This document shows, piece by piece, positions 1-64,000 of a DNA stretch of 64,000 nt. The notes beneath the pieces were generated by a model. The model had not been told where the DNA came from. It made no database searches and saw only the letters and a program-made list of their open reading frames with translations. The position numbers and the translations under genes were made by a program. This stretch comes from Deltaproteobacteria bacterium (GTDB taxonomy: Bacteria > Desulfobacterota > Syntrophobacteria > Syntrophobacterales > Syntrophobacteraceae). Each line of letters begins with the position of its first letter. Position 1 is the stretch's first letter. The stretch spans positions 1-64,000 of the forward strand of contig JAAYVE010000008.1 in assembly GCA_012517315.1 (NCBI GenBank), in the 5' to 3' direction.

Positions 1-1
1 A

Positions 2-181
2 AACCTCAGGGAACTTCCCGCAAAGCTCGAGGGCTGGAAGAGATACCAGCACAAGCGCACGGTTTGGGAGTACGTGGAGCTTGGAGACAGAAGAGGGACC
101 TGGAAGCGCTTTCGCCGGCTCATCTACTGCCGCAAGGTGAGGGAGAGCCAGCAGCTTCTGTGTGATTTCGCAAGGACCTGA
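2..181 (+). CDS. IS transposase, C-terminal fragment (IS1380/DDE-like)
   Basis: Open from the window edge to a TGA at 179-181; only the last 59 codons are visible. The residues read like the end of a DDE transposase: basic and aromatic, with a W-x3-Y, an EYVE and a WKRFRRLIYCR stretch, which resembles the C-terminal part of IS1380-family transposases that I recall. The catalytic residues would lie upstream, outside the window, so the family is tentative. The terminal inverted repeat should lie somewhere between this stop and the next gene; I could not define it without the left end. Confidence 0.5.
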   Translation, partial: NLRELPAKLEGWKRYQHKRTVWEYVELGDRRGTWKRFRRLIYCRKVRESQQLLCDFART

Positions 182-291
182 TTTGAGCGATTCTACGCTG
201 AGGCTGCTGTTAGACGACTTGCCATGCGGGCGAGGATATACCTCGTCTTTGCCAAGCAGCTGTAAGAGCGGCAGTAAAAGGATGCTTGAAG

Positions 292-1272
292 ATGAACAGG
301 ACACCTGAAAGAGGTTTTTCCGTTGGTCCGCAACCTGTCTTGAGTCGATATCGCGGTTCCCTCCTGGGTCTCGCCGTGGGGGACGCCCTGGGAACCACCC
401 TCGAATTCAGGTCTCCCGGCACCTTCGAACCATTGACGGAAATGGTCGGCGGCGGCCCTTTCCATCTGAGGGCAGGTGACTGGACCGACGACACCTCCAT
501 GGCTTTGTGTCTCGCCGAAAGCTTGATCGAGAGGAAGGGGTTCGACCCGAAAGACCAAATGCAGCGCTACGTGAGATGGTTTCGGGAGGGGCACCTGAGC
601 AGCAACGGCCGCTGCATCGACGTCGGCAACACGGTGCGGGAGGCGCTCACGCGATTCGAGCGCACGGGGGAGGCGTATGCCGGGTCGACGGATCCGTGGT
701 CTGCGGGGAACGGCTCCATCATGCGACTCACTCCCGTGCCCCTTTTCTTTGCGGGCAAACCGGAGGAAGCCATCGAGAAGTCGGCACTGAGTTCCAGGAC
801 GACCCACGGGGCTCCCGCTGCCGTGGACGCCTGCCGCTACCTGGGAGCATTGCTCACGGGAGCTCTTTGCGGTGCAACCAAGGAGGAACTGCTTTCCACC
901 CGGTACAGTCCCATTGAGGGATACTGGGATACCCACCCCCTGGTTGGGGAAATCGATGCCGTCGCATGCGGCTCGTTCAAACACCGCAACCCTCCGGATA
1001 TCAAGGGGAAGGGCTACGTGGTCGCCTCCCTGGAGGCGGCCCTCTGGGCATTTCACCGTTCCGGTTCATTCCGGGAAGGCTGCCTCATGGCGGTGAACTT
1101 GGGGGACGATGCGGACACGACCGGCGCCGTGTTCGGCCAACTCGCCGGGGCCTTCTACGGCGAGGAAGGCATTCCGGAATCGTGGCGCGATCAGCTCACC
1201 CACCGCTCCCTCATCGAATCCATGGCGGAGAAGCTCATGTCACGGGGGTTGCCTGCGAGATCCCATTTTTGA
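292..1272 (+). CDS. ADP-ribosylglycohydrolase family protein
   Basis: 326-residue member of the ADP-ribosyl-(dinitrogenase reductase) hydrolase family, which removes ADP-ribose from proteins or small molecules in the cytoplasm using two Mg ions. Visible family motifs are GDALG near the N-terminus, [10 protein letters not shown] (metal-binding T-D-D), GNGSIMR in the middle and [11 protein letters not shown] near the C-terminus, so both metal sites look intact. I prefer the ATG at 292 over the in-frame TTG at 286 because AAAGGA at about 277-282 sits 9 bases upstream of it. No DraT-like transferase is visible nearby and the gene stands alone downstream of an IS remnant, so its substrate cannot be read from context. 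A second family member lies at 48931-49830. Confidence 0.9.
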
Positions 1273-1441
1273 GCCGTTTGGTGGTCAAGAGGCACCAAAC
1301 TGAGGATGAAACGGCAAAGGTTCGGCTTCATCCGCCCTGTCCCTGCACCCCGCATGGAGAAGCCGTCCTCACACAGGACAATCCCCTTGTCCAAGAGCAT
1401 CCAGACGGTCTCTTCACGTGCAGTGAGCCCGCAGACAACTT

Positions 1442-2034
1442 TCAGGACGCTTGGGGCCATGAGACGGGCAAAACCGGCCATTGCCCGACGCCCTCGAAAA
1501 CGGAAGCGGCGGAGATGCTCTCAGGCGCGTAGACGATGAGCGTCACGAGGGGCAGTAGTCCGCCCTTGCGAAAGGCGAACAAAACGATGAGAAAAGCCGG
1601 GTAGAGAATATCCCACCAGAAAACGTATCCCGCATTGCCGGCCGCGAAGTTCTTGCGTCTCAACATGTCACGCACGTGGCCCGCAGCGCACCCCCAAAGA
1701 TAGACCGTTGCGACAATGACGGTGGCGAGGTGGAACTCATGTCCGTATCGGGGTGTCAGCAGGCCGAGCACAGCGATGGCGAGGGCGGCCAGCCCCACCT
1801 CCATTTGAAACGGGCTTCCTTTTTCCCATCCGATATGCTCTGCGACGGTATCGCTGAAAAAAATGTGACCGACGGCAAAACCGAGCATCTGAAATCCGAG
1901 CCCATAAAAAAGGGCGTTCTCTATCAGGAAACCCTCCATCCCGACCAACCTTGTTGCATCCCATCCGCGAAGGTGAAGATGAAGACGCACAACAACGGTA
2001 TGGCAACCGAATACCGCATCATGATCTGCTTCAT
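1442..2034 (-). pseudogene. DUF6790-like membrane protein, frameshifted near residue 33
   Basis: Two overlapping frames together look like one small membrane protein. The first starts at ATG 2034 behind a good ribosome site (GGAGAAGAGG) and encodes MKQIMMRYSVAIPLLCVF with a hydrophobic segment, but stops at 1924. The second frame, entered around 1930-1940, encodes FLIENALFYGLGFQML and then a multi-helix protein with GHIFFSDTVAEHIGW and GSPFQMEVG, which I associate with the DUF6790 family. The span from 2034 to the stop is 593 bases, not a multiple of three, as a one-base loss would give. An internal ATG at 1939 could still start a 165-residue protein, but without a visible ribosome site. Either a real mutation or a sequencing indel. 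Confidence 0.6.
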
Positions 2035-2340
2035 CGCCTCTTCTCCCAAACGAAAAACTCGGCCGCGCGCCCACGCTTTCTGAGCGTCCCCCTTTTCTCC
2101 AAAACGGTGGCCCCCTGTCAAGCACGGAAGAGGCGTTGAAACGGGAAAGACCATAGGCATCACGATCCGGTTGGTGTACCATGAGACCCTGTGGCCGGCG
2201 CCCCCCTACGCCCACATGGAGCTGTGGCAAGCTCACAACACACTGCGATGTCGAACCAAACGGCAACCGGCCCACCGTGGCAGGGGCGCCTCGGCCGGGA
2301 TGCCGAGAAGACCCTTGAAGGACGATCGGGAGCACCAAGC
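2035..2340. other. Divergent intergenic region upstream of hutU
   Basis: No coding region. On the minus strand a consensus -35 (TTGACA, complement of 2116-2121) faces the membrane-protein gene but has no good -10 at 17 bases. I see no convincing sigma70 or sigma54 promoter and no clear palindrome for the hut operon. Confidence 0.4.
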
Positions 2341-4053
2341 ATGGGAACAACATCCGTGACGAACCTCCTCCACGAACTTCACATCGGCTGCGGCAGGGCC
2401 CGGCCGGTGAGGGCCCCCCGGGGCTGCGAACTGCACTGCAAGGGATGGCAGCAGGAGGCGGCTTTGAGGATGCTCTGCAACAACCTGGATCCTGAATGCG
2501 GGGAAAATCCCGATGAACTCATCGTCTACGGCGGCACGGGACGAGCGGCCAGGAACTGGGAATGCTTCGACGCCATCGTTCGCTGCCTCCTCGAACTGGC
2601 AAACGACGAGACGCTTCTGATCCAGTCGGGAAAACCCGTGGCGGTCCTCGGGACCCACGCTTGGTCCCCCAGGGTGCTCATGGCGAATTCCAATCTCGTT
2701 CCCCGCTGGGCCGACTGGGAACACTTCCACGACCTGGAGGCGAAAGGGCTCATGATGTACGGCCAGATGACGGCGGGTTCCTGGATTTACATCGGAACCC
2801 AGGGAATCCTCCAGGGTACCTATGAAACCCTGGCGTCTCTGGCTCAAATGCACTGGAAGGGGTCCTTAAGGGGAAAGATCGTCGTGAGCGGCGGTCTCGG
2901 AGGCATGGGAGGGGCCCAGCCCCTGGCGGTGACCATGAACGACGGCGTCGTCATCTGCGTGGAAGTGGACCGGAGCCGAATCGAACGCCGCCTCCGGACG
3001 CGGTACCTCGACGTCATGACCCACGACCTGGGCGAGGCCGTTCACATGGCCAGAACCGCCGCCGGAGAGAAGCGACCCCTGTCCATCGGCCTCTTGGGAA
3101 ACGCAGCGGAAGCGCTCCCCACCATGGTCCGCAGGGGATTCGTCCCGGACGTGGTCACAGACCAGACGAGCGCCCACGACGAACTGAACGGTTACGTGCC
3201 GGCGGGGATTCCCTACGAAGAGGCCCTGGTGCTTCGCAAAACGGACCCCGGCCGTTATGTGGACATGGCTCTCGATTCCATGGCACTCCATTGCCGCGCG
3301 ATCCTGGACATGAAAAACCGTGGAGCCGTCGCGTTCGATTACGGGAACAACTTGCGGGGACAGGCCTTGAGGCGTGGTGTTCACAACGCCTTCGACTACC
3401 CCGGATTCGTGCCCGCTTACATCCGCCCTCTATTCTGCGAGGGTGAAGGCCCATTTCGCTGGGTAGCCCTGTCGGGAGACCCTGAAGACATCCGGGTGAC
3501 CGACAACGCCCTCATGGAAGCCTTCCCCCACAAGGAGCGTATGGTGCGATGGCTGCAGCTCGCCCAGGGGAGAGTGGAACACATGGGGCTCCCGGCCCGC
3601 ATCTGCTGGCTCAGCTACGGGGAGAGGGAGCGTGCCGGTTTGATTTTTAACGAGCTCGTGGGCAGTGGGAAGGTCAAGGCACCCATCGTCATCGGCAGGG
3701 ACCACCTGGACTGCGGCTCCGTGGCCTCGCCCAACCGTGAGACGGAAGGGATGCGGGACGGCTCCGACATCGTGGCCGACTGGGCCGTTTTGAACGCCAT
3801 GGTGAACGTGGCTTCGGGGGCGAGCTGGGTCGCCTTCCACGACGGCGGCGGCGTGGGTATCGGATACGCCCTGCACGCCGGCCAGGTCACCGTGGCGGAC
3901 GGGACCGGCGAAGGCGCCCGCCGCGTGGCCGCCGTTCTGCGCAATGACCCGGCGACGGGCATCGCCCGCCATGCGGACGCAGGCTACCAGCGGTCCGTGG
4001 AGGTGGCACGGGACCGAGGCGTCAAGCTCCCCATGATCAACATGTTCAGGTAG
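2341..4053 (+). CDS. hutU: Urocanate hydratase
   Basis: 570 residues, second step of histidine breakdown: hydration of urocanate to 4-imidazolone-5-propionate with a tightly bound NAD, cytoplasmic. Family signatures run the full length: [18 protein letters not shown] and [13 protein letters not shown] near the N-terminus, the [11 protein letters not shown] dinucleotide-binding loop, [15 protein letters not shown] around the active-site cysteine, and [18 protein letters not shown] near the C-terminus. The frame is open upstream to 2191, but the preceding residues are unlike the family, and ATG 2341 with GGGAG about 10 bases upstream gives the usual length. First gene of a same-strand cluster hutU-hutI-hutH-ftcD-fchA. 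Confidence 0.95.
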
Positions 4054-4103
4054 GCCCCACCCACGGAACCACGTCACATGACATCCCCCGACGGCGGGTG
4101 CAC

Positions 4104-5354
4104 ATGATTCGAAAACTCTTCACAAATGGACGCATCTTCAGCCCCCTGGACCAGGGGACCCCTCTTGCGGGGGAGCTTCAGGGACGGGTGATCCACTTTC
4201 CCAGGGGGGCCATGTGCGTGTGCAACGGCTTGATCGAAGTGGTGGGGAATGAGGAGGAGGTCCTGAAAAACCCCGTCTGTCGCCGGATCGATTTAGAAGT
4301 GGACTGCAGAGGGTATTGCGTCATCCCGGGCTTTGTGGACTGTCACACCCACATGTGCTTTGTCAAGAGGAGGGAGGAGGAGTTCGTCCAGCGGCTCGAG
4401 GGGGCGGATTACCTCGAAATCCTGCGCCGGGGGGGAGGTATCCTGTCATCAGTTCGCACCGTCAGGGAGGCTCCCGATGCGGAACTGCACGCCATGACCC
4501 GCAGGCATGCCCGGGCCGCTCTCCAGCTGGGAACCACCACGCTGGAAATCAAAAGCGGTTATGGACTGGAGACGGCCTCGGAACTCAGGATGCTTAGGAT
4601 CATCGGTCAACTGGGGCGGGAAATGCCCCAGGACGTCGTCGCCACGTTCCTTGGGGCTCACGCCTTGCCTTGGGAGTTCACAGGAAATCCGGACGACTAC
4701 GTGGACCTCGTTGTCCATGAGATGATCCCTGCGGTGGCGAAAGAGGGCCTCGCCCGGTTTTGCGATGTCTTTTGTGAACGGGGGGTGTTCGATGCGGGGC
4801 AGAGCCGCCGCATCCTGGAATCCGCCCGGAGCTGGGGACTGGGGCTCAAGATCCATGCGGACGAACTCCACGATGTGGGCGGAGCGGCCCTGGCGGCGGA
4901 CCTGCGGGTGACCTCCGCAGAACACCTCCTTCGCTCCAGCGAGGCGAACATCCGGGCCATGGCCCGGGCCGGGGTCACAGGGGTCCTGCTCCCCGCAACC
5001 GCTTACAGCATGAGAAAAGAGTACGCGCCAGCCCGCAGGATGGTGGAACTCGGCCTCCCCATTGCCATCGCCACCGACTGCAACCCAGGGACGGGGTACA
5101 CGGAATCCATGCCGTTCGTTTTTGGACTGTCCGTCCTCAACATGGGCCTCTCCATCCGGGAAGCCCTGGTCGCCTCCACCCTCAACGCCGCCTATGCCGT
5201 GGGGCTGGGCAGGAAAGTGGGGAGCCTGGAGGTGGGAAAGCAAGCGGATTTCCTGCTCCTGGACGGGGACAGTCCCGCCATATTGGCCTATCACGCCGGT
5301 GTCTCCCCAGTTGTGGAAGTCTATAAACAGGGGGAACCGGTCTACTCGTGCTAG
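4104..5354 (+). CDS. hutI: Imidazolonepropionase
   Basis: Amidohydrolase-superfamily enzyme, 416 residues, third step of the hut pathway: opens imidazolonepropionate to N-formimino-L-glutamate with one metal ion. The metal-binding HTH is in GFVDCHTHMCF (about residues 75-85); TLEIKSGYGL, GAHALPWEF, a LKIHADEL helix and the DCNPGT motif with the metal-ligand aspartate all follow in family order. Starts either at ATG 4104 or at GTG 4098 two codons earlier; the G-rich GGCGGGTG fits the ATG. It follows hutU by about 50 bases, and hutH lies 127 bases downstream, consistent with one transcript. Confidence 0.95.
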   Translation: MIRKLFTNGRIFSPLDQGTPLAGELQGRVIHFPRGAMCVCNGLIEVVGNEEEVLKNPVCRRIDLEVDCRGYCVIPGFVDCHTHMCFVKRREEEFVQRLEGADYLEILRRGGGILSSVRTVREAPDAELHAMTRRHARAALQLGTTTLEIKSGYGLETASELRMLRIIGQLGREMPQDVVATFLGAHALPWEFTGNPDDYVDLVVHEMIPAVAKEGLARFCDVFCERGVFDAGQSRRILESARSWGLGLKIHADELHDVGGAALAADLRVTSAEHLLRSSEANIRAMARAGVTGVLLPATAYSMRKEYAPARRMVELGLPIAIATDCNPGTGYTESMPFVFGLSVLNMGLSIREALVASTLNAAYAVGLGRKVGSLEVGKQADFLLLDGDSPAILAYHAGVSPVVEVYKQGEPVYSC

Positions 5355-5481
5355 GCCGTGACGGTGCTGGCGTCCGCCCTTTTGGAGTGGACGCAGGGCA
5401 CTGGATTCCGCGACGCCAGCAGGCCGGCCGATGCCGCCGGGACACCGCCTTCGGCAGGCGTTCAAGGGGGATTTCCATCCT

Positions 5482-7011
5482 ATGAAGCAAATTGTGATCG
5501 GCATGGACGGGATGACGCTTGAAGACCTCGTGGCCATCGCGCGGGAGGGAGCTTCGATTCGCCTTGCCGAGGAGTGCAGGGAGAGGGTTTGCCGGTCGCG
5601 TGCCCTTGTGGAAAAATGGCTGCGGGAAGGGCGGATCATCTATGGGATGACGACCGGCTTCGGGGCCCTGAGCGATGTCATCATCCCCGCCGAGGAAACG
5701 AGACTCCTGCAGCAGAACGTTCTCATGAGCCATGCAGCCGGGCTGGGTCCTCTGCTCGACGAAGAGACCGTCCGGGCCGTCATGGCTCTTCGGGTGAAGG
5801 ACCTGGCCAGGGGCAATTCGGGCATCAGGGTGGAAACATTGGAACGGCTGGCGGAGCTGCTCAATCGCGGGGTTCTGCCGGCGGTCCCGGAAAAGGGTTC
5901 CGTGGGAGCCAGCGGAGACCTGGCCCCGCTGGCCCACTTGTCCCTCATCCTCATCGGCTTGGGGGAGGCGTTTTTTCAGGGTGTGCGGATGGCTGGCGCA
6001 GAAGCCCTCAAAAGATGCGGTTTCGATCCTCTCCAGTTGGAAGCCGGGGAAGGTCTCGCCTTGGTGAACGGCACCCAGATGACGACCGCCATGGGAGGCC
6101 TTGCGGCCTATGACGCGGGTCAACTGGCCAAGACGGCCGACGTTGCAGCGGCCATGAGCCTGGAGGTGCTCCTGGGGAGTCGCACCGAATTCGACCCGAG
6201 GATCCACCGGCTGCGTCCCCATCCAGGCCAGGCGGCGGCGGCGGAAAACATGGGCCGCATCATCCGGGGGAGCGAAATCGTTTCCTCTCACAAGGACTGC
6301 CGCCGCATCCAGGACGCTTACACCCTCCGTTGCTCCCCGCAGGTCCACGGGGCGAGCAGGGACGCCATCGGCTACGCGAGGCGGGTGCTGGAGACGGAGA
6401 TGAATTCCTCCACCAACAATCCCTTGATTCTGCCGGAGTCCGAGGAGTTCCTCCTGGGGGGGAACTTCCACGGCCAGCCCGTGGGGCTTGCCCTCGATTT
6501 TCTCTGCATGGCCGTCTCCGAGCTTGCCAACATATCCGAGAGGCGCATCGAGCGGCTGGTGAATCCCCAACTGAGCGGGCTTCCCGCCTTTCTCGTGAGC
6601 GAAGGGGGACTCAACTCGGGGTACATGATCGCCCAGTACACCGCAGCGGCCCTCGTTTCGGAAAACAAGGTGCTCTCCCATCCTGCCAGCGTGGACTCCA
6701 TACCCACCTCGGCCAACAAGGAAGACCATGTGCCCATGAGTCCCATTGCCGCCCGCAAGTGCCGGGAGGTCGTGAAAAACGCCCAGTATGTCCTCGCCAT
6801 CGAACTGATCTGCGGGGCTCAGGCCCTGGATCTCTTCACCAATCTCAAGCCGGGCGATGGGACACTGGCTGCATACAAAAGAATCCGGGACTCCATTTCC
6901 CACCTGGAATCAGACCGGATCCTATCCACCGATATCGAGACGATGGTCGGACTCATCCACAGCGGCACCCTCCTTTGCGAAGTGGAATCGGCGGTGGGGG
7001 AACTGCTGTAG
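5482..7011 (+). CDS. hutH: Histidine ammonia-lyase
   Basis: 509 residues, first step of histidine degradation: elimination of ammonia to give urocanate. The self-cyclising Ala-Ser-Gly that forms the MIO cofactor is present (A143-S144-G145 in GSVGASGDLAPLAH), as are the catalytic tyrosine in YGMTTGFG (Y54), the ARGNSG stretch, the HGASRDAIGY region and NSSTNNPL. I start at ATG 5482, which gives the family-like N-terminus with a short purine-rich site upstream, rather than at 5431. It is the third gene of the operon although it encodes the first reaction. All catalytic landmarks are intact, so an active enzyme is expected. Confidence 0.95.
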   Translation: MKQIVIGMDGMTLEDLVAIAREGASIRLAEECRERVCRSRALVEKWLREGRIIYGMTTGFGALSDVIIPAEETRLLQQNVLMSHAAGLGPLLDEETVRAVMALRVKDLARGNSGIRVETLERLAELLNRGVLPAVPEKGSVGASGDLAPLAHLSLILIGLGEAFFQGVRMAGAEALKRCGFDPLQLEAGEGLALVNGTQMTTAMGGLAAYDAGQLAKTADVAAAMSLEVLLGSRTEFDPRIHRLRPHPGQAAAAENMGRIIRGSEIVSSHKDCRRIQDAYTLRCSPQVHGASRDAIGYARRVLETEMNSSTNNPLILPESEEFLLGGNFHGQPVGLALDFLCMAVSELANISERRIERLVNPQLSGLPAFLVSEGGLNSGYMIAQYTAAALVSENKVLSHPASVDSIPTSANKEDHVPMSPIAARKCREVVKNAQYVLAIELICGAQALDLFTNLKPGDGTLAAYKRIRDSISHLESDRILSTDIETMVGLIHSGTLLCEVESAVGELL

Positions 7012-7109
7012 GCCGGTCCGGCAGGAGAAGCCACCCCGCCCTCGAGGGGCGGATGCCGTATGGACCATATGCAGCGCACCCTTGGGAGCTTCACGGAGTT
7101 TCCTTCATC

Positions 7110-8033
7110 ATGGCGAGACAACTTTTGGAATGTGTCCCCAATTTCAGCGAAGGGCGGAGGACGGACGTCATCGAGGCCATTCTTGAGCCTTTTCGCCGAA
7201 TCAAAGGGTGCGGGCTCCTCGATCATCGGGCGGACAGGGACCACAATCGCCTGGTGGTGAGCCTGGCGGGGTCGCCCGGACCCGTCCAGGACGCCCTCAT
7301 CCAGGCCGCAAAGATCGCCGTCGAGCGCATCGACATGGAGGGGCACCAAGGGGGCCATCCGCGCATTGGGGCGGTGGATGTCATCCCCTTCGTGCCCCTG
7401 CAGGACATGACCATGGAGGACTGCGTGTCCCTGGCAAGGGAATTCGGCAAACGCTACCATGAGGAGACGGGGATCCCTGTGTATTATTATGAAGAAGCCG
7501 CTTTGAATCCGGATCGCAGGCGTCTGGAGGTGATCCGGAAGGGCCAGTACGAGGGACTCAAGGAAGAGATCGGGCGCCCGGAGAGGCACCCGGACGTGGG
7601 AGCGCCAAGGCTGCACCCGACGGCCGGTGCGACGGTCATCGGCGCGAGAAAGCCTCTCGTCGCCTTCAATGTTAACCTGGAGACCCGGGATTTGCGCATC
7701 GCAAAGGAAATCGCCCGAGCGATCCGCAAGTCCGGCGGAGGACTTGGCCACGTGAAGGCCATCGGACTTCCCGTTGAAAAGCGGAACCTCGTCCAGGTAA
7801 GTCTGAACCTCGTCGACCACGAGAAAAATCCCCTCTACCGGGTATTGGAACTCATCCGGATGGAAGCCCGAAGGTGGGGGGTCACCGTGGTGGAAACCGA
7901 ATTGTGCGGGATGGTGCCGGCGGAAGCCATGTTGGAGAGCCTTGCCTACTACCTGCAACTGACGGGTTTCAGTGCCCGCCAAGTCCTTCAGTTGCGTTTG
8001 CTCCACTCCCTCCTTTCTGAACAGGACCCCTGA
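7110..8033 (+). CDS. ftcD: Glutamate formimidoyltransferase
   Basis: 307 residues matching the N-terminal (formiminotransferase) half of eukaryotic FTCD. It moves the formimino group of N-formiminoglutamate to tetrahydrofolate and releases glutamate. The start ECVPNFSEGRR is typical, and the catalytic histidine lies in GGHPRIGAVDVIPF (H83, equivalent to H82 of the mammalian enzyme). ATG 7110 follows CACGGAG. The cyclodeaminase half is a separate gene immediately downstream, the usual arrangement in anaerobes. Its presence, with no hutF or hutG in the cluster, shows that this organism uses the folate-dependent branch of histidine degradation. Confidence 0.93.
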   Translation: MARQLLECVPNFSEGRRTDVIEAILEPFRRIKGCGLLDHRADRDHNRLVVSLAGSPGPVQDALIQAAKIAVERIDMEGHQGGHPRIGAVDVIPFVPLQDMTMEDCVSLAREFGKRYHEETGIPVYYYEEAALNPDRRRLEVIRKGQYEGLKEEIGRPERHPDVGAPRLHPTAGATVIGARKPLVAFNVNLETRDLRIAKEIARAIRKSGGGLGHVKAIGLPVEKRNLVQVSLNLVDHEKNPLYRVLELIRMEARRWGVTVVETELCGMVPAEAMLESLAYYLQLTGFSARQVLQLRLLHSLLSEQDP

Positions 8034-8060
8034 ACCGGCACCCCGGGAGGATATTGGGTC

Positions 8061-8705
8061 ATGGACGGTAAGACCATGAAGTTCGTCCAACTGTCCGTTC
8101 AGGACTTTGTGGCAAGACTTGCGGCAAGAACCGCGGTCCCGGGAGGCGGATGCGCGGGGGCCCTCTGCGGCGCCCTCGGCGCCGGACTCTCCAGGATGGT
8201 GGCCAGCCTCACGGTGGACAAGGACGATTCCACAACCGGCCCGGCGGAGATGAAACACGTGGAGGAAGAAGCCCGCACCCTTGCGGACCATTTCCTCGAC
8301 CTCGTGGATCGCGATGGGGCCGCTTACCGGAAAGTGATCGCAGCTGCCAGACTTCCCCGGAACACGGAAAAAGAGAAGCATGCCAGGCATGCGGCGATTC
8401 AGGGAGCCCTCAAGGCGGCGGCCGGGGTTCCCCTGGAGACCCTGAGGGCGGCGGAGAAGTTGTTGAGCCTGGCGAAGACGGCGATCGAACTGGGCAACCC
8501 CAAGGCGGTGACGGACGCGGGAGCCGCCCTCCACCTGGCCCGAGGCGCCGCTTCGGTCGCCCTGGCGAACGTACGCATCAATCTCTTGTCCATCGAAGAC
8601 GAGGCATTTGTGGCAGAGTGTCGCCGGGAACTGAGCGAGGTCACGAAGCGGTTCGACCTGCTCTTCCAGGAAGGGGAGAGACGCCTGGAGCTTCGACTGG
8701 TGTGA
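8061..8705 (+). CDS. fchA: Formiminotetrahydrofolate cyclodeaminase
   Basis: 214-residue, all-helical FTCD C-terminal family protein. It converts 5-formimino-THF to 5,10-methenyl-THF with release of ammonia. The glycine-rich N-terminal motif TAVPGGGCAGALCGALGAGL is characteristic, followed by long helices and a DGAAYRKV segment. ATG 8061 lies 27 bases after the upstream stop, with GGGAGG nearby. It is the last gene of the hut operon: together the five enzymes turn histidine into glutamate, two ammonia and methenyl-THF, and the last can yield formate and ATP through downstream folate enzymes not seen in this window. Confidence 0.92.
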   Translation: MDGKTMKFVQLSVQDFVARLAARTAVPGGGCAGALCGALGAGLSRMVASLTVDKDDSTTGPAEMKHVEEEARTLADHFLDLVDRDGAAYRKVIAAARLPRNTEKEKHARHAAIQGALKAAAGVPLETLRAAEKLLSLAKTAIELGNPKAVTDAGAALHLARGAASVALANVRINLLSIEDEAFVAECRRELSEVTKRFDLLFQEGERRLELRLV

Positions 8706-8721
8706 CGGACCCAGTGGTTGG

Positions 8722-8738
8722 AAGGCCCCAGGGGCCTT
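8722..8738 (+). terminator. Hairpin after the hut operon (weak terminator candidate)
   Basis: Perfect inverted repeat AAGGCCC-CAG-GGGCCTT starts 17 bases after the fchA stop. Only three T follow, so it would be a weak intrinsic terminator or a processing/stability stem. Confidence 0.4.
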
Positions 8739-8853
8739 TCACGATGGGAAGGATCCTCCAAGAGCCCCTGTAAGGGCACGGCGAACCCACTGAACAATCA
8801 CGATCCCTTTCGAACGGGTGACAGCCCCTGAATCCTCCCGCAGCAGTTCCACT

Positions 8854-9299
8854 TCAGAGCCGGCGCAGCTCAATCGTTCCCGCCTTTGTGTGTGGCGCGG
8901 AAATCCCCCTATAGAGTGCAAATTGAAGCTCATCCCTCAATGCAGCCAATTTAGGATATTTAACGCCACTCACCACGCACAGGGACGCTTCCACTTTGAG
9001 GTGCCAGTTTCTCTATCATGCGGCACCGAAAGCCATTGTACTCGGACACAGATCGCGTTCTTCCCATTCAGAAGCGACAATCTTCCTGCCTGAATCCCCT
9101 TGCGAATGATGTTTTCAAGGCGCTGCCGTCCAACGCCAGGAAACATTTGAGCGAGGTCGCGGCATACTTGCCATACTGTGAATCGCTTCCCCTCCGTGCC
9201 AATGTGACCGAGGTTCGAGGATCTGGAAGTGCTGGAGAAAACCAAGGCCATGAATTTGGAGCCGGAGGGCGACTTCCTCACTGTGTCCCGAGGCTGCAA
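8854..9299 (-). pseudogene. Possible remnant of an unidentified gene, two frames
   Basis: Inside a 650-base stretch with no intact gene (8706-9355). On the minus strand one frame (9299 downward) reads plausibly around DLAQMFPGVGRQRLENIIRK, and an adjacent frame continues with LKVEASLCVVSGVKYPKLAA and ends in a basic tail at 8854. Joining them requires a frame change near 8990-9010. I do not recognise the product. Base composition here is less GC-rich than in the neighbouring genes. This could be a decayed gene or chance open frames. Confidence 0.22.
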
Positions 9300-9355
9300 C
9301 CCACGAAGTTGCCCCCTGTGAACGAAACGAGAGGATGTCGGGGGATTCCTGCTCC

Positions 9356-10534
9356 TCAGACAACCCCTTCCGATCTGAGACGCTCAACCTGGTCGGCACC
9401 CAAGCCAATCTGCTCCAAAAGTGCATCCGTATGTTCCCCGAGGTCAGGAGCGTGCGTGGCGATCTCCCCCGGTGTTTTCGAAAACTTGGGAGCGATGCCC
9501 AATTGCCTGTATGCCCCCCAGGTTTCATGGACCATGTCGATCACCATCCGCCGGGCTTTCAGGTGGGGGTCTTTCAGGACCTCCTCGAGGTTAAGGACGG
9601 GTTCGCAGCAGCAGTCGAAACCTTCCATGTGTTCCGTCCATTGGGCCATGGTCTTTTCCCTGAAGACGGCACTAATCTGTGCTTGAAGCTCCGCCTGATG
9701 GGGTCCCGGCTCAAAGTACCGGGGAGTGTCCCATTGCGGTTTTTTCACGGCCTGGCAGAACGACTTCCAGAACCGGGGTTCCAGGGCACCAAGGGACATG
9801 AAACGGCCGTCTCGAGTTTCATAAATGTTGTAACAGGCAAACCCGTGGTTGAGAAAATCGTCCCCGGGACAAGGCACTTCCCCGTCCGCGATGAATTTCC
9901 CCCACCGCAGGCAATTCCAGGCGAGAGCACCGTCGGTCATGGAGATGTCGATGAACTGTCCTTCCCCCATACGCTCTCTGGCCAGGAGGGCGGTGACGAT
10001 GCTGAAGGCCGCCAGGAGACCCCCGCCACCCAGGTCTGCGATTTGGACCCCCGCGAGAGTTGGGCGCCCGCCTTTCCCGCTGTGGGAGAGAACGCCGTTC
10101 AGGGCCAGGTAATTGATATCATGTCCCGCTTTCCCGGATCTTCCGCCTTGAGCGCCGTAGCCCGTGATGGCACAGTAGACGATCCGGGGATTGATGTCGC
10201 TCAGTTCTTTGTAACCCAAACCCAGCCGATCCATGACGCCCGGGCGGAAGCCTTCCAGAACCACGTCCCCGTCTTCCACCAGGCGCCGGAAGATCTCTTT
10301 GCCTTTCTCCGCCTTCAGATTCAAGGTCAAGGACTTCTTGTTCCGGTTGAGGACGACGTGGAACCCGCTGTTCTCTCCGATTCTGGGAGGCCACCAGCGA
10401 ATGTAGTCCCCCACCTTGGGGTCTTCCACTTTGATGACGTCCGCCCCCATGTCCGCCAGCAACATGGAACAGAAGGGACCGGGGAGGAGACGGGACAGGT
10501 CCAGTACCCGGATTCCCGAAAGTGCGCCGTTCAT
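9356..10534 (-). CDS. CaiB/BaiF family III CoA-transferase or alpha-methylacyl-CoA racemase
   Basis: 392-residue class III CoA-transferase-fold protein, cytoplasmic. The N-terminus GIRVLDLSRLLPGPFCSMLL with ADMGADVIKVE, then NRNKKSLTLNLK and GYGAQG, is typical of the family, and the GHDINYLALNGVLS stretch is closest to alpha-methylacyl-CoA racemases, where the H-D pair lies at the active site. The exact CoA substrate cannot be told from sequence alone. Start ATG 10534 is chosen by homology of the N-terminus; AAAGGCG lies upstream. It stands alone, divergent from nothing obvious, and is not evidently part of the hut operon on the other strand. Confidence 0.88.
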   Translation of the reverse strand: MNGALSGIRVLDLSRLLPGPFCSMLLADMGADVIKVEDPKVGDYIRWWPPRIGENSGFHVVLNRNKKSLTLNLKAEKGKEIFRRLVEDGDVVLEGFRPGVMDRLGLGYKELSDINPRIVYCAITGYGAQGGRSGKAGHDINYLALNGVLSHSGKGGRPTLAGVQIADLGGGGLLAAFSIVTALLARERMGEGQFIDISMTDGALAWNCLRWGKFIADGEVPCPGDDFLNHGFACYNIYETRDGRFMSLGALEPRFWKSFCQAVKKPQWDTPRYFEPGPHQAELQAQISAVFREKTMAQWTEHMEGFDCCCEPVLNLEEVLKDPHLKARRMVIDMVHETWGAYRQLGIAPKFSKTPGEIATHAPDLGEHTDALLEQIGLGADQVERLRSEGVV

Positions 10535-10711
10535 TGATTCGCCTTTGCTCTGAGGATAAAAGGGTTCACCGGCCCGCACAGGCTTCTTTTGCTTCCGAAG
10601 TGCGTCAGGCGGGACAATCGGTCTCGACGAAGGCCACACGACACATGAACGCTCCTCTTGTCTCTTCCCGCCCGATGCCTCTGTGAATCGCTCCGGCCAC
10701 CCGGTCGGGTT

Positions 10712-11077
10712 TCAGAGCCGCGCGGTGTGCTTTAGATGACTTCCGCACCCGTTCCTGCAGTCCGTCGATCCAAAGCCGGGAGCAATGATCGCTCCTTCAA
10801 CCAGGCGGTTCACCTCACATTCGGTCTCGGTGAAAGTGGAAACCGCGAGAACTCTGCAATGGGGATGGGAAAGCAGGTAATCGATGTGCCATCGCATGGG
10901 CTTGCTTATTGCCAAATGCCTCGCTACCCTGGCTGCCATGTTTCTCCTGGCGCTCCCCGTGTAGACGTACTTCCCTGCAGGAAAGGCGAACCTGCCGAGC
11001 TTGCCGACGGTGATCACCGTGCTTTTTTCGAGGACCAGGTGAAGCTGGTAGGAGATGGGGGAGTTTTTGCTTCTCAT
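10712..11077 (-). CDS. DUF123 / GIY-YIG superfamily protein
   Basis: 121-residue protein of the DUF123 family, which belongs to the GIY-YIG nuclease superfamily. The features are AGKYVYTGSA near residue 40, RVARHL, the MRWHIDYLL block and a C-terminal PGFGSTDC-x4-GSHL. The family's biological role is not established; fusion partners elsewhere include endonuclease III-like proteins. Start ATG 11077 is supported by GGAGG 7 bases upstream. The conserved family core looks complete, and no truncation is visible. Confidence 0.82.
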   Translation of the reverse strand: MRSKNSPISYQLHLVLEKSTVITVGKLGRFAFPAGKYVYTGSARRNMAARVARHLAISKPMRWHIDYLLSHPHCRVLAVSTFTETECEVNRLVEGAIIAPGFGSTDCRNGCGSHLKHTARL

Positions 11078-11462
11078 GGCTCGCCTCCGTGAGTTCAAGC
11101 ATTGTAGCAGAAGTGCCGGAATGCGGCGCTCGATCGTTGAAAAAAATCAACGGCCGGACTTCCTTCATTATCTTTTTCCTTGACTGAGCCCCCCGAGTGG
11201 CGCATCGTGAAACCATCATTATCTTGCACATTCGCATGCTTGAACGCCATTCAAGACCACCTGCGGCGCCCGATTCTCTTGGCTTCATCTCAATCCGCCT
11301 CTGGCCCGAGGCATGCCTCGTCCCTTTCGAGGTGTTCTCGATCCACTTGGCCAATTAGCACAAGAAATGCCTTTACAGCCTGGCCTGCTCGCTTCTCGTC
11401 GGCGTTGGGCCAAGGCGGACCGTTTCTGCTCACCGTGATGTTCCAAGAGAGGAGGTCAAGCG
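11078..11462. other. Divergent intergenic region, 385 bases
   Basis: No gene seen. A TTGACT lies at 11179-11184 without a matching -10 at the right distance. The last 20 bases carry the strong ribosome site of the following gene. Confidence 0.4.
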
Positions 11463-11892
11463 ATGAAACGGTTTTTTTCCGGCATGGATTCTCTTTGCTT
11501 TGGTCCTTGTGCCTTCCGCCGCCTCAACGCTCACACCTCGGGAGATCATGGCCCGAACACGGATTGTCAACCTTGAAGCCCAACCTGTCTGGTTCCGTGC
11601 AGGGCAATCCATCGACTTCCTCATCACGGTCCAATACGACGGGGGAACACAGGATGGTTTTGACGTGGGTGTGTTTCACGAGGGCCGGTTGGTGGGTTGG
11701 GCGATGAATCAGCGCTTGCAGGGCGGCATGAACACTTTTCAACTGCGTGATGCTCATTTCAGAGGCGATCCGGGTGCCTACATCGTCAAGCTGCGTTTCG
11801 GCGGCAGGGTCCTTGCCGAAAGAAGATTCAATTCCCACTCCCACTGCATCTTCACGCTGGATCCCAGAGCGCCGCTCCCAAGAGGCGATTAG
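11463..11892 (+). CDS. Small exported protein of unknown function; start frame offset by T7 tract
   Basis: The mature part (about 120 residues: TPREIMARTRIVNLEAQPVW, later GGMNTFQLRDAHFRGDPGAY) resembles a single beta-sandwich domain; I do not recognise a family. An ideal ribosome site, GAGAGGAGGTCAAG, precedes ATG 11463, but that ATG is one base out of frame. If the seven T at 11472-11478 are read as six, the start becomes MKRFFPAWILFALVLVPSAAS, a textbook signal peptide leading straight into the open frame. Without this, translation would have to start at an internal TTG near 11500 inside the signal peptide. Next gene, 180 bases downstream on the same strand, is a subtilase; a partnership is possible but unproven. 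Confidence 0.6.
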
Positions 11893-12075
11893 CAACAACT
11901 CCAAATCCACGGCGTTTTCCTTCATCTGGCTGGATCAAGTCCGGGAATTTGCACTTCCCTTCTCTTGCTAGGGATATCAACTTCTTCCCACCGCGGGGTG
12001 AGAGGCTGACACTACGGAGCAGACGTTTAGAGGATTCGAAGGGAGATTTCACCCAAAATGAAAGGAGAAAACGAC

Positions 12076-14844
12076 ATGAGATACTTTCCTCGTGAACTCA
12101 GACACGGGTCCGGAGCCATGATGACTCTGGATCCAACCCGGCTTTTGCTCGCATTCAAGGAAGCGATGGCCATTGAAAAGGTTACTGAGCAACTGAAAGA
12201 ACTCCGCCTCGTACTCGAGGATGCGCAGGACACGGAACGAGAGAAGCGCTCCCGTCCGTTCGACGTCGTCAATCACACGGACCGGCGCTTCTGGATTCGC
12301 TCACAGACAGGGCAGGCGATCGACCAGGAGCGCTTTGAAGGGATACAAAACAAGCTTGCGGAAGCCCTGGACTGGGTGGGGCCGGTGTATCGGCTGGCCG
12401 ACGTATCCGGAAGGGGTGGACTGCTGTGCCCTCTTCCCAATGTCCTTCTGCTGAGACCCGCCCCCCAGCTCAGCGAAAAGCATCAGAAAGAGCTCGAAAA
12501 GATGCTCAAGAGCTACGGGGGTCGGGAGGTCCGCGAGAAGTCCACCTATCTGGGTGAGTATCGTTATTATGCGTTATCGGACACAAAAGAGCGCAATGCA
12601 TACCGTCTGCTCGAGGTGCTGCTGAAGGAAAGAGCGCTGGTGAGCGAAGTGCATTTCGAGAACATGCCCATGGTGGTTCCCATCGCCTTATCACCTGACG
12701 ACACCTTTTTTCCTCAGCAATGGAGCATGACACGCATCCAGGCGGGCGGTGCGGGAACGACGGGTTGGGACATTTCCCCGGGAGCCCCCGGTATCGTGAT
12801 CTGTATCCTGGATACAGGTTGCGACTTAACGCACCCTGACCTCAACTTCGCGGCAGGAGCCGCAGGCCAGGGCATCAATCTCGGCACGATGATGCCCACC
12901 GGGGCCCCGGTGGGCAATGCAAACGTCATCGGGCACGGCACCTGCTGCGCCGGCATCGCTGCGGCTCGATTCAACAATGCGGCGGGTGTGGCGGGGGTCG
13001 CCGGAAATTGCAGCATCATGCCGGTAGCCTTTCAAAGCTGGACGGACGCCGAAGTCGCAGCTGGAATCAACTGGGCGGCGAACAACGGAGCGCATGTCAT
13101 CAGCATGAGCTTCCGTCAATACGCTCCTGGTGAAGGCTTCGCCCCCACGGGCTGGAATTTCGCAGTGATCGATCCGGCAATCACGAACGCGGTGAACGTG
13201 CGTGGCTGTGTGCTCATTGCGGCCACAGGTAATGAGGACACGGGCATAATCAACGGTTATCCGGCCCGGAACCCGCTTGTGATAGCGGTTGGGGGATCCG
13301 ACCAGGCGGATAATCGCAAAAGCCCGGCAAGCGCTGATGGAGAGTGCTGGGGAGCGAATTTCGGACCGGGGATTTCCGTCGTCGCCCCTTGTGTGCTCAA
13401 CCCCAGCACGGACATCCAGGGCAACGTCGGATACAACTCCAACAACGGCGGACCGCGCCTGGTAGCCTGTGTGAACTACCCCAGCTGCGGCGATGCGGCC
13501 GGTGAGTACTTCTTTCAATTCAACGGAACCTCATCGGCAACGCCCCATGTGGCAGGTCTTGCCGGTGCCATCCGCAGCCAGTATCCGGCCCTGACAAATC
13601 TTCAGGTACGTGACCTTATCGAGAGGGCAGCCGAAAAGGTAGGCGGCGTCTATGCCGATGTCCCCGGTTTTCCCAACGGCACCAGAAATGTCCAGATGGG
13701 ATATGGACGGATCAACATGTTCCGCTCTTTGGACCTCGCAGATGTCTTGATCAAAGACTGGCCAGGCGACGGCGGTGTCGAACCTTCCACCCCTCCGGGG
13801 GGCAATTTCTGGTCGTTTTCCGATATCGTCGTCCGCATCACCGACGATAACGTCTTTGATCCGGGTGATCCGAGCAAATCCAGCAACGTGGAACGCGGCC
13901 AGACGAATTACCTCTATATCCGTGTGACGAACAACGGTCCGAGGGATGCGAGAAACGTCGTGGTCAGCGCTCGCATAACGCCCTACGTGGGACTGGAATT
14001 CGTCTATCCGGCAGATTGGACGACGGTGGACGCAACCCACGTGAGCCCAACGCCGGTCAATGCATCCTTTGCGTCTATTCCATCGGGTGGTTCGGCCACG
14101 GCCAAATTCACCATTTCCTCGGTACAGGTTGAAACCCTGTGGGGATGGATCAGTGGAATGCACTGGCATCCCTGTATGTTGGCGATGGTGAACGCCGACA
14201 ACGACTACGCCTTTGCCACTTCCAGCACTGCGGGAGGGGGCCTCGTGTTGCGCCGCAACAACCTGGCGCAGCGGAACCTCTCGGTGATCGATGTCCTTGC
14301 CTCCGCTGCCGTCACTTTCCCTTTTTTGGCAGGAAATTCCCTCAACGCAGAACGCTCGCTGGAAATCTTGGTGGATCGGCGTCGCCTTCCCAAGACCATG
14401 CCGCTGCTTCTTGGGCTGGATGACGACAAAAGGGCATTTCCCCTCGTAGACTTGACACCGACGTTCATCCCGGAGGAACGTGAAGAAGGGGGTATTGTCT
14501 TTCTCGAACGCACACGGATCGAAACCGTGCTGGGTTGCTGCAGGGGCGTTTTGACACTGGAAAAGGGATCGCGCTTCGATTGCCTTCCCCCCACAGGGGT
14601 CGGCAAGATCAACGTCAAAGGCGGTGAAGTCATCCTCCGCAAAGGCAGGCGGTTTGTGGAGATTTGCAACGAAACCGCCTCCATTCGCTTGGAGAAACAG
14701 CCCCATCAACTGTACCCCCTCACTTTGCAGACTGTCATCCCCAACGATGCGGGTCAGGGCCAGGCCTTTCTGATCAGTGTCGCACAAAGAAATGAAAGGG
14801 AAGAAACAGTGGGTGGTGCCACGGTCGTTTACAATGTAAAGTGA
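12076..14844 (+). CDS. Subtilisin-like serine protease (S8) with C-terminal adhesion-like domain
   Basis: 922 residues. An N-terminal region of about 210 residues without a signal peptide or membrane helix precedes a complete S8 catalytic domain: aspartate in CILDTGCDLTHPDL (D246), histidine in GHGTCCAGIAA (H287), serine in NGTSSATPHVAGL (S486), with the oxyanion asparagine in ATGNED. After the protease come a CARDB-like Ig module (YLYIRVTNNGPRDARNVVVS, about 600-710) and a 200-residue tail I cannot place. Start 12076 is preferred over 12058 because AAAGGAG ends 8 bases before it. Cysteines are unusually frequent near the active site. The lack of a signal peptide suggests an intracellular enzyme or a non-Sec exit; the small exported protein upstream may be its partner. 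Confidence 0.88.
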   Translation: MRYFPRELRHGSGAMMTLDPTRLLLAFKEAMAIEKVTEQLKELRLVLEDAQDTEREKRSRPFDVVNHTDRRFWIRSQTGQAIDQERFEGIQNKLAEALDWVGPVYRLADVSGRGGLLCPLPNVLLLRPAPQLSEKHQKELEKMLKSYGGREVREKSTYLGEYRYYALSDTKERNAYRLLEVLLKERALVSEVHFENMPMVVPIALSPDDTFFPQQWSMTRIQAGGAGTTGWDISPGAPGIVICILDTGCDLTHPDLNFAAGAAGQGINLGTMMPTGAPVGNANVIGHGTCCAGIAAARFNNAAGVAGVAGNCSIMPVAFQSWTDAEVAAGINWAANNGAHVISMSFRQYAPGEGFAPTGWNFAVIDPAITNAVNVRGCVLIAATGNEDTGIINGYPARNPLVIAVGGSDQADNRKSPASADGECWGANFGPGISVVAPCVLNPSTDIQGNVGYNSNNGGPRLVACVNYPSCGDAAGEYFFQFNGTSSATPHVAGLAGAIRSQYPALTNLQVRDLIERAAEKVGGVYADVPGFPNGTRNVQMGYGRINMFRSLDLADVLIKDWPGDGGVEPSTPPGGNFWSFSDIVVRITDDNVFDPGDPSKSSNVERGQTNYLYIRVTNNGPRDARNVVVSARITPYVGLEFVYPADWTTVDATHVSPTPVNASFASIPSGGSATAKFTISSVQVETLWGWISGMHWHPCMLAMVNADNDYAFATSSTAGGGLVLRRNNLAQRNLSVIDVLASAAVTFPFLAGNSLNAERSLEILVDRRRLPKTMPLLLGLDDDKRAFPLVDLTPTFIPEEREEGGIVFLERTRIETVLGCCRGVLTLEKGSRFDCLPPTGVGKINVKGGEVILRKGRRFVEICNETASIRLEKQPHQLYPLTLQTVIPNDAGQGQAFLISVAQRNEREETVGGATVVYNVK

Positions 14845-15096
14845 TCGGTAGAAGCCGGAATTTCTGAAGGACATGATATTTTGCCCTGCATTCCCTGCAG
14901 CAGACCGGCGCCGCCTGCAGCAAGGCTGGCGGCTGAGTCTGAAAATTGGGGCGCGTGGACGGGGAGGGAAACGCGGCGCCCCTCCCTTTCCTGCCAGACC
15001 ATCATTGCACGTCCCATGGCAAAACAGCACCTACTGGGGCTTCTCGCCGTCCGTGTCGGCGCGATAGGGGGAGTGAGCGGTCTTTTGCCTTGCGGC

Positions 15097-18036
15097 TCAG
15101 GCGTCGAGCACATTCCGGGTCAACCGGAGCAGTTCTTCCACCTTGTATGGCTTGGTGAGGTATGCTCTCGCCCCCATTTCCATCAAGGTCTCGGGAGTTT
15201 CCAGGGTGGAATGGCCGCTTGCGATGATGACCCTCGCTTGGGAATCCAGTTCCAGAAGCCTCACCAGGCACTGGGCTCCTCCCATGCCGGGCATGACGAG
15301 ATCCAGAATGACCAGCCGGATGGCGTTTTTCTTTTCCTGGTAGATTTTCAGGGCCGTCTCGGCGTCCTCCGCAGTCAGGACTTTGTAGCCGAACCTGGTC
15401 AAAATATCGTTGCCCAGTTCCCTGACGGAATCTTCATCGTCCACCAAGAGCACGGTTTCGTCTCCGCCGCAGAACTCCGCCGCGCCCGACATGTCGCCGG
15501 ACGTCTCGTCCATCTGCTGCATGGCCGGGAGAAGGATCTCGAACGTGGTCCCCTCCCCCGGGTTGCTGAAGCAACGGATGTGTCCCCGATGGCTTTTCAC
15601 GATGCCGTAAACCATGGCGAGGCCCAGGCCCGTGCCCTTTCCCACTTCCTTGGTGGTGAAAAAGGGGTCGAAAATGTGTTCCAGTGTCGCTTCCTCCATC
15701 CCCTGGCCCGTGTCGGCGACGGCAAGGAGCACATACTCCCCCGGGTTCACTTCCGGTTGGGCGCGGTGAGATACCCCCCCAAAAACGACGTTCCCTGTCG
15801 TGATCACCAGGTCGCCCCCCTGCGGCATGGCATCCCTTGCGTTGAGGGCGAGATTCACGAGAACCTGCTCAATCTGCGAGGGATCCGCATTGACGCGGTG
15901 AAGATTTCTCGTGAGGCGCAGTTCGATGCGGATCATTTTGGGGATGGTCCTCTCCAGGAGGACCCGCACAGCCTCCACAATCCGATTCAGATCAACCGAC
16001 TGCAGCCTGGTTTCCACCTTTCGGCTGAAGGTTAGCAACTGCCGGGTGAGTTCGGCACCTCGCCCGGCCGCGTGGCGAATCTGCTGGAGATCCTTGTATC
16101 CCGGTTCATCCTCTAACTTGTCCAGGAGGAGCAGTTCCGTATAGCCCTGTATGGCCTGGAGGAGATTGTTGAAGTCATGGGCGATCCCACCCGCCAGGGT
16201 GCCCACCGCCTCCATTTTGTGGGCCTGAAAAAGCTGCGCCTCAAGTTTCTTGGTCTCGGTCACATCGATGACGATTCCCCTGAGTCCGACGGGTCTGCCG
16301 TCCCGCACAATAGCGGTCGAGTGGGTGATGATGGGGAAGGTGCTTCCGTCCATTCTGATAGCCCTGTATTCCTGCAGGCCCAGCTGCTCACCGTTGAGAA
16401 CCCTCTTTCCATTGTCCAGGGCTCTTTGCCGGTCTTCCGGGCAGATCATGTCGAAGGCGTTCAGACCTCCTTCCAGGTCCTCCTGAGCGAAACCGAAAAA
16501 TTCAAAGGCGTTCTTGTTGACAAAAGTGAGCCTCCCCGTGATGTCCGTTTCAAAAATAGTTTCGGGCAACAGCTCGGCCAGTTCCCGAAACCGCTCCTGG
16601 CTCTCCCGCAGGGCTTCTTCCACCTTCATGCGTTCGGTGATGTCATGCACGAAAGAAAAGAGCAGCACCTGATCGTTCAGCTCAATGGGTGAAGAACGCA
16701 CCTCCACCGTCCGGACCTCCCCGCTGCGGAGTCGATGGGGGAAGACAAAACAATCCCGCTCCTCGAGGAGGGCACACCGGCGCTCTGCAGCGATTTCTTC
16801 CGGCGGTAGCTGATTGATCTCGGCAATGTTCATGGCCCTCAACTCCTCTCGCGAATACCCATAGAAAGCAGCCGCCGCGGGGTTGGCATCGACGATGGCG
16901 CCCGAATCGGGCTCGATGAGAAGCATCACGGACTTGTGGTTTTCGAACAGGTGGCGAAACCGTTCTTCGCTCTTCCGCAGGGCATCCTCGGCGGCCTTTC
17001 GCGCCGTGATGTCCCTCACGGTGGAGATGACGGCGGGCTCGCCCCCGAGGTCAAAAAGCCGGATGTTGATTTCCACAGGCAACCTCTCTCCATCACGGCT
17101 TATGTGAGTCCCCTCCCAGACGGCACGTTTTTCCGACATCACCTTCTGGACCATCCTGCGGGCCAACTCTAGGGACCCCGAAACATCGATGTCGGCTGGA
17201 CTCATCCGGAGCAGCTCATCCCGGGTGTATCCCAGCCGCTGGCAGGCGGCGTCGTTCACTTCCAGGAAGGGGCCGGGCAAGCCTTCAGGTGTGAATCCGT
17301 GGACAAACACGGCATCGTTGATGGTGTTGAAGAGCAGCCGATACCGCTCCTCACTCCTCTGCAGGGCTTCCTCCATAAGCTTTCGCTGGGTGCGCGCCTC
17401 CAGTTCCCGCCGCTCGAGCATGCGCTGGCGCACCAGGAGGAACATCATGCAGAGCATCACCAATAAGGCGACCATGAAGAAGACATTGAACCTGAAAAGG
17501 AACCGGTCCAGGCGGTCACGCTGGGCAGCCAGCATTCCTTGGGCCATTGACTCGGAAGTGCGGTTGAGTTCCCTCGCTTTGCGAAAGGTGTCGGTGACCC
17601 GCCCCAAGACCACATCCATGGTGATGCCCGTACCGGGGCCATGACCGGAAACGCCTTCCGAGAGCCAGAGCTGCACATCGCCGATCGCCGGGGCCACAAC
17701 CGCATGGAAGGAGGAGGCCTGAACCAGATTGTCGAAGACGTAGGTGTTGCGCAATTCCACGACCGCATTCTGGACATCGGCGGCTTTCTTGCGCAGCCTT
17801 GCCAGGTTCTCCTCGCTCGGCACGGCCCTGGCGAGCTCCGCGGCGGAGACGACCAGCGAAATATCCTCCACGATGCGGGTCAGATCATGGAGTTGCTCAA
17901 GGATCGTGCTGGGAAGGTTCTTTTCGATGGACCGCAGCGTCGTGTTGGTCAAGGCTCCCGCCACAACCAGCGCCACGAGGACGGAGATGACGACTATCCA
18001 TGACAAAGCACCTCGAGGGATGCGAAATCCTTTCAT
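15097..18036 (-). CDS. Hybrid sensor histidine kinase, three PAS domains and a receiver
   Basis: 979-residue inner-membrane kinase. Helix 1 (about 12-30) and helix 2 (about 179-203) enclose a 150-residue periplasmic helical sensor. Three PAS domains follow (about 230-350, 355-470, 475-600), then HisKA with the phosphorylated histidine in GGIAHDFNN (H620), HATPase ([30 protein letters not shown]) and a C-terminal receiver from about 858 with phospho-acceptor D912 and K962. The HDFNN H-box is of the type usual in soluble-output hybrid kinases. No response regulator or phosphotransfer gene is adjacent. The ATG overlaps the stop of the upstream TAXI gene by four bases, so the two are co-translated. 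Confidence 0.93.
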
Positions 18037-19124
18037 GGGGATGCGGCCTCCGTGGGACGAAGGCCTCGCTCCCGGTAGAACCGCTCCGCCCCGGGATGAA
18101 GGGGTATCGGAACGCCCTCGAGGGCGCTCGCGAGATTGACGGCCGCCCCCTGGGGATGCCCCGCCCGAAGAAGGGCAAGAGTCCGTTCACTCCAAAGGGC
18201 CGCCGTCACCCGGTAAGCGAGCTCGTCCGATACCACAGGCCCGACCAGCAAAAGGGCATGGACTTGCAGAGTGGGGGTTTCGTGAATGCCGGGGTAGACC
18301 CCTGCAGGAATCTTCCCGGGGGTGAGGAACGGATACCGTCTGCTGATGCGGGACAACATGTCCGGAGCGATGGGGACAAGAGAGAGGTCCACTTGGTGAA
18401 GGCGGGTCACCGCCTCCATGGGAGTCCCTGCCATCATGGCGAACCCGTGGAGTTCGCCACTGAGCACTTTGTCCCGGGTGAACGCGGGCTTGAGATACAC
18501 CGGAGCCAAATCTCTTTCCGACAGCCCATGTGCCTGGAGAACGATGCGCATCACGGCAAGGGTCCCTGAACCGGATTCGTCCAAGGAAATGCGCTTCCCC
18601 CGAAGATCGGAAATGGACTGAATGTTGGCGTCCCTGCGGGTCACGATCTGCAGCTTTTCCGGGTACAGGCTGGCCACCGCCCGGACGGCCCGCACCTTTT
18701 CGTTTCCTGCGAAAAAATCCTCCCCATGGAAGGCCTTCGCAGCCACATCGGCCTGGACGAGCGCCAATTCAATTTCCCCGGCGGCAAGCGTCAGGACGTT
18801 GTCGATGGACCCAGCCGAGAGCTGGGCGACAGCGATGCAGCCGGGAACACCTCCCACCTCGGTTCCCTGACCTTCCTTCCTCTCCGGGGATTCAGTCAGG
18901 CCTTGGGCAATCGCCTTGCCCACGGGGTAATAAACGCCGGTGGGCCCTCCCGTCCCGATGCGAATGAGTCGTTTTCCTTCCGCCGCCTTTGAGGACACCC
19001 CCTCCGTGATCAGGATGAATAAGAGCGCGCAGATGGGGGAAACGGCCAACTTCCGGATGAAAAGAGACTGCTGCGGCGTTTTACCCCAAAATAACAGCTT
19101 CCCTTCCCGGCTTCGCGATTTCAT
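18033..19124 (-). CDS. TAXI family solute-binding protein
   Basis: 363 residues. A basic start and hydrophobic stretch (about 24-47) form an export signal, followed by the mature TAXI (TRAP-associated extracytoplasmic) fold: RIGTGGPTGVYYPVGKAIA, then GSIDNVLTLAAGEIELALVQ, LRGKRISLDESGSGT and a C-terminal AGHPQGA. Such proteins usually deliver a dicarboxylate or amino acid to a fused TRAP permease, but no permease gene lies next to it. Instead its stop overlaps the start of the histidine kinase (ATGA), suggesting it senses a ligand for the kinase. Start ATG 19124 is chosen because residues upstream are not family-like. Confidence 0.9.
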   Translation of the reverse strand: MKSRSREGKLLFWGKTPQQSLFIRKLAVSPICALLFILITEGVSSKAAEGKRLIRIGTGGPTGVYYPVGKAIAQGLTESPERKEGQGTEVGGVPGCIAVAQLSAGSIDNVLTLAAGEIELALVQADVAAKAFHGEDFFAGNEKVRAVRAVASLYPEKLQIVTRRDANIQSISDLRGKRISLDESGSGTLAVMRIVLQAHGLSERDLAPVYLKPAFTRDKVLSGELHGFAMMAGTPMEAVTRLHQVDLSLVPIAPDMLSRISRRYPFLTPGKIPAGVYPGIHETPTLQVHALLLVGPVVSDELAYRVTAALWSERTLALLRAGHPQGAAVNLASALEGVPIPLHPGAERFYRERGLRPTEAASP

Positions 19125-19720
19125 GAGTCGTTCCGGGAACGGCCTTTTCGGCCGCCGCTCCTCCCGTTGGCCGCCCTGCCCGCGCCCAACGTTGGCCTCT
19201 CCACGCTCATGATGCATTTCCAGATCCACGTTTCCTGCCGAGCATCCATCGGCGCGGCGTGGGACGCCTGCCGATTCAGCCCTGGAAGAGGTGATGCACA
19301 TGCTTCGTCCCAGCCGGGCGCTTAGCGATAACACATGGATGATATTCATCTTTTGAGGGAAGGCCCTCAACCGCTGCCGCCGTCCGGGCGGCGGCAAGCC
19401 CCTTAACGGCGGTGGGCACCGGAAAGCCGGCCAGACAAAGGGGCCCGTCCTCTCGGAAGCTCTTCCCTCAATGGGTTCCCGCTTCTTTTCGCCAATGTTC
19501 AAGAGTTCAGGAATTACTCTCATTTCTACCACTCAAACGGAATCTTTTCCAGCCAAACAGAAAAGGCCATCACCGACGGTCGTGAAATCGGGAATGAATG
19601 AGCGGCTTTGGGACAAGACAGGCTGCATTCGGCTGGAAGATCGACCCCCCACTCTGGACACCGGTGATCACTTCGCATGGGGGATGCGTCGGGGATCCAT
19701 GGCATCGAGGTTGGGGCGAG
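19125..19720. other. Gene-free region upstream of the TAXI-kinase operon
   Basis: About 600 bases between the divergent-in-space TAXI start and the DUF1848 stop, both on the minus strand. No coding region found. It would hold the promoter of the TAXI-kinase operon, which I could not locate, and it contains the three stem-loops listed separately. Confidence 0.45.
19338..19396 (-). repeat. Three consecutive perfect inverted repeats in the TAXI leader
   Basis: Back to back: GATGA-TAT-TCATC (19338-19350), TTGAGGG-AAGG-CCCTCAA (19353-19370), and TGCCGCCG-TCCGGG-CGGCGGCA (19375-19396). All arms pair perfectly and spacers are only 2 and 4 bases. In minus-strand RNA they would sit about 215 bases before the TAXI start codon. 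There is no T-run after the strongest stem on either strand, so a plain intrinsic terminator is unlikely. Confidence 0.6.
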
Positions 19721-20602
19721 CTACGCCAAAAGGGACGAAGCTTCGGGATCGTGGGCCCGGAAATTGGCCCTTGCACGGTCGATACTCGTGGTCGCGTAGC
19801 AGTACACACACCCTGCGGGGCACGAATCGTACATGCCGATGTCCTTGCTCACCGCACAGCCACAGCTCCTGCGCTGGCAAGGATCCTTTCCCCCTCTCAG
19901 GTCGAGTCCGAACACCCGTGAAATGAGTTCGTCGTCGACGCATTTTCCCGGCTTCAGGCCGTAGCGCTGCAAGTCCCGTTCATCAGCACAGCTGCGCGGC
20001 TCCATTCCGTTTTCCCGTGCGGTCTCCACGAGGGATCGCACAAGATCGCCGGCTCTTTCCTCATCCCAGGGGAGCAGCCGGATTCCTTCCCCGGCCAATT
20101 CTTCCAATCGCCTTCGGGCCTTGCGGTAGAGGTGAGCGAAACTCACTACCGACCGCGTGGTGGCACCCCGCAATTCCCCGGCGATGTGCCGGAAGGTTTT
20201 CTCGTGGAAGTCGTAATCCGTTACGCTGCTGAGAAAAATGGGATCATAGCGCCAGACGGTCCGCTCCCGCCCGATCCTCTCCGAGAGTTCCCGGAAATTC
20301 CTGGCGGCCGCAGCCATGGGGCGCGCTCCCGGATCGATCCGCCAGGGATTCCCCATCAGGGTGTAGAGGAAGTAGAAGCGGTAGCCCCTCTCCTCCAGTT
20401 CCGATAAGTGGGGCATGAGGGGGCCTGGGTTGCGGGTCCAGAAGACGATGACATCCACGTCTTCCGGTTTGAGGGAGACACGGGAGACCTGGGTAGGGTT
20501 GAAGGGGTTGGGAACCAGGCAGTGGCCGGCCCTGATGCGGTTCATGAACCACCGGGAATAGAAGGCGGGGATGTCCGTTCGTCGACTCGCGCTGATGATC
20601 AC
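19721..20602 (-). CDS. DUF1848 family protein
   Basis: 293 residues with the DUF1848 start IISASRRTDIPAFYS, the WTRNP block and a C-terminal cysteine cluster (CQRRSCGC, then DIGMYDSCPAGCVYCYA) that could bind an Fe-S cluster in the style of radical-SAM proteins, although the order is inverted (cysteines at the C-terminus). Function is unknown. Start is GTG 20602, which directly abuts the TAG stop of the upstream YdjM-like gene; GGAGAAGG lies about 10 bases upstream. Tight spacing suggests co-translation. Confidence 0.88.
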   Translation of the reverse strand: MIISASRRTDIPAFYSRWFMNRIRAGHCLVPNPFNPTQVSRVSLKPEDVDVIVFWTRNPGPLMPHLSELEERGYRFYFLYTLMGNPWRIDPGARPMAAAARNFRELSERIGRERTVWRYDPIFLSSVTDYDFHEKTFRHIAGELRGATTRSVVSFAHLYRKARRRLEELAGEGIRLLPWDEERAGDLVRSLVETARENGMEPRSCADERDLQRYGLKPGKCVDDELISRVFGLDLRGGKDPCQRRSCGCAVSKDIGMYDSCPAGCVYCYATTSIDRARANFRAHDPEASSLLA

Positions 20603-21160
20603 CTACGGAAACCTTCTCCACTTTCTCCGTGCCGCCCTGGTCATTGCGGAAAGGAGCAGCAGGCAAGCCGAAGGAAGCCAGACCCAGAAAAGCTCGCTTT
20701 GCATGACCAGCCAGCCCCGTCTGCTGAATAACCCTTGTATGCCGATGGGGGACACCTCGATGGGGGTCCATGGAAGGAAATATCGTTGGTTGTCGAAGGG
20801 TGCCAACAGGGCGATTCCAAGCCCTCCATCGGTCAGGGCATCCAACACTCCATGGCTGGCGGTGATGAAAAAGAAAAAAACCCAATGAAACAGGTCCCGC
20901 CGCGTGAACCCGTCCTCTCTCCTCAGGAGGGAGACGGCTGCGGCCCCCGCCAGGAGGAACGCAAAGGAGAGAGAATGAGAAAAACCTCTATGACCCAGCA
21001 CGTGTCGATACGGGATGCCCACGAGGAAAGCAAGAACATCGGCATCGGGAAGCATGGAGCAGATCGCTGCGGTCGCGCAAAAACGGGTTGGAGCGTTTGC
21101 CGGTGCAACCGCCTTCGCAGCACAGACGGCGATCAAGGCATGTGTGATGGTCGTCGGCAC
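20603..21160 (-). CDS. YdjM-like metal-dependent hydrolase, inner membrane
   Basis: 185-residue DUF457/YdjM family membrane protein. It starts PTTITHALIAVCAAKA, with the conserved THA and later GHRGFSHSLSFAFLL (family H-R-G-x-S-H-S metal motif) and four or so hydrophobic segments. E. coli YdjM is LexA-regulated, but no LexA site was identified here. GTG 21160 is chosen as start because GGGAGGTGAAGGA directly precedes it; the ATG further upstream has no such site. Stop touches the DUF1848 start. Confidence 0.85.
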   Translation of the reverse strand: MPTTITHALIAVCAAKAVAPANAPTRFCATAAICSMLPDADVLAFLVGIPYRHVLGHRGFSHSLSFAFLLAGAAAVSLLRREDGFTRRDLFHWVFFFFITASHGVLDALTDGGLGIALLAPFDNQRYFLPWTPIEVSPIGIQGLFSRRGWLVMQSELFWVWLPSACLLLLSAMTRAARRKWRRFP

Positions 21161-21253
21161 TCCTTCACCTCCCCCTGAGGATGCAGGCAAGCCTTCCTGT
21201 GGAACGGATTCCCTTACATACGGCGCTTCTCCTGGGCCCCTTCCGGAGAACTC

Positions 21254-21346
21254 TCACCGCCTGCGTTTGTTACGGAGCCGGACTCCGATGGAAAGCCCGA
21301 TGATGATGGACCCGAAAAGCACCACGACAATCGTCACAACTTCCAC
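21254..21346 (-). CDS. Predicted 30-residue single-helix membrane protein
   Basis: GTG 21346 with AGGAGG 5-6 bases upstream opens a 31-codon frame: a short acidic N-terminus (MEVVTIVVVL), one membrane helix of about 20 residues, then the strongly basic end RLRNKRRR, followed by TGA at 21254. The helix followed by a positive tail predicts N-out/C-in. It lies alone between the CHAT gene and the YdjM-like gene, all on the minus strand. No family assignment; a chance frame is possible, but the ribosome site and residue pattern favour a real gene. Confidence 0.5.
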   Translation of the reverse strand: MEVVTIVVVLFGSIIIGLSIGVRLRNKRRR

Positions 21347-21487
21347 GATCCCCTCCTGCGTTTACCGTTCATGAGCGTGACCGCATAAAAACGCTCAACC
21401 CACCGCAGAACCGGCCCCATTCCATGGCCCACACCCCCTTATCTCAACCTTCCCTCCCTGAGGGAGAGGCGGTTCCGGCACGTTCCT

Positions 21488-24400
21488 CTAGCGCCTCACC
21501 TTTACCACGAAACCCGGGCTGCCGTAATGCACGTAATCGGCCCAGTCCACCGATTTGAGCTGCAGGACGCGCCTTCGCCCTTCCTGGAGCGCGTCCCCCA
21601 CGGAACTGCCGTTGACAAGGCCCTTGTAAAAGACCTGGGCAAACTGTTCGGCGGCGGTATCCCCCACAGGCCAGTAGGTTCCCACGTAATTGCCCACCCC
21701 TGCCCTCAGAAAAGCCTCGGCCAGGCCCACGTTGCGCTCCAGCCTCTGAGCGGTGGGTTCCCCGGCCGCCTCGCCGCCGATCGCATCAGCCCCCCGGACC
21801 CGCCCTGCTTCACAGGCGTTGAAGAAGACCAGAGCCGGAAGCTTCTCCAGGTGCACCAGGTCCCTCCCCGAAAGGACCTGCCGCCCGTGGCACAGAATCC
21901 CGCTGCGGGACCTCCTGACAGGGTCGAAAAACGCGTGTCCCGCGTAATGAATCACGTCGTAGTCCCCCGATCGAAAGCGGGCCCGCACGGCACTCCAAGT
22001 GGCTTCTACCCCGCGGAGTTCGTCCACCAGGAAGGCTGGGTCCCCACTCAGGAGCCCCTTGATCCGGTCCCCTTCCTTTTCGGCCCCCGGCAGGTCTCCC
22101 GTGGGATTGACGATGAGGAGCACCCGGAGGCGATCGGCAAGGCGGCGCTCCTCCAGCCACCCGGCCACGGAAAGGTCCTCGGCTTCGTACTTGCGGCTCA
22201 AACCCGCCGATGCAGCGGGTTGCCACCGGTCGATGCACAGGGTTTCCCATGGGATCCGCGAGGCCCGGGCATCGTGGATGACCACCAGATGCCGCTCCTG
22301 CATATTGGACAAGACCTTCCGCACCAACTGGGGCAGAACCAGGTCAGCCAGTTTTCGCCCGAAGGCGTCCAATCCGGTGAAATCGAACGATTCCTTTTCG
22401 ATTTGCTCGAGGTGTGCGTTGAGTTCCCTGCCTTTGACGTCCACCACGTCGGTGATGACCGTGGCCCTGCTCCCCGCGGTCAGGACGGAAGCGCGGAGGG
22501 CGAAATCGGCGTCGATGGCGGGGTTCGTCTCCTGGTCTCGCGTGTCCTCCATATCCCGCACCATGAGGTAGACGGGATCCTCGGGAAGACGGGGTGCCCT
22601 GCCGGGGAACACGGCAACCGGGGCAGGCATGGGGGGAAGCTCCCGCATCTCCACTGTCACCTCTAGGTCGTCGAACAGGGCAGTGGTCGTCAACCGCAGC
22701 AGTTCTGCGTGCATCTGGGCGAACCGCTCCGAGTCCAGTTCGCAGAGGGTGATGGAGCGCAGGCGGTTTTCCCGGTCCCCTTCCTGGAGACCTCGAAGGA
22801 ATCCCTGGAGCAGATTGGCCAGCACCACCCCCACCGGCATGCCGCTGCCTGTGCTGAGAAGAACGGTGGCGAACTCGTCCACCCTGGTCCGCGCAAGGGC
22901 CCGGGCTGTGTTCTCCGCCACGATTCTCAGGACCTCCTCGTTGAAGTCATCGTAGCTCCCCAAACCGCAAAACACGACCATGTCCGCTCCCATGCGGTAG
23001 CGGTTGGCGGGCATGATGAAAACCTCACCCACGTTGCCCCCGATCATGCGACGTTCCACGAAGTCCGTGACGACTCCCCCCAGTTGTTCGTCGATGGCCC
23101 TGGCCGCCCCGGAGGGAGCGACACCGCGAAACAATCCCAGCACGACGGCCCGTGTGTCCGCCTGTGTGACACTGCCGTGAGCCATCTGCAGGTCGAGGCG
23201 GCGCTGCCGCTTTCGGCCGACGACGATGGGTTCTCCCGTTACCTTGGCGAACTCCACAGCCGGCGCGGGAGGGACCGTTTCCCGGGCCCGGGCGGGGGGG
23301 GCCGCGAATTCACTCAGAATTTCCCGCACTTCGCGGGGGCTCACTTCGGCGCCCCGACGCCCCCCGAAGGGCACCTGCGGCAAGTCGTCGGGCCGCAATT
23401 CCCGAAGGGCCCCACGCCGGCCGCGAGTCCACGCGTCGGGAAGCACATCCGTCCGCCCCCTTTCCACCAAGTCGATGACCGCCCGAGCCACATCCCCGTT
23501 GTTGGGCAGGCTTCCGTGCTCCTCTTCCACGAAATAGGTCGTGACCCCTTCCAACTGGGCGAAGGCAAGGGGCACTGTCCCGTCCCCCTCGTTTGAGGTC
23601 GCGTAGACGAACGCTTCACCCTCTTTCCTCACGCTCACCACGGTTTCCTGGTTGACCCCGGCGATGAGAGCAAGACGGTCGTCCGGAGGGGCCAGGGAAT
23701 GGTGCATCCCGGGGGCGTCGGCCAGGAGGGCGTCGCGCGGACCCATGCCCGTTGCAGGCCAGTTGGCCGCGCTGTAAAGGTCCACTCCGGAGAATTTGTC
23801 CCGGGCCGGGAGCATCTGGTAGAGGCCGGGGAAGGTGTTGAAAATGAGGTTGACCAGTTCTTCCCGGCTGTTGGCCAGATCCACGGCGGCAACTTTGCGC
23901 ACCATGGAGTGCGTCCCCGAAAGGGCCTGGACCGGGGAAAAGGACCCGAAGTTGGGGGTGCCCAGCATGATGAGGCGACGCACCCTGGACGCTTCCCCCG
24001 TGTCCTTCAGATGCTTCAGGGCCGCCCGCGAAACAAGCCCTCCCATACTGTGAGAGACAAGGGTGAGGTCCTCGCGACCCGAATCCCTTCCCGTTTCCTT
24101 CCTGATTCGGGCGGCCAGTTCCGCCCCCGTTTCCGGAATCCCTTTGCGCCAGTCGAAGGGATGGAAGTCGGCGTCGAAACCCGCCTGTTTGAGGCGCAGC
24201 TTGAGCTTAAGGTAAGCGAGGAGAATCACGCCCACCGGCTGGACGTCCTTACGGCCGTCCACCAAGGAAAGCTCCCGAAGACGACCGACGACGATGTCCA
24301 CGGGATCGATCCAGATGGTGTCGTCGAAAAGAAACCGGGGTCTCCCCAGCTTGGAACCCATGATTCCCGGCAGGATCAGGACCCGCGGTCCTCCCCGAGT

Positions 24401-24649
24401 CCTGGCGGTTTGGGCCCGGGTGGCCAGGAAGCGCAGGTCCTCGTAGGCCTCCTCGCCGAAATACGTCTCCAGGAGGTCCCTGTGCTCCCCCGTGATGAGT
24501 GCCTCCTCCACCAGGTCGTCCCGGAGGGCATGACCGGTTCGCTTGTCCTCCGTCCGCATCTCGCGGGTATCTTGGGAAGCCCCCCCCGTCATGCCCCCGT
24601 TGCCCCTGCCCTCGCCGGAACCCTTCCGGCCGGTTTTCCTGACGGCCAT
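21488..24649 (-). CDS. LCAT-like hydrolase fused to macro/M17-N-like and CHAT protease domains
   Basis: 1053 residues, no signal peptide. Residues about 85-400 are an LCAT/PGAP1-like alpha/beta hydrolase: VLILPGIMGSKLG (oxyanion region), nucleophile in LVSHSMGGLVSRA (S201), aspartate in EGDGTVPL and histidine in EEEHGSLPNNGD, so the triad is complete. A middle part (about 480-660) with DLQMAHGSVTQADTRAVVLG and FIMPANRYRMGADMVVFCGL resembles the macro-like N-domain of M17 aminopeptidases. The C-terminus is a CHAT caspase-like protease: histidine in DVIHYAGHAFF (H905) and cysteine in VFFNACEAG (C946). Start 24649 has GGAGGAGGA just upstream. Family knowledge: CHAT proteases often act in stress or immune cascades. 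Target and trigger are unknown; the upstream GH13 gene is on the same strand 158 bases away. Confidence 0.85.
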   Translation of the reverse strand: MAVRKTGRKGSGEGRGNGGMTGGASQDTREMRTEDKRTGHALRDDLVEEALITGEHRDLLETYFGEEAYEDLRFLATRAQTARTRGGPRVLILPGIMGSKLGRPRFLFDDTIWIDPVDIVVGRLRELSLVDGRKDVQPVGVILLAYLKLKLRLKQAGFDADFHPFDWRKGIPETGAELAARIRKETGRDSGREDLTLVSHSMGGLVSRAALKHLKDTGEASRVRRLIMLGTPNFGSFSPVQALSGTHSMVRKVAAVDLANSREELVNLIFNTFPGLYQMLPARDKFSGVDLYSAANWPATGMGPRDALLADAPGMHHSLAPPDDRLALIAGVNQETVVSVRKEGEAFVYATSNEGDGTVPLAFAQLEGVTTYFVEEEHGSLPNNGDVARAVIDLVERGRTDVLPDAWTRGRRGALRELRPDDLPQVPFGGRRGAEVSPREVREILSEFAAPPARARETVPPAPAVEFAKVTGEPIVVGRKRQRRLDLQMAHGSVTQADTRAVVLGLFRGVAPSGAARAIDEQLGGVVTDFVERRMIGGNVGEVFIMPANRYRMGADMVVFCGLGSYDDFNEEVLRIVAENTARALARTRVDEFATVLLSTGSGMPVGVVLANLLQGFLRGLQEGDRENRLRSITLCELDSERFAQMHAELLRLTTTALFDDLEVTVEMRELPPMPAPVAVFPGRAPRLPEDPVYLMVRDMEDTRDQETNPAIDADFALRASVLTAGSRATVITDVVDVKGRELNAHLEQIEKESFDFTGLDAFGRKLADLVLPQLVRKVLSNMQERHLVVIHDARASRIPWETLCIDRWQPAASAGLSRKYEAEDLSVAGWLEERRLADRLRVLLIVNPTGDLPGAEKEGDRIKGLLSGDPAFLVDELRGVEATWSAVRARFRSGDYDVIHYAGHAFFDPVRRSRSGILCHGRQVLSGRDLVHLEKLPALVFFNACEAGRVRGADAIGGEAAGEPTAQRLERNVGLAEAFLRAGVGNYVGTYWPVGDTAAEQFAQVFYKGLVNGSSVGDALQEGRRRVLQLKSVDWADYVHYGSPGFVVKVRR

Positions 24650-24807
24650 GGCTTGTCCTCCTCCACCCATCGGTGTCCAAAAGGTCCAATTCCCTCACGC
24701 CGATCCTGCTGCCGCAAGACCTTTCCCTGTATCCCGCCGGACCAGCTGCGCCATCCCCTCGCATCTCCCGTTTCGAGAGATGAAGACACTCCATTCCACG
24801 GAAAAAC

Positions 24808-26775
24808 TCATGGGTGGTTGACGACCACCAGCACTTCCGAGGGCTGCACATGGCGCACCTCGACGAATGCCGTGCCGTCGGCCTTCCTTTGGACGGGCAA
24901 GGTCGCACCCATGGGGTGAGGAACACCGTCAGCCCCGGTGACCGCCTGAAGGGTGTTGCACACGACGGTGACCACGCTCCCCGGTGGGTTCAGCCGGGCG
25001 TCCACCACCACATCGGCCCCACGCTCCTCCGTCCCGTGAGCGTTCACTATACACAACGCCTCCTCGTCATCCAGGATGCGTGACCAGGCGACAATTTCCC
25101 CGGGGCCGTGGACGGCGAACTCACGGCCCAGAAAGGCGGTGGGCCGAAGATACTGGCGCCCCAGCCGAAGACTCCCGTATCGTCTCCGGACGGCGTTCAG
25201 CGCGGCCATGCCCAAATAGGTCGGGAAATCCCCGTCAAAGCAGTGGGCGCCAGCCGTCCCGAAAGGGCCGAACCCCGGCTCGTCCGGGTCCAGCCCACCG
25301 GGGTGCGGAAGCAACCCCGCACGTCCCTCCCGCCGGGGGTGCTCCGGCCCGAACATCGCTTCCCGCAAATAGCGGTCCGACCCCTTCCAGCCCGGCAGAT
25401 AATGCCGCTCGGAGGCTTCCGGCCCACCCAGCGCCTGCTCCGACCCATAATAGATGCACGATATTCCCAAGGTGAACAACTGCAGCGCCGTTGCCGCCAC
25501 GATCTGCCGGACCGACGCCGCCTCGCTGGAAAAGCGGATCTTTTCCCCGAACACGTGATCGTGATCGTCCAGTATGGACACGTGGTGCTTCCCCACGTTC
25601 CGGTGAGAACCCATCACAGCCCTGCCCGGGTCGAAGCCGTCGAAATAGGCCGCGGGGTGAACCAGTCCCTTGGCCACCCCGCTCAGGGCAAGGCGCATCT
25701 CCCCAATATCCAGGGCCGCGTTGAGGTTTGCACCCAGCACGTCCAGGTAGCGGTCCTGATGGGTGTCCCCCCCGGCCACTTCCCCCACCAGGAAGAAGTC
25801 GTGCTTCCCCAGCCGCGCCGCGAACTCCTTCACGGCCCCGCAGAAGTTCCTCCCCTGTTCGAAGGAGACGTGCTTGAGCGTGTCGATGCGGAACCCGTCA
25901 CAATCGGTGAGAGCGATCCAGTACTGGTAGCAGCGGGCGAGAAGGTTCAGCGTCCCGGGGTCCCGTTCCCCTTCCCCCGGCGGATCGAAATTGAAATCCC
26001 GCAGGTCCAGGAAATCGGAACGCTTGTGTTCCGCCCAGGGGTCCTCCAGGGGCCCCGCGCCCAGGCTGCCGCTGCCGGCCCGCGTGTAACACCCCGGGAC
26101 CTGGAACTCCGCCGGCCACACCCCGTCTTCGCCACCCCGGATGACTTCCAGGGCTTCGTCGTCCTTCCCGCGCCAGCGTATGGACGGGTAGTGCCCCGGC
26201 CACGGAAGAAAACCCGGCTGTCGTTGACGCTGACCGTCGACGAGGTAGTCGAAGTTGGAACCCGAGTGGTTGAAAATCACGTCGAGGATGACCCGGAGTC
26301 CCTTCGTATGGGCTGCGGCCACCAACTCCACCAGATCCCGTCGGGTGCCGAACCGTGGGTCCACATCGAGGAAATCCTGGATCCCGTAACCGTGATATGT
26401 GTTCAGGTGTCCCCGCTGCTTGAAGAGGGGGCCCACCCAGAGGGCGGTGACCCCAAGGTCCCTCAGGTAATCGAGCTTGGATGCAATGCCCCGGATGGTG
26501 CCGCCTTGCCAACGGGCCCCACCCGACCAGGCCCAGCGGTCCCAGCGCCACTGGGTTGCGCCGGCCGGCGCCGGTCGATGGGACTCCAGGTTCCGACGGT
26601 CCAGGAGTGGACGGCTTCCTTCGCCTCCGTCGCTAAACCGGTCCGGCAGGAGAAAATAGAGGACCTCGTTGCGCCAGTCCCCCGGCGAAACATGGTATTC
26701 CCCATCCACCGCCCGGGGCACGCCTTGAAGCCTTTCCGGCCGCTCCACGCTCAACATCTGTTCCGCAAACCGCAT
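24808..26775 (-). CDS. Alpha-amylase family (GH13) glycoside hydrolase
   Basis: 655 residues without a signal peptide, so probably cytoplasmic. The GH13 regions are in order: DVIFNH (region I, about 165-170), GFRIDTLKHV with nucleophile D298, FLVGEVAGG with acid/base E332, and SILDDHDH with D406. These support an active alpha-glucan hydrolase or transglycosidase, perhaps on glycogen or trehalose-type substrates; the exact specificity is open. ATG 26775 has AAAGGAG at an ideal distance. It precedes the LCAT/CHAT gene on the same strand. Confidence 0.92.
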   Translation of the reverse strand: MRFAEQMLSVERPERLQGVPRAVDGEYHVSPGDWRNEVLYFLLPDRFSDGGEGSRPLLDRRNLESHRPAPAGATQWRWDRWAWSGGARWQGGTIRGIASKLDYLRDLGVTALWVGPLFKQRGHLNTYHGYGIQDFLDVDPRFGTRRDLVELVAAAHTKGLRVILDVIFNHSGSNFDYLVDGQRQRQPGFLPWPGHYPSIRWRGKDDEALEVIRGGEDGVWPAEFQVPGCYTRAGSGSLGAGPLEDPWAEHKRSDFLDLRDFNFDPPGEGERDPGTLNLLARCYQYWIALTDCDGFRIDTLKHVSFEQGRNFCGAVKEFAARLGKHDFFLVGEVAGGDTHQDRYLDVLGANLNAALDIGEMRLALSGVAKGLVHPAAYFDGFDPGRAVMGSHRNVGKHHVSILDDHDHVFGEKIRFSSEAASVRQIVAATALQLFTLGISCIYYGSEQALGGPEASERHYLPGWKGSDRYLREAMFGPEHPRREGRAGLLPHPGGLDPDEPGFGPFGTAGAHCFDGDFPTYLGMAALNAVRRRYGSLRLGRQYLRPTAFLGREFAVHGPGEIVAWSRILDDEEALCIVNAHGTEERGADVVVDARLNPPGSVVTVVCNTLQAVTGADGVPHPMGATLPVQRKADGTAFVEVRHVQPSEVLVVVNHP

Positions 26776-27450
26776 GGGTCACTCCTTTCTATTCCTGTCC
26801 GTGCCCGGCCCTGCCGGGGGGGAACTGCAGAAGCACAGCGGCCTCTCCCGGCTGGAACGGCTGGATTTATTCCTCTTGTTGGGCTGGCTCCGGGCCTACT
26901 TCTCTCGGTTCTCGTCGGATCAAGTGCAAGAGGCGGTTGTTGGATGCCGTGGGGAACGAGCCCTCCGCCGCCGGACTCAGGTGAAGTCGTTGAACCGTCT
27001 CTTTCCTGCCGTCACCGGCGGTTGCATGTTCGTTGGCGCGTTCATGAAGGCGGTGCGGCCCGCGGAGGAGAGGGTGAGCAGGGAGCGTTCTCCATATGCG
27101 GAAATGACGGCTGCGGGCGAACGTTGGGATGCATTGGGCAGCCGGTGCCTCTGGGAATACATTATGAGGTTTTTCCCTGTGCCGTGCAACAATGAACTGT
27201 TCCGCCCGACCCCTTTGGCATCGGGAGTTCACGCGGCGGAGACGCCGGATAGGAGGGGATGGATGCAATCCAGGAGAGAGTGGGGAGGGGAATGGGTCCA
27301 TCGCCCCCTTGTTCCCGCATGGGACCTCCCCCCGTATCGGGCCGTCCCATGTGAAAAGCTTCTTGACATGACCACTACTTTCACCTAATATTCACCCCAT
27401 CAGGGGGCAGTCACCCACGGGAAGAAAAGGACAGACACGGGAGGTGAAAA
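26776..27450. other. Gene-free divergent region of 675 bases
   Basis: Between the GH13 start (minus) and the unknown 27451 gene (plus). Several open frames exist on both strands, but none has a ribosome site or recognisable residues. Its right end holds the promoter at 27363. Confidence 0.45.
27363..27391 (+). promoter_or_regulatory. Near-consensus sigma70 promoter with TTCACC direct repeat
   Basis: TTGACA (27363-27368), 17-base spacer, TAATAT (27386-27391). The hexamer TTCACC occurs at 27380-27385 and again at 27391-27396, 11 bases apart and flanking the -10 box, an arrangement that suggests a regulator binding one helical face. It drives the 27451 gene and possibly lexA. Confidence 0.75.
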
Positions 27451-28119
27451 ATGTCCATCGATCTCTACACATTGAGAAAAAGGGCGGTGATAGTGTTCCA
27501 TGACGACGGCGGCCGGGAGAGTGTCCGCATCCTCCAGTTGGCCGTGAGGCAGGCCCTCTCCCAGGACGCCGGGCCCATGTTGGACGCGGCTCTCAAACAC
27601 GCCACAGGGGAATGGTGGGATCGGCAGGATCTCGCCGGTTTGGTGGTGCAGGTGGGGGCGGATGGGACACCCAGGCCGGGTTCTCCCCTTTACCGGTGGA
27701 ATTTTCACAAGAGGCCCTTCTGCTTCGACCATGAACTGCCCCAGCCAATGGGATATCTCGGGGAAAGGGAGTCCTGCGGGTTTCTCTTCCGCACGGTAAA
27801 GGAACAGAAGCGGCTGAAGGACCTGGAGACGGCGAAGCATATAGACAACAGAACCGTCAGGGTTTACAAAGATTTCTGGAAGGGGGAACTATTCGAGTCG
27901 GGGGAGGAGTTCCTGAGGTATCGGGGCCTGCGGCGGGAAATGGAGTCCGCCCGGAACGGATCGGGCGAAGGCCCGGCATCGGTGGTTTCCGGGCGCGTGA
28001 GCAAGATCCTGTCCCTCATTCGTCTCATCGAGAGGAAGGGAGAGCGGGCGTCCGCCGCCGACCTGCATTTTCTCTGCCGTCTGAAGGACAAGGCCTTTGA
28101 GTTGGGCCAGCGTCCGTGA
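27451..28119 (+). CDS. Hypothetical protein, possibly co-transcribed with lexA
   Basis: 222 residues, soluble, charged. Start ATG 27451 with GGGAGGTG directly before it and a strong promoter upstream, so it is a real gene. No motif I can name: the N-terminus is LYTLRKRAVIVFHDDGG, the middle has RWNFHKRPFCFDHELPQPMG, and the C-terminal third is helical and basic (about residues 180-220). lexA follows after 78 bases on the same strand. Position suggests a role connected with DNA damage or with the same regulator, but nothing in the sequence proves it. Confidence 0.75.
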   Translation: MSIDLYTLRKRAVIVFHDDGGRESVRILQLAVRQALSQDAGPMLDAALKHATGEWWDRQDLAGLVVQVGADGTPRPGSPLYRWNFHKRPFCFDHELPQPMGYLGERESCGFLFRTVKEQKRLKDLETAKHIDNRTVRVYKDFWKGELFESGEEFLRYRGLRREMESARNGSGEGPASVVSGRVSKILSLIRLIERKGERASAADLHFLCRLKDKAFELGQRP

Positions 28120-28197
28120 TGGTATCGGAACCTGCCCCAAGGAACCCGAGCCTGCCGTCACGGAGGACGGCCGAACCTGCATCGGAAAGGAGCCTTC

Positions 28198-28818
28198 ATG
28201 GGACTCACGCCTGCCCAGGACCGGGTGTACCAGTTTGTCCGCAACTACATCCAGCAGCGCGGATATGCCCCATCCTACGAGGAGATCCGCACTCAGCTGG
28301 GCTTTCGATCCCTCAACGCCGTCTTCAAACACCTCAAGCAGATCGAGGAGCGGGGTTATCTCAGAATGCCCCTGAGCAACCGAAAGCGTTCCCTCGAACT
28401 GGTTCCGTTGCGCACCGGGTCCGCGGCGATCCCTTTTCTCGGCGTGGTGGCGGCCGGAACGCCCATCGAGGCCGTCGAGGTGCCGGAGTCGGTGGAGGTA
28501 CCGGAGAGTTTCCTGGGGGAAGGAGACAATTTCGCCTTGAAGGTGCGGGGGGATTCCATGATCGAGGAGGGAATCCGCGACGGGGACATCCTGATCGTGG
28601 CCAGGCAGCCCCGGGCGGAAAACGGGCAGACGGTGGTGGCCCTGGTGCGAGGGGAAGCCACCGTGAAAAACCTTTACCGGCGAGGCGACGGGATCGAATT
28701 GAGGCCCGCAAACAGTGAAATGGCTCCCATTCGGGCCGACGCACAGGACGTGGAGATTGTGGGAACCGTCGTCGGCCTGCTGCGCGATTACCGCCACAGA
28801 CTGTTTCGAAGGTTCTAG
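28198..28818 (+). CDS. lexA: LexA repressor
   Basis: 206 residues. N-terminal winged helix (about 1-70) and C-terminal S24 peptidase domain with the autocleavage bond A86-G87 in VVAAGTPIEA, nucleophile S120 in VRGDSMIEEG and general base K157 in GEATVKNLYR. So RecA-induced self-cleavage should work. The recognition helix (SLNAVFKHLKQIEERGYL) differs from E. coli (SPNAAEEHLK), so a non-E. coli operator is expected. ATG 28198 has AAAGGAG upstream. Probably in one transcript with the 27451 gene. Confidence 0.93.
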   Translation: MGLTPAQDRVYQFVRNYIQQRGYAPSYEEIRTQLGFRSLNAVFKHLKQIEERGYLRMPLSNRKRSLELVPLRTGSAAIPFLGVVAAGTPIEAVEVPESVEVPESFLGEGDNFALKVRGDSMIEEGIRDGDILIVARQPRAENGQTVVALVRGEATVKNLYRRGDGIELRPANSEMAPIRADAQDVEIVGTVVGLLRDYRHRLFRRF

Positions 28819-28847
28819 GGCTCCCTCGGCCTGCTTTCACAAGGTTC

Positions 28848-28870
28848 CCGCCCCTTGTCGGGAAGGGCGG
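28848..28870. terminator. GC-rich hairpin between convergent genes
   Basis: CCGCCCCTT pairs with AAGGGCGG (one bulged C, six-base loop) 30 bases after lexA, which converges with the molybdoenzyme gene. No clear T-run, so efficiency as intrinsic terminator is uncertain. Confidence 0.35.
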
Positions 28871-28964
28871 TCTCAAAGCGTTCTTTACCACGCAGGGCAT
28901 CCAAAGCCTCCTCCATGAAGGGGAAGCCCTTCGCGGGCGTCGGGACGGAACGGGCGCCGGCAGG

Positions 28965-31031
28965 TCAGGTGCCCACCTTTTCCAGGCGGCACATGAAGGT
29001 CCGGGCGGACGGGGTCCCCGTGACCACGTCTCTTTTTTCGTCGTCTGTGAGGCAGTTCAGATCGGCCTCGGGATCCACGTCGCCCCAACCCCAAGCAACA
29101 CGCAGGGATCCGGGGTGGACCGCCCCGGAGATTCTGGCCCTCATGCACACTTCCCCCCTGGGGGTTTCCACCCTGACGCGGTCCCCTTCGGTGATTCCCT
29201 TCCCCGCCGCATCTTCCGGGTGAATGTCCACGAACCCTCCCGGCTCCATTTTGAGGAGAGCCTCAACCGTGTGGAACTGGGTGTGGGTGAACCGGTTGGA
29301 ACGGGCCCCGCTCATGCCGATAAACGGATACTCGTGGCGGCGGTCGGAAAAGCTGATGGGGTCCCCTGCCCATCCACTCATGTATGGAACGGCGTCCAGT
29401 CCGTGGTCCCTTAGCCGCTCCGACAGGATTTCCACCTTGCGGGACGGGGTGGCAAACCCCTGCTCCCGGTACTTTTCAAAGGCGATTTCCATGGCGGCAA
29501 TCCCGGAAGGCCTCTCCCGGAGCATGGCCACCGTGATGCCCGAAGGCTCCAGTTGGTAATCGATGGCCTCTTCCACCGTTTCCCAGGGAAATTCGCCGTG
29601 AAGGCCAAGACGCCTTGCCAACTGGAACATGATCTCCCAGTCGGGCCGGCTTTCCCCCAGGCAGTCCATCACCCGGTCCTGGAGGATCACCAGGTTGTTC
29701 CGCATGGAGGCGCGATTCAGCTGGGTCTTTTCGAAGCATCCCGCAGCGGGGAGGACTACGTCGGCGAACCGTGTGGTCCGTGTGTGGAACAGGTCGATCA
29801 CCACGAGGAACTGGAGCTTCTGGAGGGCCTTTCGCACCCGGTTGGAGTCGGTCATGGTCACGGCGGGGTTTCCCGACTGGACGACGAGCATGCGCAGGGG
29901 GTAGGGCTTCTCCTCCAGGATGGCATCCACGACGCACGACTGGGCATGCAGGCCCCAAGTGGGATGGAACGCGTTGAAAAGGGGGTAACGGGACGTGACC
30001 GGTTGCAGTCTGGCAGGGAGACGCTCTTTCAGTTGAAGGTTTCGCACGGGCACGGGCTGAGGGATGAAATCCCCCCCGGGCTTGTCCAGGTTGCCCGTAA
30101 TAGCCCTCAGGATGCAAACCGCGCGGGTCGCCTGGAAAGTGTTCGCCTGCATGTCGAGACCATTTCCATCGATGATACAAGCCGGCCGGGTGGAGGCATA
30201 CACTCCCGCGGCCTCACGGATGTCCCTCGGATCCAGCCAGAGGTCGGAAGCGACTCGGGCGGGGGCGAACGTCTCGGCAGCCTTCCTCAGTTCCCGGAAA
30301 CCCGTGGTCCAATTGGCCACGAAATCCCTGTCGTAGGATTCACTTGCGATGATTTCGTGAATCATGGACATGGCCAGGAGACCGTCGTGGCCCGGTTTGA
30401 CCTGGAGCCATAGATCGGCCATGGCGGCGAGCCCCGTTTTCACGGGATCCACCACGATGAGCTTCGTCCCCTGCCTTCTCGCTTGAAGAATGGCTTCGAA
30501 GGCGCCGGGATTGGTGTTCCGGTCGTTCTTGCCCCAGACAAGGATGCATCGGGCATCCTTCGCCTGAGGCACGGTCATGGCGCCGTAGGTATAGTTGTGG
30601 GCCATTTCCCTCGCCACATGACAGACGGAACCGTTGCCGACGGTGTTGGGGGAGCCGAAGGCGTTCATGAGCCTGTTGGCGTAATCCCACGGGGCACCCC
30701 AGTCGGCGGCCATGCCTCTCAGCCAGCAGACGGATTCGGGACCGAACCGCTCCTTGAACTGGAGGAATTGATCCGCCACGATGTCCAGAGCCTCATCCCA
30801 GGACGCCTCCCTGAAACCGCCGGAACGGCCCTTTTCGTCCCGCACGAGAGGTTTGAGGATGCGCAAGGGGGAGTGGGTGATTTCTGGCGCCGCCTGTAGC
30901 TTGGGGCACGGAACCCTCTGCCCGGCGGGCAGGGAGGAAAGTCTGTCCGCCGCAATGAGACGGTTTTCTTCCACGTGCACCTCCACGGGGCAGCAGGAAG
31001 AACAGAGTCGGCAGACGGTGTGTTTCTTCAT
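28965..31031 (-). CDS. Molybdopterin (bis-MGD) oxidoreductase
   Basis: 688 residues of the DMSO-reductase family. The N-terminal 4Fe-4S motif is C7-x2-C10-x3-C14-x27-C42. The likely molybdenum ligand is C137 in VGNGSVCHVA, as in polysulfide/thiosulfate-reductase-like members, and the MGD-binding segments (LVWGKNDRNTNPG, VVIDLFHTRTTRFADVVLPA, GMSGARSNRF) are present with a C-terminal beta-barrel domain. No Tat signal, so cytoplasmic. Substrate is not decided by sequence; there is no adjacent Fe-S or membrane subunit. ATG 31031 has GGAGGGA. It follows the methyltransferase gene by 48 bases, in one likely transcript. Confidence 0.92.
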   Translation of the reverse strand: MKKHTVCRLCSSCCPVEVHVEENRLIAADRLSSLPAGQRVPCPKLQAAPEITHSPLRILKPLVRDEKGRSGGFREASWDEALDIVADQFLQFKERFGPESVCWLRGMAADWGAPWDYANRLMNAFGSPNTVGNGSVCHVAREMAHNYTYGAMTVPQAKDARCILVWGKNDRNTNPGAFEAILQARRQGTKLIVVDPVKTGLAAMADLWLQVKPGHDGLLAMSMIHEIIASESYDRDFVANWTTGFRELRKAAETFAPARVASDLWLDPRDIREAAGVYASTRPACIIDGNGLDMQANTFQATRAVCILRAITGNLDKPGGDFIPQPVPVRNLQLKERLPARLQPVTSRYPLFNAFHPTWGLHAQSCVVDAILEEKPYPLRMLVVQSGNPAVTMTDSNRVRKALQKLQFLVVIDLFHTRTTRFADVVLPAAGCFEKTQLNRASMRNNLVILQDRVMDCLGESRPDWEIMFQLARRLGLHGEFPWETVEEAIDYQLEPSGITVAMLRERPSGIAAMEIAFEKYREQGFATPSRKVEILSERLRDHGLDAVPYMSGWAGDPISFSDRRHEYPFIGMSGARSNRFTHTQFHTVEALLKMEPGGFVDIHPEDAAGKGITEGDRVRVETPRGEVCMRARISGAVHPGSLRVAWGWGDVDPEADLNCLTDDEKRDVVTGTPSARTFMCRLEKVGT

Positions 31032-31079
31032 GGGGATGTCCCTCCACGATGGCCCTTTTCCAGGGATGGATCGCGCTGT

Positions 31080-32018
31080 TCAGCGGGCGGCCTTCACATA
31101 GCAGCTCCGGATCAGTTCGAAATGATTGGCGTGCGTTCTGATTTTCCACCAGATGTGACCCTCTCCCCCTGGTGTCCAGGCCGGACGGATCCAGCCGTCC
31201 TTTCCCCCCAGAAGCGCCTTCACGTTGTCCAGGCCACGCCCGGCGAAAGGTCCCTTTTGGGTCCCTCCCAGCCAGTCCTCTGGCCTTGCCACGTCCGTGG
31301 ACCAGGAGAATGGATCGGAAAGAAGCAGCTCCACCCCCTCGTTGGGGGCAACCCGGTTCAATTCCTGCAAGTGTTTCAGGGGGAGCGGCACCTTGTCGAT
31401 GAGATTCAGAGAAGCGAGTCTGGAGAAAGTGTGCGAGGGAAAGGGAAGCGCCAGGGCGTCACCCACGATGAACTCGACGTTGTCGGACCGCCAATCGTCC
31501 CTGAGCACCAGGGTCTCTTCCCGGGAGAGGTTGCCTTCCTCCCGGAGGGAAATCCCCTTGCGTCTCCGCACCATGAGTTCCCTGGCCGACCGGACGAAGG
31601 AAACGGAATTGTCGATGCCCACCACGAAATGACTTTTCGTTGTCATTTCAAACGAAAAGCGACCCACGGCCGATCCGAGGTCGATGGCCGGGCCATCGGT
31701 GCCGGACAGGAGGGAAGCCCATTGCCCGTAGGCGTCGGAGGCTTCCCCATCGCCCAGCAAATCTCCGTAGTGGCTCCACAAGTATGACGAAACGACGGCC
31801 GGTGTTTCGTACTTGGATTCGGTAGGGGGGGCGACCTCACCCCTGGGGTCCAGAAATGCGATCCCTTCCCTGACAGGGTAACTGCGGCCGCATCGACGGC
31901 ACTCCAGCACCCCTTCCACCATGTCCCCCTCTTCTTCCCGCTGGATCCTTCCCACCAACTTGTTTTCATGAGGAAGACAGGAAGGGCAAACCAGCAAGTC
32001 CAACAGTGTCTTCTTCAT
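31080..32018 (-). CDS. Class I SAM-dependent methyltransferase with zinc ribbon
   Basis: 312 residues. The N-terminus is a Trm112-like zinc ribbon (LLVCPSC, later ECRRCGRSYPV), followed by a Rossmann methyltransferase: AIDLGSAVGRFSFEM (motif I, SAM binding), GIDNS acidic loop, FIVGDALALPFP (motif III region). The substrate is unknown. ATG 32018 is chosen because the ribbon is complete from there and upstream residues are not family-like. It precedes the molybdoenzyme, which may indicate joint regulation. Confidence 0.85.
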   Translation of the reverse strand: MKKTLLDLLVCPSCLPHENKLVGRIQREEEGDMVEGVLECRRCGRSYPVREGIAFLDPRGEVAPPTESKYETPAVVSSYLWSHYGDLLGDGEASDAYGQWASLLSGTDGPAIDLGSAVGRFSFEMTTKSHFVVGIDNSVSFVRSARELMVRRRKGISLREEGNLSREETLVLRDDWRSDNVEFIVGDALALPFPSHTFSRLASLNLIDKVPLPLKHLQELNRVAPNEGVELLLSDPFSWSTDVARPEDWLGGTQKGPFAGRGLDNVKALLGGKDGWIRPAWTPGGEGHIWWKIRTHANHFELIRSCYVKAAR

Positions 32019-32400
32019 TGGAGGCTCCGGATCGAAAACCTGAGAAACATCCCAACATGGCCCTGCATGAAATTCCCCTGCACGGCTTGTCCACGAACTG
32101 CCGCACAAGACCCAAGTCTCCCGGCAAGCCCGGAAATTGATAGGCTACTAAGTTCTCTGTCGTTCCATGGCAAGATCAGACGTCCACTTCTTCCGCGCTC
32201 CCCAAAGGAAAGGGAACAAACGGCGCCCCCCGGTGCGCTTCGGCACCCGAGGCTCGTCAGTCGCCCGGAGCGCTTGACTTTGACCCCATGAGCCCATAAC
32301 ATTCCCCCGCGGGCAACGGTCCTGCACTCAAGCGCCGGCCCACGGGAGCCGGCAACTCTTGAAGATTGAAAGATTAGATCAGGAAAGGAAAGAGGGCAGT
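32019..32400. other. Divergent intergenic region, 382 bases
   Basis: Between the methyltransferase start (minus) and the NifX-like start (plus). I see no coding frame with a ribosome site and no consensus promoter; the segment near 32130-32160 is locally AT-richer and may hold promoter elements. Confidence 0.35.
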
Positions 32401-32781
32401 ATGAAGATTTGTTTTCCCACAGAGACTCTTTCGGGACTCAACAGCATGGTTTTCGAACATTTCGGTTCCGCACCCGCCTTTGTCATCGTGGACACGGACA
32501 GCATGAAGGTGGAAGAAGTTCAAAACGGCGACCTCCACCACTCCCACGGCATGTGCCAGCCCCTGAAGGCCCTTGGAGGGAGGGCGGTGGACGCCATTGC
32601 CGTTTCTGGAATAGGCATGGGAGCCCTGTCCAAACTGCAGGCCCAGGGAATCCGTGTATACCGTGCAGCGAACGGCACCGTGCAACAGAACGTCGATCTC
32701 GTGAAAAACGGCAAATTGCCCCAGTTCGATGCGCGGTTCACCTGCGCGGGGCACGCAGCGGGCGGCTGCGGCCATTGTTAG
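32401..32781 (+). CDS. NifB/NifX-type Fe-Mo cofactor-like protein
   Basis: 126 residues, the dinitrogenase iron-molybdenum cofactor fold. KICFPTETLSGLNSMVFEHF with FGSAPAF, the NGDLHHSHGMCQPLKAL segment and the C-terminal histidine/cysteine tail (CAGHAAGGCGHC) are typical of the small NifX/MTH1175-like proteins that bind or carry metal clusters. No nif genes are in the window, so nitrogen fixation is not implied. ATG 32401 (AGAGGG upstream) replaces an upstream in-frame start at 32359. The exported thioredoxin-like gene follows. Confidence 0.9.
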   Translation: MKICFPTETLSGLNSMVFEHFGSAPAFVIVDTDSMKVEEVQNGDLHHSHGMCQPLKALGGRAVDAIAVSGIGMGALSKLQAQGIRVYRAANGTVQQNVDLVKNGKLPQFDARFTCAGHAAGGCGHC

Positions 32782-32824
32782 GCGGGTGCCCTATCGGTCT
32801 GAATTGTGGAGAGGGGCCGGTCCC

Positions 32825-33385
32825 ATGGAACGAACAGGCGGGTTTTTGAGGCGGTCCTTGCGGTTCACGGTCTGCATCGCCGGGGCTGGATGGATTCTCG
32901 CAGCCGGTTCCTTCATGCTTTGCGCAGCGGCTGCGTCCAAGGGGTCTGGGGAGAGCAAATCACAGGTGGAGAGCATCCTGACAGGCAAGAAGACCTGGAA
33001 GGAGTGGCAAACCCAGACCGACTGGGACAGCTATTCAGCCGAAACCTATCGACCGTCACGGGATAAGCTCAAGAAAATCGGGCGGCTCGCTCAAGCCCGT
33101 AAAGCCCGGTTCCTGGTTTTCGCGGGTTCCTGGTGCAAAGACTCGGAAGCCCATCTTCCCGCTCTCATGAAGGTGCTTAACCGGGCGGGAATTTCAGCGC
33201 GGGATGTGGAACTCTACGGAGTTGACGGCAACCTGACGGAACCTTCCGGAACGGCCCGGCTGCATGGTATTGTGACGGTTCCCACGATACTGATTCTATC
33301 GGGTGAGGACGAACTGGGGAGAGTGGTGGAACGCCCCAGCGCTTCATGGGAAGAAGACATTTTGGAGATTCTCTCCCGGAAGTGA
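32825..33385 (+). CDS. Exported thioredoxin-fold protein with a single active-site cysteine
   Basis: 186 residues. An N-terminal signal (RRSLRFTVCIAGAGWILAAG then SFMLCAAAA) leads to a thioredoxin fold: RFLVFAGSWCKDSEAH, with the active site reduced to W-C-K-D-S (one cysteine), and the cis-proline region in TVPTILIL. Suggests a periplasmic or lipoprotein-like redox or scaffold role rather than a classical disulfide oxidoreductase. ATG 32825 has GAGAGGGG. It follows the NifX-like gene by 43 bases. Confidence 0.8.
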   Translation: MERTGGFLRRSLRFTVCIAGAGWILAAGSFMLCAAAASKGSGESKSQVESILTGKKTWKEWQTQTDWDSYSAETYRPSRDKLKKIGRLAQARKARFLVFAGSWCKDSEAHLPALMKVLNRAGISARDVELYGVDGNLTEPSGTARLHGIVTVPTILILSGEDELGRVVERPSASWEEDILEILSRK

Positions 33386-33484
33386 AGGCTCACTGCCGGT
33401 TGTGGAGAGTTGCTCGATGCACCGAGAGGGAGATTCATTTTTTTTCCGCCGATTCAATTTTATGCTTGAACCCCGGCTGCCATT

Positions 33485-33564
33485 GGGGTATAAGAACAAT
33501 ACCCCTATTCATTACTAACTCTTTCCTCAGAGCCTAGGCCGCCCAACCTGGGCTCTACTTGTTT
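33485..33564. terminator. Two stem-loops between convergent genes
   Basis: First stem GGGGTAT / ATACCCC (33485-33505, seven-base loop). Second stem 33529-33556: AGAGCCTAGG pairs with CCTGGGCTCT with one G-U pair and an eight-base loop, followed on the plus strand by ACTTGTTT. Placed 140-170 bases after the thioredoxin-like gene and before the convergent glycosyltransferase end, this is a probable (bidirectional) terminator region. Confidence 0.55.
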
Positions 33565-33637
33565 ATGGAGACGCTCTCTATTCTCGATAGGTCCCTTCAC
33601 CTCCCCCTCCTGATGTAGAAATCTTCGCAACGCTCCA

Positions 33638-34687
33638 TCACAGCTTTTCTTCCTCGATGAAGCGGTTCACCAGGGAAAAAATCTCTTCATTGCCGCAGAA
33701 GCGTTCCCCGCGGATTCGGTTACGGTACTCCTCGAGACGCGCCTCGAAGGAAGGGATCGTGTCGCGGGCCGGTCTCAAGTGCGCCAGGCATTTTCCGTAC
33801 CCCAACTTCTCCAGGTAATGCGCGTTGAGATACTGCTCGAAGATGTTGCTGATGGGAAAGGAGATGACAGGTTTGCCCAGATGGAGCGCTTCTGAAAGGA
33901 GCGTGTGCCCTCCCCCGCAGACGACGTAGCAGCAGGAGGCGAGATCTTCCAGAAACCCTTTTTCCGAGTACTTCTTGAAGGTGAGATTGCCCTCCACACG
34001 CGCTTCCCCGAAGCCGTAAACCACCACCGGTCTCCCAGCAGCACGGAGTAAGGGAAGGAACCTTGAGAAGGTGGAGGTGCTCTGGTAGGCCAGCACGTGT
34101 TCTCCGTCCCTTGGGATACGTTTCATGACGAGTTCCCGCAGGAGGGGAGGAACCAGGCGGGCTTTCAGGCAGGACTCCACCCCTTCGGGTTTATAAAAGG
34201 AGACCACCAGGTAGCGGGAAGCGGCACTGAAAAGGAGGCGCGCCGCCAGGAAGGCCCCCACGTAGCTCGCCACCTGGGCGGGGGGCACCCGGTGTTTCCA
34301 GCACGTCACGATATGCTGATGATCCATGGAGAGACATGGAATGCCCAGCTTCCGGCTCACGATGGGCACGAAGTGCTCGTAGTCCGTGATGGCCACGTCC
34401 GGCTTGAAGGCATCGAAGATCTTCTCCACGGATTTGAGTCGTTGCCGGCGCTTCATCCAGAAGTGGAGGTTCTTCACGGCCATTTCGGCCCCTGCAACGC
34501 GGTGTCCCCGAACCGGCGTTTCCGGATTGGGACACAGGACCGTAGGGTACTCTTTCTGGAGGACCGGGAGCCCGTCGGTATGTGTGAGGAAGAGAAATCG
34601 GTGCTGCGGGAAACGACGGGCCAAGGCCAAGGCCCTCACGGCATGGCCGCGACCGTTCCCCTGCACTCCGTAGATGATTCTTGCCAT
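33638..34687 (-). CDS. Glycosyltransferase, MurG-like GT-B fold (MJ1255/VC2487 type)
   Basis: 349 residues. N-terminal GVQGNGRGHAVRALALA (GT-B glycine-rich loop) and C-terminal VVCGGGHTLLSEALHLGKPV with FPISNIFEQYLNA, typical of the UDP-sugar binding half. The substrate is unknown; cell-envelope glycan or lipid is plausible. ATG 34687 is preceded by GGGAGGAGATCC. No transmembrane segment. It lies 164 bases after the SulP gene on the same strand. Confidence 0.85.
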   Translation of the reverse strand: MARIIYGVQGNGRGHAVRALALARRFPQHRFLFLTHTDGLPVLQKEYPTVLCPNPETPVRGHRVAGAEMAVKNLHFWMKRRQRLKSVEKIFDAFKPDVAITDYEHFVPIVSRKLGIPCLSMDHQHIVTCWKHRVPPAQVASYVGAFLAARLLFSAASRYLVVSFYKPEGVESCLKARLVPPLLRELVMKRIPRDGEHVLAYQSTSTFSRFLPLLRAAGRPVVVYGFGEARVEGNLTFKKYSEKGFLEDLASCCYVVCGGGHTLLSEALHLGKPVISFPISNIFEQYLNAHYLEKLGYGKCLAHLRPARDTIPSFEARLEEYRNRIRGERFCGNEEIFSLVNRFIEEEKL

Positions 34688-34851
34688 GGATCTCCTCCCA
34701 TGCACATCACTTCCTCCCCGCAAACGGAAGGTCGAAATCCCTATGCCCTTCACGTTGCTCCCGTCTCCTGCAGGGGCCTGAGGCCGACCGCCGGAAACGT
34801 AAGAACATAGACCAGCATGGCCGGACTTGTCTACGGGAAGGTCACGGAAAG

Positions 34852-36732
34852 TCACGAACGGGAGCGTGCTTTCAGGATGTCCATAATTTCCCCGATCTTC
34901 TGCCCCACTGCCTTGAGCCGATCCTGGTCTTCCCCGTCCGTGTGGTCCGCGCGCCCCGCGACCATGGCTTCCATGCGCTTCACCAGGTCGGGGAGAATGT
35001 CGTAGTTTTCCTGCAAGTGCGTGGCTTCTTCGTTCAGGTAGGAAGACACGGCCCCGATGGTACGGGAATGGATGTTCTGGGGGCCGATGGTCTCGGTGAC
35101 GCCGCTTTTATCCAGCAAATCCCGCGTGGAAGGCTGAAGCCTGCTGAGGCGGAGCCGGATTCCCCGGTCCTGCAGGTCTTTGTGGAGTTCTTCCAGCATT
35201 TCCACACCCGGGATGTCCAAGTCGCTCGTCAACTCCAGATCGACAACGACGGTGCGCACCGGCAGGCTACAGTGGTCGACCAGTTTCAGGACTTGCTCCC
35301 GGAGGGACTGCGCATTGGCGTAGAATATGCCTTCGTCGAAGCGCAGGATGCAAAGCCCAGGGATCGTGATGTTTTCAGGGTTGTCGCGGATGTCGGAGAA
35401 CTGCAGGCGGCCGGGCACACGGCCCAGGATGCTCATGCGCGCCTGGGAAGCCCGCCAGATGACCAGGAGGAGGGAGAGAAGCACGCCCACCAAAACACCG
35501 GCCAAGATTCCTAGGAACAGGACGCCCGTCAACGCCGCCGTTGCCGTCCAGAATTCGCGGCGCCTCAAGCGATGGAGGCATCTGAGGGAGTCCAGCTTGA
35601 AAAGCCCCCGGACGGCGACGATGACCACGGAAGCCAGGACGGGTTCCGGCATTCGGGCAAAAAAACCGGTCAGAAACTCAAGAACCAGCACCACCCACAA
35701 GGCTGAAAACCCCCCTGCGAGGGGTGTCCGGGACCCGGCTGCATCGCTGAGGGCCGTCCGGGAGAAACTTCCCGCCACCGGATACCCCCTGGTGACGCCG
35801 GCTCCGAGGCATGCAAAGCCCAAGGCGAGCAGTTCCTGGTTGGTGTCCACCCTGTATCGATGACCGGAGGCATAACTCCGGGCCATGCTCATCCCTTCGA
35901 TATAGGCGAGGACAAAAGCGGCGAAAGCGGTCGGGAGCAGGGACCGTATGACGGATGGAGCAAGGTGGGGAAAAACGGGGGTAGGGAGCCCCACGGGAAT
36001 TTCACCCACGACGTGGATGCCCCTGGCTCCCAGGTCCGAGGCGGTCATGACCGTGATGGATCCGAAAACCAGGATAAGCGCCCAGGGAACCCGCCTGGCA
36101 AGGTGTTCCCCCGCCAGCAAAAGAAGGATCCCCCCCAAACCCATGCCTATCGCCCACGGGTTGGAGTCTTCCAGATGCCGAGCCAGGTGGACGATCCGCT
36201 CGAAAAACTCCCCTTCCCCACCGGGAATCCCGAATAGTTTGCCCACTTGGGTGGAAGCGATGTAGAGGGCCGCTCCCGATGAAAACCCCACCAGCACGGA
36301 CTCGGAGATGAAATTGACCACGAAACCCAGTCGGAGCAGGTAGGCCAGGAGGGCAAAACATCCCATGAGAATGGCCGTCATGGACGCCATGGCAATGTAC
36401 TGACCCGTTGATTCCGCCCCCACCAACTGCAGACCGGAAGCCACAAGGACCGACACGGCGGAGGTTGGCCCGACGGCCAGCTGCCGGGAGGTCCCCAGGA
36501 CCGTGTAAACCAGGGGTGCCGTGATGGCGGCATAGAGGCCGGCCTGGGGGGGCAGCCCCGCAAGGCCGGCATAGGCCATCGCCTCCGGGACCGTGAAGGC
36601 GGCGAGAGTCATTCCAGCCATGAGATCCGCCCGTAGCCACTCCCCCTTGTATTCCGGCAACCAGCGCAGAATGGGAAGGACCTTTGCGAGTCGGTCCTTT
36701 ATAGGCAACCTTTCAGACATGTTTTCACCCAT
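34852..36732 (-). CDS. SulP family anion transporter with STAS domain
   Basis: 626 residues. Starts with LPEYKGEWLRADLMAGMTLA and then about 12-14 hydrophobic segments with AMAYAGLAGLPPQAGLYAA (SulP signature), followed by a cytosolic STAS domain (about 460-600) containing VVVDLELTSDLDIPGVEML. Members move sulfate, bicarbonate or other anions; the substrate cannot be told. Sulfate uptake would fit a sulfate reducer. The start could be 36732 or ATG 36720. The upstream neighbour is a nine-helix membrane protein 30 bases away, a possible operon. Confidence 0.9.
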   Translation of the reverse strand: MGENMSERLPIKDRLAKVLPILRWLPEYKGEWLRADLMAGMTLAAFTVPEAMAYAGLAGLPPQAGLYAAITAPLVYTVLGTSRQLAVGPTSAVSVLVASGLQLVGAESTGQYIAMASMTAILMGCFALLAYLLRLGFVVNFISESVLVGFSSGAALYIASTQVGKLFGIPGGEGEFFERIVHLARHLEDSNPWAIGMGLGGILLLLAGEHLARRVPWALILVFGSITVMTASDLGARGIHVVGEIPVGLPTPVFPHLAPSVIRSLLPTAFAAFVLAYIEGMSMARSYASGHRYRVDTNQELLALGFACLGAGVTRGYPVAGSFSRTALSDAAGSRTPLAGGFSALWVVLVLEFLTGFFARMPEPVLASVVIVAVRGLFKLDSLRCLHRLRRREFWTATAALTGVLFLGILAGVLVGVLLSLLLVIWRASQARMSILGRVPGRLQFSDIRDNPENITIPGLCILRFDEGIFYANAQSLREQVLKLVDHCSLPVRTVVVDLELTSDLDIPGVEMLEELHKDLQDRGIRLRLSRLQPSTRDLLDKSGVTETIGPQNIHSRTIGAVSSYLNEEATHLQENYDILPDLVKRMEAMVAGRADHTDGEDQDRLKAVGQKIGEIMDILKARSRS

Positions 36733-36762
36733 GATGCATCATCCACCTGCTGCTGCTCTCTC

Positions 36763-37596
36763 TCAAGCCTTTTCCGCCGCCTCACCACCGTTGAGGTTTG
36801 GCAGGTGGAGAACCAACAGGTAAAGGGTGGAACCGGCATAGGCGACGACGGTGCCCATGACGATTCCGCACCGGGGGTAACAGATCAACACCGCAAGCGC
36901 GTAGACGATGATGGAAGCGATTCCTCGGGGAACGTGCTTGAGAATCGTATGGACATGCTCCACTCGGTAGAGACAATGCATGATGACCACAAAGGGGAGC
37001 ATGGTGATGGGGAAAGCCGAAAAAAGGCCCGCCCAGCGAGGGCCGACCATGCTGGCGAAAGACGTGATGCAGACGACGAAAAGCGCCGCAGCGGCACCTC
37101 GTGCCAACATGGCCCCCACGGTCAACCTGGACGTTTTCTCGATCCTGGTGTCCTCCAGTTTGCTGAAGACATGGGCGAAAAAAGCGGTCCCACCGAGGGC
37201 GACGGCCACCGCTGCCTCAGGGGTCCACTCCCACCGCCGCAGGAGCCATGCCATGCCGAAGTAAGCCGCCACTCCAAGGGCGGATGAAAGGACGACATTG
37301 GCTCCTGTGCTCCGGTTCCCCAGCAGGAGGGTACCGCGATAGTAGGCGTAGGCAAAAGACTGGGTGGCGATGAGTCCGACGGTGGTGAAGACCGCGCTTT
37401 GGGCGGCGAAGTGGGGTCCCTGTTCCACTCCCACGAAGAAAAGTGTCAGAGCGACCCCCAGGGGAAAGCCCGACAGGATGCCGGCTGTCCTGGGCCCCAG
37501 TTTTTCAGCCAAAAGGGAGAGTCCCATCACCATTGAGGTGGCGGCGGACATCTTCACGAGACTCATCCAGTTGAAGAGCGCTTCCAGGCCGTTCAT
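36763..37596 (-). CDS. Polytopic membrane protein with internal duplication
   Basis: 277 residues, about eight or nine helices. Two halves share a pattern: LGPRTAGILSGFPLGVALTL near residue 35 and VGPRWAGLFSAFPITMLPFV near residue 190, so it is an internal repeat (G-P-R-x-A-G-x-x-S-x-F-P). This inverted-repeat-type architecture suggests a transporter, but I cannot name the family (GlpM-like proteins are similar in style). ATG 37596 is used; GGGAAAAGG is close to it, so the true start could be a nearby codon. Confidence 0.7.
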   Translation of the reverse strand: MNGLEALFNWMSLVKMSAATSMVMGLSLLAEKLGPRTAGILSGFPLGVALTLFFVGVEQGPHFAAQSAVFTTVGLIATQSFAYAYYRGTLLLGNRSTGANVVLSSALGVAAYFGMAWLLRRWEWTPEAAVAVALGGTAFFAHVFSKLEDTRIEKTSRLTVGAMLARGAAAALFVVCITSFASMVGPRWAGLFSAFPITMLPFVVIMHCLYRVEHVHTILKHVPRGIASIIVYALAVLICYPRCGIVMGTVVAYAGSTLYLLVLHLPNLNGGEAAEKA

Positions 37597-38223
37597 GCCT
37601 TTTCCCAGGCAAGTCCAACAGTGTCGCGGGGACCCGGAACCCCGGCACTCCCCTTCTCTTCGTCCCGTCCAGCCGTGGAAGGTGACGTGCAGCACCCTTA
37701 TTCACTATGATGCAGCATGTCAAGCTTGCCGTGCCCAACCACAAGGCATTTTTGCGCACGAGGGAAGCACCTGCTTCTGCCCCCCCCGGCCTGGCCGGGA
37801 AATGGCTGAGGCTGGTCCCCATCTCCGGGGGGAAGCGGCACTTTTCGCAGAAGTCCTGGGAGCAGCGCTGTCCCTTGATACCAAATGTGCGGGCACGGGG
37901 CAGGACCATCCGATTTTTCACATGAGCGGTGAATCTTGCCTTCGGGGCAAAAGAGAGTTCACGCATACGGAACGCTCCCCCTTTCTTTCCTTCATTGCAA
38001 TTCTTCATGACAGAGGGAAAAACCTGCGGGTCCTTACGGGAATCCTCTTGCGAAGCCCTTAACCATAAAATAAAGTGTAAAATCAACATACTGGGTGGAG
38101 CCAAAGCCTATCCCCATTCTGCAGCCTGGATCACCTTCTTCCCGTTGCCGTTCAACGCTCCATCACAGGCTTGGAATTGTGCAGAACTGCTCAAACACTG
38201 GTTCGCCTCGAAAGGTGGTGAGA
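37597..38223. other. Gene-free region of 627 bases
   Basis: No frame with a ribosome site or recognisable protein on either strand. Left end carries the possible promoter of the membrane protein/SulP pair. Base composition becomes lower in GC toward 38,000, as in the IS-disturbed segment that follows. Confidence 0.4.
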
Positions 38224-38430
38224 ATGACTGCGTACCTCAACTGTCTCCAGGTCTTGAATCTTTTGATTCTTGCCTGGCTTTTGCGGGTTCTTGAAAAGTA
38301 CCCGGAAGCGTACGCCTCTGAGAGAGGGAAGAATCTCGCCACAAAGGAAGATATAGGAGACATTACAAAGACTGTTGAGGAAATCAGGGTTCAGTGCGCT
38401 TGCGAACTTAAGGATTATAATCGATCCTGA
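38224..38430 (+). CDS. Small membrane-anchored protein, truncated by the IS end
   Basis: 68 residues: an N-terminal helix (MTAYLNCLQVLNLLILAWLL) and a charged stretch with KNLATKEDIGDITKTVEEIR, a segment I have seen in longer membrane-anchored proteins of unknown role in other bacteria. ATG 38224 has AGGTGG upstream. The stop TGA at 38428-38430 appears to be the first bases of the adjacent IS3-type element (TGATTTTCAGACCCC), so the protein's real C-terminus was probably cut off. Confidence 0.5.
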   Translation: MTAYLNCLQVLNLLILAWLLRVLEKYPEAYASERGKNLATKEDIGDITKTVEEIRVQCACELKDYNRS

Positions 38431-38493
38431 TTTTCAGACCCCGACCTTAGGTGGATGTGAGGTAAAATTCACCTGACCGTGGAGGCCAAACCC

Positions 38494-38808
38494 ATGGAGA
38501 CAAAACGAAGGATTTTTACCGCCCAGTTCAAGTTCAAAGCTGCTCTGGAAGCCGTGAAAGGGGTGAAAACCTTCAGCGAACTTGCAAGCGAACACGGTGT
38601 CCACCCAAGCCGGATCGGCCAACGGAAACAGCAACTGCTCAAAGAAGGAGCGGAGGTTTTCAGCCACAACTCCAAGAACCGGCAAGACGGCCCAGGGGTG
38701 GAAGCCAATCTGTACCAGCAGATCGGAAGGCTCAAGATGGAACTGGAGTGGCTGAAAAAAAGTTCCCTGACAAACATAAACTCGTCGATCCCGCTCATTC
38801 GGCAATAA
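38494..38808 (+). CDS. IS3-family transposase OrfA
   Basis: 104 residues: METKRRIFTAQFKFKAALEA and TFSELASEHGVHPSRIGQRK are the helix-turn-helix of IS3-type OrfA proteins, with a leucine-zipper-like C-terminus. A seven-A tract (38755-38761) followed by G gives A-AAA-AAG, the classical -1 slippery site that joins OrfA to OrfB. Start at ATG 38494 rather than GTG 38479. Confidence 0.85.
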   Translation: METKRRIFTAQFKFKAALEAVKGVKTFSELASEHGVHPSRIGQRKQQLLKEGAEVFSHNSKNRQDGPGVEANLYQQIGRLKMELEWLKKSSLTNINSSIPLIRQ

Positions 38809-39002
38809 GCATCAGGAGGCAGTGCGAGCTGCTCGGATTAAACCGTTCCACGCTGTACTACAAGCCAGCGGCCGATTCCGACTTAAACCTCCACCTGATG
38901 AGGCTGATCGATGAGCAGTATACGAAAACCCCTTTATATGGCTGGCCCAGGATGACAATACAGCTCAGACGCCTGGGCTACCTGCGTTGTGAGTGCAACT
39001 AG
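38762..39002 (+). pseudogene. IS3-family transposase OrfB, N-terminal fragment
   Basis: Reached by -1 frameshift after LEWLKK. About 80 codons (FPDKHKLVDPAHSAISIRRQ, then ELLGLNRSTLYYKP) match the OrfB start, ending with GWPRMTIQLRRLGYL. The DDE integrase core is absent; the frame runs into unrelated sequence at about 38990. Confidence 0.75.
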
Positions 39003-39526
39003 CCCGGGGACTCGGCCTCCTACCCCATTTCTGTTTGTCGGCTTTTCGCGTTGCGCTCCGGCTTCCTCCAGACGGTCCCTCACGGTTCCGCCCTTGCCTT
39101 CGGCTCGCACTTGTGTCAGTGCTTCCATCACTGAGAGGACTCACCTGCAGGGGACATTCATCTCACAAGTTCACCCCTATTTGGAGCACACACAAGACCA
39201 ATTGCGCCGACTCAAGAAGCAGTCGCCTGATTTGCGCCGTCGGTTCGGGCGACAGTATGCCTATCATGCAAGCATGAATGTGTTCAGACGATCCTGGAAA
39301 GTCTGAGAAGGGCAAGGGAAATGAAGCTTACCCCCTTTGTTCCGGAAAGTGCAGGAGGGCTGGGCGGGGTTTGTAGAGGAATTGCCGGGGGCAACCCGCA
39401 ACGGGATGACATGGGGGGACATACGCCAGACCATGCGAAAGTTGAAACTCAGCCCTTGCCCGAAGGGGCCCGATCAGTTCATATACCATTCTCATCTCAA
39501 CAGCGATCACCCACGGGAGTCTCACT
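39003..39526. other. Unexplained segment after the IS break, 524 bases
   Basis: The sequence from about 38985 to 39310 is different in character: it is not coding in a convincing way and reads like a short non-coding repeat (gttgcgctccggcttcctcc and ccttgccttcggctcgcac are the distinctive parts). I recall similar strings next to transposases in other genomes but cannot name the element. From 39310 to the P-type ATPase start I see nothing. A short tail frame with TQDQLRRLKKQSPDLRRRF could be a remnant. Confidence 0.3.
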
Positions 39527-42268
39527 ATGGAAACGCTTTTGGGTACCCACTGGCACCATCTCCCTGCGGAAAAGGTGGAAGAACTCCTCGAAACCAGCAT
39601 GACCAAGGGGCTCGACCTCTTCACTGTTCAGGAAAGACAGGAGCATTTCGGCCCCAATGTCCTCTCTTCCAAGAAGGGCCACGGACCTGTCGTTCGATTT
39701 CTCCTCCAGTTCTCTCAACCCCTGGTGATCATTCTCTTGGGGGCGGGAATCGTCACGGGCTTCATCGTGGAGTGGTCGGACGCGAGCGTCATTCTTGCCG
39801 TCGTCCTCGTGAACGCCATCATCGGTTTTGTCCAGGAATCCAGGGCGGTGGGGGCCATAGAAGCCCTGGCACGCACCATGACCACCACCACGACGGTCCT
39901 CAGGAGCGGTGAAGTGCGCAGCCTCTCCTCGGAGGAACTGGTTCCGGGGGACATCGTGGTGCTGCAGTCGGGAGACAGGGTCCCGGCCGACCTCAGGCTC
40001 TTTCAGCTTCGGGAGTTGCGCGTCGACGAGTCCGTACTCACAGGAGAATCCATTCCCCTTGAAAAGGACGTGGGCGTGCTGGAGCACAGCGCGGTGCTGG
40101 CCGACCGGCGGAACATGGCCTATGCGTCCACCCTCGTCACCTTCGGGCAGGGACGGGGAATCGTGGTCGCCACCGGAAACCGCACAGAGATGGGGCGGAT
40201 TTCCCAGCTGATCTCCACCGTCCAGTCCCTGGAAACGCCTCTCACCCAGCGCATCGCCCATTTCAGCCGCATTCTCCTCTTCGCCATCCTGGGACTGGGC
40301 GTGCTCACTTTCGGGGCCGGACTGCTCCACGGGGAGCGCGTCATCGACATGTTCATGGCGGCGGTGGCCCTTACAGTAGGCTCCGTTCCCGAGGGACTGC
40401 CGGCCGCGGTCACCATCATCCTCGCCGTGGGTGTTTCCCGGATGGCCGCCCGCAAGGTCATCATCCGGCGACTCCCCGCCGTGGAAACCCTCGGAAGCAC
40501 CACCGTGATCTGTTCGGACAAGACAGGAACCCTCACGGAAAACCAGATGACCGTCATGGAGATCCTGGCGGGAGACAGCCTCTACACAGTGACGGGCTCC
40601 GGTTATGACCCGGCGGGGAACGTGACCGCAGGGGGGCAAGCAGTGGATCCCGACGCCGCCCCCGCCCTCATGGAATGCCTTCGAGCAGGGCTTCTTTGCA
40701 ACGATTCCCGCCTAGTTCACTCCGGGGACCGGTGGTCGGTGGAGGGGGACCCCACGGAGGGAGCCCTCATCGTTTCGGCCGCAAAAGGCGGTCTCAGGCT
40801 GGAGGCGGAGTCCGTCACCCTTCCCCGCCTGGACACGATCCCTTTCGAATCGGAGTACCAGTACATGGCGACCCTCCATGGAACGGGGGACGGGCCTCCC
40901 ATCCTGTACGCCAAGGGATCGGTCGAATCCGTTGTGGCACGCTGCGACGATTGCCTGCATTCACGGGGAGACTTCGCCGCACTGGATAGGGCAAAGGTCC
41001 GCCGCGACGCAGAGGCAATGGCCCGCCAGGGGCTCCGCGTCCTCGCTTTCGCCAGGAGGGAATTGCCCAAGGGGCAAACGTCCCTCTCCCGGGAGGATTT
41101 GAGTTCAGGGCTCACTTTCCTGGGGCTTCAGGGGATGATCGACCCTCCCCGCCAGGAGGCCGTCCAGGCGGTTCGTGCCTGCCAGAAAGCGGGAATCCAG
41201 GTGAAGATGATCACGGGGGACCACGCCCTCACCGCCTCCGCCATCGCCCAGAAGATCGGGCTCTATTTGAACCCCGGCACCTGCAGCCCCGACTGTCATG
41301 TACTTACCGCCAAGGATCTCGCGGAAATCTCCGACACGCAACTGGTGCAAACCGTCCACGATACGGAAGTCTTCGCGCGGGTGTCGCCCGAACAAAAGCT
41401 CCGGCTGGTGAGGGCCCTCCAGTCCAGGGGGGAAATCGTGGCCATGACGGGGGACGGGGTGAACGACGCCCCTGCCCTCAAGCAGGCCGACATCGGGGTC
41501 GCCATGGGGATCACGGGAACGGAAGTGGCCAAGGAGTCGGCCGACATGATCCTCACCGACGACAACTTCGCCTCCATCGAAGCTGCCGTGGAGGAGGGAC
41601 GCTGCGTGTTCGACAATCTCACGAAATTCATCGCCTGGGCCCTTCCCACCAACATCGGGCAGGGTCTCGTGATCCTGACAGCGGTTCTCGCCGGTGTGCC
41701 CCTTCCCATTCTTCCCGTTCAGAGCCTCTGGATCAACATGACCACGGCGGGTTCCCTCGGGCTGATGCTCGCCTTCGAACCAAAGGAAGGGGGGATCATG
41801 GAACGTCCCCCCCGGGACCCCGGGAGTCCCATACTGTCCAGGGACCTGTTGCTCCAGGTCCTCCTGGTGGGATTCATTCTGCTTTGTTCGGCCTTCGGTC
41901 TCTTTGAACTGGAGGAGTGGTCCGGGGCTTCCCACGCCGAGGCTCGCACCGTCTCCGTCAACGTATTCGCCGCCGTGTCCTCCGTTTATCTCCTCAACTG
42001 CCGGTCCCTGCGCCGCCCCTCCTTCCGGGTCAATCCCTTCAGGAACGCCTGGATCCTCCTGGGGATCGTCCTCATGGCCGGAGTCCAGGTGGCGTTCACC
42101 CACGTGCCGTTCATGAACGTATTTTTTCATTCCGCTCCCATCAGCCTTGAAGCGTGGGGGAAGATCATCGCCTGCGCGGTCATCGCCCACCTGCTGGTGG
42201 AGTTGCACAAGTGGTTCTTCCGGCGGCGATCGCAGGCGGCGGCTCAGATCTCCCAAAGGGCCCCTTGA
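39527..42268 (+). CDS. P-type cation-transporting ATPase
   Basis: 913 residues, full-length P2-type ATPase. Actuator LTGES (171-175), phosphorylation site DKTGTLT (D331), M4 motif PEGLPA (288-293), KGSVE in the nucleotide domain, and the hinge MTGDGVNDAPALK. About ten membrane helices. M6 reads LWINMTTAGSLGLMLAFEP, so the aspartate found in Ca pumps (N-x2-T-D) is missing; a bacterial subgroup with this change exists and its ion is uncertain. ATG 39527 has GGGAGT upstream. It follows a stretch disturbed by an IS element. Confidence 0.93.
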   Translation: METLLGTHWHHLPAEKVEELLETSMTKGLDLFTVQERQEHFGPNVLSSKKGHGPVVRFLLQFSQPLVIILLGAGIVTGFIVEWSDASVILAVVLVNAIIGFVQESRAVGAIEALARTMTTTTTVLRSGEVRSLSSEELVPGDIVVLQSGDRVPADLRLFQLRELRVDESVLTGESIPLEKDVGVLEHSAVLADRRNMAYASTLVTFGQGRGIVVATGNRTEMGRISQLISTVQSLETPLTQRIAHFSRILLFAILGLGVLTFGAGLLHGERVIDMFMAAVALTVGSVPEGLPAAVTIILAVGVSRMAARKVIIRRLPAVETLGSTTVICSDKTGTLTENQMTVMEILAGDSLYTVTGSGYDPAGNVTAGGQAVDPDAAPALMECLRAGLLCNDSRLVHSGDRWSVEGDPTEGALIVSAAKGGLRLEAESVTLPRLDTIPFESEYQYMATLHGTGDGPPILYAKGSVESVVARCDDCLHSRGDFAALDRAKVRRDAEAMARQGLRVLAFARRELPKGQTSLSREDLSSGLTFLGLQGMIDPPRQEAVQAVRACQKAGIQVKMITGDHALTASAIAQKIGLYLNPGTCSPDCHVLTAKDLAEISDTQLVQTVHDTEVFARVSPEQKLRLVRALQSRGEIVAMTGDGVNDAPALKQADIGVAMGITGTEVAKESADMILTDDNFASIEAAVEEGRCVFDNLTKFIAWALPTNIGQGLVILTAVLAGVPLPILPVQSLWINMTTAGSLGLMLAFEPKEGGIMERPPRDPGSPILSRDLLLQVLLVGFILLCSAFGLFELEEWSGASHAEARTVSVNVFAAVSSVYLLNCRSLRRPSFRVNPFRNAWILLGIVLMAGVQVAFTHVPFMNVFFHSAPISLEAWGKIIACAVIAHLLVELHKWFFRRRSQAAAQISQRAP

Positions 42269-42303
42269 AAAGCCGGGTGGTGCCCACGGGACGTGTCGCC
42301 GGC

Positions 42304-43281
42304 TCACCGGGCCAGGAAGCAGGCCTGGACCGAAGGAAGCTTTCCCGGCCCTTCAGCGGATTCCACGAGAGCCGTGCAGATGGCCTCCTCCATGGGAATG
42401 AGGCGGATGGGGATGAGTTCTCGAATGCGGTTGTCCCGGCACACGACCTCGTTTTTCAGCCCCTCAAGCAAGGGCATGACCACCCCGGCGGGAACGGGCG
42501 TCACGAGGTTGATCCAATAGGAAGAGAGCCGGGGGGTCAGCACCGGCACGGTGATGATGATGCGGCGGAGCCCCCTGACCCGGCAGTAGATCTCCATGAG
42601 AGACCGGTAAGAGAGGATGTCCGGTCCCCCGATGTCCAGGTTCTGGCCGGCCGTTTCCGGAACATTCAGGCATCCCACGCAGTACTCCACCACGTTTTGG
42701 ACCGCAATGGGCTGGGCAAGGGTTTCCACCCACCGGGGGCAGACCATCACCGGCAGCTTCTCCGCAAGGTGCCTCAGCATTTCGAAGGGGGCCCCCCCCG
42801 CCCCGATGATGTTGGCCGCCCGGAGAACCGTCGCCGCAGCGTGCCCGGAAGCGAGGATTTCCCCCACATGCTGGCGGCTGGCCAGGTGCTTGGAGAGGTT
42901 GCCCCCCATCTCCCCCAGGCCGCCCACGTAGACAATGCGACTCAAGCCGGTTTCATCGGCGGCGCGGACGAAATTCTCGGCGGCCCTCGCATCGCGCTCC
43001 ACGAAGGACTCGATCTCCCACATGCTGCGGCCTCCCATGGAGTGGACGAGGTAAAAGGCGGCATCCATTCCCTCCAGGGCCCGACGAAGGGTCTCCGGCC
43101 GCAGGAGATCCCCCTCCACCACCTCCATCCCGGGCCTTTCCCCCACTGCCTTGCGGAAGCGTTCCGCGGAACGGACGAGACACCGCACCGGGAAACCCTC
43201 GGCAGCCAAGACCCGCAGCAGGCGGCCCCCGATGAAACCCGTCGCCCCGGTCAAGAGCACTTTCGGTCTGTTGTCGCTCAT
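42304..43281 (-). CDS. NAD(P)-binding protein, NDUFA9/SDR-atypical type
   Basis: 325 residues. TGATGFIGGRLL is the dinucleotide-binding loop of a Rossmann fold, followed by VEGDLLRPETL, YLVHSMGG and YVGGLG in the style of complex I NDUFA9-like or DUF2867-associated epimerase-like proteins. The classical Y-x3-K of short-chain dehydrogenases is not obvious. The substrate is unknown. ATG 43281 with a purine-rich GAGAGAGGGA upstream. It converges with the ATPase gene. Confidence 0.85.
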   Translation of the reverse strand: MSDNRPKVLLTGATGFIGGRLLRVLAAEGFPVRCLVRSAERFRKAVGERPGMEVVEGDLLRPETLRRALEGMDAAFYLVHSMGGRSMWEIESFVERDARAAENFVRAADETGLSRIVYVGGLGEMGGNLSKHLASRQHVGEILASGHAAATVLRAANIIGAGGAPFEMLRHLAEKLPVMVCPRWVETLAQPIAVQNVVEYCVGCLNVPETAGQNLDIGGPDILSYRSLMEIYCRVRGLRRIIITVPVLTPRLSSYWINLVTPVPAGVVMPLLEGLKNEVVCRDNRIRELIPIRLIPMEEAICTALVESAEGPGKLPSVQACFLAR

Positions 43282-43645
43282 GGTTCCCTCTCTCTGTCGT
43301 CAAAATGGCAACTGGAAGGCATGCCCACCTTCAAGCAAAAAAACGCTCTCGACGTAAAATTCATACAACGAGGACAAAGCCCCTGGCAAGAGCCCCCTTC
43401 CATTATCGCCGGTGCCCCACCCATCTGACAGAAAGAGCGTCCCTGAACCGGACCCTGGTGCATGGACTTTATGGATCCCATAGGAGAAATAGGCCCACAA
43501 AGGCATTCTTCCGGATGCACCCCCTTTGAATCTCCTCCACAGGCGCAGATCCCTCCAGAGCACACCGACTGCAGATTTCATGAGGTGGTTGGGAATCCCT
43601 CTTGCCTCCACCGAAGGAAAGGGAGGCAGGAACCATCGGCGTATG
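43282..43645. other. Gene-free stretch, 364 bases
   Basis: Between the NDUFA9-like start and modC stop, both on the minus strand. I see no gene, terminator or clear promoter in it; an open 100-codon frame lacks a ribosome site and family features. Confidence 0.4.
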
Positions 43646-44716
43646 TCAGTCCGTGAGGGCGACCGACTTCACCTGCACCCAGATTTCCATGCCGGGTTCC
43701 AGATTGAGTGCCGTCACCGCGCGTCGCGTCAGTCGCGCCAGCAGTCTGTTGGGTCCCACCCGGACCCTTACAATAGCCAGTCCTGGATGCTCGTCTTCAC
43801 CGATGCACTCCACCGCACCGGTGAGGATATTCTGAATGCTGGACTCCTGTGGAGGCCGGGCGGAGAGACTGACATCCCGTGCGAGGACACGAACCCTCAC
43901 CCTGCGCCCCACAGGCAAACCGGGATCTCGGAACCACAGATTGCCTCCTGGAAAATCAATCCTTGCCAGATGCCACCGGGCATCGATGATACCGACAGTC
44001 GCATCCAGGATCACGCAGGGATCCTCCCCGATCCTCATGGGACCGTCCAGCCGCGTCAGCGTCTCGGCAAGAGGTCCCCGGGCGACGACACGACCTCCCT
44101 CCATGGCCACCAGGTAGTCTCCCAGCCGCAGGACCTCATCGGGAGAATGGCTCACATAGATGATGGGAATTTCCAGTTCGTCATGCAGGCGTTCCAGATA
44201 GGGCAGGATTTCCCGTTTGCGTTTCTGGTCAAGAGCGGACAAGGGCTCGTCCATGAGGAGCAGGCGGGGGTTGACCGCCAGGGCCCTGGCGATGGCAACC
44301 CTCTGGCGTTCTCCTCCAGAGAGGCGTGCCGGCCTGCGATCCAGGAGGTGCCCGATCCCCAGCAGTTCAACGGCATGCCCAAGGCTGATCCGTTGGACGT
44401 CTTTGACCCGCTTCAAGCCGTAGCGCAGGTTGCCCATCACTGAAAGATGCTCAAAGAGGCTCGCCTCCTGAAACACGTAGCCAAGGGGCCTCTTGTGAGT
44501 CGGTACCCAACGGCGCCCGTCCTGCCAAATCTCCCCGTTGAAGCTGAAATGACCCCGCAAAGGCCGCTCCAGTCCGGCCATGCAGCGCAAAAGCGTCGTC
44601 TTACCGGAACCGGAGTGGCCGAAAAGCACCGTTACACCGGCAGCGGGCAGATCCAGATCGATATCCAGAGTGAAGCCGGGCCAATCGAGACGAAACCGTG
44701 CATGAATACCGTCCAA
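43646..44716 (-). CDS. modC: Molybdate ABC transporter ATP-binding protein
   Basis: 356 residues. Walker A GHSGSGKTTLL, the signature LSGGERQR, Walker B LLLMDEPLSALD and the switch histidine in YVSHSPDE are complete, and the C-terminal third (about 290-355) is the TOBE domain for molybdate regulation. The start is TTG 44716, one base after the modB stop, with AAGGAGAGG upstream; ATG 44761 would place extra residues inside modB. Works with ModB (permease) and ModA (binding protein) in the same operon. Confidence 0.93.
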   Translation of the reverse strand: MDGIHARFRLDWPGFTLDIDLDLPAAGVTVLFGHSGSGKTTLLRCMAGLERPLRGHFSFNGEIWQDGRRWVPTHKRPLGYVFQEASLFEHLSVMGNLRYGLKRVKDVQRISLGHAVELLGIGHLLDRRPARLSGGERQRVAIARALAVNPRLLLMDEPLSALDQKRKREILPYLERLHDELEIPIIYVSHSPDEVLRLGDYLVAMEGGRVVARGPLAETLTRLDGPMRIGEDPCVILDATVGIIDARWHLARIDFPGGNLWFRDPGLPVGRRVRVRVLARDVSLSARPPQESSIQNILTGAVECIGEDEHPGLAIVRVRVGPNRLLARLTRRAVTALNLEPGMEIWVQVKSVALTD

Positions 44717-44717
44717 T

Positions 44718-45416
44718 TCAGCCTCTCCTTCTCGGGTCAGGCCGCAAGGCATAGAGGGCAAACAGCACGAGGAACGAAAAGCCCAGCATCACGGCCGAAA
44801 GATGATGGGCCTGAGAATACTCCATCGCCTCCACATGGTCGTAGATTTGAACCGAAGCGACACGGGTCAGTGCCGGTATGTTGCCTCCGATCATGAGGAC
44901 CACACCGAACTCGCCTACTGTGTGGGCAAAAGTGAGGATGGAGGCGGTGAGGAAACCGGGAAACGCAATGGGCACCGCGACGGTGAAGAAAGAATCGAGT
45001 TTTGATGCACGCAGCGTGGCGGCCACCTCCAAAGGCCGGTCGCCGATGGCCTCAAAGGCATTCTGTAGGGGCTGCACCATGAATGGCAGCGAATAGAAGA
45101 TGGAGGCGACCACCAACCCCTCGAAGGTGAACGGCAAGGGGCTGATGCCGAGGTGCCGGGTCAACTTTCCCATAGGTCCGTTTGGCCCCATGGCCAAGAG
45201 GAGATAAAAACCGAGCACGGATGGGGGAAGGACCAGGGGCAGAGCCACTACGGCCCCGATCAAACCTTTCCACCTCGATCCGGTGCGAGCGAGCCACCAA
45301 GCAGCCGGAGTTCCCAGAACGAGCAAGACCAAAGTCACAATGCCGGCGAGGCGGGCCGTCAGCCAGATAGCCTGGAAGTCTCCCTCGACGAAGTGCATCC
45401 TCATCCCTCGGATCAT
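44718..45416 (-). CDS. modB: Molybdate ABC transporter permease
   Basis: 232 residues, about five to six helices. The EAA-type loop [20 protein letters not shown] with [14 protein letters not shown] is typical of ModB. The MIRGMRMHF start gives several ATG options near 45416. It overlaps nothing upstream but is followed by modC after a single base, which suggests translational coupling. Confidence 0.93.
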
Positions 45417-45435
45417 GGGTCTTGTTCAAAGGTAT

Positions 45436-46203
45436 TCACAGAGCACCGGCCGATCCCGCTGGAAGGACAAAACCGTGTTTGCTCATCACTTCACGAACCG
45501 AGGCACTTCCCATGTGCTCGGCGAATCGCCAGGCCAGTCCCTTTGCACCGGCTCTAGCCGTGACGATGAAACCTTGTTCCAGGGGTTCGTGGAGATCGTC
45601 TGGAATCAGCCGGTAGCTCCCCTTGGGGGACAGTTCGGGGCTGAGGGCGAGAGACAGGGCAAGGATGCCGACCTGAGCATTGCCGGTCTGCACCAGTTGG
45701 GCAGTGTGGGCGATGTTTTCGCCATAGACCAGCTTGGATTCCACCTGATCCCAGACTCCTGCGGCTCGCAACGCTTCCTCTGCTCGCTTTCCGTAGGGCG
45801 CGTGCCTGGGGTTGGCGACGGCGATCCGGCTGATGGCCGCATCAGCCAGGTCGGCCAGGGTCATCTTCGAGGCGTCTAGAGCGCCACTCCACAAAACAGT
45901 GCGGCCCCAAGCATACAATTTGACCTCCGAGGCGGCGAAGCCGCTTTTCACCAGTTCACGGGGAAAGGCCATGTCGGCGGAAAAAAACAGATCGTAAGGG
46001 GCACCCTGGCGGATCTGGGCATGAAACTTTCCAGAAGAACCGTAAATCACCTCCACTTCGTCCGTCGGGTTGGACTTCTTGAATTCAGAGACAATCTCGT
46101 CCATGGCGAACTTGAGATCAGCGGCAGCGGCCACGGTGATCTTCTCTGCATGAACCGTTGAAACAGCCGACACAAGGCAACAGAACATCAACAGTGTTTT
46201 CAT
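45436..46203 (-). CDS. modA: Molybdate-binding periplasmic protein
   Basis: 255 residues. Signal peptide MKTLLMFCCLVSAVSTVHA, then the ModA fold KITVAAAADLKFAMDEIV with YGSSGKFHAQIRQGAPYDLF and GVWDQVESKLVYGEN, the ligand-binding segments for molybdate/tungstate. ATG 46203 has GAGGAAAAG. First gene of modABC; molybdate is needed for the bis-MGD enzyme at 28965-31031. Confidence 0.93.
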   Translation of the reverse strand: MKTLLMFCCLVSAVSTVHAEKITVAAAADLKFAMDEIVSEFKKSNPTDEVEVIYGSSGKFHAQIRQGAPYDLFFSADMAFPRELVKSGFAASEVKLYAWGRTVLWSGALDASKMTLADLADAAISRIAVANPRHAPYGKRAEEALRAAGVWDQVESKLVYGENIAHTAQLVQTGNAQVGILALSLALSPELSPKGSYRLIPDDLHEPLEQGFIVTARAGAKGLAWRFAEHMGSASVREVMSKHGFVLPAGSAGAL

Positions 46204-46875
46204 GGTCTTTTCCTCATCGGTTTGCACAACTAAAGCTCGCAGGGTGCATGGCAGGGGAGGATCAGGTCCATGGCGTTTTCGAGTGGGGCATGAACGATCC
46301 TCGATCCTGCTGCCCCATTTCCCCAAACTCCACTGGATGGACATGGAAACCTGACCCGCTTTTCAATGGAGCCCCTGCCGCTCGATTCCTTCAAAATCGA
46401 TGGCCGACGGCAGGAGAAACGAGGCAGATTTCATGCCAGGAAAAGAGGGCTCAGCAATCGAAGGGGCGGCCGACAAATCCACGATCGACGGCAGGTGCCC
46501 CTCATCAGGCCATGCAGAAAGGAAAGAGGATCCAGGAAGAACCCTCACGAGGAGACGTCTGCAGACAAACCGGAAGGCATTTCTCATCCTTCAGGATCCG
46601 CTGTATGACGCAGGCATCCGACAAAATTGTGGACAATGGTCAGCAAAGGGTGACCGAATTGTCTCTGAGGCCTTTGCCGGTCAACGCACCCCCTGCAAGG
46701 AGCCCAGATGACCCGTGCCGGAGTGGGCGCTGCAGTCTGAAAAATCAGGGGGGGGAGGCGGTACATGACCGCCGCGGATTCAGCGAGCGTCTTCTAGTGG
46801 GGGAAGGTGCCTCGTGAGAAGCCGTCAGGGTCATTGCCGAAGGGAGGTTCCCTCGGCAAGATGGAGGTCCGGCCT
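46204..46875. other. 672-base region upstream of modA with inverted repeats
   Basis: No gene found. Two neighbouring inverted repeats, ATTGT-GG-ACAAT (46626-46637) and GGTCA-N8-TGACC (46638-46655), about 430 bases before modA, look like regulator sites. I did not find a convincing ModE palindrome or Moco riboswitch. Confidence 0.4.
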
Positions 46876-48069
46876 TCAAATCACGCCGGAAAAGCCCATG
46901 AACTGGTCTGCCTTCCGGTCCATGGTCACGCCGAAAGCGTCCTTGCCGCAGAAGGCGAACTGGATGTGACCCGGATCGATGGTGCCGTCCCCGGTTGTGT
47001 TCTGCTGAAGGACGAACCGCACGGTTGCGGACCAGTTGTCAGCGTCGTACTGAACGCTCACGGGGAAGGGGTTCAAGGTGATCTCAGTGGAAGGGATCGC
47101 CAATCCAAAATTGTAGAGCCGGCCTGCGCCGGTTTCCTCAGACCTGCCGATTCTCCAGTTGAAGGGGTTTTGCACAGACTGCCGGTCCATCGGTTTGTCG
47201 AAATAGAAGGTCATGGAATATGTCTTGGATGCCCCTGCATTGGCGAGATATGCGTCAAGCGCGGAAAGCCTGGTCCCCGCCGAGTACCGGTAATATGGGA
47301 ACGAACTCTTGACGGGATCGGCGAAAAAAATCCTGGGGGCCCGAACCTGATAGATGTAACCGCTCAGGGTTCCGGCCAGGTCCGAATCGTGATCCTCCAG
47401 GAATTCGAGGACGTCTTCGGCTTCGTCAATCCGTCCCGCATCGGCGTAGGCATATCCCAGTTCCGCGTAGGCGTCGTAGAAATCCTCCTGGACCCCGATG
47501 GCTTCTTTGAACGCCATGACCGCTTCGTCGAAGAGCCCCCGGCGGGCGTAGCTCTGTCCAAGACCATAGTATCCACCTGGCTTTTGCGGTTCCAGGGCCT
47601 GCACCTTCCTGAACTGCTCCTCCGCATCGCTGTACCGGCCGTTGGCCATATACGCCTGCCCCAGGGAAAAACGGTTGGCAGCGTTGGGGTTCAGCCTAAC
47701 CACCTGTTCGTATTCACGCTGCGCCTCCTCATAGCGCTTTTCGAAATAGTAGAGCTTTGCAAGGGACGTGCGGGTGTCCTCTCGGGTGGGGTCCAGGGCG
47801 ACGGCCCGTTTGTAGCAATCGATGGCTCCCTGGGCATCGTTCAGGTTCAGGTAGACCTGCGCCATGTAGTTCAGTGCCTCCACCGCGCTGGATGAATTGG
47901 GAGCGAGGGCCACGGCCCGCTTGAATTCCTTCACGGCCCTTTCGTAGTTCTTGTTCACATACTGATCGATGCCGCTGGAAAGGGCACTGTTGGCCAGGCT
48001 CTCCAACTGGTCCGCCTGTTGTACCGTCAAGGAAAAAATGTCCGTTGTGCTGATGCCCCGCGTGTCCAT
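46876..48069 (-). CDS. TPR-repeat protein with unassigned C-terminal domain
   Basis: 397 residues, no signal peptide. Residues about 35-235 hold five or six tetratricopeptide repeats (e.g. EALNYMAQVYLNLNDAQGAI, then ALDPTREDTRTSLAKLYYFE) that usually mediate protein contacts. The remaining 160 residues (YSMTFYFDKPMDRQSVQNPF, GDGTIDPGHIQFAFCGKDAF) appear to be a beta-rich domain I do not recognise. ATG 48069 has GGAGAGGGTGT. It lies alone upstream of modA. Confidence 0.82.
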   Translation of the reverse strand: MDTRGISTTDIFSLTVQQADQLESLANSALSSGIDQYVNKNYERAVKEFKRAVALAPNSSSAVEALNYMAQVYLNLNDAQGAIDCYKRAVALDPTREDTRTSLAKLYYFEKRYEEAQREYEQVVRLNPNAANRFSLGQAYMANGRYSDAEEQFRKVQALEPQKPGGYYGLGQSYARRGLFDEAVMAFKEAIGVQEDFYDAYAELGYAYADAGRIDEAEDVLEFLEDHDSDLAGTLSGYIYQVRAPRIFFADPVKSSFPYYRYSAGTRLSALDAYLANAGASKTYSMTFYFDKPMDRQSVQNPFNWRIGRSEETGAGRLYNFGLAIPSTEITLNPFPVSVQYDADNWSATVRFVLQQNTTGDGTIDPGHIQFAFCGKDAFGVTMDRKADQFMGFSGVI

Positions 48070-48377
48070 ACACCCTCTCCACTCCTCAGGAGAAAAGTCT
48101 CAAGGTGAAAATCGGATGGGCGCTCTGGTTTCTTGAGCAGCACAACAGCAGCGGAAACCGGATTCCGACCTCTCTGAGGCCGAAGACAAGTTCGGACCGT
48201 CACGGAATCGTAACATTGATCCGGTAGATTCCCCCTTGGACTGCCGTGATCCGCCCCGCCGGGATCGGCAAATCACGGAAGCCTAGAGGATGATCGTTGC
48301 CCGGAGTTCTCCCACGCGCCCCCCCAGGACCAGCAAGGGAAGAGTAGCGGCGGGCGCCTTTCAGGAGGGATGGGGAA
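48070..48377. other. Divergent intergenic region, 308 bases
   Basis: Between the TPR gene (minus) and arsC (plus). No gene and no consensus promoter seen. Confidence 0.4.
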
Positions 48378-48827
48378 ATGCCGACCAGGAGGGTCCTTTT
48401 TATCTGTACACACAATTCGGCCCGCAGCCAGATGGCCGAAGCGTTCCTAAAGAGCCTTGGAGGCGATCGGTTTGAGGTCCACAGTGCGGGACTCGAACCG
48501 ACCACCGTGAATCCCATGGTCGTCAGGGCCATGGGGGAATTGGGATTCGACCTGTCCGAGAACAGGACGAAAAACGTGTTCGACTTCTTCAGGAGCGGAA
48601 AGCTCTTCGACTACGTCATCACCGTGTGCAGGGAATCCCTGGAGCAAAAGTGCCCCGTTTTTCCAGGCATCACCCGGCGCCTGCACTGGGGATTCGACGA
48701 TCCGGCGGCCGTGGAGGGGACGGATGAGGAAAAAATGGAGAAAGTGCGGGCCATCCGCGATGCCATTCGGTCAAAGATCGCCGACTGGTTGATGGAATTG
48801 GAAGGGGAAGGAAGAGGGGAAACGTGA
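48378..48827 (+). CDS. arsC: Arsenate reductase, thioredoxin-coupled type
   Basis: 149 residues of the low-molecular-weight phosphatase fold. The P-loop C10-T-H-N-S-A-R and the redox pair C84 / C92 (CRESLEQKC) fit thioredoxin-dependent ArsC enzymes, which reduce arsenate to arsenite by a three-cysteine relay. Spacing is one residue longer than in S. aureus ArsC (C82/C89). No arsenite pump or ArsR is adjacent. ATG 48378 has GGAGGGATGG. Confidence 0.9.
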
Positions 48828-48930
48828 GATCAAGCCGACTCCCCTTACCCTGCGATTCCCCAGGGGTTTCGGGATGACGTGGCAGGGCGGGGTGACCGAT
48901 TCCCGCGCGACCTGAACATTGCGGTGAGGG

Positions 48931-49830
48931 TCATCTTTCCAGAAGACTCAGGATTGCGTCCTTCTTTTTCAAAGCGTCCAGCCAGGATCCGGGCAATGCC
49001 CCCATGCCCAGGTGCGCCCCGAGCACCATGCCTGCAAGCATGCCCCGTGCCGCCGAATCACCGCCGGCCATGACGTTTTCCACCAGCGCCTCCCGGAAGT
49101 TGGTTTCATAGCGCCCGATGAGGTGCACCACGGCGGGAAAGGCCCCCCGCTCATCGCAACTCTGGCCGAAGTTCAAAACCGCCTTCACGGTTTCCAGGCC
49201 GGTGCTCTCCAGCCCCCTTCCCACAGCCTCAGCCAGCGGCGTTCCCTGAAAATGATCGGCGCACTCTCGCTTCATTGCCTCCACGGGAGTTTCCCCTTCC
49301 AGGACGAGCCGGGTGGTCCTCGCGAAAAACTCCGCTTCCTGGAGCACCGCCGGGTGGCTGTGCGTCATGGATGTCTGCGCCCGCACCGCAGCGATCATCG
49401 TTTCCAGGTCATCCCCGTGGAAAGCGACGAGAGGAGCGATGCGCGCCGCCCCGGCCAGGTCGGAAGAGGAGGACCCGGTCCGGCCGGGATCCTTCCCTGC
49501 GGCGAAATTGGCCAGGGTTTGCCTCGTGGCCCGATCCACATAACCGTCATAGTTTTCGAACAGCTTCCGCCATCGCATGGCGAAGTCCTGCAGGTCGAAC
49601 CTTCCCAACGAGGCCACGGACGCCAGCAGCACAAAGGCCTGGTCCCCGTAATGGGTGAACTCCCCCGCATCCCTGGACGGGTGATACGATCCCTTGAAAG
49701 GCTTAAGAAGGTTTTCCACCCGCCCGAACTCCCGCCGGATCCGGTCCACCTCGTAGATCCAGTGCACACCAAGCGCCATGGAATCCCCAAGGAAAGAACC
49801 CAGCACCAAAGCTTTGCGATTCTCTTTCAT
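48931..49830 (-). CDS. ADP-ribosylglycohydrolase family protein
   Basis: 299 residues. FLGDSMALGVHWIYEVD at the start and MVLGAHLGMGALPGSWLDAL at the end fit the family, with a GEFTHYGDQAF stretch in place of the usual T-D-D and AGGDSAARGML for the second metal site. The family core is therefore recognisable but the first site deviates (T-H-Y-G-D), so catalysis is less certain than in the 292-1272 protein. It starts 40 bases after the parvulin gene's stop, same strand. Confidence 0.82.
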   Translation of the reverse strand: MKENRKALVLGSFLGDSMALGVHWIYEVDRIRREFGRVENLLKPFKGSYHPSRDAGEFTHYGDQAFVLLASVASLGRFDLQDFAMRWRKLFENYDGYVDRATRQTLANFAAGKDPGRTGSSSSDLAGAARIAPLVAFHGDDLETMIAAVRAQTSMTHSHPAVLQEAEFFARTTRLVLEGETPVEAMKRECADHFQGTPLAEAVGRGLESTGLETVKAVLNFGQSCDERGAFPAVVHLIGRYETNFREALVENVMAGGDSAARGMLAGMVLGAHLGMGALPGSWLDALKKKDAILSLLER

Positions 49831-49870
49831 GAAAGCCTTCCCCCCTGTTCTTCACAGCATGGCGACGCAT

Positions 49871-50773
49871 TCATTTCTTGTTGTCCTCACCTTTTTCCAT
49901 GATGCGTTCCGTGTCGATGAATATTCCCGCCTTTTCAACAGCCTCCCGGACGAACTCCTCCCCTTTCGCCGCGGCCAGATCCTCTTCAAGCCGCAGCCGG
50001 ATGAGTTCCTTCACCTCTTCGAAACTCCTGGGTTTTGCCTCGACCCGTTCCTCCACCTTGATGATGTGGAATCCGAATGGGGTTTCGATGAGATCGCTGA
50101 TCTCACCTTTTTTTAGGGAAAACGCCGCGTCTTCGATCACTTCGATCATCTGGCCGCGGGTGAAGAACCCGAGGTCACCCCCCGACTTGCGCACTTCCGG
50201 GTCCGGATCTTCCGAGTAGAGGTTCACGGCCTTGGTGAATTCTTCGCCGTTACGCAAACGATCCAAGACCGACTGCGCCCTTTCCCTCGTCTTTTTCCGT
50301 TCCTCCTCCGTGTCCCCCGGTGAGGTGCGAATGAGTATCTGCCTGACACGGACCTGCTCCGGAGCTGCCAGGTTCTCTTCATTCACCCGGTAAAACTCTC
50401 GCATCTCCTCCTCGGTCACCTTGACACCGCTCATGACCACCTTGTTCAGGTATTCGCGGGAGAGAAAATCCTCCTCGATGTACTGCAACTGCTCACGCAC
50501 CTCGCGCCTTTCGTCGAATTTCTCCTCCCTCGCGATGGCGGCCACCGCCTTGGCTTCCAACATCCTTCGGATGAGAGACAGGATGCGGTCGGGATTCCCA
50601 CGAATTCCCTGCTGCTCAGAGACAGGATGGTAGCTGATGAATCGCTCCAGATCCGACTCACGGATGACATAATCTCCCATTCTACCGAGGATAGGGTCGG
50701 GCTGCTCCGATCGCCCCGCAGCTGCGACCAAAAAGACGAGGATTACAGAAAGGCAGAATGTCCCGACGCGCAT
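49871..50773 (-). CDS. Exported peptidyl-prolyl isomerase (parvulin/SurA type)
   Basis: 300 residues. A signal peptide ([19 protein letters not shown]) then a helical SurA-like N-domain, the parvulin domain (about 140-235: [41 protein letters not shown]) and a C-terminal helix. Likely a periplasmic chaperone for folding exported or outer-membrane proteins. ATG 50773 has GAGGAGGAGAG. Upstream neighbours are two Sco-like genes, 164 bases away. Confidence 0.9.
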
Positions 50774-50937
50774 CTCTCCTCCTCTTCACTGTTTCCGTGA
50801 ACCCCTCCATTCCCGGCTATTCAACTTCATTAAAGGCGTCTGCGTGTTGGGCACCGGATTCCCTCCCCATGCGGATGCCACCCCCCGTTCCGGCAGCGGC
50901 ACATTCCCCCTGGCACTTGGGGGGCCGGCGCTCTCCA

Positions 50938-51573
50938 TCAGGAAGGGGGTGGCTCGCTCAGGCTCCTCAGCCCCTCCACAAGGGATGATGCAGGCGCCGA
51001 CTCGAGCATCTTCAGCCAGTTCCCCTCCCGCGTGTTCCCCAGGAGAAACACCCGAAGATGCCCTTCGGGCAGTGTGAGGGTGTTCCCCAGCTTACGGTTG
51101 ATCACGTCCATGTGCTCCTTTTTCCCCGTCACAAATACCCACCCACTCTTCGGGTTGAATTTCCCGGCGTATTCCTTGACCGCCTCCACCGTGTCCCTCT
51201 CAGGATCGACGCTGATGGAGAGGAGGATCACTTCCTTCCCCAACCGCTCTCCCAGGAGGTTCTGCAGCCGAAAAAGTTTGCCCATGCTGGGAGGTGCCGT
51301 GGGACAATTGACATAGAAAAAATTGATGACCACGAGCTTGTCCCTGAGGAGATCGGAGTAGAAGCGCAACCGCCGACCTTCATGGGAAACGACCTCCAAA
51401 TCGGTGAAATACCGCTGGTTGGCCTCATCCTGGCTCACCCCCGCCTCCTCGGGCACGAAGGATCCGGACCCGCGGACGCAGGCGATGTCCGAAAACAGGG
51501 AAAGCCCAACGAACCAGAGACTGAATGAGGCCATGATCAGCCCGCGCCGTGCCGCCTCGTTTCTCACCTTCAT
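50938..51573 (-). CDS. Sco1/SenC-like protein lacking the second cysteine (copy 1)
   Basis: 211 residues. Membrane anchor (about 12-30), then the Sco thioredoxin-like fold: NFFYVNCPTAPPSM carries only C90 of the CxxxC pair (position 94 is proline), SISVDPERDT is conserved, and a GH in LPEGHLRVFLL may be the metal-site histidine. Typical Sco proteins load copper into cytochrome oxidase; the missing cysteine and the anaerobic gene content argue for another role. The ATG 51573 lies 2 bases after the upstream stop with GGAGACG, so translation is coupled to copy 2. Confidence 0.85.
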   Translation of the reverse strand: MKVRNEAARRGLIMASFSLWFVGLSLFSDIACVRGSGSFVPEEAGVSQDEANQRYFTDLEVVSHEGRRLRFYSDLLRDKLVVINFFYVNCPTAPPSMGKLFRLQNLLGERLGKEVILLSISVDPERDTVEAVKEYAGKFNPKSGWVFVTGKKEHMDVINRKLGNTLTLPEGHLRVFLLGNTREGNWLKMLESAPASSLVEGLRSLSEPPPS

Positions 51574-51575
51574 CG

Positions 51576-52241
51576 CTACGTCTCCTGACGGCCCTTTAGC
51601 AACCTGTCGATTTCCTCCAGAACCTGCTCAGGGGAGGGAAACCCGTGAAATCGCCTCCATTCATCCCGGGCATTGCCCACCAGGGTGATGGGAATGTGAT
51701 TGTGATCGTCAACGTTTGAAGAAAAGAGCACTCCAACACCCAGTAGAACCTCCCCGAGATTGTAACGGTCTCCCGAGAGAAACACCCAGCCCGACCTGGC
51801 CTTCTGTTTCCTGGAAAAGGCCTTGAGGCGCACGGGAATATCCGTCTTGGGATCGACGCTCACTGAGACGAGAACCACTTCCCTTCCAAGTCGGTCACCC
51901 AGCATTTCCTGGAGTCGAGTGAACATGAAGATGAGGATGGGATAGGACGTGGTGCAGGTGGTGTAGAAGGGAATGATCACGGCAACACGATCCCCGATGA
52001 TGTCACTTTTGAATTTCACCGCATTGCCGTCCTGATCCACCAGGTCCAAATCGTGAAGCGTCACCTTGATGAGTTCTTCGTCGCTCCTCTGAGCATCCGG
52101 CGCACCGGAGGCTTCCGCAGTGCCGGAGGCCGATGCAGCACGCCCTCCCGTCTCCAATGCCCCTGGCGACGAAAACGGGTACAAGGGAAGAAAAAACGTG
52201 ATGGCGCACAATACCAGGCTGCCAAGGGTGACGGGAGCCAT
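51576..52241 (-). CDS. Sco1/SenC-like protein lacking the second cysteine (copy 2)
   Basis: 221 residues from ATG 52241 (GAGAGGA 9 bases upstream; ATG 52250 is also possible). N-terminal hydrophobic anchor, a low-complexity linker (about 30-55), then the fold: PFYTTCTTSYPIL with C96 but Y100 where the second cysteine should be, VSVSVDPKTDI and a DDHNHIPIT segment. About half of its Sco-fold core is visibly shared with copy 1, an old duplication. Runs directly into copy 1. Confidence 0.85.
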   Translation of the reverse strand: MAPVTLGSLVLCAITFFLPLYPFSSPGALETGGRAASASGTAEASGAPDAQRSDEELIKVTLHDLDLVDQDGNAVKFKSDIIGDRVAVIIPFYTTCTTSYPILIFMFTRLQEMLGDRLGREVVLVSVSVDPKTDIPVRLKAFSRKQKARSGWVFLSGDRYNLGEVLLGVGVLFSSNVDDHNHIPITLVGNARDEWRRFHGFPSPEQVLEEIDRLLKGRQET

Positions 52242-52389
52242 CGCATTCATTCCTCTCTGAAGATGCGTTCCCACCTCCAGCACATCGACCTCACCATGCA
52301 GGAGCCTCGAGGGCACCCGCACCTGCCGGTCGAGGCGCCAGGCCTACTGTCAACAGACATTAAAGTAATCATTAAAAGGATGGGAAAAA

Positions 52390-53043
52390 TCAGGCTTGAA
52401 TGAGTTTCTTCCGTATGGCGATTCTCGCCAGCTCCACCACGCTGCAGGCTCCAAGCTTTTCCATAATATGGTATTTGTGGGTTTCCACGGTCTTGGGACT
52501 GAGATGGAGTTTTGACGCCACGTCCTTCACCGAACAGCCTTCGGCAAACAGCTGCAGCACTTCTCTTTCCCTCAGGGTGAGGGAGTCGAAGCCATCGAGG
52601 GCCCGACCGGGTCTCTCCAGGAACTTCCCGCACTCCTGCCAGACTTTGGGGGCCGTGGTGCTGAAGTAGGTTCCTCCGCGCCTCACGGCCTGAACAGCCA
52701 GGACGAGGTCCGAAATGGAGTCCTCCTTGAGAACGTAGCCGGAGATGCCGGCCTTGAGGAGGCTGATGACGTATTCCCGGTCCGAATACATCGTGAAGAT
52801 AATGACACGGGTGTTTGGTACCGCTCTTTTGATTTGCATGGTGGCGTCCACCCCGTTGAGATCGGGGAGGCTCAGGTCCATGATCACAATGTCGGGTTTG
52901 TGCTGCAGGACCTTCTTCACTCCCTCGCGGCCGTCGCGGGCCTCCGCCACCACACTGAACTCCGGGTATTCCTCCAGGGCGCTCTTGATGCCCCCGAGGA
53001 CCACCTGGTGATCATCCACCAGGAGGATTCGTGTCTTGCCCAT
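52390..53043 (-). CDS. LuxR/NarL-family response regulator
   Basis: 217 residues. Receiver RILLVDDHQVVLGGI with phospho-acceptor D56 in VIMDLSLPDL and a C-terminal LuxR helix-turn-helix (SLTLREREVLQLFAEG, then KLHLSPKTVETHK). No histidine kinase is adjacent. Its ATG 53043 overlaps the end of the GntR gene by 32 bases and is preceded by GGGGAGTTAGCC, so it belongs to the lactate operon transcript. It could link the operon to a remote signal. Confidence 0.92.
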   Translation of the reverse strand: MGKTRILLVDDHQVVLGGIKSALEEYPEFSVVAEARDGREGVKKVLQHKPDIVIMDLSLPDLNGVDATMQIKRAVPNTRVIIFTMYSDREYVISLLKAGISGYVLKEDSISDLVLAVQAVRRGGTYFSTTAPKVWQECGKFLERPGRALDGFDSLTLREREVLQLFAEGCSVKDVASKLHLSPKTVETHKYHIMEKLGACSVVELARIAIRKKLIQA

Positions 53044-53800
53044 GGCTAACTCCCCTGGAAAGGCCTTTGTGACATAGGAGTCTCGATCCCATCTCTGTGG
53101 ACTGGATCTCCCGGAAGAAGTCAAGGACAAAGGTGATATGGCTTTTCATGGCGTCAGAGGCGCCGTCGGGATCGTGGTCGCGGATCGCCCTGAAGACGTC
53201 CGTGTGCTGCTGAATGACCCTTTCAATGTTCCTGGGCTGGAGGTACAAAAGCTCGAGATTCTCCTTGATACCGAAAAAAAGCAGATCGTAGAGGCTCTTC
53301 ATGATGTGGATGTGGACGGTGTTCTTCGTGGCAAAGGCGATGGCCATGTGAAAGGAGATATCCCCATCGCTGCCGAGACTCCCCCCCCTGACCTCCTCCA
53401 CCTGTTTTTCCAGGCTCCGCTCCAGCTCCAGGATGTCCTCGTCGGTCGCCCGCTGCGCCGCAAAGGCCGCCGCATTGCACTCCAAGCCCAGCCGGAGTTC
53501 CATCAAATCCACCAGGTTCACCTCCTGGCCTTCCATCAAAGCGCTCAGAGGGTTGCGTTCCGGCGTGCCCGACGGCGAGTTCACAAAGGTTCCCTGTCCT
53601 TGACGGTGTTCGAGAAGCCTCATGGCAACCAGCTTGTGGATGGCCTCTCTCACCGTGGGCCGGCTCACCCCGAGATTCCTGGCCAGATCGCGTTCCGCCA
53701 GCAGCTTCTCTCCCGGTTTGAGGTGCCCCTTGAATATCAGGTCCCGGAGCTGCTCGAACACCTGATCGGAAATGCGTTTCGGTTTGATGGGCTTGAGCAT
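53012..53800 (-). CDS. FadR-type GntR transcriptional regulator
   Basis: 262 residues. Winged helix PGEKLLAERDLARNLGVSRP-TVREA (about 25-65) followed by a helical FCD effector domain (about 100-235) with the usual histidines (ISFHMAIAFAT, HTDVFRAIRDHD) for metal and carboxylate binding. LldR, GlcC and PdhR are relatives, so lactate, glycolate or pyruvate is the likely effector. Starts at ATG 53800, 8 bases after the stop of the Fe-S subunit gene. Its probable operators are at 56633 and 56806. Confidence 0.92.
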   Translation of the reverse strand: MLKPIKPKRISDQVFEQLRDLIFKGHLKPGEKLLAERDLARNLGVSRPTVREAIHKLVAMRLLEHRQGQGTFVNSPSGTPERNPLSALMEGQEVNLVDLMELRLGLECNAAAFAAQRATDEDILELERSLEKQVEEVRGGSLGSDGDISFHMAIAFATKNTVHIHIMKSLYDLLFFGIKENLELLYLQPRNIERVIQQHTDVFRAIRDHDPDGASDAMKSHITFVLDFFREIQSTEMGSRLLCHKGLSRGVSHGQDTNPPGG

Positions 53801-53808
53801 AAGACACC

Positions 53809-55104
53809 TCAGGCTAACGATTCTGCGTAGATCTCGATGAAATGCTTGACCTGAACGCGGTCCCCCGCCTGGGAGAGCATATCGGAAATCTGCAGCATGC
53901 AGGCCGGGCACCCCGTGGCCACCACAGAACATCCGGTCCGGGCGATGTCGTCCCTTTTCCGCCTGCCGATGGCCGCGGAGATGTCGTAATGCTGCAGGTT
54001 GAAACTCCCTCCGCACCCACAGCAGCGATCAGGCTCGGCCATCTCACGGAGAACGGCACTTGGATTGGCCTTGATGACTTCCCGAGGCTGAGCGGCAATC
54101 CCCAGCGATTTCTTCAGATGACAAGGATCGTGATAAGTCACCCCAACGCCCTCCCGGGCGGACTCCTTCTCTTGCCCTCCAAGGTGAAGAATATCCACCA
54201 AAAACTGGCCCACGTCCAATGTTTTCTCCGCGATTCCCTTGACCTGTTCCCACTCTTCCGCCGAAAGATCCTCCGCCAGGGTGGGCCAGAGTTTCCTGAT
54301 GGTGGAGGTGCAAGTGGCGCACGCGGTGACGATATAGTCCACCCTTGCAGAGAGAAATCGCCGGGCGTTGTGGCGAACCAGCCGGTTGAAGGTCTGGGAA
54401 TCTCCGGACGAAAGGGCAGGGATTCCGCAACACCCCCAATCCTTGGGAATCACTACGCCGACCCCGTGATGCTCCATGACCCGAAGGACCGCTTCCCCCA
54501 CCCAGGGGAAGACCTTGTCGATGACACAACCCACGAAGAAGCCCACTCGCAGCCCTGATGCCCCGGACGGAGTGTTCACCCGGCCGTTGCTCTTGTGAAA
54601 GGGCACCGGAGCCAGCGCCTTGAAGTGGCGATCCAAGAGGGGAGAGACGAAACGGGCGCAGGAGGTTCCCAGGAGGTCATCCACCGGTTTCACAAAAATT
54701 CCCTGGAGCTTCGATCCCCATTCCATCAAACGGTCGAAAAACTCGGGCCGGGCAAGCATCCCCCGGAAAATCGCCTTCTTCAGGGGATGGAGTCCCATGT
54801 AACCCGTCAGAATGGCCCGGGCCTTCAGAAAGATATCCATGACATTCACACCGCTGGGGCAGTTGGCCGCGCACGAACCGCAGAGCAGACACCTCCCCAG
54901 CCGATCGTTCACGCCTTCGGGATCCTGGAACATCTCCTGGGCGAGTCCCTCAAGAAGAGCCAGCTTGCCGCGGGCCACGTCGGCCTCGCGGCCGGTTTCG
55001 GCAAAAACGGGGCAAACCGCCTGGCACATCCCGCAGCGCATGCACACCACCAATTGATCTTCAAGTTCCTTGACCAGTCCGGCCAATTTTTTCATGTCAT
55101 ACAT
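53809..55104 (-). CDS. Fe-S / CCG-domain subunit of a 2-hydroxyacid dehydrogenase (GlcF-like)
   Basis: 431 residues. Two ferredoxin motifs (CMRCGMCQAVCP, CLLCGSCAANCPSG) and two CCG domains (DWGCCGIPAL, then RCCGCGGSFN) that bind a non-cubane 4Fe-4S cluster and pass electrons to quinone or other carriers. Works with the FAD subunit encoded just upstream (79-base gap) as a D-lactate or glycolate dehydrogenase. ATG 55104 has AGGAGACG upstream; no membrane helix. Confidence 0.9.
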   Translation of the reverse strand: MYDMKKLAGLVKELEDQLVVCMRCGMCQAVCPVFAETGREADVARGKLALLEGLAQEMFQDPEGVNDRLGRCLLCGSCAANCPSGVNVMDIFLKARAILTGYMGLHPLKKAIFRGMLARPEFFDRLMEWGSKLQGIFVKPVDDLLGTSCARFVSPLLDRHFKALAPVPFHKSNGRVNTPSGASGLRVGFFVGCVIDKVFPWVGEAVLRVMEHHGVGVVIPKDWGCCGIPALSSGDSQTFNRLVRHNARRFLSARVDYIVTACATCTSTIRKLWPTLAEDLSAEEWEQVKGIAEKTLDVGQFLVDILHLGGQEKESAREGVGVTYHDPCHLKKSLGIAAQPREVIKANPSAVLREMAEPDRCCGCGGSFNLQHYDISAAIGRRKRDDIARTGCSVVATGCPACMLQISDMLSQAGDRVQVKHFIEIYAESLA

Positions 55105-55182
55105 GAACGTCTCCTGAGCAGGCGGAATGTTTCGGGTGATGACCGTCCTTCCCCGCAGCGGGCATGCCTCCCGGGTGGCACC

Positions 55183-56586
55183 TTATGCGGCCTGCTCCAC
55201 CGACGGCACCCCGATGATCTTTCCGGGATTGAGGATGTTCTTCGGGTCCAGGGCCTCCTTGATGCGTTTCGAATAGAGAATGGTCCCCCTGGTGGTCTCT
55301 TGCTGGAGATACCTGGATTTGGCAATGCCGATGCCATGCTCGCCCGAAAGGGTCCCCCCCATGGCAAGGGCCTTTTCAAAGATGACGTCGATGGCCTGTT
55401 CCACCCGGTGCCACTCTTCCTTGTCCCTCCGGTCCGTGAGAATAGTGGGATGCAGATTGCCGTCCCCAGCATGTCCGAATGTGCCGATGGTCAACCGGAA
55501 TTTCCGTCCGATCTCCTCAACGGCACGCATCATCTCCGGAATCCTGCTCCGGGGCACCGTGGCATCCTCCAGGACCACGGTGGGCTTCAAACGGGAAAGG
55601 GCGGAAAGAGCCGCCCTGCGAGCCGCCCAGACCTTCTCACGCTCCTGGGCATCCTGCGCCACCCGGATTTTCATGGCCCCCAGCCGCCGACAGATGCTCT
55701 CCACCTTGGCCGCGTCTTCCTCCACCTGCGCAGGGTGTCCGTCCACCTCCACCAGCAGAAGGGCAGCGGCATCCGTCGGCAGCCCCGCGTGGCTGAAATC
55801 CTCAACCGCCCTGATGGTGAAGTTGTCCATGAATTCCAGGGTCACGGGGACGATGCGGTTGGCAATGATGCTGGAGACGCTCTCCGATGCCTTGTTCACG
55901 TCGTCGAAGACGGCCATCATGGCCTTTCGGGCCGCCGGGGCGGGAATGAGCTTCAGGGTGATTTCACTGAAAACGCCGAGCGTCCCCTCGGATCCCACGA
56001 GGAGCCCCCCAAGGTTATACCCCGTGACACACTTGACCGTTCGGGCGCCGGTCTTGATCGGTTCCCCCGCCGAATCAAAAAACTCGAGCGCCATGACATA
56101 ATCGCGGGTCACTCCGTATCGCAATCCCCTCAATCCACCGGCGTTTTCCGCCACATTGCCCCCAAGGGTCGACACGGCCTGGCTTCCGGGATCGGGGGGA
56201 TAAAAAAGCCCCTTCGCCTCCACAGCCGCGGCAAACCGGGCCGTCACCACGCCGGGCTCCACTACCGCGTAGAGGTCCCCTTCATTGATCTCCAGGATCT
56301 TGTCCAGGCCGTTGGTGAGAATGACGGCACCTCCCGGCAAGGGAATGGTCCCTCCGCTGAGGTTGGTGCCGGCCCCGCGCACCGTCAGCGGCAGGCCGTT
56401 CTCGTAGCAGAGGCGCACCGTCTTGCCCAGGGTCTCCCGGGAAGTGGGCCTCAGGACGACAGCCGGAACGACGGGAGGCAGAACGGCGGCGTCGTAGGAG
56501 TAAGTCAGGCGGTCCGCCTCGTTGAGGAACACGCCGTCCTTTCCCAGAACATTTTCGAACTCTCGGATCAAGGCCTTCTGGATCAT
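55183..56586 (-). CDS. FAD-linked 2-hydroxyacid oxidase (GlcD / D-lactate dehydrogenase-like)
   Basis: 467 residues of the VAO/PCMH flavoprotein family. FAD-binding segment VRGAGTNLSGGTIPLPGG and GSQAVSTLGGNVAENAGG, VGSEGTLGVFSEITL, with the C-terminal cap ending in GEHGIGIAK and DPKNILNPGKI, typical of GlcD and Dld-type enzymes. Oxidises D-lactate or glycolate. ATG 56586 has AAAGGAG; residues upstream of it are not conserved. First gene of the leftward operon, facing lactate permease across the operator region. Confidence 0.92.
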   Translation of the reverse strand: MIQKALIREFENVLGKDGVFLNEADRLTYSYDAAVLPPVVPAVVLRPTSRETLGKTVRLCYENGLPLTVRGAGTNLSGGTIPLPGGAVILTNGLDKILEINEGDLYAVVEPGVVTARFAAAVEAKGLFYPPDPGSQAVSTLGGNVAENAGGLRGLRYGVTRDYVMALEFFDSAGEPIKTGARTVKCVTGYNLGGLLVGSEGTLGVFSEITLKLIPAPAARKAMMAVFDDVNKASESVSSIIANRIVPVTLEFMDNFTIRAVEDFSHAGLPTDAAALLLVEVDGHPAQVEEDAAKVESICRRLGAMKIRVAQDAQEREKVWAARRAALSALSRLKPTVVLEDATVPRSRIPEMMRAVEEIGRKFRLTIGTFGHAGDGNLHPTILTDRRDKEEWHRVEQAIDVIFEKALAMGGTLSGEHGIGIAKSRYLQQETTRGTILYSKRIKEALDPKNILNPGKIIGVPSVEQAA

Positions 56587-56632
56587 GACATCTCCTTTGT
56601 GGACATCCTTTGCCCCAGGCACTCAAATGTAC

Positions 56633-56649
56633 AATTGGTAAGGCCAGTT
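56633..56649. promoter_or_regulatory. GntR-type operator, site 1
   Basis: AATTGGTAAGGCCAGTT, an imperfect palindrome close to the PdhR/LldR-type consensus (TTGGT-N3-ACCAA). On the minus strand it lies just downstream of a possible TTGATG-N15-TAATCA promoter, over the expected transcript start and 47 bases from the oxidase start codon, a position for repression. Confidence 0.6.
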
Positions 56650-56757
56650 GATTATTGTTCCACCTAACGCATCAATTGAAGGTTGTCTATGACTTTAGCC
56701 TAACAAAATATAATAAAAATGCAAAACAGTTTTTTTGTTGTAAAGCTATTTTTTGGC

Positions 56758-56785
56758 TTGACTTTAATGATGCTCCGGATAATGA
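56758..56785 (+). promoter_or_regulatory. Possible promoter of the lactate permease operon
   Basis: TTGACT (56758-56763), 16-base spacer, TAATGA (56780-56785). The surrounding region is the most AT-rich of the window, and an additional TATAAT occurs at 56709-56714 without a good -35. Operator site 2 follows about 20 bases downstream. Confidence 0.5.
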
Positions 56786-56805
56786 GGCCCATGGACTGAT
56801 TGTAG

Positions 56806-56818
56806 ATGGTAAGACCAT
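56806..56818. promoter_or_regulatory. GntR-type operator, site 2
   Basis: ATGGTAAGACCAT, a perfect palindrome around the same AAG core, sharing TGGTAAG(A/G)CCA with site 1, 171 bases away centre to centre. It sits in the start region of the permease transcript. Two sites at this spacing could allow DNA looping. Confidence 0.6.
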
Positions 56819-56998
56819 TTGTAAAACACCCGGTGGGAGCACGCTTCACGGAGGCCCCTGAAACCGGATGGAAGGACACAAAAGGAGGTGATGGGCAGGG
56901 GCACGCCATGACAGGGCAAGACTCGGGAAACTCACGAGGGACCGATTCCTTTCGGCCCGGTGGAAGAGGAACAGCATATCAGCAACGGAGGCCTTCAC

Positions 56999-58624
56999 AT
57001 GAGTTGGACACAGGTTTACAACCCTCTGGGTAACATCGCCCTGTCGGCCCTGGTCGCCGGCATTCCGCTCTACGTCCTTTTCTACATGCTCGCCGTGCGC
57101 AGATCTCCCGGGCATTACGCAGCCCTTTTCGGAACGGCATCCGCCGTCGTCGTCGCCGTGCTCGTCTGGAGGATGCCCGTGGGGCTGGCGCTCAATTCCA
57201 CACTCATGGGGGCTGCTTTCGGCATTTTTCCCATCGTCTGGATCGTCATCACCACCATCTGGGTCTACAATATGACGGTGGAATCGGGCGAATTCGATAT
57301 CATCCGCAACTCCCTGGCCTGCATCACCGACGATCGCCGCCTGCAGGCCCTTTTCATCGCCTTCGCTTTCGGTTCGTTCATCGAGGGGACGGCGGGGTTC
57401 GGCACCCCGGTGGCCATCACGGCCGCCATGCTGGTGGGATTGGGGTTCAATGCCAAGTATGCCGCGGGAATCTGCCTCATCGCCAACACGGCCCCTGTCG
57501 CCTTCGGGGCCATCGGCATTCCCATCGTGGTCGCCGCCAAGGTCACCGACCTCGACATGATGCGCATCAGCCAGATCGTCGGCAGGCAACTGCCTTTTCT
57601 CTCCGTGGCGGTTCCCCTCTGGCTGAGCGTCACCATCTGCGGTTGGAAGCGCAGCATGGAAATCCTGCCGGCCATTGTAGTCACCGGTCTGTGCTTCGCC
57701 GTCTCCCAGTTCCTCGTTTCCAACTTTGTCGGCCCGTACCTTCCGGACATCGTTTCCGCCATCGTCACCATCGTGGGACTCGGTTTCTTTCTGCGCATCT
57801 GGAAGCCGTCGGTCGTCTTTCATTTTCCCGATGAGAAAGCGACGGGTCCCGTCACCTGCCATTACTCCAGCGCCGAAGTGGTCCGCGCCTGGATGCCTTA
57901 CGTCATCCTGGCCGTCATGGTTTTCCTGTGGGGACTCGAACCCGTCAAGAAACTCCTCGCCCCTTTTGGGTTTTCATTCAACTGGCCGGCCCTGCACAAC
58001 CTGGTGGTGAAGACAGCCCCCATCGTGGCCAAGGATGCACCCTACGCCGCCACGTACAGCTTCAACTTCGGTTCCGCGGCGGGAACCGCCATCCTGATTT
58101 CGGGCATCCTTTCCATCTTCATCATTCCCAATTACGGCTTCGGCCGCTCCGTGGCCTGCTTTTTCAGGACCCTGAAGCAACTGCGCTTTCCCATCCTGAC
58201 CATCGCCCTCATCCTCGGGCTCGCCTACATCATGAACTATTCGGGCATGAGCGCCTCCATGGGACTGGCTCTGGCTGGAACCGGCGTGCTCTTCCCCATC
58301 TTTTCCCCCATCCTGGGGTGGCTCGGCGTTTTCCTCACGGGCTCTGACACCTCCTCCAACGCCCTCTTCGGCTCCCTGCAGAAGACCACCGCGACACAAA
58401 TCGGCGTCGACCCCGCCCTCACCGTTGCAGCCAATTCCTCCGGCGGTGTCTGCGGCAAGATGATTTCCCCCCAGAGCATCTCCGTAGCCACCGCGGCATC
58501 GGGGATGGTGGGGGAGGAAGGAAACATCTTCCGGTTCACTCTCCTCCACAGCATCTCCATGGTGCTCATCATGAGCGCCTTGACTTTCCTCCAGGCATAT
58601 GTCTTGACGTGGATGCTTCCCTGA
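56999..58624 (+). CDS. lctP: L-lactate permease family transporter
   Basis: 541 residues, about 12-14 hydrophobic helices. Starts SWTQVYNPLGNIALSALVAG, with FGSFIEGTAGFGTPVAITAA and NTAPVAFGAIGIPI in the core and the typical CGKMISPQSISVATA near the C-terminus. Imports lactate (and probably glycolate) with protons. ATG 56999 has CGGAGG upstream; earlier start 56960 is less likely. First gene of the rightward lactate operon, with LutC and LutB-type proteins downstream. Confidence 0.93.
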   Translation: MSWTQVYNPLGNIALSALVAGIPLYVLFYMLAVRRSPGHYAALFGTASAVVVAVLVWRMPVGLALNSTLMGAAFGIFPIVWIVITTIWVYNMTVESGEFDIIRNSLACITDDRRLQALFIAFAFGSFIEGTAGFGTPVAITAAMLVGLGFNAKYAAGICLIANTAPVAFGAIGIPIVVAAKVTDLDMMRISQIVGRQLPFLSVAVPLWLSVTICGWKRSMEILPAIVVTGLCFAVSQFLVSNFVGPYLPDIVSAIVTIVGLGFFLRIWKPSVVFHFPDEKATGPVTCHYSSAEVVRAWMPYVILAVMVFLWGLEPVKKLLAPFGFSFNWPALHNLVVKTAPIVAKDAPYAATYSFNFGSAAGTAILISGILSIFIIPNYGFGRSVACFFRTLKQLRFPILTIALILGLAYIMNYSGMSASMGLALAGTGVLFPIFSPILGWLGVFLTGSDTSSNALFGSLQKTTATQIGVDPALTVAANSSGGVCGKMISPQSISVATAASGMVGEEGNIFRFTLLHSISMVLIMSALTFLQAYVLTWMLP

Positions 58625-58727
58625 TCGAAACGGTTACAATGGGACCGGGTCCAATGTCCGGAAGGGGGCTTCCCGGGCATGGGCCCGTCCCGGACCAAGA
58701 ACGGAGCGGCGGAAGGAGAGATCCCGG

Positions 58728-59288
58728 ATGGAAAGCACGATTCGAACCGTTGAAATAATGCGTGAAAAGGCCTTGGCCGTCCAGACGGTTTTCACGACCG
58801 TGGCTGGCCTGCGGGAGGCTTTTTCCTATGCCGTTGAGCTCACCGGCAGCCAGGGGGGGAAGACCCTTGCCGCCCCCGGGTTGGGAGGGGAGGATCGCAG
58901 GGAGTTGGCCGCCCTGTGTGAGCAACGGGGGATTTCCCTCGTGTGGGAAAACCTCCGGGGCCACCTGGGGAGGATCCACACGGGCTTCACGGTGGCTCAG
59001 TGGGGCATTGCAGAAACCGGTACCGTCGTCCTCGATTCCACTTCGGAAGACGTGCGCATCGCGTCCATGTTGAGCGAGACTCACATCGCCGTGGTGCCGC
59101 GTTCGGCGGTCAAGCCCGGTGCTGTGGATCTCGCCGGCGAACTGCAGGAAATGATGAAGCGCCCTGGTTCCTACGTGGCCTTCATCAGTGGGGCCAGCCG
59201 TACCGCCGACATCGAGCGGGTCCTGACCATCGGGGTTCACGGCCCGCAGGAGTTCCACATCCTGATCTCCGGCGAAAACGGCGGTTAG
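58728..59288 (+). CDS. lutC: LutC-like LUD-domain protein
   Basis: 186 residues, LUD (lactate utilization) domain alone. WENLRGHLGRIHTGFTVAQW, GIAETGTVVLDSTSED and the C-terminal SGASRTADIERVLTIGVHGP are family-typical. It is thought to be one of the three subunits of the LutABC-type L-lactate oxidation complex. ATG 58728 has AAGGAGAG. It follows lctP by 103 bases, where a CCGGAAG / CTTCCCGG stem lies. Confidence 0.88.
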   Translation: MESTIRTVEIMREKALAVQTVFTTVAGLREAFSYAVELTGSQGGKTLAAPGLGGEDRRELAALCEQRGISLVWENLRGHLGRIHTGFTVAQWGIAETGTVVLDSTSEDVRIASMLSETHIAVVPRSAVKPGAVDLAGELQEMMKRPGSYVAFISGASRTADIERVLTIGVHGPQEFHILISGENGG

Positions 59289-59417
59289 CACCCGCCGGCC
59301 TTGCCACGACGGAGACTTTCGGCCTCGGAGAAGGGTCTCCGGCAAGGAGACACGGTCATCCGTCCAGGAAATCCTGGAGCGCCTTTCCGGTTTTGCCACC
59401 TCAAGGGAGACTTCATC

Positions 59418-61601
59418 ATGATCACCACACCCAGCGATGTCCGGGAATATCGACGAGACCTGAAAAGGGCCCTGCGCAATCAATTTCTTGGAAACACCCT
59501 GGAGACCTTTGCATCGGCTTTCCGGATCTCGAGGGCCAGGGCGTTCGAGGGCATTGACCTCCCGGGGCTCATCGGCGAAATCGCGGAAGGAAAAGACGCC
59601 TCCATCCAGCGACTTGAGGAATTGTTCCAATCTTTCAAGACCCACGCCGAGGCGGCAGGGGTGAAGGTGCACACGGCGCGGACCGCTCTGGAGGCAAACG
59701 CTCTCATTGCCTCCATTGCCGCGGAAAATGGAGTGAAACGCATCGTCAAGGGCAAATCCATGACGGCCGAGGAGACCTTCCTCAACGATCACCTGGAAAA
59801 GGCGGGCTTTCAGGTGACGGAGACGGACCTTGGAGAGTGGATCATCCAGTTGAGGGGGGAAGGTCCCTCCCACATGGTCATGCCTGCAATCCACCTGTCC
59901 CGCAAGGAAGTGGCGGAGCTTTTCACCAGGGTCACGGGGACGCCTCAGGATCCCGAAAACATCGACGGGATGGTGAAGGTGGCGCGCAGGGAGCTTCGCC
60001 AGGCCTACCTGGAAGCGGACATGGGGATCACGGGGGCCAATTTCGCCGTCGCGGATACGGGAACAATCGGGCTCGTCACCAATGAGGGAAACGGCAGACT
60101 GGTGACCACCCTGCCGAGGGTTCACGTGGCGCTGGTGGGCTTCGACAAGCTGGTGCCCGACCTGCCATCGGCCCTGCGCATCCTCAAGGCCCTTCCCCGC
60201 AACGCCACCGGCCAGCCCATCTCCACCTACGTCACCTGGATCACCGGCGCCACACAGTGCACCACGGCTCCCGAGGGTCGCAAGGTCATGCACATCGTCT
60301 TTCTGGACAACGGCCGCCTCGCTCTGGCCCGGGATCCTCTCTTTTCCCAGGCACTCCGCTGCATCCGGTGCGGTGCCTGCGCCAACGTCTGCCCAATCTA
60401 TAAATTGGTGGGGGGACACAATTACGGGCATGTTTACATTGGCGCCATCGGGCTCATCCTCACTTACTTCTATCATGGGCGGCAGAACGCGAGGGCCATT
60501 GTCCGCGCCTGTCTCAACTGCCAGGCATGCAAGGCGGTTTGCCCCGCGGGAATCGATCTACCCCATCTCATCAAGGAAGTCCTCCGCACGGTGCTGGAAA
60601 CGGAAGGAAGGAAACCGGCCAAAAACCGTCTACTGGCCCGAATCCTCCCCAACCGGAAGCTCTTTCACTTCCTCCTCCGGCGGGCTTATCTCGCACAACG
60701 CCCCCTCACCGGCGGGGGGGAATACATCCGCCATTTGCCCCTGTTTTTCTCCCCGGAGCACCAATTCAGAAGTCTGCCCGCCATCACCGGGACTCCCCTG
60801 CGAGACCGGTGGCACAAAATGGCTCCCCAGGTGAAGGATCCCTCCATTCGTGTGGCCCTTTTCGGAGGCTGCCTGGTGGATTTCGTCTACCCGGAACAGG
60901 CTGCGGCATTTCTGGAACTGGTGAAGGACCGCAACGTGCAGGTGGAGTATCCCCAGGACCAGACCTGTTGCGGTCTCCCTGCGAAGATGATGGGGGAAAA
61001 CACCGTGGCCAAGGCGGTGGCGATCCAGAACCTCAAGGCCATCGACCCCGCCGACTACGATTACATCGTCACGCTCTGTGCTTCCTGTGGTTCCCACATC
61101 CGGGAAAACTATCCCAAACTCCTGGGGGATTCATCCGGTTTCGGGGTGAAAATGCACCAGTTCATGGACAAGATTATTGATTTCAGCTCTTTTCTGGCCA
61201 ACGTCCTCAAGGTTGAGCCTGCCATGTTCAGGGAAGGCGGTCCGAAAGCGGCGTATCATGCACCTTGCCACCTGTGTCGGGGACTCGGCGTCACCCAGGA
61301 ACCCCGGGAGCTCATCGGCACTGCAGGAATGGAATACGCGCCGGCAAAGGACGAGGATGTGTGCTGCGGTTTCGGAGGTTCATTTTCCTTGGAATTTCCA
61401 GAACTTTCGGCTGAACTCCTCACACGGAAACTGGACTGCGTGGAGGCCGCGGGAGCCGACCTCCTGGTGACCGACTGCCCGGGTTGCGTCCTCCAGTTGC
61501 GAGGGGGAATGGACCGGAGAGAGGGAAAAAAGATCCCGGTGAAGCACATCGCGGAGGCATTGGCGGAACAAAAGCGGGCGAATGGGCGACGGTCCGGCTG
61601 A
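59418..61601 (+). CDS. lutB: LutB/LutA-type fusion: LUD, ferredoxin and two CCG domains
   Basis: 727 residues, LutB and LutA fused. LUD domain about 1-300 (GITGANFAVADTGTIGLVTN), two 4Fe-4S motifs at about 312-400 (CIRCGACANVCP, CLNCQACKAVCP), and two CCG domains to the end (DQTCCGLPAKM, DVCCGFGGSFS). With LutC it would oxidise L-lactate to pyruvate and feed electrons to the quinone or electron-bifurcating system. ATG 59418 has AAGGGAGAC. The fused arrangement is used by many Desulfobacterota and removes the need for a separate lutA gene, none of which is seen. Confidence 0.9.
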   Translation: MITTPSDVREYRRDLKRALRNQFLGNTLETFASAFRISRARAFEGIDLPGLIGEIAEGKDASIQRLEELFQSFKTHAEAAGVKVHTARTALEANALIASIAAENGVKRIVKGKSMTAEETFLNDHLEKAGFQVTETDLGEWIIQLRGEGPSHMVMPAIHLSRKEVAELFTRVTGTPQDPENIDGMVKVARRELRQAYLEADMGITGANFAVADTGTIGLVTNEGNGRLVTTLPRVHVALVGFDKLVPDLPSALRILKALPRNATGQPISTYVTWITGATQCTTAPEGRKVMHIVFLDNGRLALARDPLFSQALRCIRCGACANVCPIYKLVGGHNYGHVYIGAIGLILTYFYHGRQNARAIVRACLNCQACKAVCPAGIDLPHLIKEVLRTVLETEGRKPAKNRLLARILPNRKLFHFLLRRAYLAQRPLTGGGEYIRHLPLFFSPEHQFRSLPAITGTPLRDRWHKMAPQVKDPSIRVALFGGCLVDFVYPEQAAAFLELVKDRNVQVEYPQDQTCCGLPAKMMGENTVAKAVAIQNLKAIDPADYDYIVTLCASCGSHIRENYPKLLGDSSGFGVKMHQFMDKIIDFSSFLANVLKVEPAMFREGGPKAAYHAPCHLCRGLGVTQEPRELIGTAGMEYAPAKDEDVCCGFGGSFSLEFPELSAELLTRKLDCVEAAGADLLVTDCPGCVLQLRGGMDRREGKKIPVKHIAEALAEQKRANGRRSG

Positions 61602-61803
61602 AACCCGTTGAGCGCATTCCGTTAGGTCGGCAGAAGAAGATTCTCGGGAACCGCCGACGGAATGAGGCAATTTGAGCCATGGGAAGGGGGATCCCAAGGA
61701 AGACGGAACACCATCTCTCGGGAGGAATGGAATTCCGGTATTGACCCCGATCCGGCCGGGTTTCTTTGACGGGATCCGGCCGCCCCAGACAGGATGGACA
61801 CAA

Positions 61804-63324
61804 ATGATCAATGGAAGCAGCATCTTGCCGAAACTCAGCCCGGCAGAGGCGGCGGCTCAGATCCGTCACGGCATGACGGTCGCTTTCAGCGGGTTTGCGC
61901 AGGCCGGGGCGGCCAAGGCCGTCCCCAGAGCCATCGCCGCCATGGCCCGGGAAAAGCACGAAAAGGGGGAATCGTACAAGCTGCGGGTGCTGAGCGGCGC
62001 ATCGGCGGGTCCTTTCGTGGACGTGGAAATGGCCGAGGCGGAGGCCATCTGCTGGCGCGCCCCATACATGAGTTCCCACTCACTACGCCGCCAGATCAAC
62101 CGGCAGGAAGTGGAGTACCTGGACATGCACCTGTCCCATGCTCCCCAGACGCTCGGGGCAGGCTTTTTCGGCAAGCTCGATTACGCCGTGGTCGAAGCGA
62201 CGGGAATCACGCGGGACGGCCGGGTCTACCTCACGAGTTCCGTGGGCAGTTCTCCCACCTTTCTCAAGTATGCCGACCGGGTCATCATCGAGATCAACGA
62301 ATACCATTCCAAACGGCTGCCGGAACTTTCGGACATCACTCTTTTGCCGTTGCCGCCCCGGCAGACCCCGATTCCCATCCACGACCCCCTCACTCGGGTG
62401 GGGTATCCCTACGCCGTGGTAGACCCCAGGAAGGTGGTGGGCATCGTGGAGACGGAAGAACCCGACAAAATCGACCCACCCACACCGCCCGACCGGAACG
62501 CCCAGAAGATCGCCGAGCACGTGGTGCAGTTTCTCTTCGGCGAAATGATCCGCGGAAACATTCCTCGAGAGTTCCTCCCTATCCAATCGGGGGTGGGCAA
62601 CCTGGCCAACGGGGTCATGGGAGCTCTGGGCAGGAACCCTTACATACCCCCGTTCAAGATGTACACCGTGGCCGTGCAGGACTCCCTGGTGGATCTCATG
62701 GAACAGGAAAAGCTCTTGGGGATGAGCGCCACCAGTCTCAGCGTCTCTCCCGCCACCTTGAAGCGCATCTACGAAAACATGGATTTTTTTGCCCCGAGGA
62801 TCGTGCTCCGCCCCCAGGAGATCTCCAACGACGCGGGAGTCGTCCGGCGCCTCGGGGTCATTGCCATCAACGCCGCGGTCGAAGTGGACATTTACGGGAA
62901 CGTCAATTCTTCTCATGTCTACGGGACGGACATCATCAACGGGATCGGTGGGAGCGGCGAGTTCACCCGCAACAGTTTTCTCTCCATCATCATGTGCCCT
63001 TCCATCGGGCGCGGGGGAAGGATTTCTTCCGTGGTGCCCATGTGTCCGCACATCGACAGCAACGAGCACTCCGTGCAAATCCTCGTGACGGAGCAAGGCC
63101 TTGCGGATCTCAGGGGGCTTGGACCCATGCAGCGGGCCAAACGCATCATCAACAACTGCGCCCATCCAGCCTACCGGGACTACCTCCAGGGCTACATCCG
63201 GGATGCCAGGGTGGGCCACATCCGCCACGACCTGAGAAAGGCCTTCCAACTGCATCGCAACCTCATGGAACACGGCTCGATGCTGCCGGATCTGAATCTC
63301 TCGGAAATCCATGAAATCCGATAG
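61804..63324 (+). CDS. Acetyl-CoA hydrolase/CoA-transferase family (Cat1-like), copy 1
   Basis: 506 residues of the acetyl-CoA hydrolase/transferase family (Cat1/AarC type), which typically moves CoA between acetate, propionate and succinate. FSGFAQAGAAKAVP, EVEYLDMHLSHAPQ, VVEATGITRDGRVYLTSSVG, SGVGNLANGVMGALG, EISNDAGVVRRLGVIAINAA and TEQGLADLRGL are present. The catalytic glutamate, expected in a Y-T-E-(V/M)-x-Q-D context at AarC E294, reads as valine 289 (YTVAVQD). ATG 61804 (GGATGG upstream). A closely similar gene follows 31 bases later. Confidence 0.9.
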   Translation: MINGSSILPKLSPAEAAAQIRHGMTVAFSGFAQAGAAKAVPRAIAAMAREKHEKGESYKLRVLSGASAGPFVDVEMAEAEAICWRAPYMSSHSLRRQINRQEVEYLDMHLSHAPQTLGAGFFGKLDYAVVEATGITRDGRVYLTSSVGSSPTFLKYADRVIIEINEYHSKRLPELSDITLLPLPPRQTPIPIHDPLTRVGYPYAVVDPRKVVGIVETEEPDKIDPPTPPDRNAQKIAEHVVQFLFGEMIRGNIPREFLPIQSGVGNLANGVMGALGRNPYIPPFKMYTVAVQDSLVDLMEQEKLLGMSATSLSVSPATLKRIYENMDFFAPRIVLRPQEISNDAGVVRRLGVIAINAAVEVDIYGNVNSSHVYGTDIINGIGGSGEFTRNSFLSIIMCPSIGRGGRISSVVPMCPHIDSNEHSVQILVTEQGLADLRGLGPMQRAKRIINNCAHPAYRDYLQGYIRDARVGHIRHDLRKAFQLHRNLMEHGSMLPDLNLSEIHEIR

Positions 63325-63355
63325 GTGAGCACTGGAACCGGCAAAGGAGTGAGGC

Positions 63356-64000
63356 ATGTCCAAAATGAACGCATTTCCTGTGCTGACCCCCGAGGAGGCC
63401 GCTGAAAAGATCTTTCACGGGGCAACCGTGGCCTTCAGCGGGTTCACCAATGCCGGGGCGGCAAAGCTGCTTCCCAAGGCGATCGCCGCCCGGGCGGAAT
63501 TCCTACATGCCCGGGAGGAACCGTTCAAGATCAGGGTCCTCACGGGGGCCTCTAGCGGCGAAAGCATCGATGAGCCTCTGGCCCGGGCCCAGGCCATCGC
63601 CTACCGGGCGCCATACCAGAGCGGGCCGGTCCTCCGCCGCCAGATCAACCACCAGGAAGTGGAATATGTGGACATGCACCTCTCCCACCTTCCCCAGACA
63701 GTCCTCGAGGGTTTCCATGGAAAGGTGGACTTCGCTGTGGTGGAGGCGACGGAAATCACCCGCGACGGAAGGGTTTACCTCACCACCTCCATCGGGGCCT
63801 CCCCAACCTATCTCAAGTACGCTGACAAGGTCATCATCGAGATCAATCACCACCATTCCCAGCGACTCCGGGAAATGGCCGACATCATCATCATGCCGCC
63901 GCCGCCCCACCGCTTTCCCCTCCCCTTCAGCGACCCCCTCACCAAGGTGGGATACCCCTATGCCGTTGTGGACCCGAAGAAAGTGGTCGCAGTCCTCGAA
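63356..64000 (+). CDS. Acetyl-CoA hydrolase/CoA-transferase family, copy 2 (partial)
   Basis: First 215 codons of a gene running out of the window. Start ATG 63356 with AAAGGAG. GATVAFSGFTNAGAAK, EVEYVDMHLSHLPQT, VVEATEITRDGRVYLTTSIG and GYPYAVVDPKKVV follow copy 1 residue by residue, so it is a tandem paralogue. The active-site region lies beyond 64000, so whether it keeps the glutamate lost in copy 1 cannot be seen. Confidence 0.9.
   Translation, partial: MSKMNAFPVLTPEEAAEKIFHGATVAFSGFTNAGAAKLLPKAIAARAEFLHAREEPFKIRVLTGASSGESIDEPLARAQAIAYRAPYQSGPVLRRQINHQEVEYVDMHLSHLPQTVLEGFHGKVDFAVVEATEITRDGRVYLTTSIGASPTYLKYADKVIIEINHHHSQRLREMADIIIMPPPPHRFPLPFSDPLTKVGYPYAVVDPKKVVAVLE

Follow-up and report, generated by a model that had tools for sequence, protein, structure and literature searches.

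Parts of the protein described here are known from several prokaryotic systems. CHAT proteases are regulated by partner domains, and Craspase is switched by non-self RNA (PMC9729208). The macro domains of type II Thoeris (TM-macro) bind ADPR-type ligands (PMC11204291), and in type IV Thoeris (TIR plus caspase-like) the TIR products activate a caspase-like protease (PMC12847820). For α/β-hydrolases, a role as effectors acting on membrane lipids has been proposed in systems of bacterial conflict (PMC8195603). The window, a 64,000-nucleotide stretch of DNA analysed as a whole, encodes a protein that joins an LCAT-like lipase, a macro-fold domain and a CHAT protease in one chain. This architecture is new, and is not described in the parts consulted of the literature on CHAT, LCAT, macro and conflict proteins.

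Gene structure, domains and active sites

The gene runs on the minus strand from 24649 to 21488 as a single open frame of 1053 codons; the plus strand of this interval holds stops and shadow frames only. The first-pass annotation had given the same coordinates, which stand, and had left the strand unstated. Translation from 24649 (MAVRK) is preferred to a longer alternative from 24670: GGAGGAGG stands ~7 nt before the former, and the homologue from the same genus begins at the equivalent position. That homologue is 83% identical to the window protein, with a dN/dS of ~0.12, and the window gene is under purifying selection in all three domains: their ratios are similar to one another, and those of the lead and linker exceed them. 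Coordinates of the individual features are collected in Table 1.

Table 1. Positions of the gene, its domains and its catalytic residues in the window
Feature	Positions	Strand	Remarks
Whole gene (LCAT-like, macro/M17_N-like, CHAT)	21488..24649	-	1053 aa; dN/dS 0.10/0.88 against same-genus homologue
GGAGGAGG, Shine-Dalgarno-like, preceding ATG 24649	24657..24664	-	direct reading
LCAT/lysosomal phospholipase A2-fold hydrolase, residues 86-400	23450..24394	-	Pfam LCAT and structural matches
Catalytic Ser201 (HSMGG)	24047..24049	-	kept in 33/34 homologues
Asp356 (GDGTVP)	23582..23584	-	kept in 34/34
His378 (EHGS)	23516..23518	-	kept in 34/34
Lipase/macro-like linker, residues 421-468, disordered from ~446	23246..23389	-	pLDDT and dN/dS
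Macro-fold domain, leucine-aminopeptidase N-domain type, residues 483-660	22670..23203	-	Pfam M17_N and structural matches
CHAT/separase-like protease, residues ~690-1053	21491..22582	-	Pfam CHAT and separately predicted model
CHAT His905	21935..21937	-	kept in 32/32
CHAT Cys946	21812..21814	-	kept in 32/32

The three domain identities proposed by the first-pass annotation, and their union in one 1053-residue protein, are borne out by profile searches and structure prediction; the middle and N-terminal parts did not turn out to be unrelated folds. In a Pfam scan with curated cut-offs, LCAT, Peptidase_M17_N and CHAT all score above theirs. The AlphaFold2 model of the whole protein was built from 14 sequences and has a mean pLDDT of 79 and a pTM of 0.54, so the folds of single domains are usable and their relative placement is not.

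The N-terminal domain matches Pfam LCAT (PF02450; E 3e-9, 37 bits against a cut-off of 21). Its model superimposes on the lysosomal phospholipase LPLA2 (4x97) with Z 28.4 and rmsd 3.3 over 302 aligned residues, followed by Tle4 (4r1d, Z 25.9), LCAT (25.9) and Legionella PlaB (19.4). By profile, fold and Ser-Asp-His triad this domain belongs to the LCAT/LPLA2 group, and it is predicted to hydrolyse acyl esters of phospholipid. It is followed by a linker in which pLDDT falls below 50 at residues 446–470, and dN/dS across residues 420–480 exceeds that of the three domains.

The middle domain matches Peptidase_M17_N (E 2e-11, 44.4 bits against a cut-off of 23.4). Its model aligns with leucine aminopeptidase (3h8f; Z 19.4, rmsd 2.2, 171 aligned) and with the macrodomain of macroH2A1.1 (1yd9; Z 18.5, rmsd 2.8, 175 aligned). 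Convincing matches to its sequence profile are leucine aminopeptidases only (PepA and other LAPs) with no classical macrodomains, and it is therefore best named an M17_N-type macro fold; the Pfam Macro family gave no match to the window protein at E up to 1, though M17_N did. The macro fold alone does not imply nucleotide binding. The C-terminal metallopeptidase domain of M17 is absent from the Pfam scan, and CHAT stands in its place.

The CHAT match (PF12770) is the strongest of the three (E 2.5e-33, 116 bits against a cut-off of 24). Modelled alone, the C-terminal region reaches a pTM of 0.82 and matches separase (5fc2; Z 25.9, 300 aligned) and Csx29 (8eey; Z 24.3). Both matches span the two halves of this region, the active caspase-like half and an N-terminal half of the kind present in separase, Csx29 and gingipain. 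The anti-sigma factor DdvA is a further structural match, and CHAT therefore need not mean immunity. Profile, fold and His-Cys dyad identify the region as a CHAT/separase-like protease of clan CD; proteolysis itself is predicted.

The triad and dyad residues are intact, exactly as first annotated. Their conservation was counted in 35 relatives, 34 with a lipase domain and 32 with CHAT. Routine absence of catalytic residues, which would have spoken against the annotation, is not seen: the sole exception is a long form (L106, 6617–12283) that reads HGMGG in place of the lipase Ser motif. This Ser-less copy adjoins caspase and TIR genes and is perhaps a regulatory or decoy copy.

Family members and their genomic neighbours

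A scan of the genome collection recovered eleven relatives, of which most align colinearly over the whole length. The tree resolves two clades, both with full support. The compact clade contains the window protein, its same-genus homologue, L032, L022, members from Gamma- and Alphaproteobacteria and one on a Rhizobium leguminosarum plasmid (45% identity). Members of the long clade (~1800 aa) share the lipase–macro–CHAT core and add a further hydrolase region, DUF7379, and in most cases TPR-S as well; TPR-S is present in L036, L037, L103 and L104, and the Pfam scan finds no TPR-S match in the window protein. Full-length matches are sparse, occurring in 6/395 genomes sampled from the phylum of the window organism, 1/385 genomes in the class of L029 and 12/369 in the class of L023, some of these being partial. 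Some members are carried on mobile plasmids, whose records annotate them merely as ‘CHAT domain-containing protein’. A phage origin was rejected because phage records and IMG/VR contigs hold no match to the family.

The domains also recombine. The lipase is fused to a trypsin-like protease in L044 and stands alone in L047 and L113, and L050 combines M17_N, CHAT and TPR-S without a lipase. The reading frame of the lipase-only L113 (8302–9603) contains one TGA according to the genome search, and the same genome (G1096) has a lipase plus CHAT protein on another contig. A separate operon, conserved around an adenylate-cyclase, CHAT, TPR and CsgG-like protein, was observed in L039, L041 and L042, with parts in L040; its further products include a FadL-type outer-membrane protein, unmatched in L040, and a CsgG-like/Ig-domain protein, which L040 shares. 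No PADLOC family or system model matches the window protein. Weak BovA and SAVED_CHAT matches of homologues fall inside the CHAT region and were rejected as evidence of membership.

A strong link to immunity is seen in the long clade. A TIR or caspase C14 gene lies within 2 kb of the long form in 6/13 genomes, against 0.09 expected from the number of TIR/C14 genes per genome (P ~7e-11 under random placement, a value that is optimistic because TIR genes cluster in islands; the excess is still large). Caspase C14 adjoins the long forms of G1163, G1098 and G036, and TIR genes adjoin those of G1163, G1098, G952, G928 and G403. A C11 clostripain adjoins long forms in two genomes (G008 and G080); those preceding L036 and L035 are 63–64% identical to the one beside compact L022. 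Other neighbours, found beside plasmid-borne members, are nSTAND1 (L049), TIR-nSTAND1-WD40 (L050) and type I restriction–modification genes (L046). No such neighbour accompanies the long forms of G895, G830, G1175, G1188 and G1126. On Paracoccus plasmids, two ~1090-aa proteins with 48% mutual identity are encoded directly upstream of long forms (L045, 4134–7418; L048, 3352–6597); they have no clear domain, with a weak solute-binding match in one.

For the compact clade, to which the window copy belongs, the link is indirect. In L022 a C11 clostripain lies 48 nt upstream and shares 63% identity with the one preceding long form L036; the Rhizobium member adjoins a SIR2-pYEATS gene and a nuclease, and L029 an M64 peptidase. 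No such immune or protease gene was found adjoining the remaining compact copies, the window's included. Most are solitary among ordinary genes: LysR and copper-chaperone genes in Gammaproteobacteria and HSP20 in L032. A 450-aa gene once considered the gammaproteobacterial neighbour was rejected as a shadow frame, the true neighbours being LysR and the copper chaperone.

Two companions suggested by the first-pass annotation, a GH13 gene and a 30-residue membrane protein, proved to be chance neighbours when homologous loci were surveyed. The GH13 gene adjoins the window gene and no other homologue, the same genus included. The membrane ORF is next door in the window and is not beside the gene in the same-genus genome; no such ORF was seen downstream of the gene in L021, L022 or L023, nor in the portion of L032 that was available. 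The GH13 protein (24808–26775, minus strand) matches PADLOC C3a214 (GlgB) at E 2.6e-113, probably library by-catch. At 19721–21190, on the minus strand, a DUF1848 protein and an adjacent YdjM-type membrane protein are encoded; the former matches PADLOC RTasDUF1848 at 9.5e-41, and no reverse transcriptase was noticed adjacent. On the plus strand, 12058–14844 encodes a 928-aa S8 subtilase that has a DUF11-like region and lacks an obvious signal peptide; it matches PADLOC ‘subtilase’ at 1.8e-12 and has no homologue in the loci of other family members.

Elsewhere in the window genome, other contigs contain two more CHAT ORFs, one C14, one C11 and three TIR matches, the TIR genes lying on contig C28. 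No TIR gene is adjacent to the window gene in the operon arrangement of Thoeris. Dependence of the compact form on TIR was rejected because 5/7 genomes carrying the compact form lack a TIR_2 match, and the genome's own clostripain was rejected as a partner because it is only 27–35% like the operon-linked one and sits on a different contig.

Proposed function

The reading we prefer, at a probability of about one half, is that the window protein is a soluble, cytosolic, protease-gated phospholipase effector of the bacterial conflict or cell-death type. The CHAT protease would stay switched off in the absence of a trigger, which plausibly acts by way of the macro-like domain, through its ligand or a partner. 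On activation, the protease may cleave a target, either another protein or a candidate site in its own disordered linker (~421–468). The attached LCAT/LPLA2-type hydrolase would then be released onto the cell's own membrane phospholipid, and the cell would be killed or arrested. Since its longer cousins often adjoin immune or cell-death genes, the protein probably works as a self-contained effector in cell death or phage defence. The first-pass annotation had raised the idea of a self-contained effector; it fits the family, with TIR, C14, nSTAND1 and C11 genes beside long forms, C11 beside one compact form and carriage on plasmids, but no defence gene neighbours the window copy. A defence role for this copy is thus inferred from its cousins, because compact forms are mostly solitary and no immune neighbour is present here. 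In favour of the effector reading are the folds and conserved active sites, the purifying selection, the sparse occurrence, the plasmids that carry some members, the neighbours of the long forms and the lipase–trypsin-like fusion. Against it stand the lack of an immune or protease neighbour for the window copy, of TPR-S in the compact form and of any PADLOC match, and the loss of the catalytic Ser in L106 although that copy lies beside caspase and TIR genes.

The solitary setting of the compact copies, among housekeeping genes such as LysR, copper-chaperone and HSP20, would also suit a housekeeping or stress enzyme with no role in defence. It might, for instance, be a hydrolase that remodels envelope lipids or acyl esters and whose level or activity is controlled by its own CHAT domain. 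Strong purifying selection and preserved gammaproteobacterial gene order suggest vertical inheritance, and the resemblance of DdvA to the CHAT part points the same way. This explanation is possible but rather unlikely, as it sits poorly with the sparse distribution, with the plasmids that carry some members and with the strong TIR/caspase association of the sister clade. If instead the lipase fold served for binding or docking and the output were the cutting of a partner protein, the Ser-less L106 and the lipase-less L050 would be accommodated; near-complete retention of Ser, Asp and His, the lipase-only relatives (L113 and L047) and the lipase–trypsin fusion (L044) make such protease-only signalling improbable.

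The likeness of the lipase part to the T6SS effector Tle4 and to PlaB raises the thought of a toxin secreted or injected into other cells. We regard this as very unlikely: reading the protein reveals no evident signal peptide or transmembrane segment, neither a T6SS marker nor an immunity gene was seen adjacent, and the genes that neighbour its cousins (TIR, caspase and STAND) are intracellular in kind. The fusion of a macro-like domain with CHAT, next to TIR genes, suggests Thoeris logic packed into one chain. The middle domain would then be a receptor for a nucleotide-derived, ADP-ribose-like immune signal that switches on CHAT and then the phospholipase, the signal coming from TIR partners where present and from another enzyme in TIR-less compact genomes. 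We hold this proposal, taken as a whole, to be doubtful at best; the M17_N type of the domain and the five compact-form genomes without a TIR_2 match speak against it.

Comparison with known systems

The present analysis names lipase–macro–CHAT as a conserved architecture, ties it, by way of the longer cousins, to genes of the TIR and caspase kinds and supplies exact residues for probing the protease-gated lipase idea. With those cousins (DUF7379, LCAT and CHAT, usually with TPR-S) the window form shares the core at ~25% identity; it lacks their N-terminal DUF7379 region and C-terminal TPR-S region. Relative to LCAT/LPLA2, Tle4 and PlaB, which have the same fold and triad, the window lipase differs in belonging to a three-domain protein with a protease. 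Leucine aminopeptidase (M17) offers the closest sequence and fold to the middle domain through its N-domain, but the M17 catalytic domain is missing and CHAT follows instead.

Csx29 of Craspase (TPR-CHAT, type III-E CRISPR) has a separase-like CHAT with the same His-Cys dyad, whereas the window protein has neither a gRAMP partner nor a TPR arm and unites CHAT with lipase and macro-like domains in a single chain. SAVED-CHAT (8tl0; Z 20.0 over 180 residues) likewise fuses CHAT to a different N-terminal domain; there that domain is a ligand sensor, and the window protein has a macro-like domain instead, plus a lipase. No CBASS or CRISPR genes were noticed beside the window gene. Type II and type IV Thoeris resemble the family in using a macro domain or a caspase-like protease as effector parts, and TIR genes lie beside several long forms; the window copy differs in having no adjacent TIR, an M17_N-type domain, and macro-like, protease and lipase parts in one chain. 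If protease and then lipase do act within that chain, the protein would be a bacterial counterpart of gasdermin-like, protease-gated membrane killing, with an enzyme replacing the pore.
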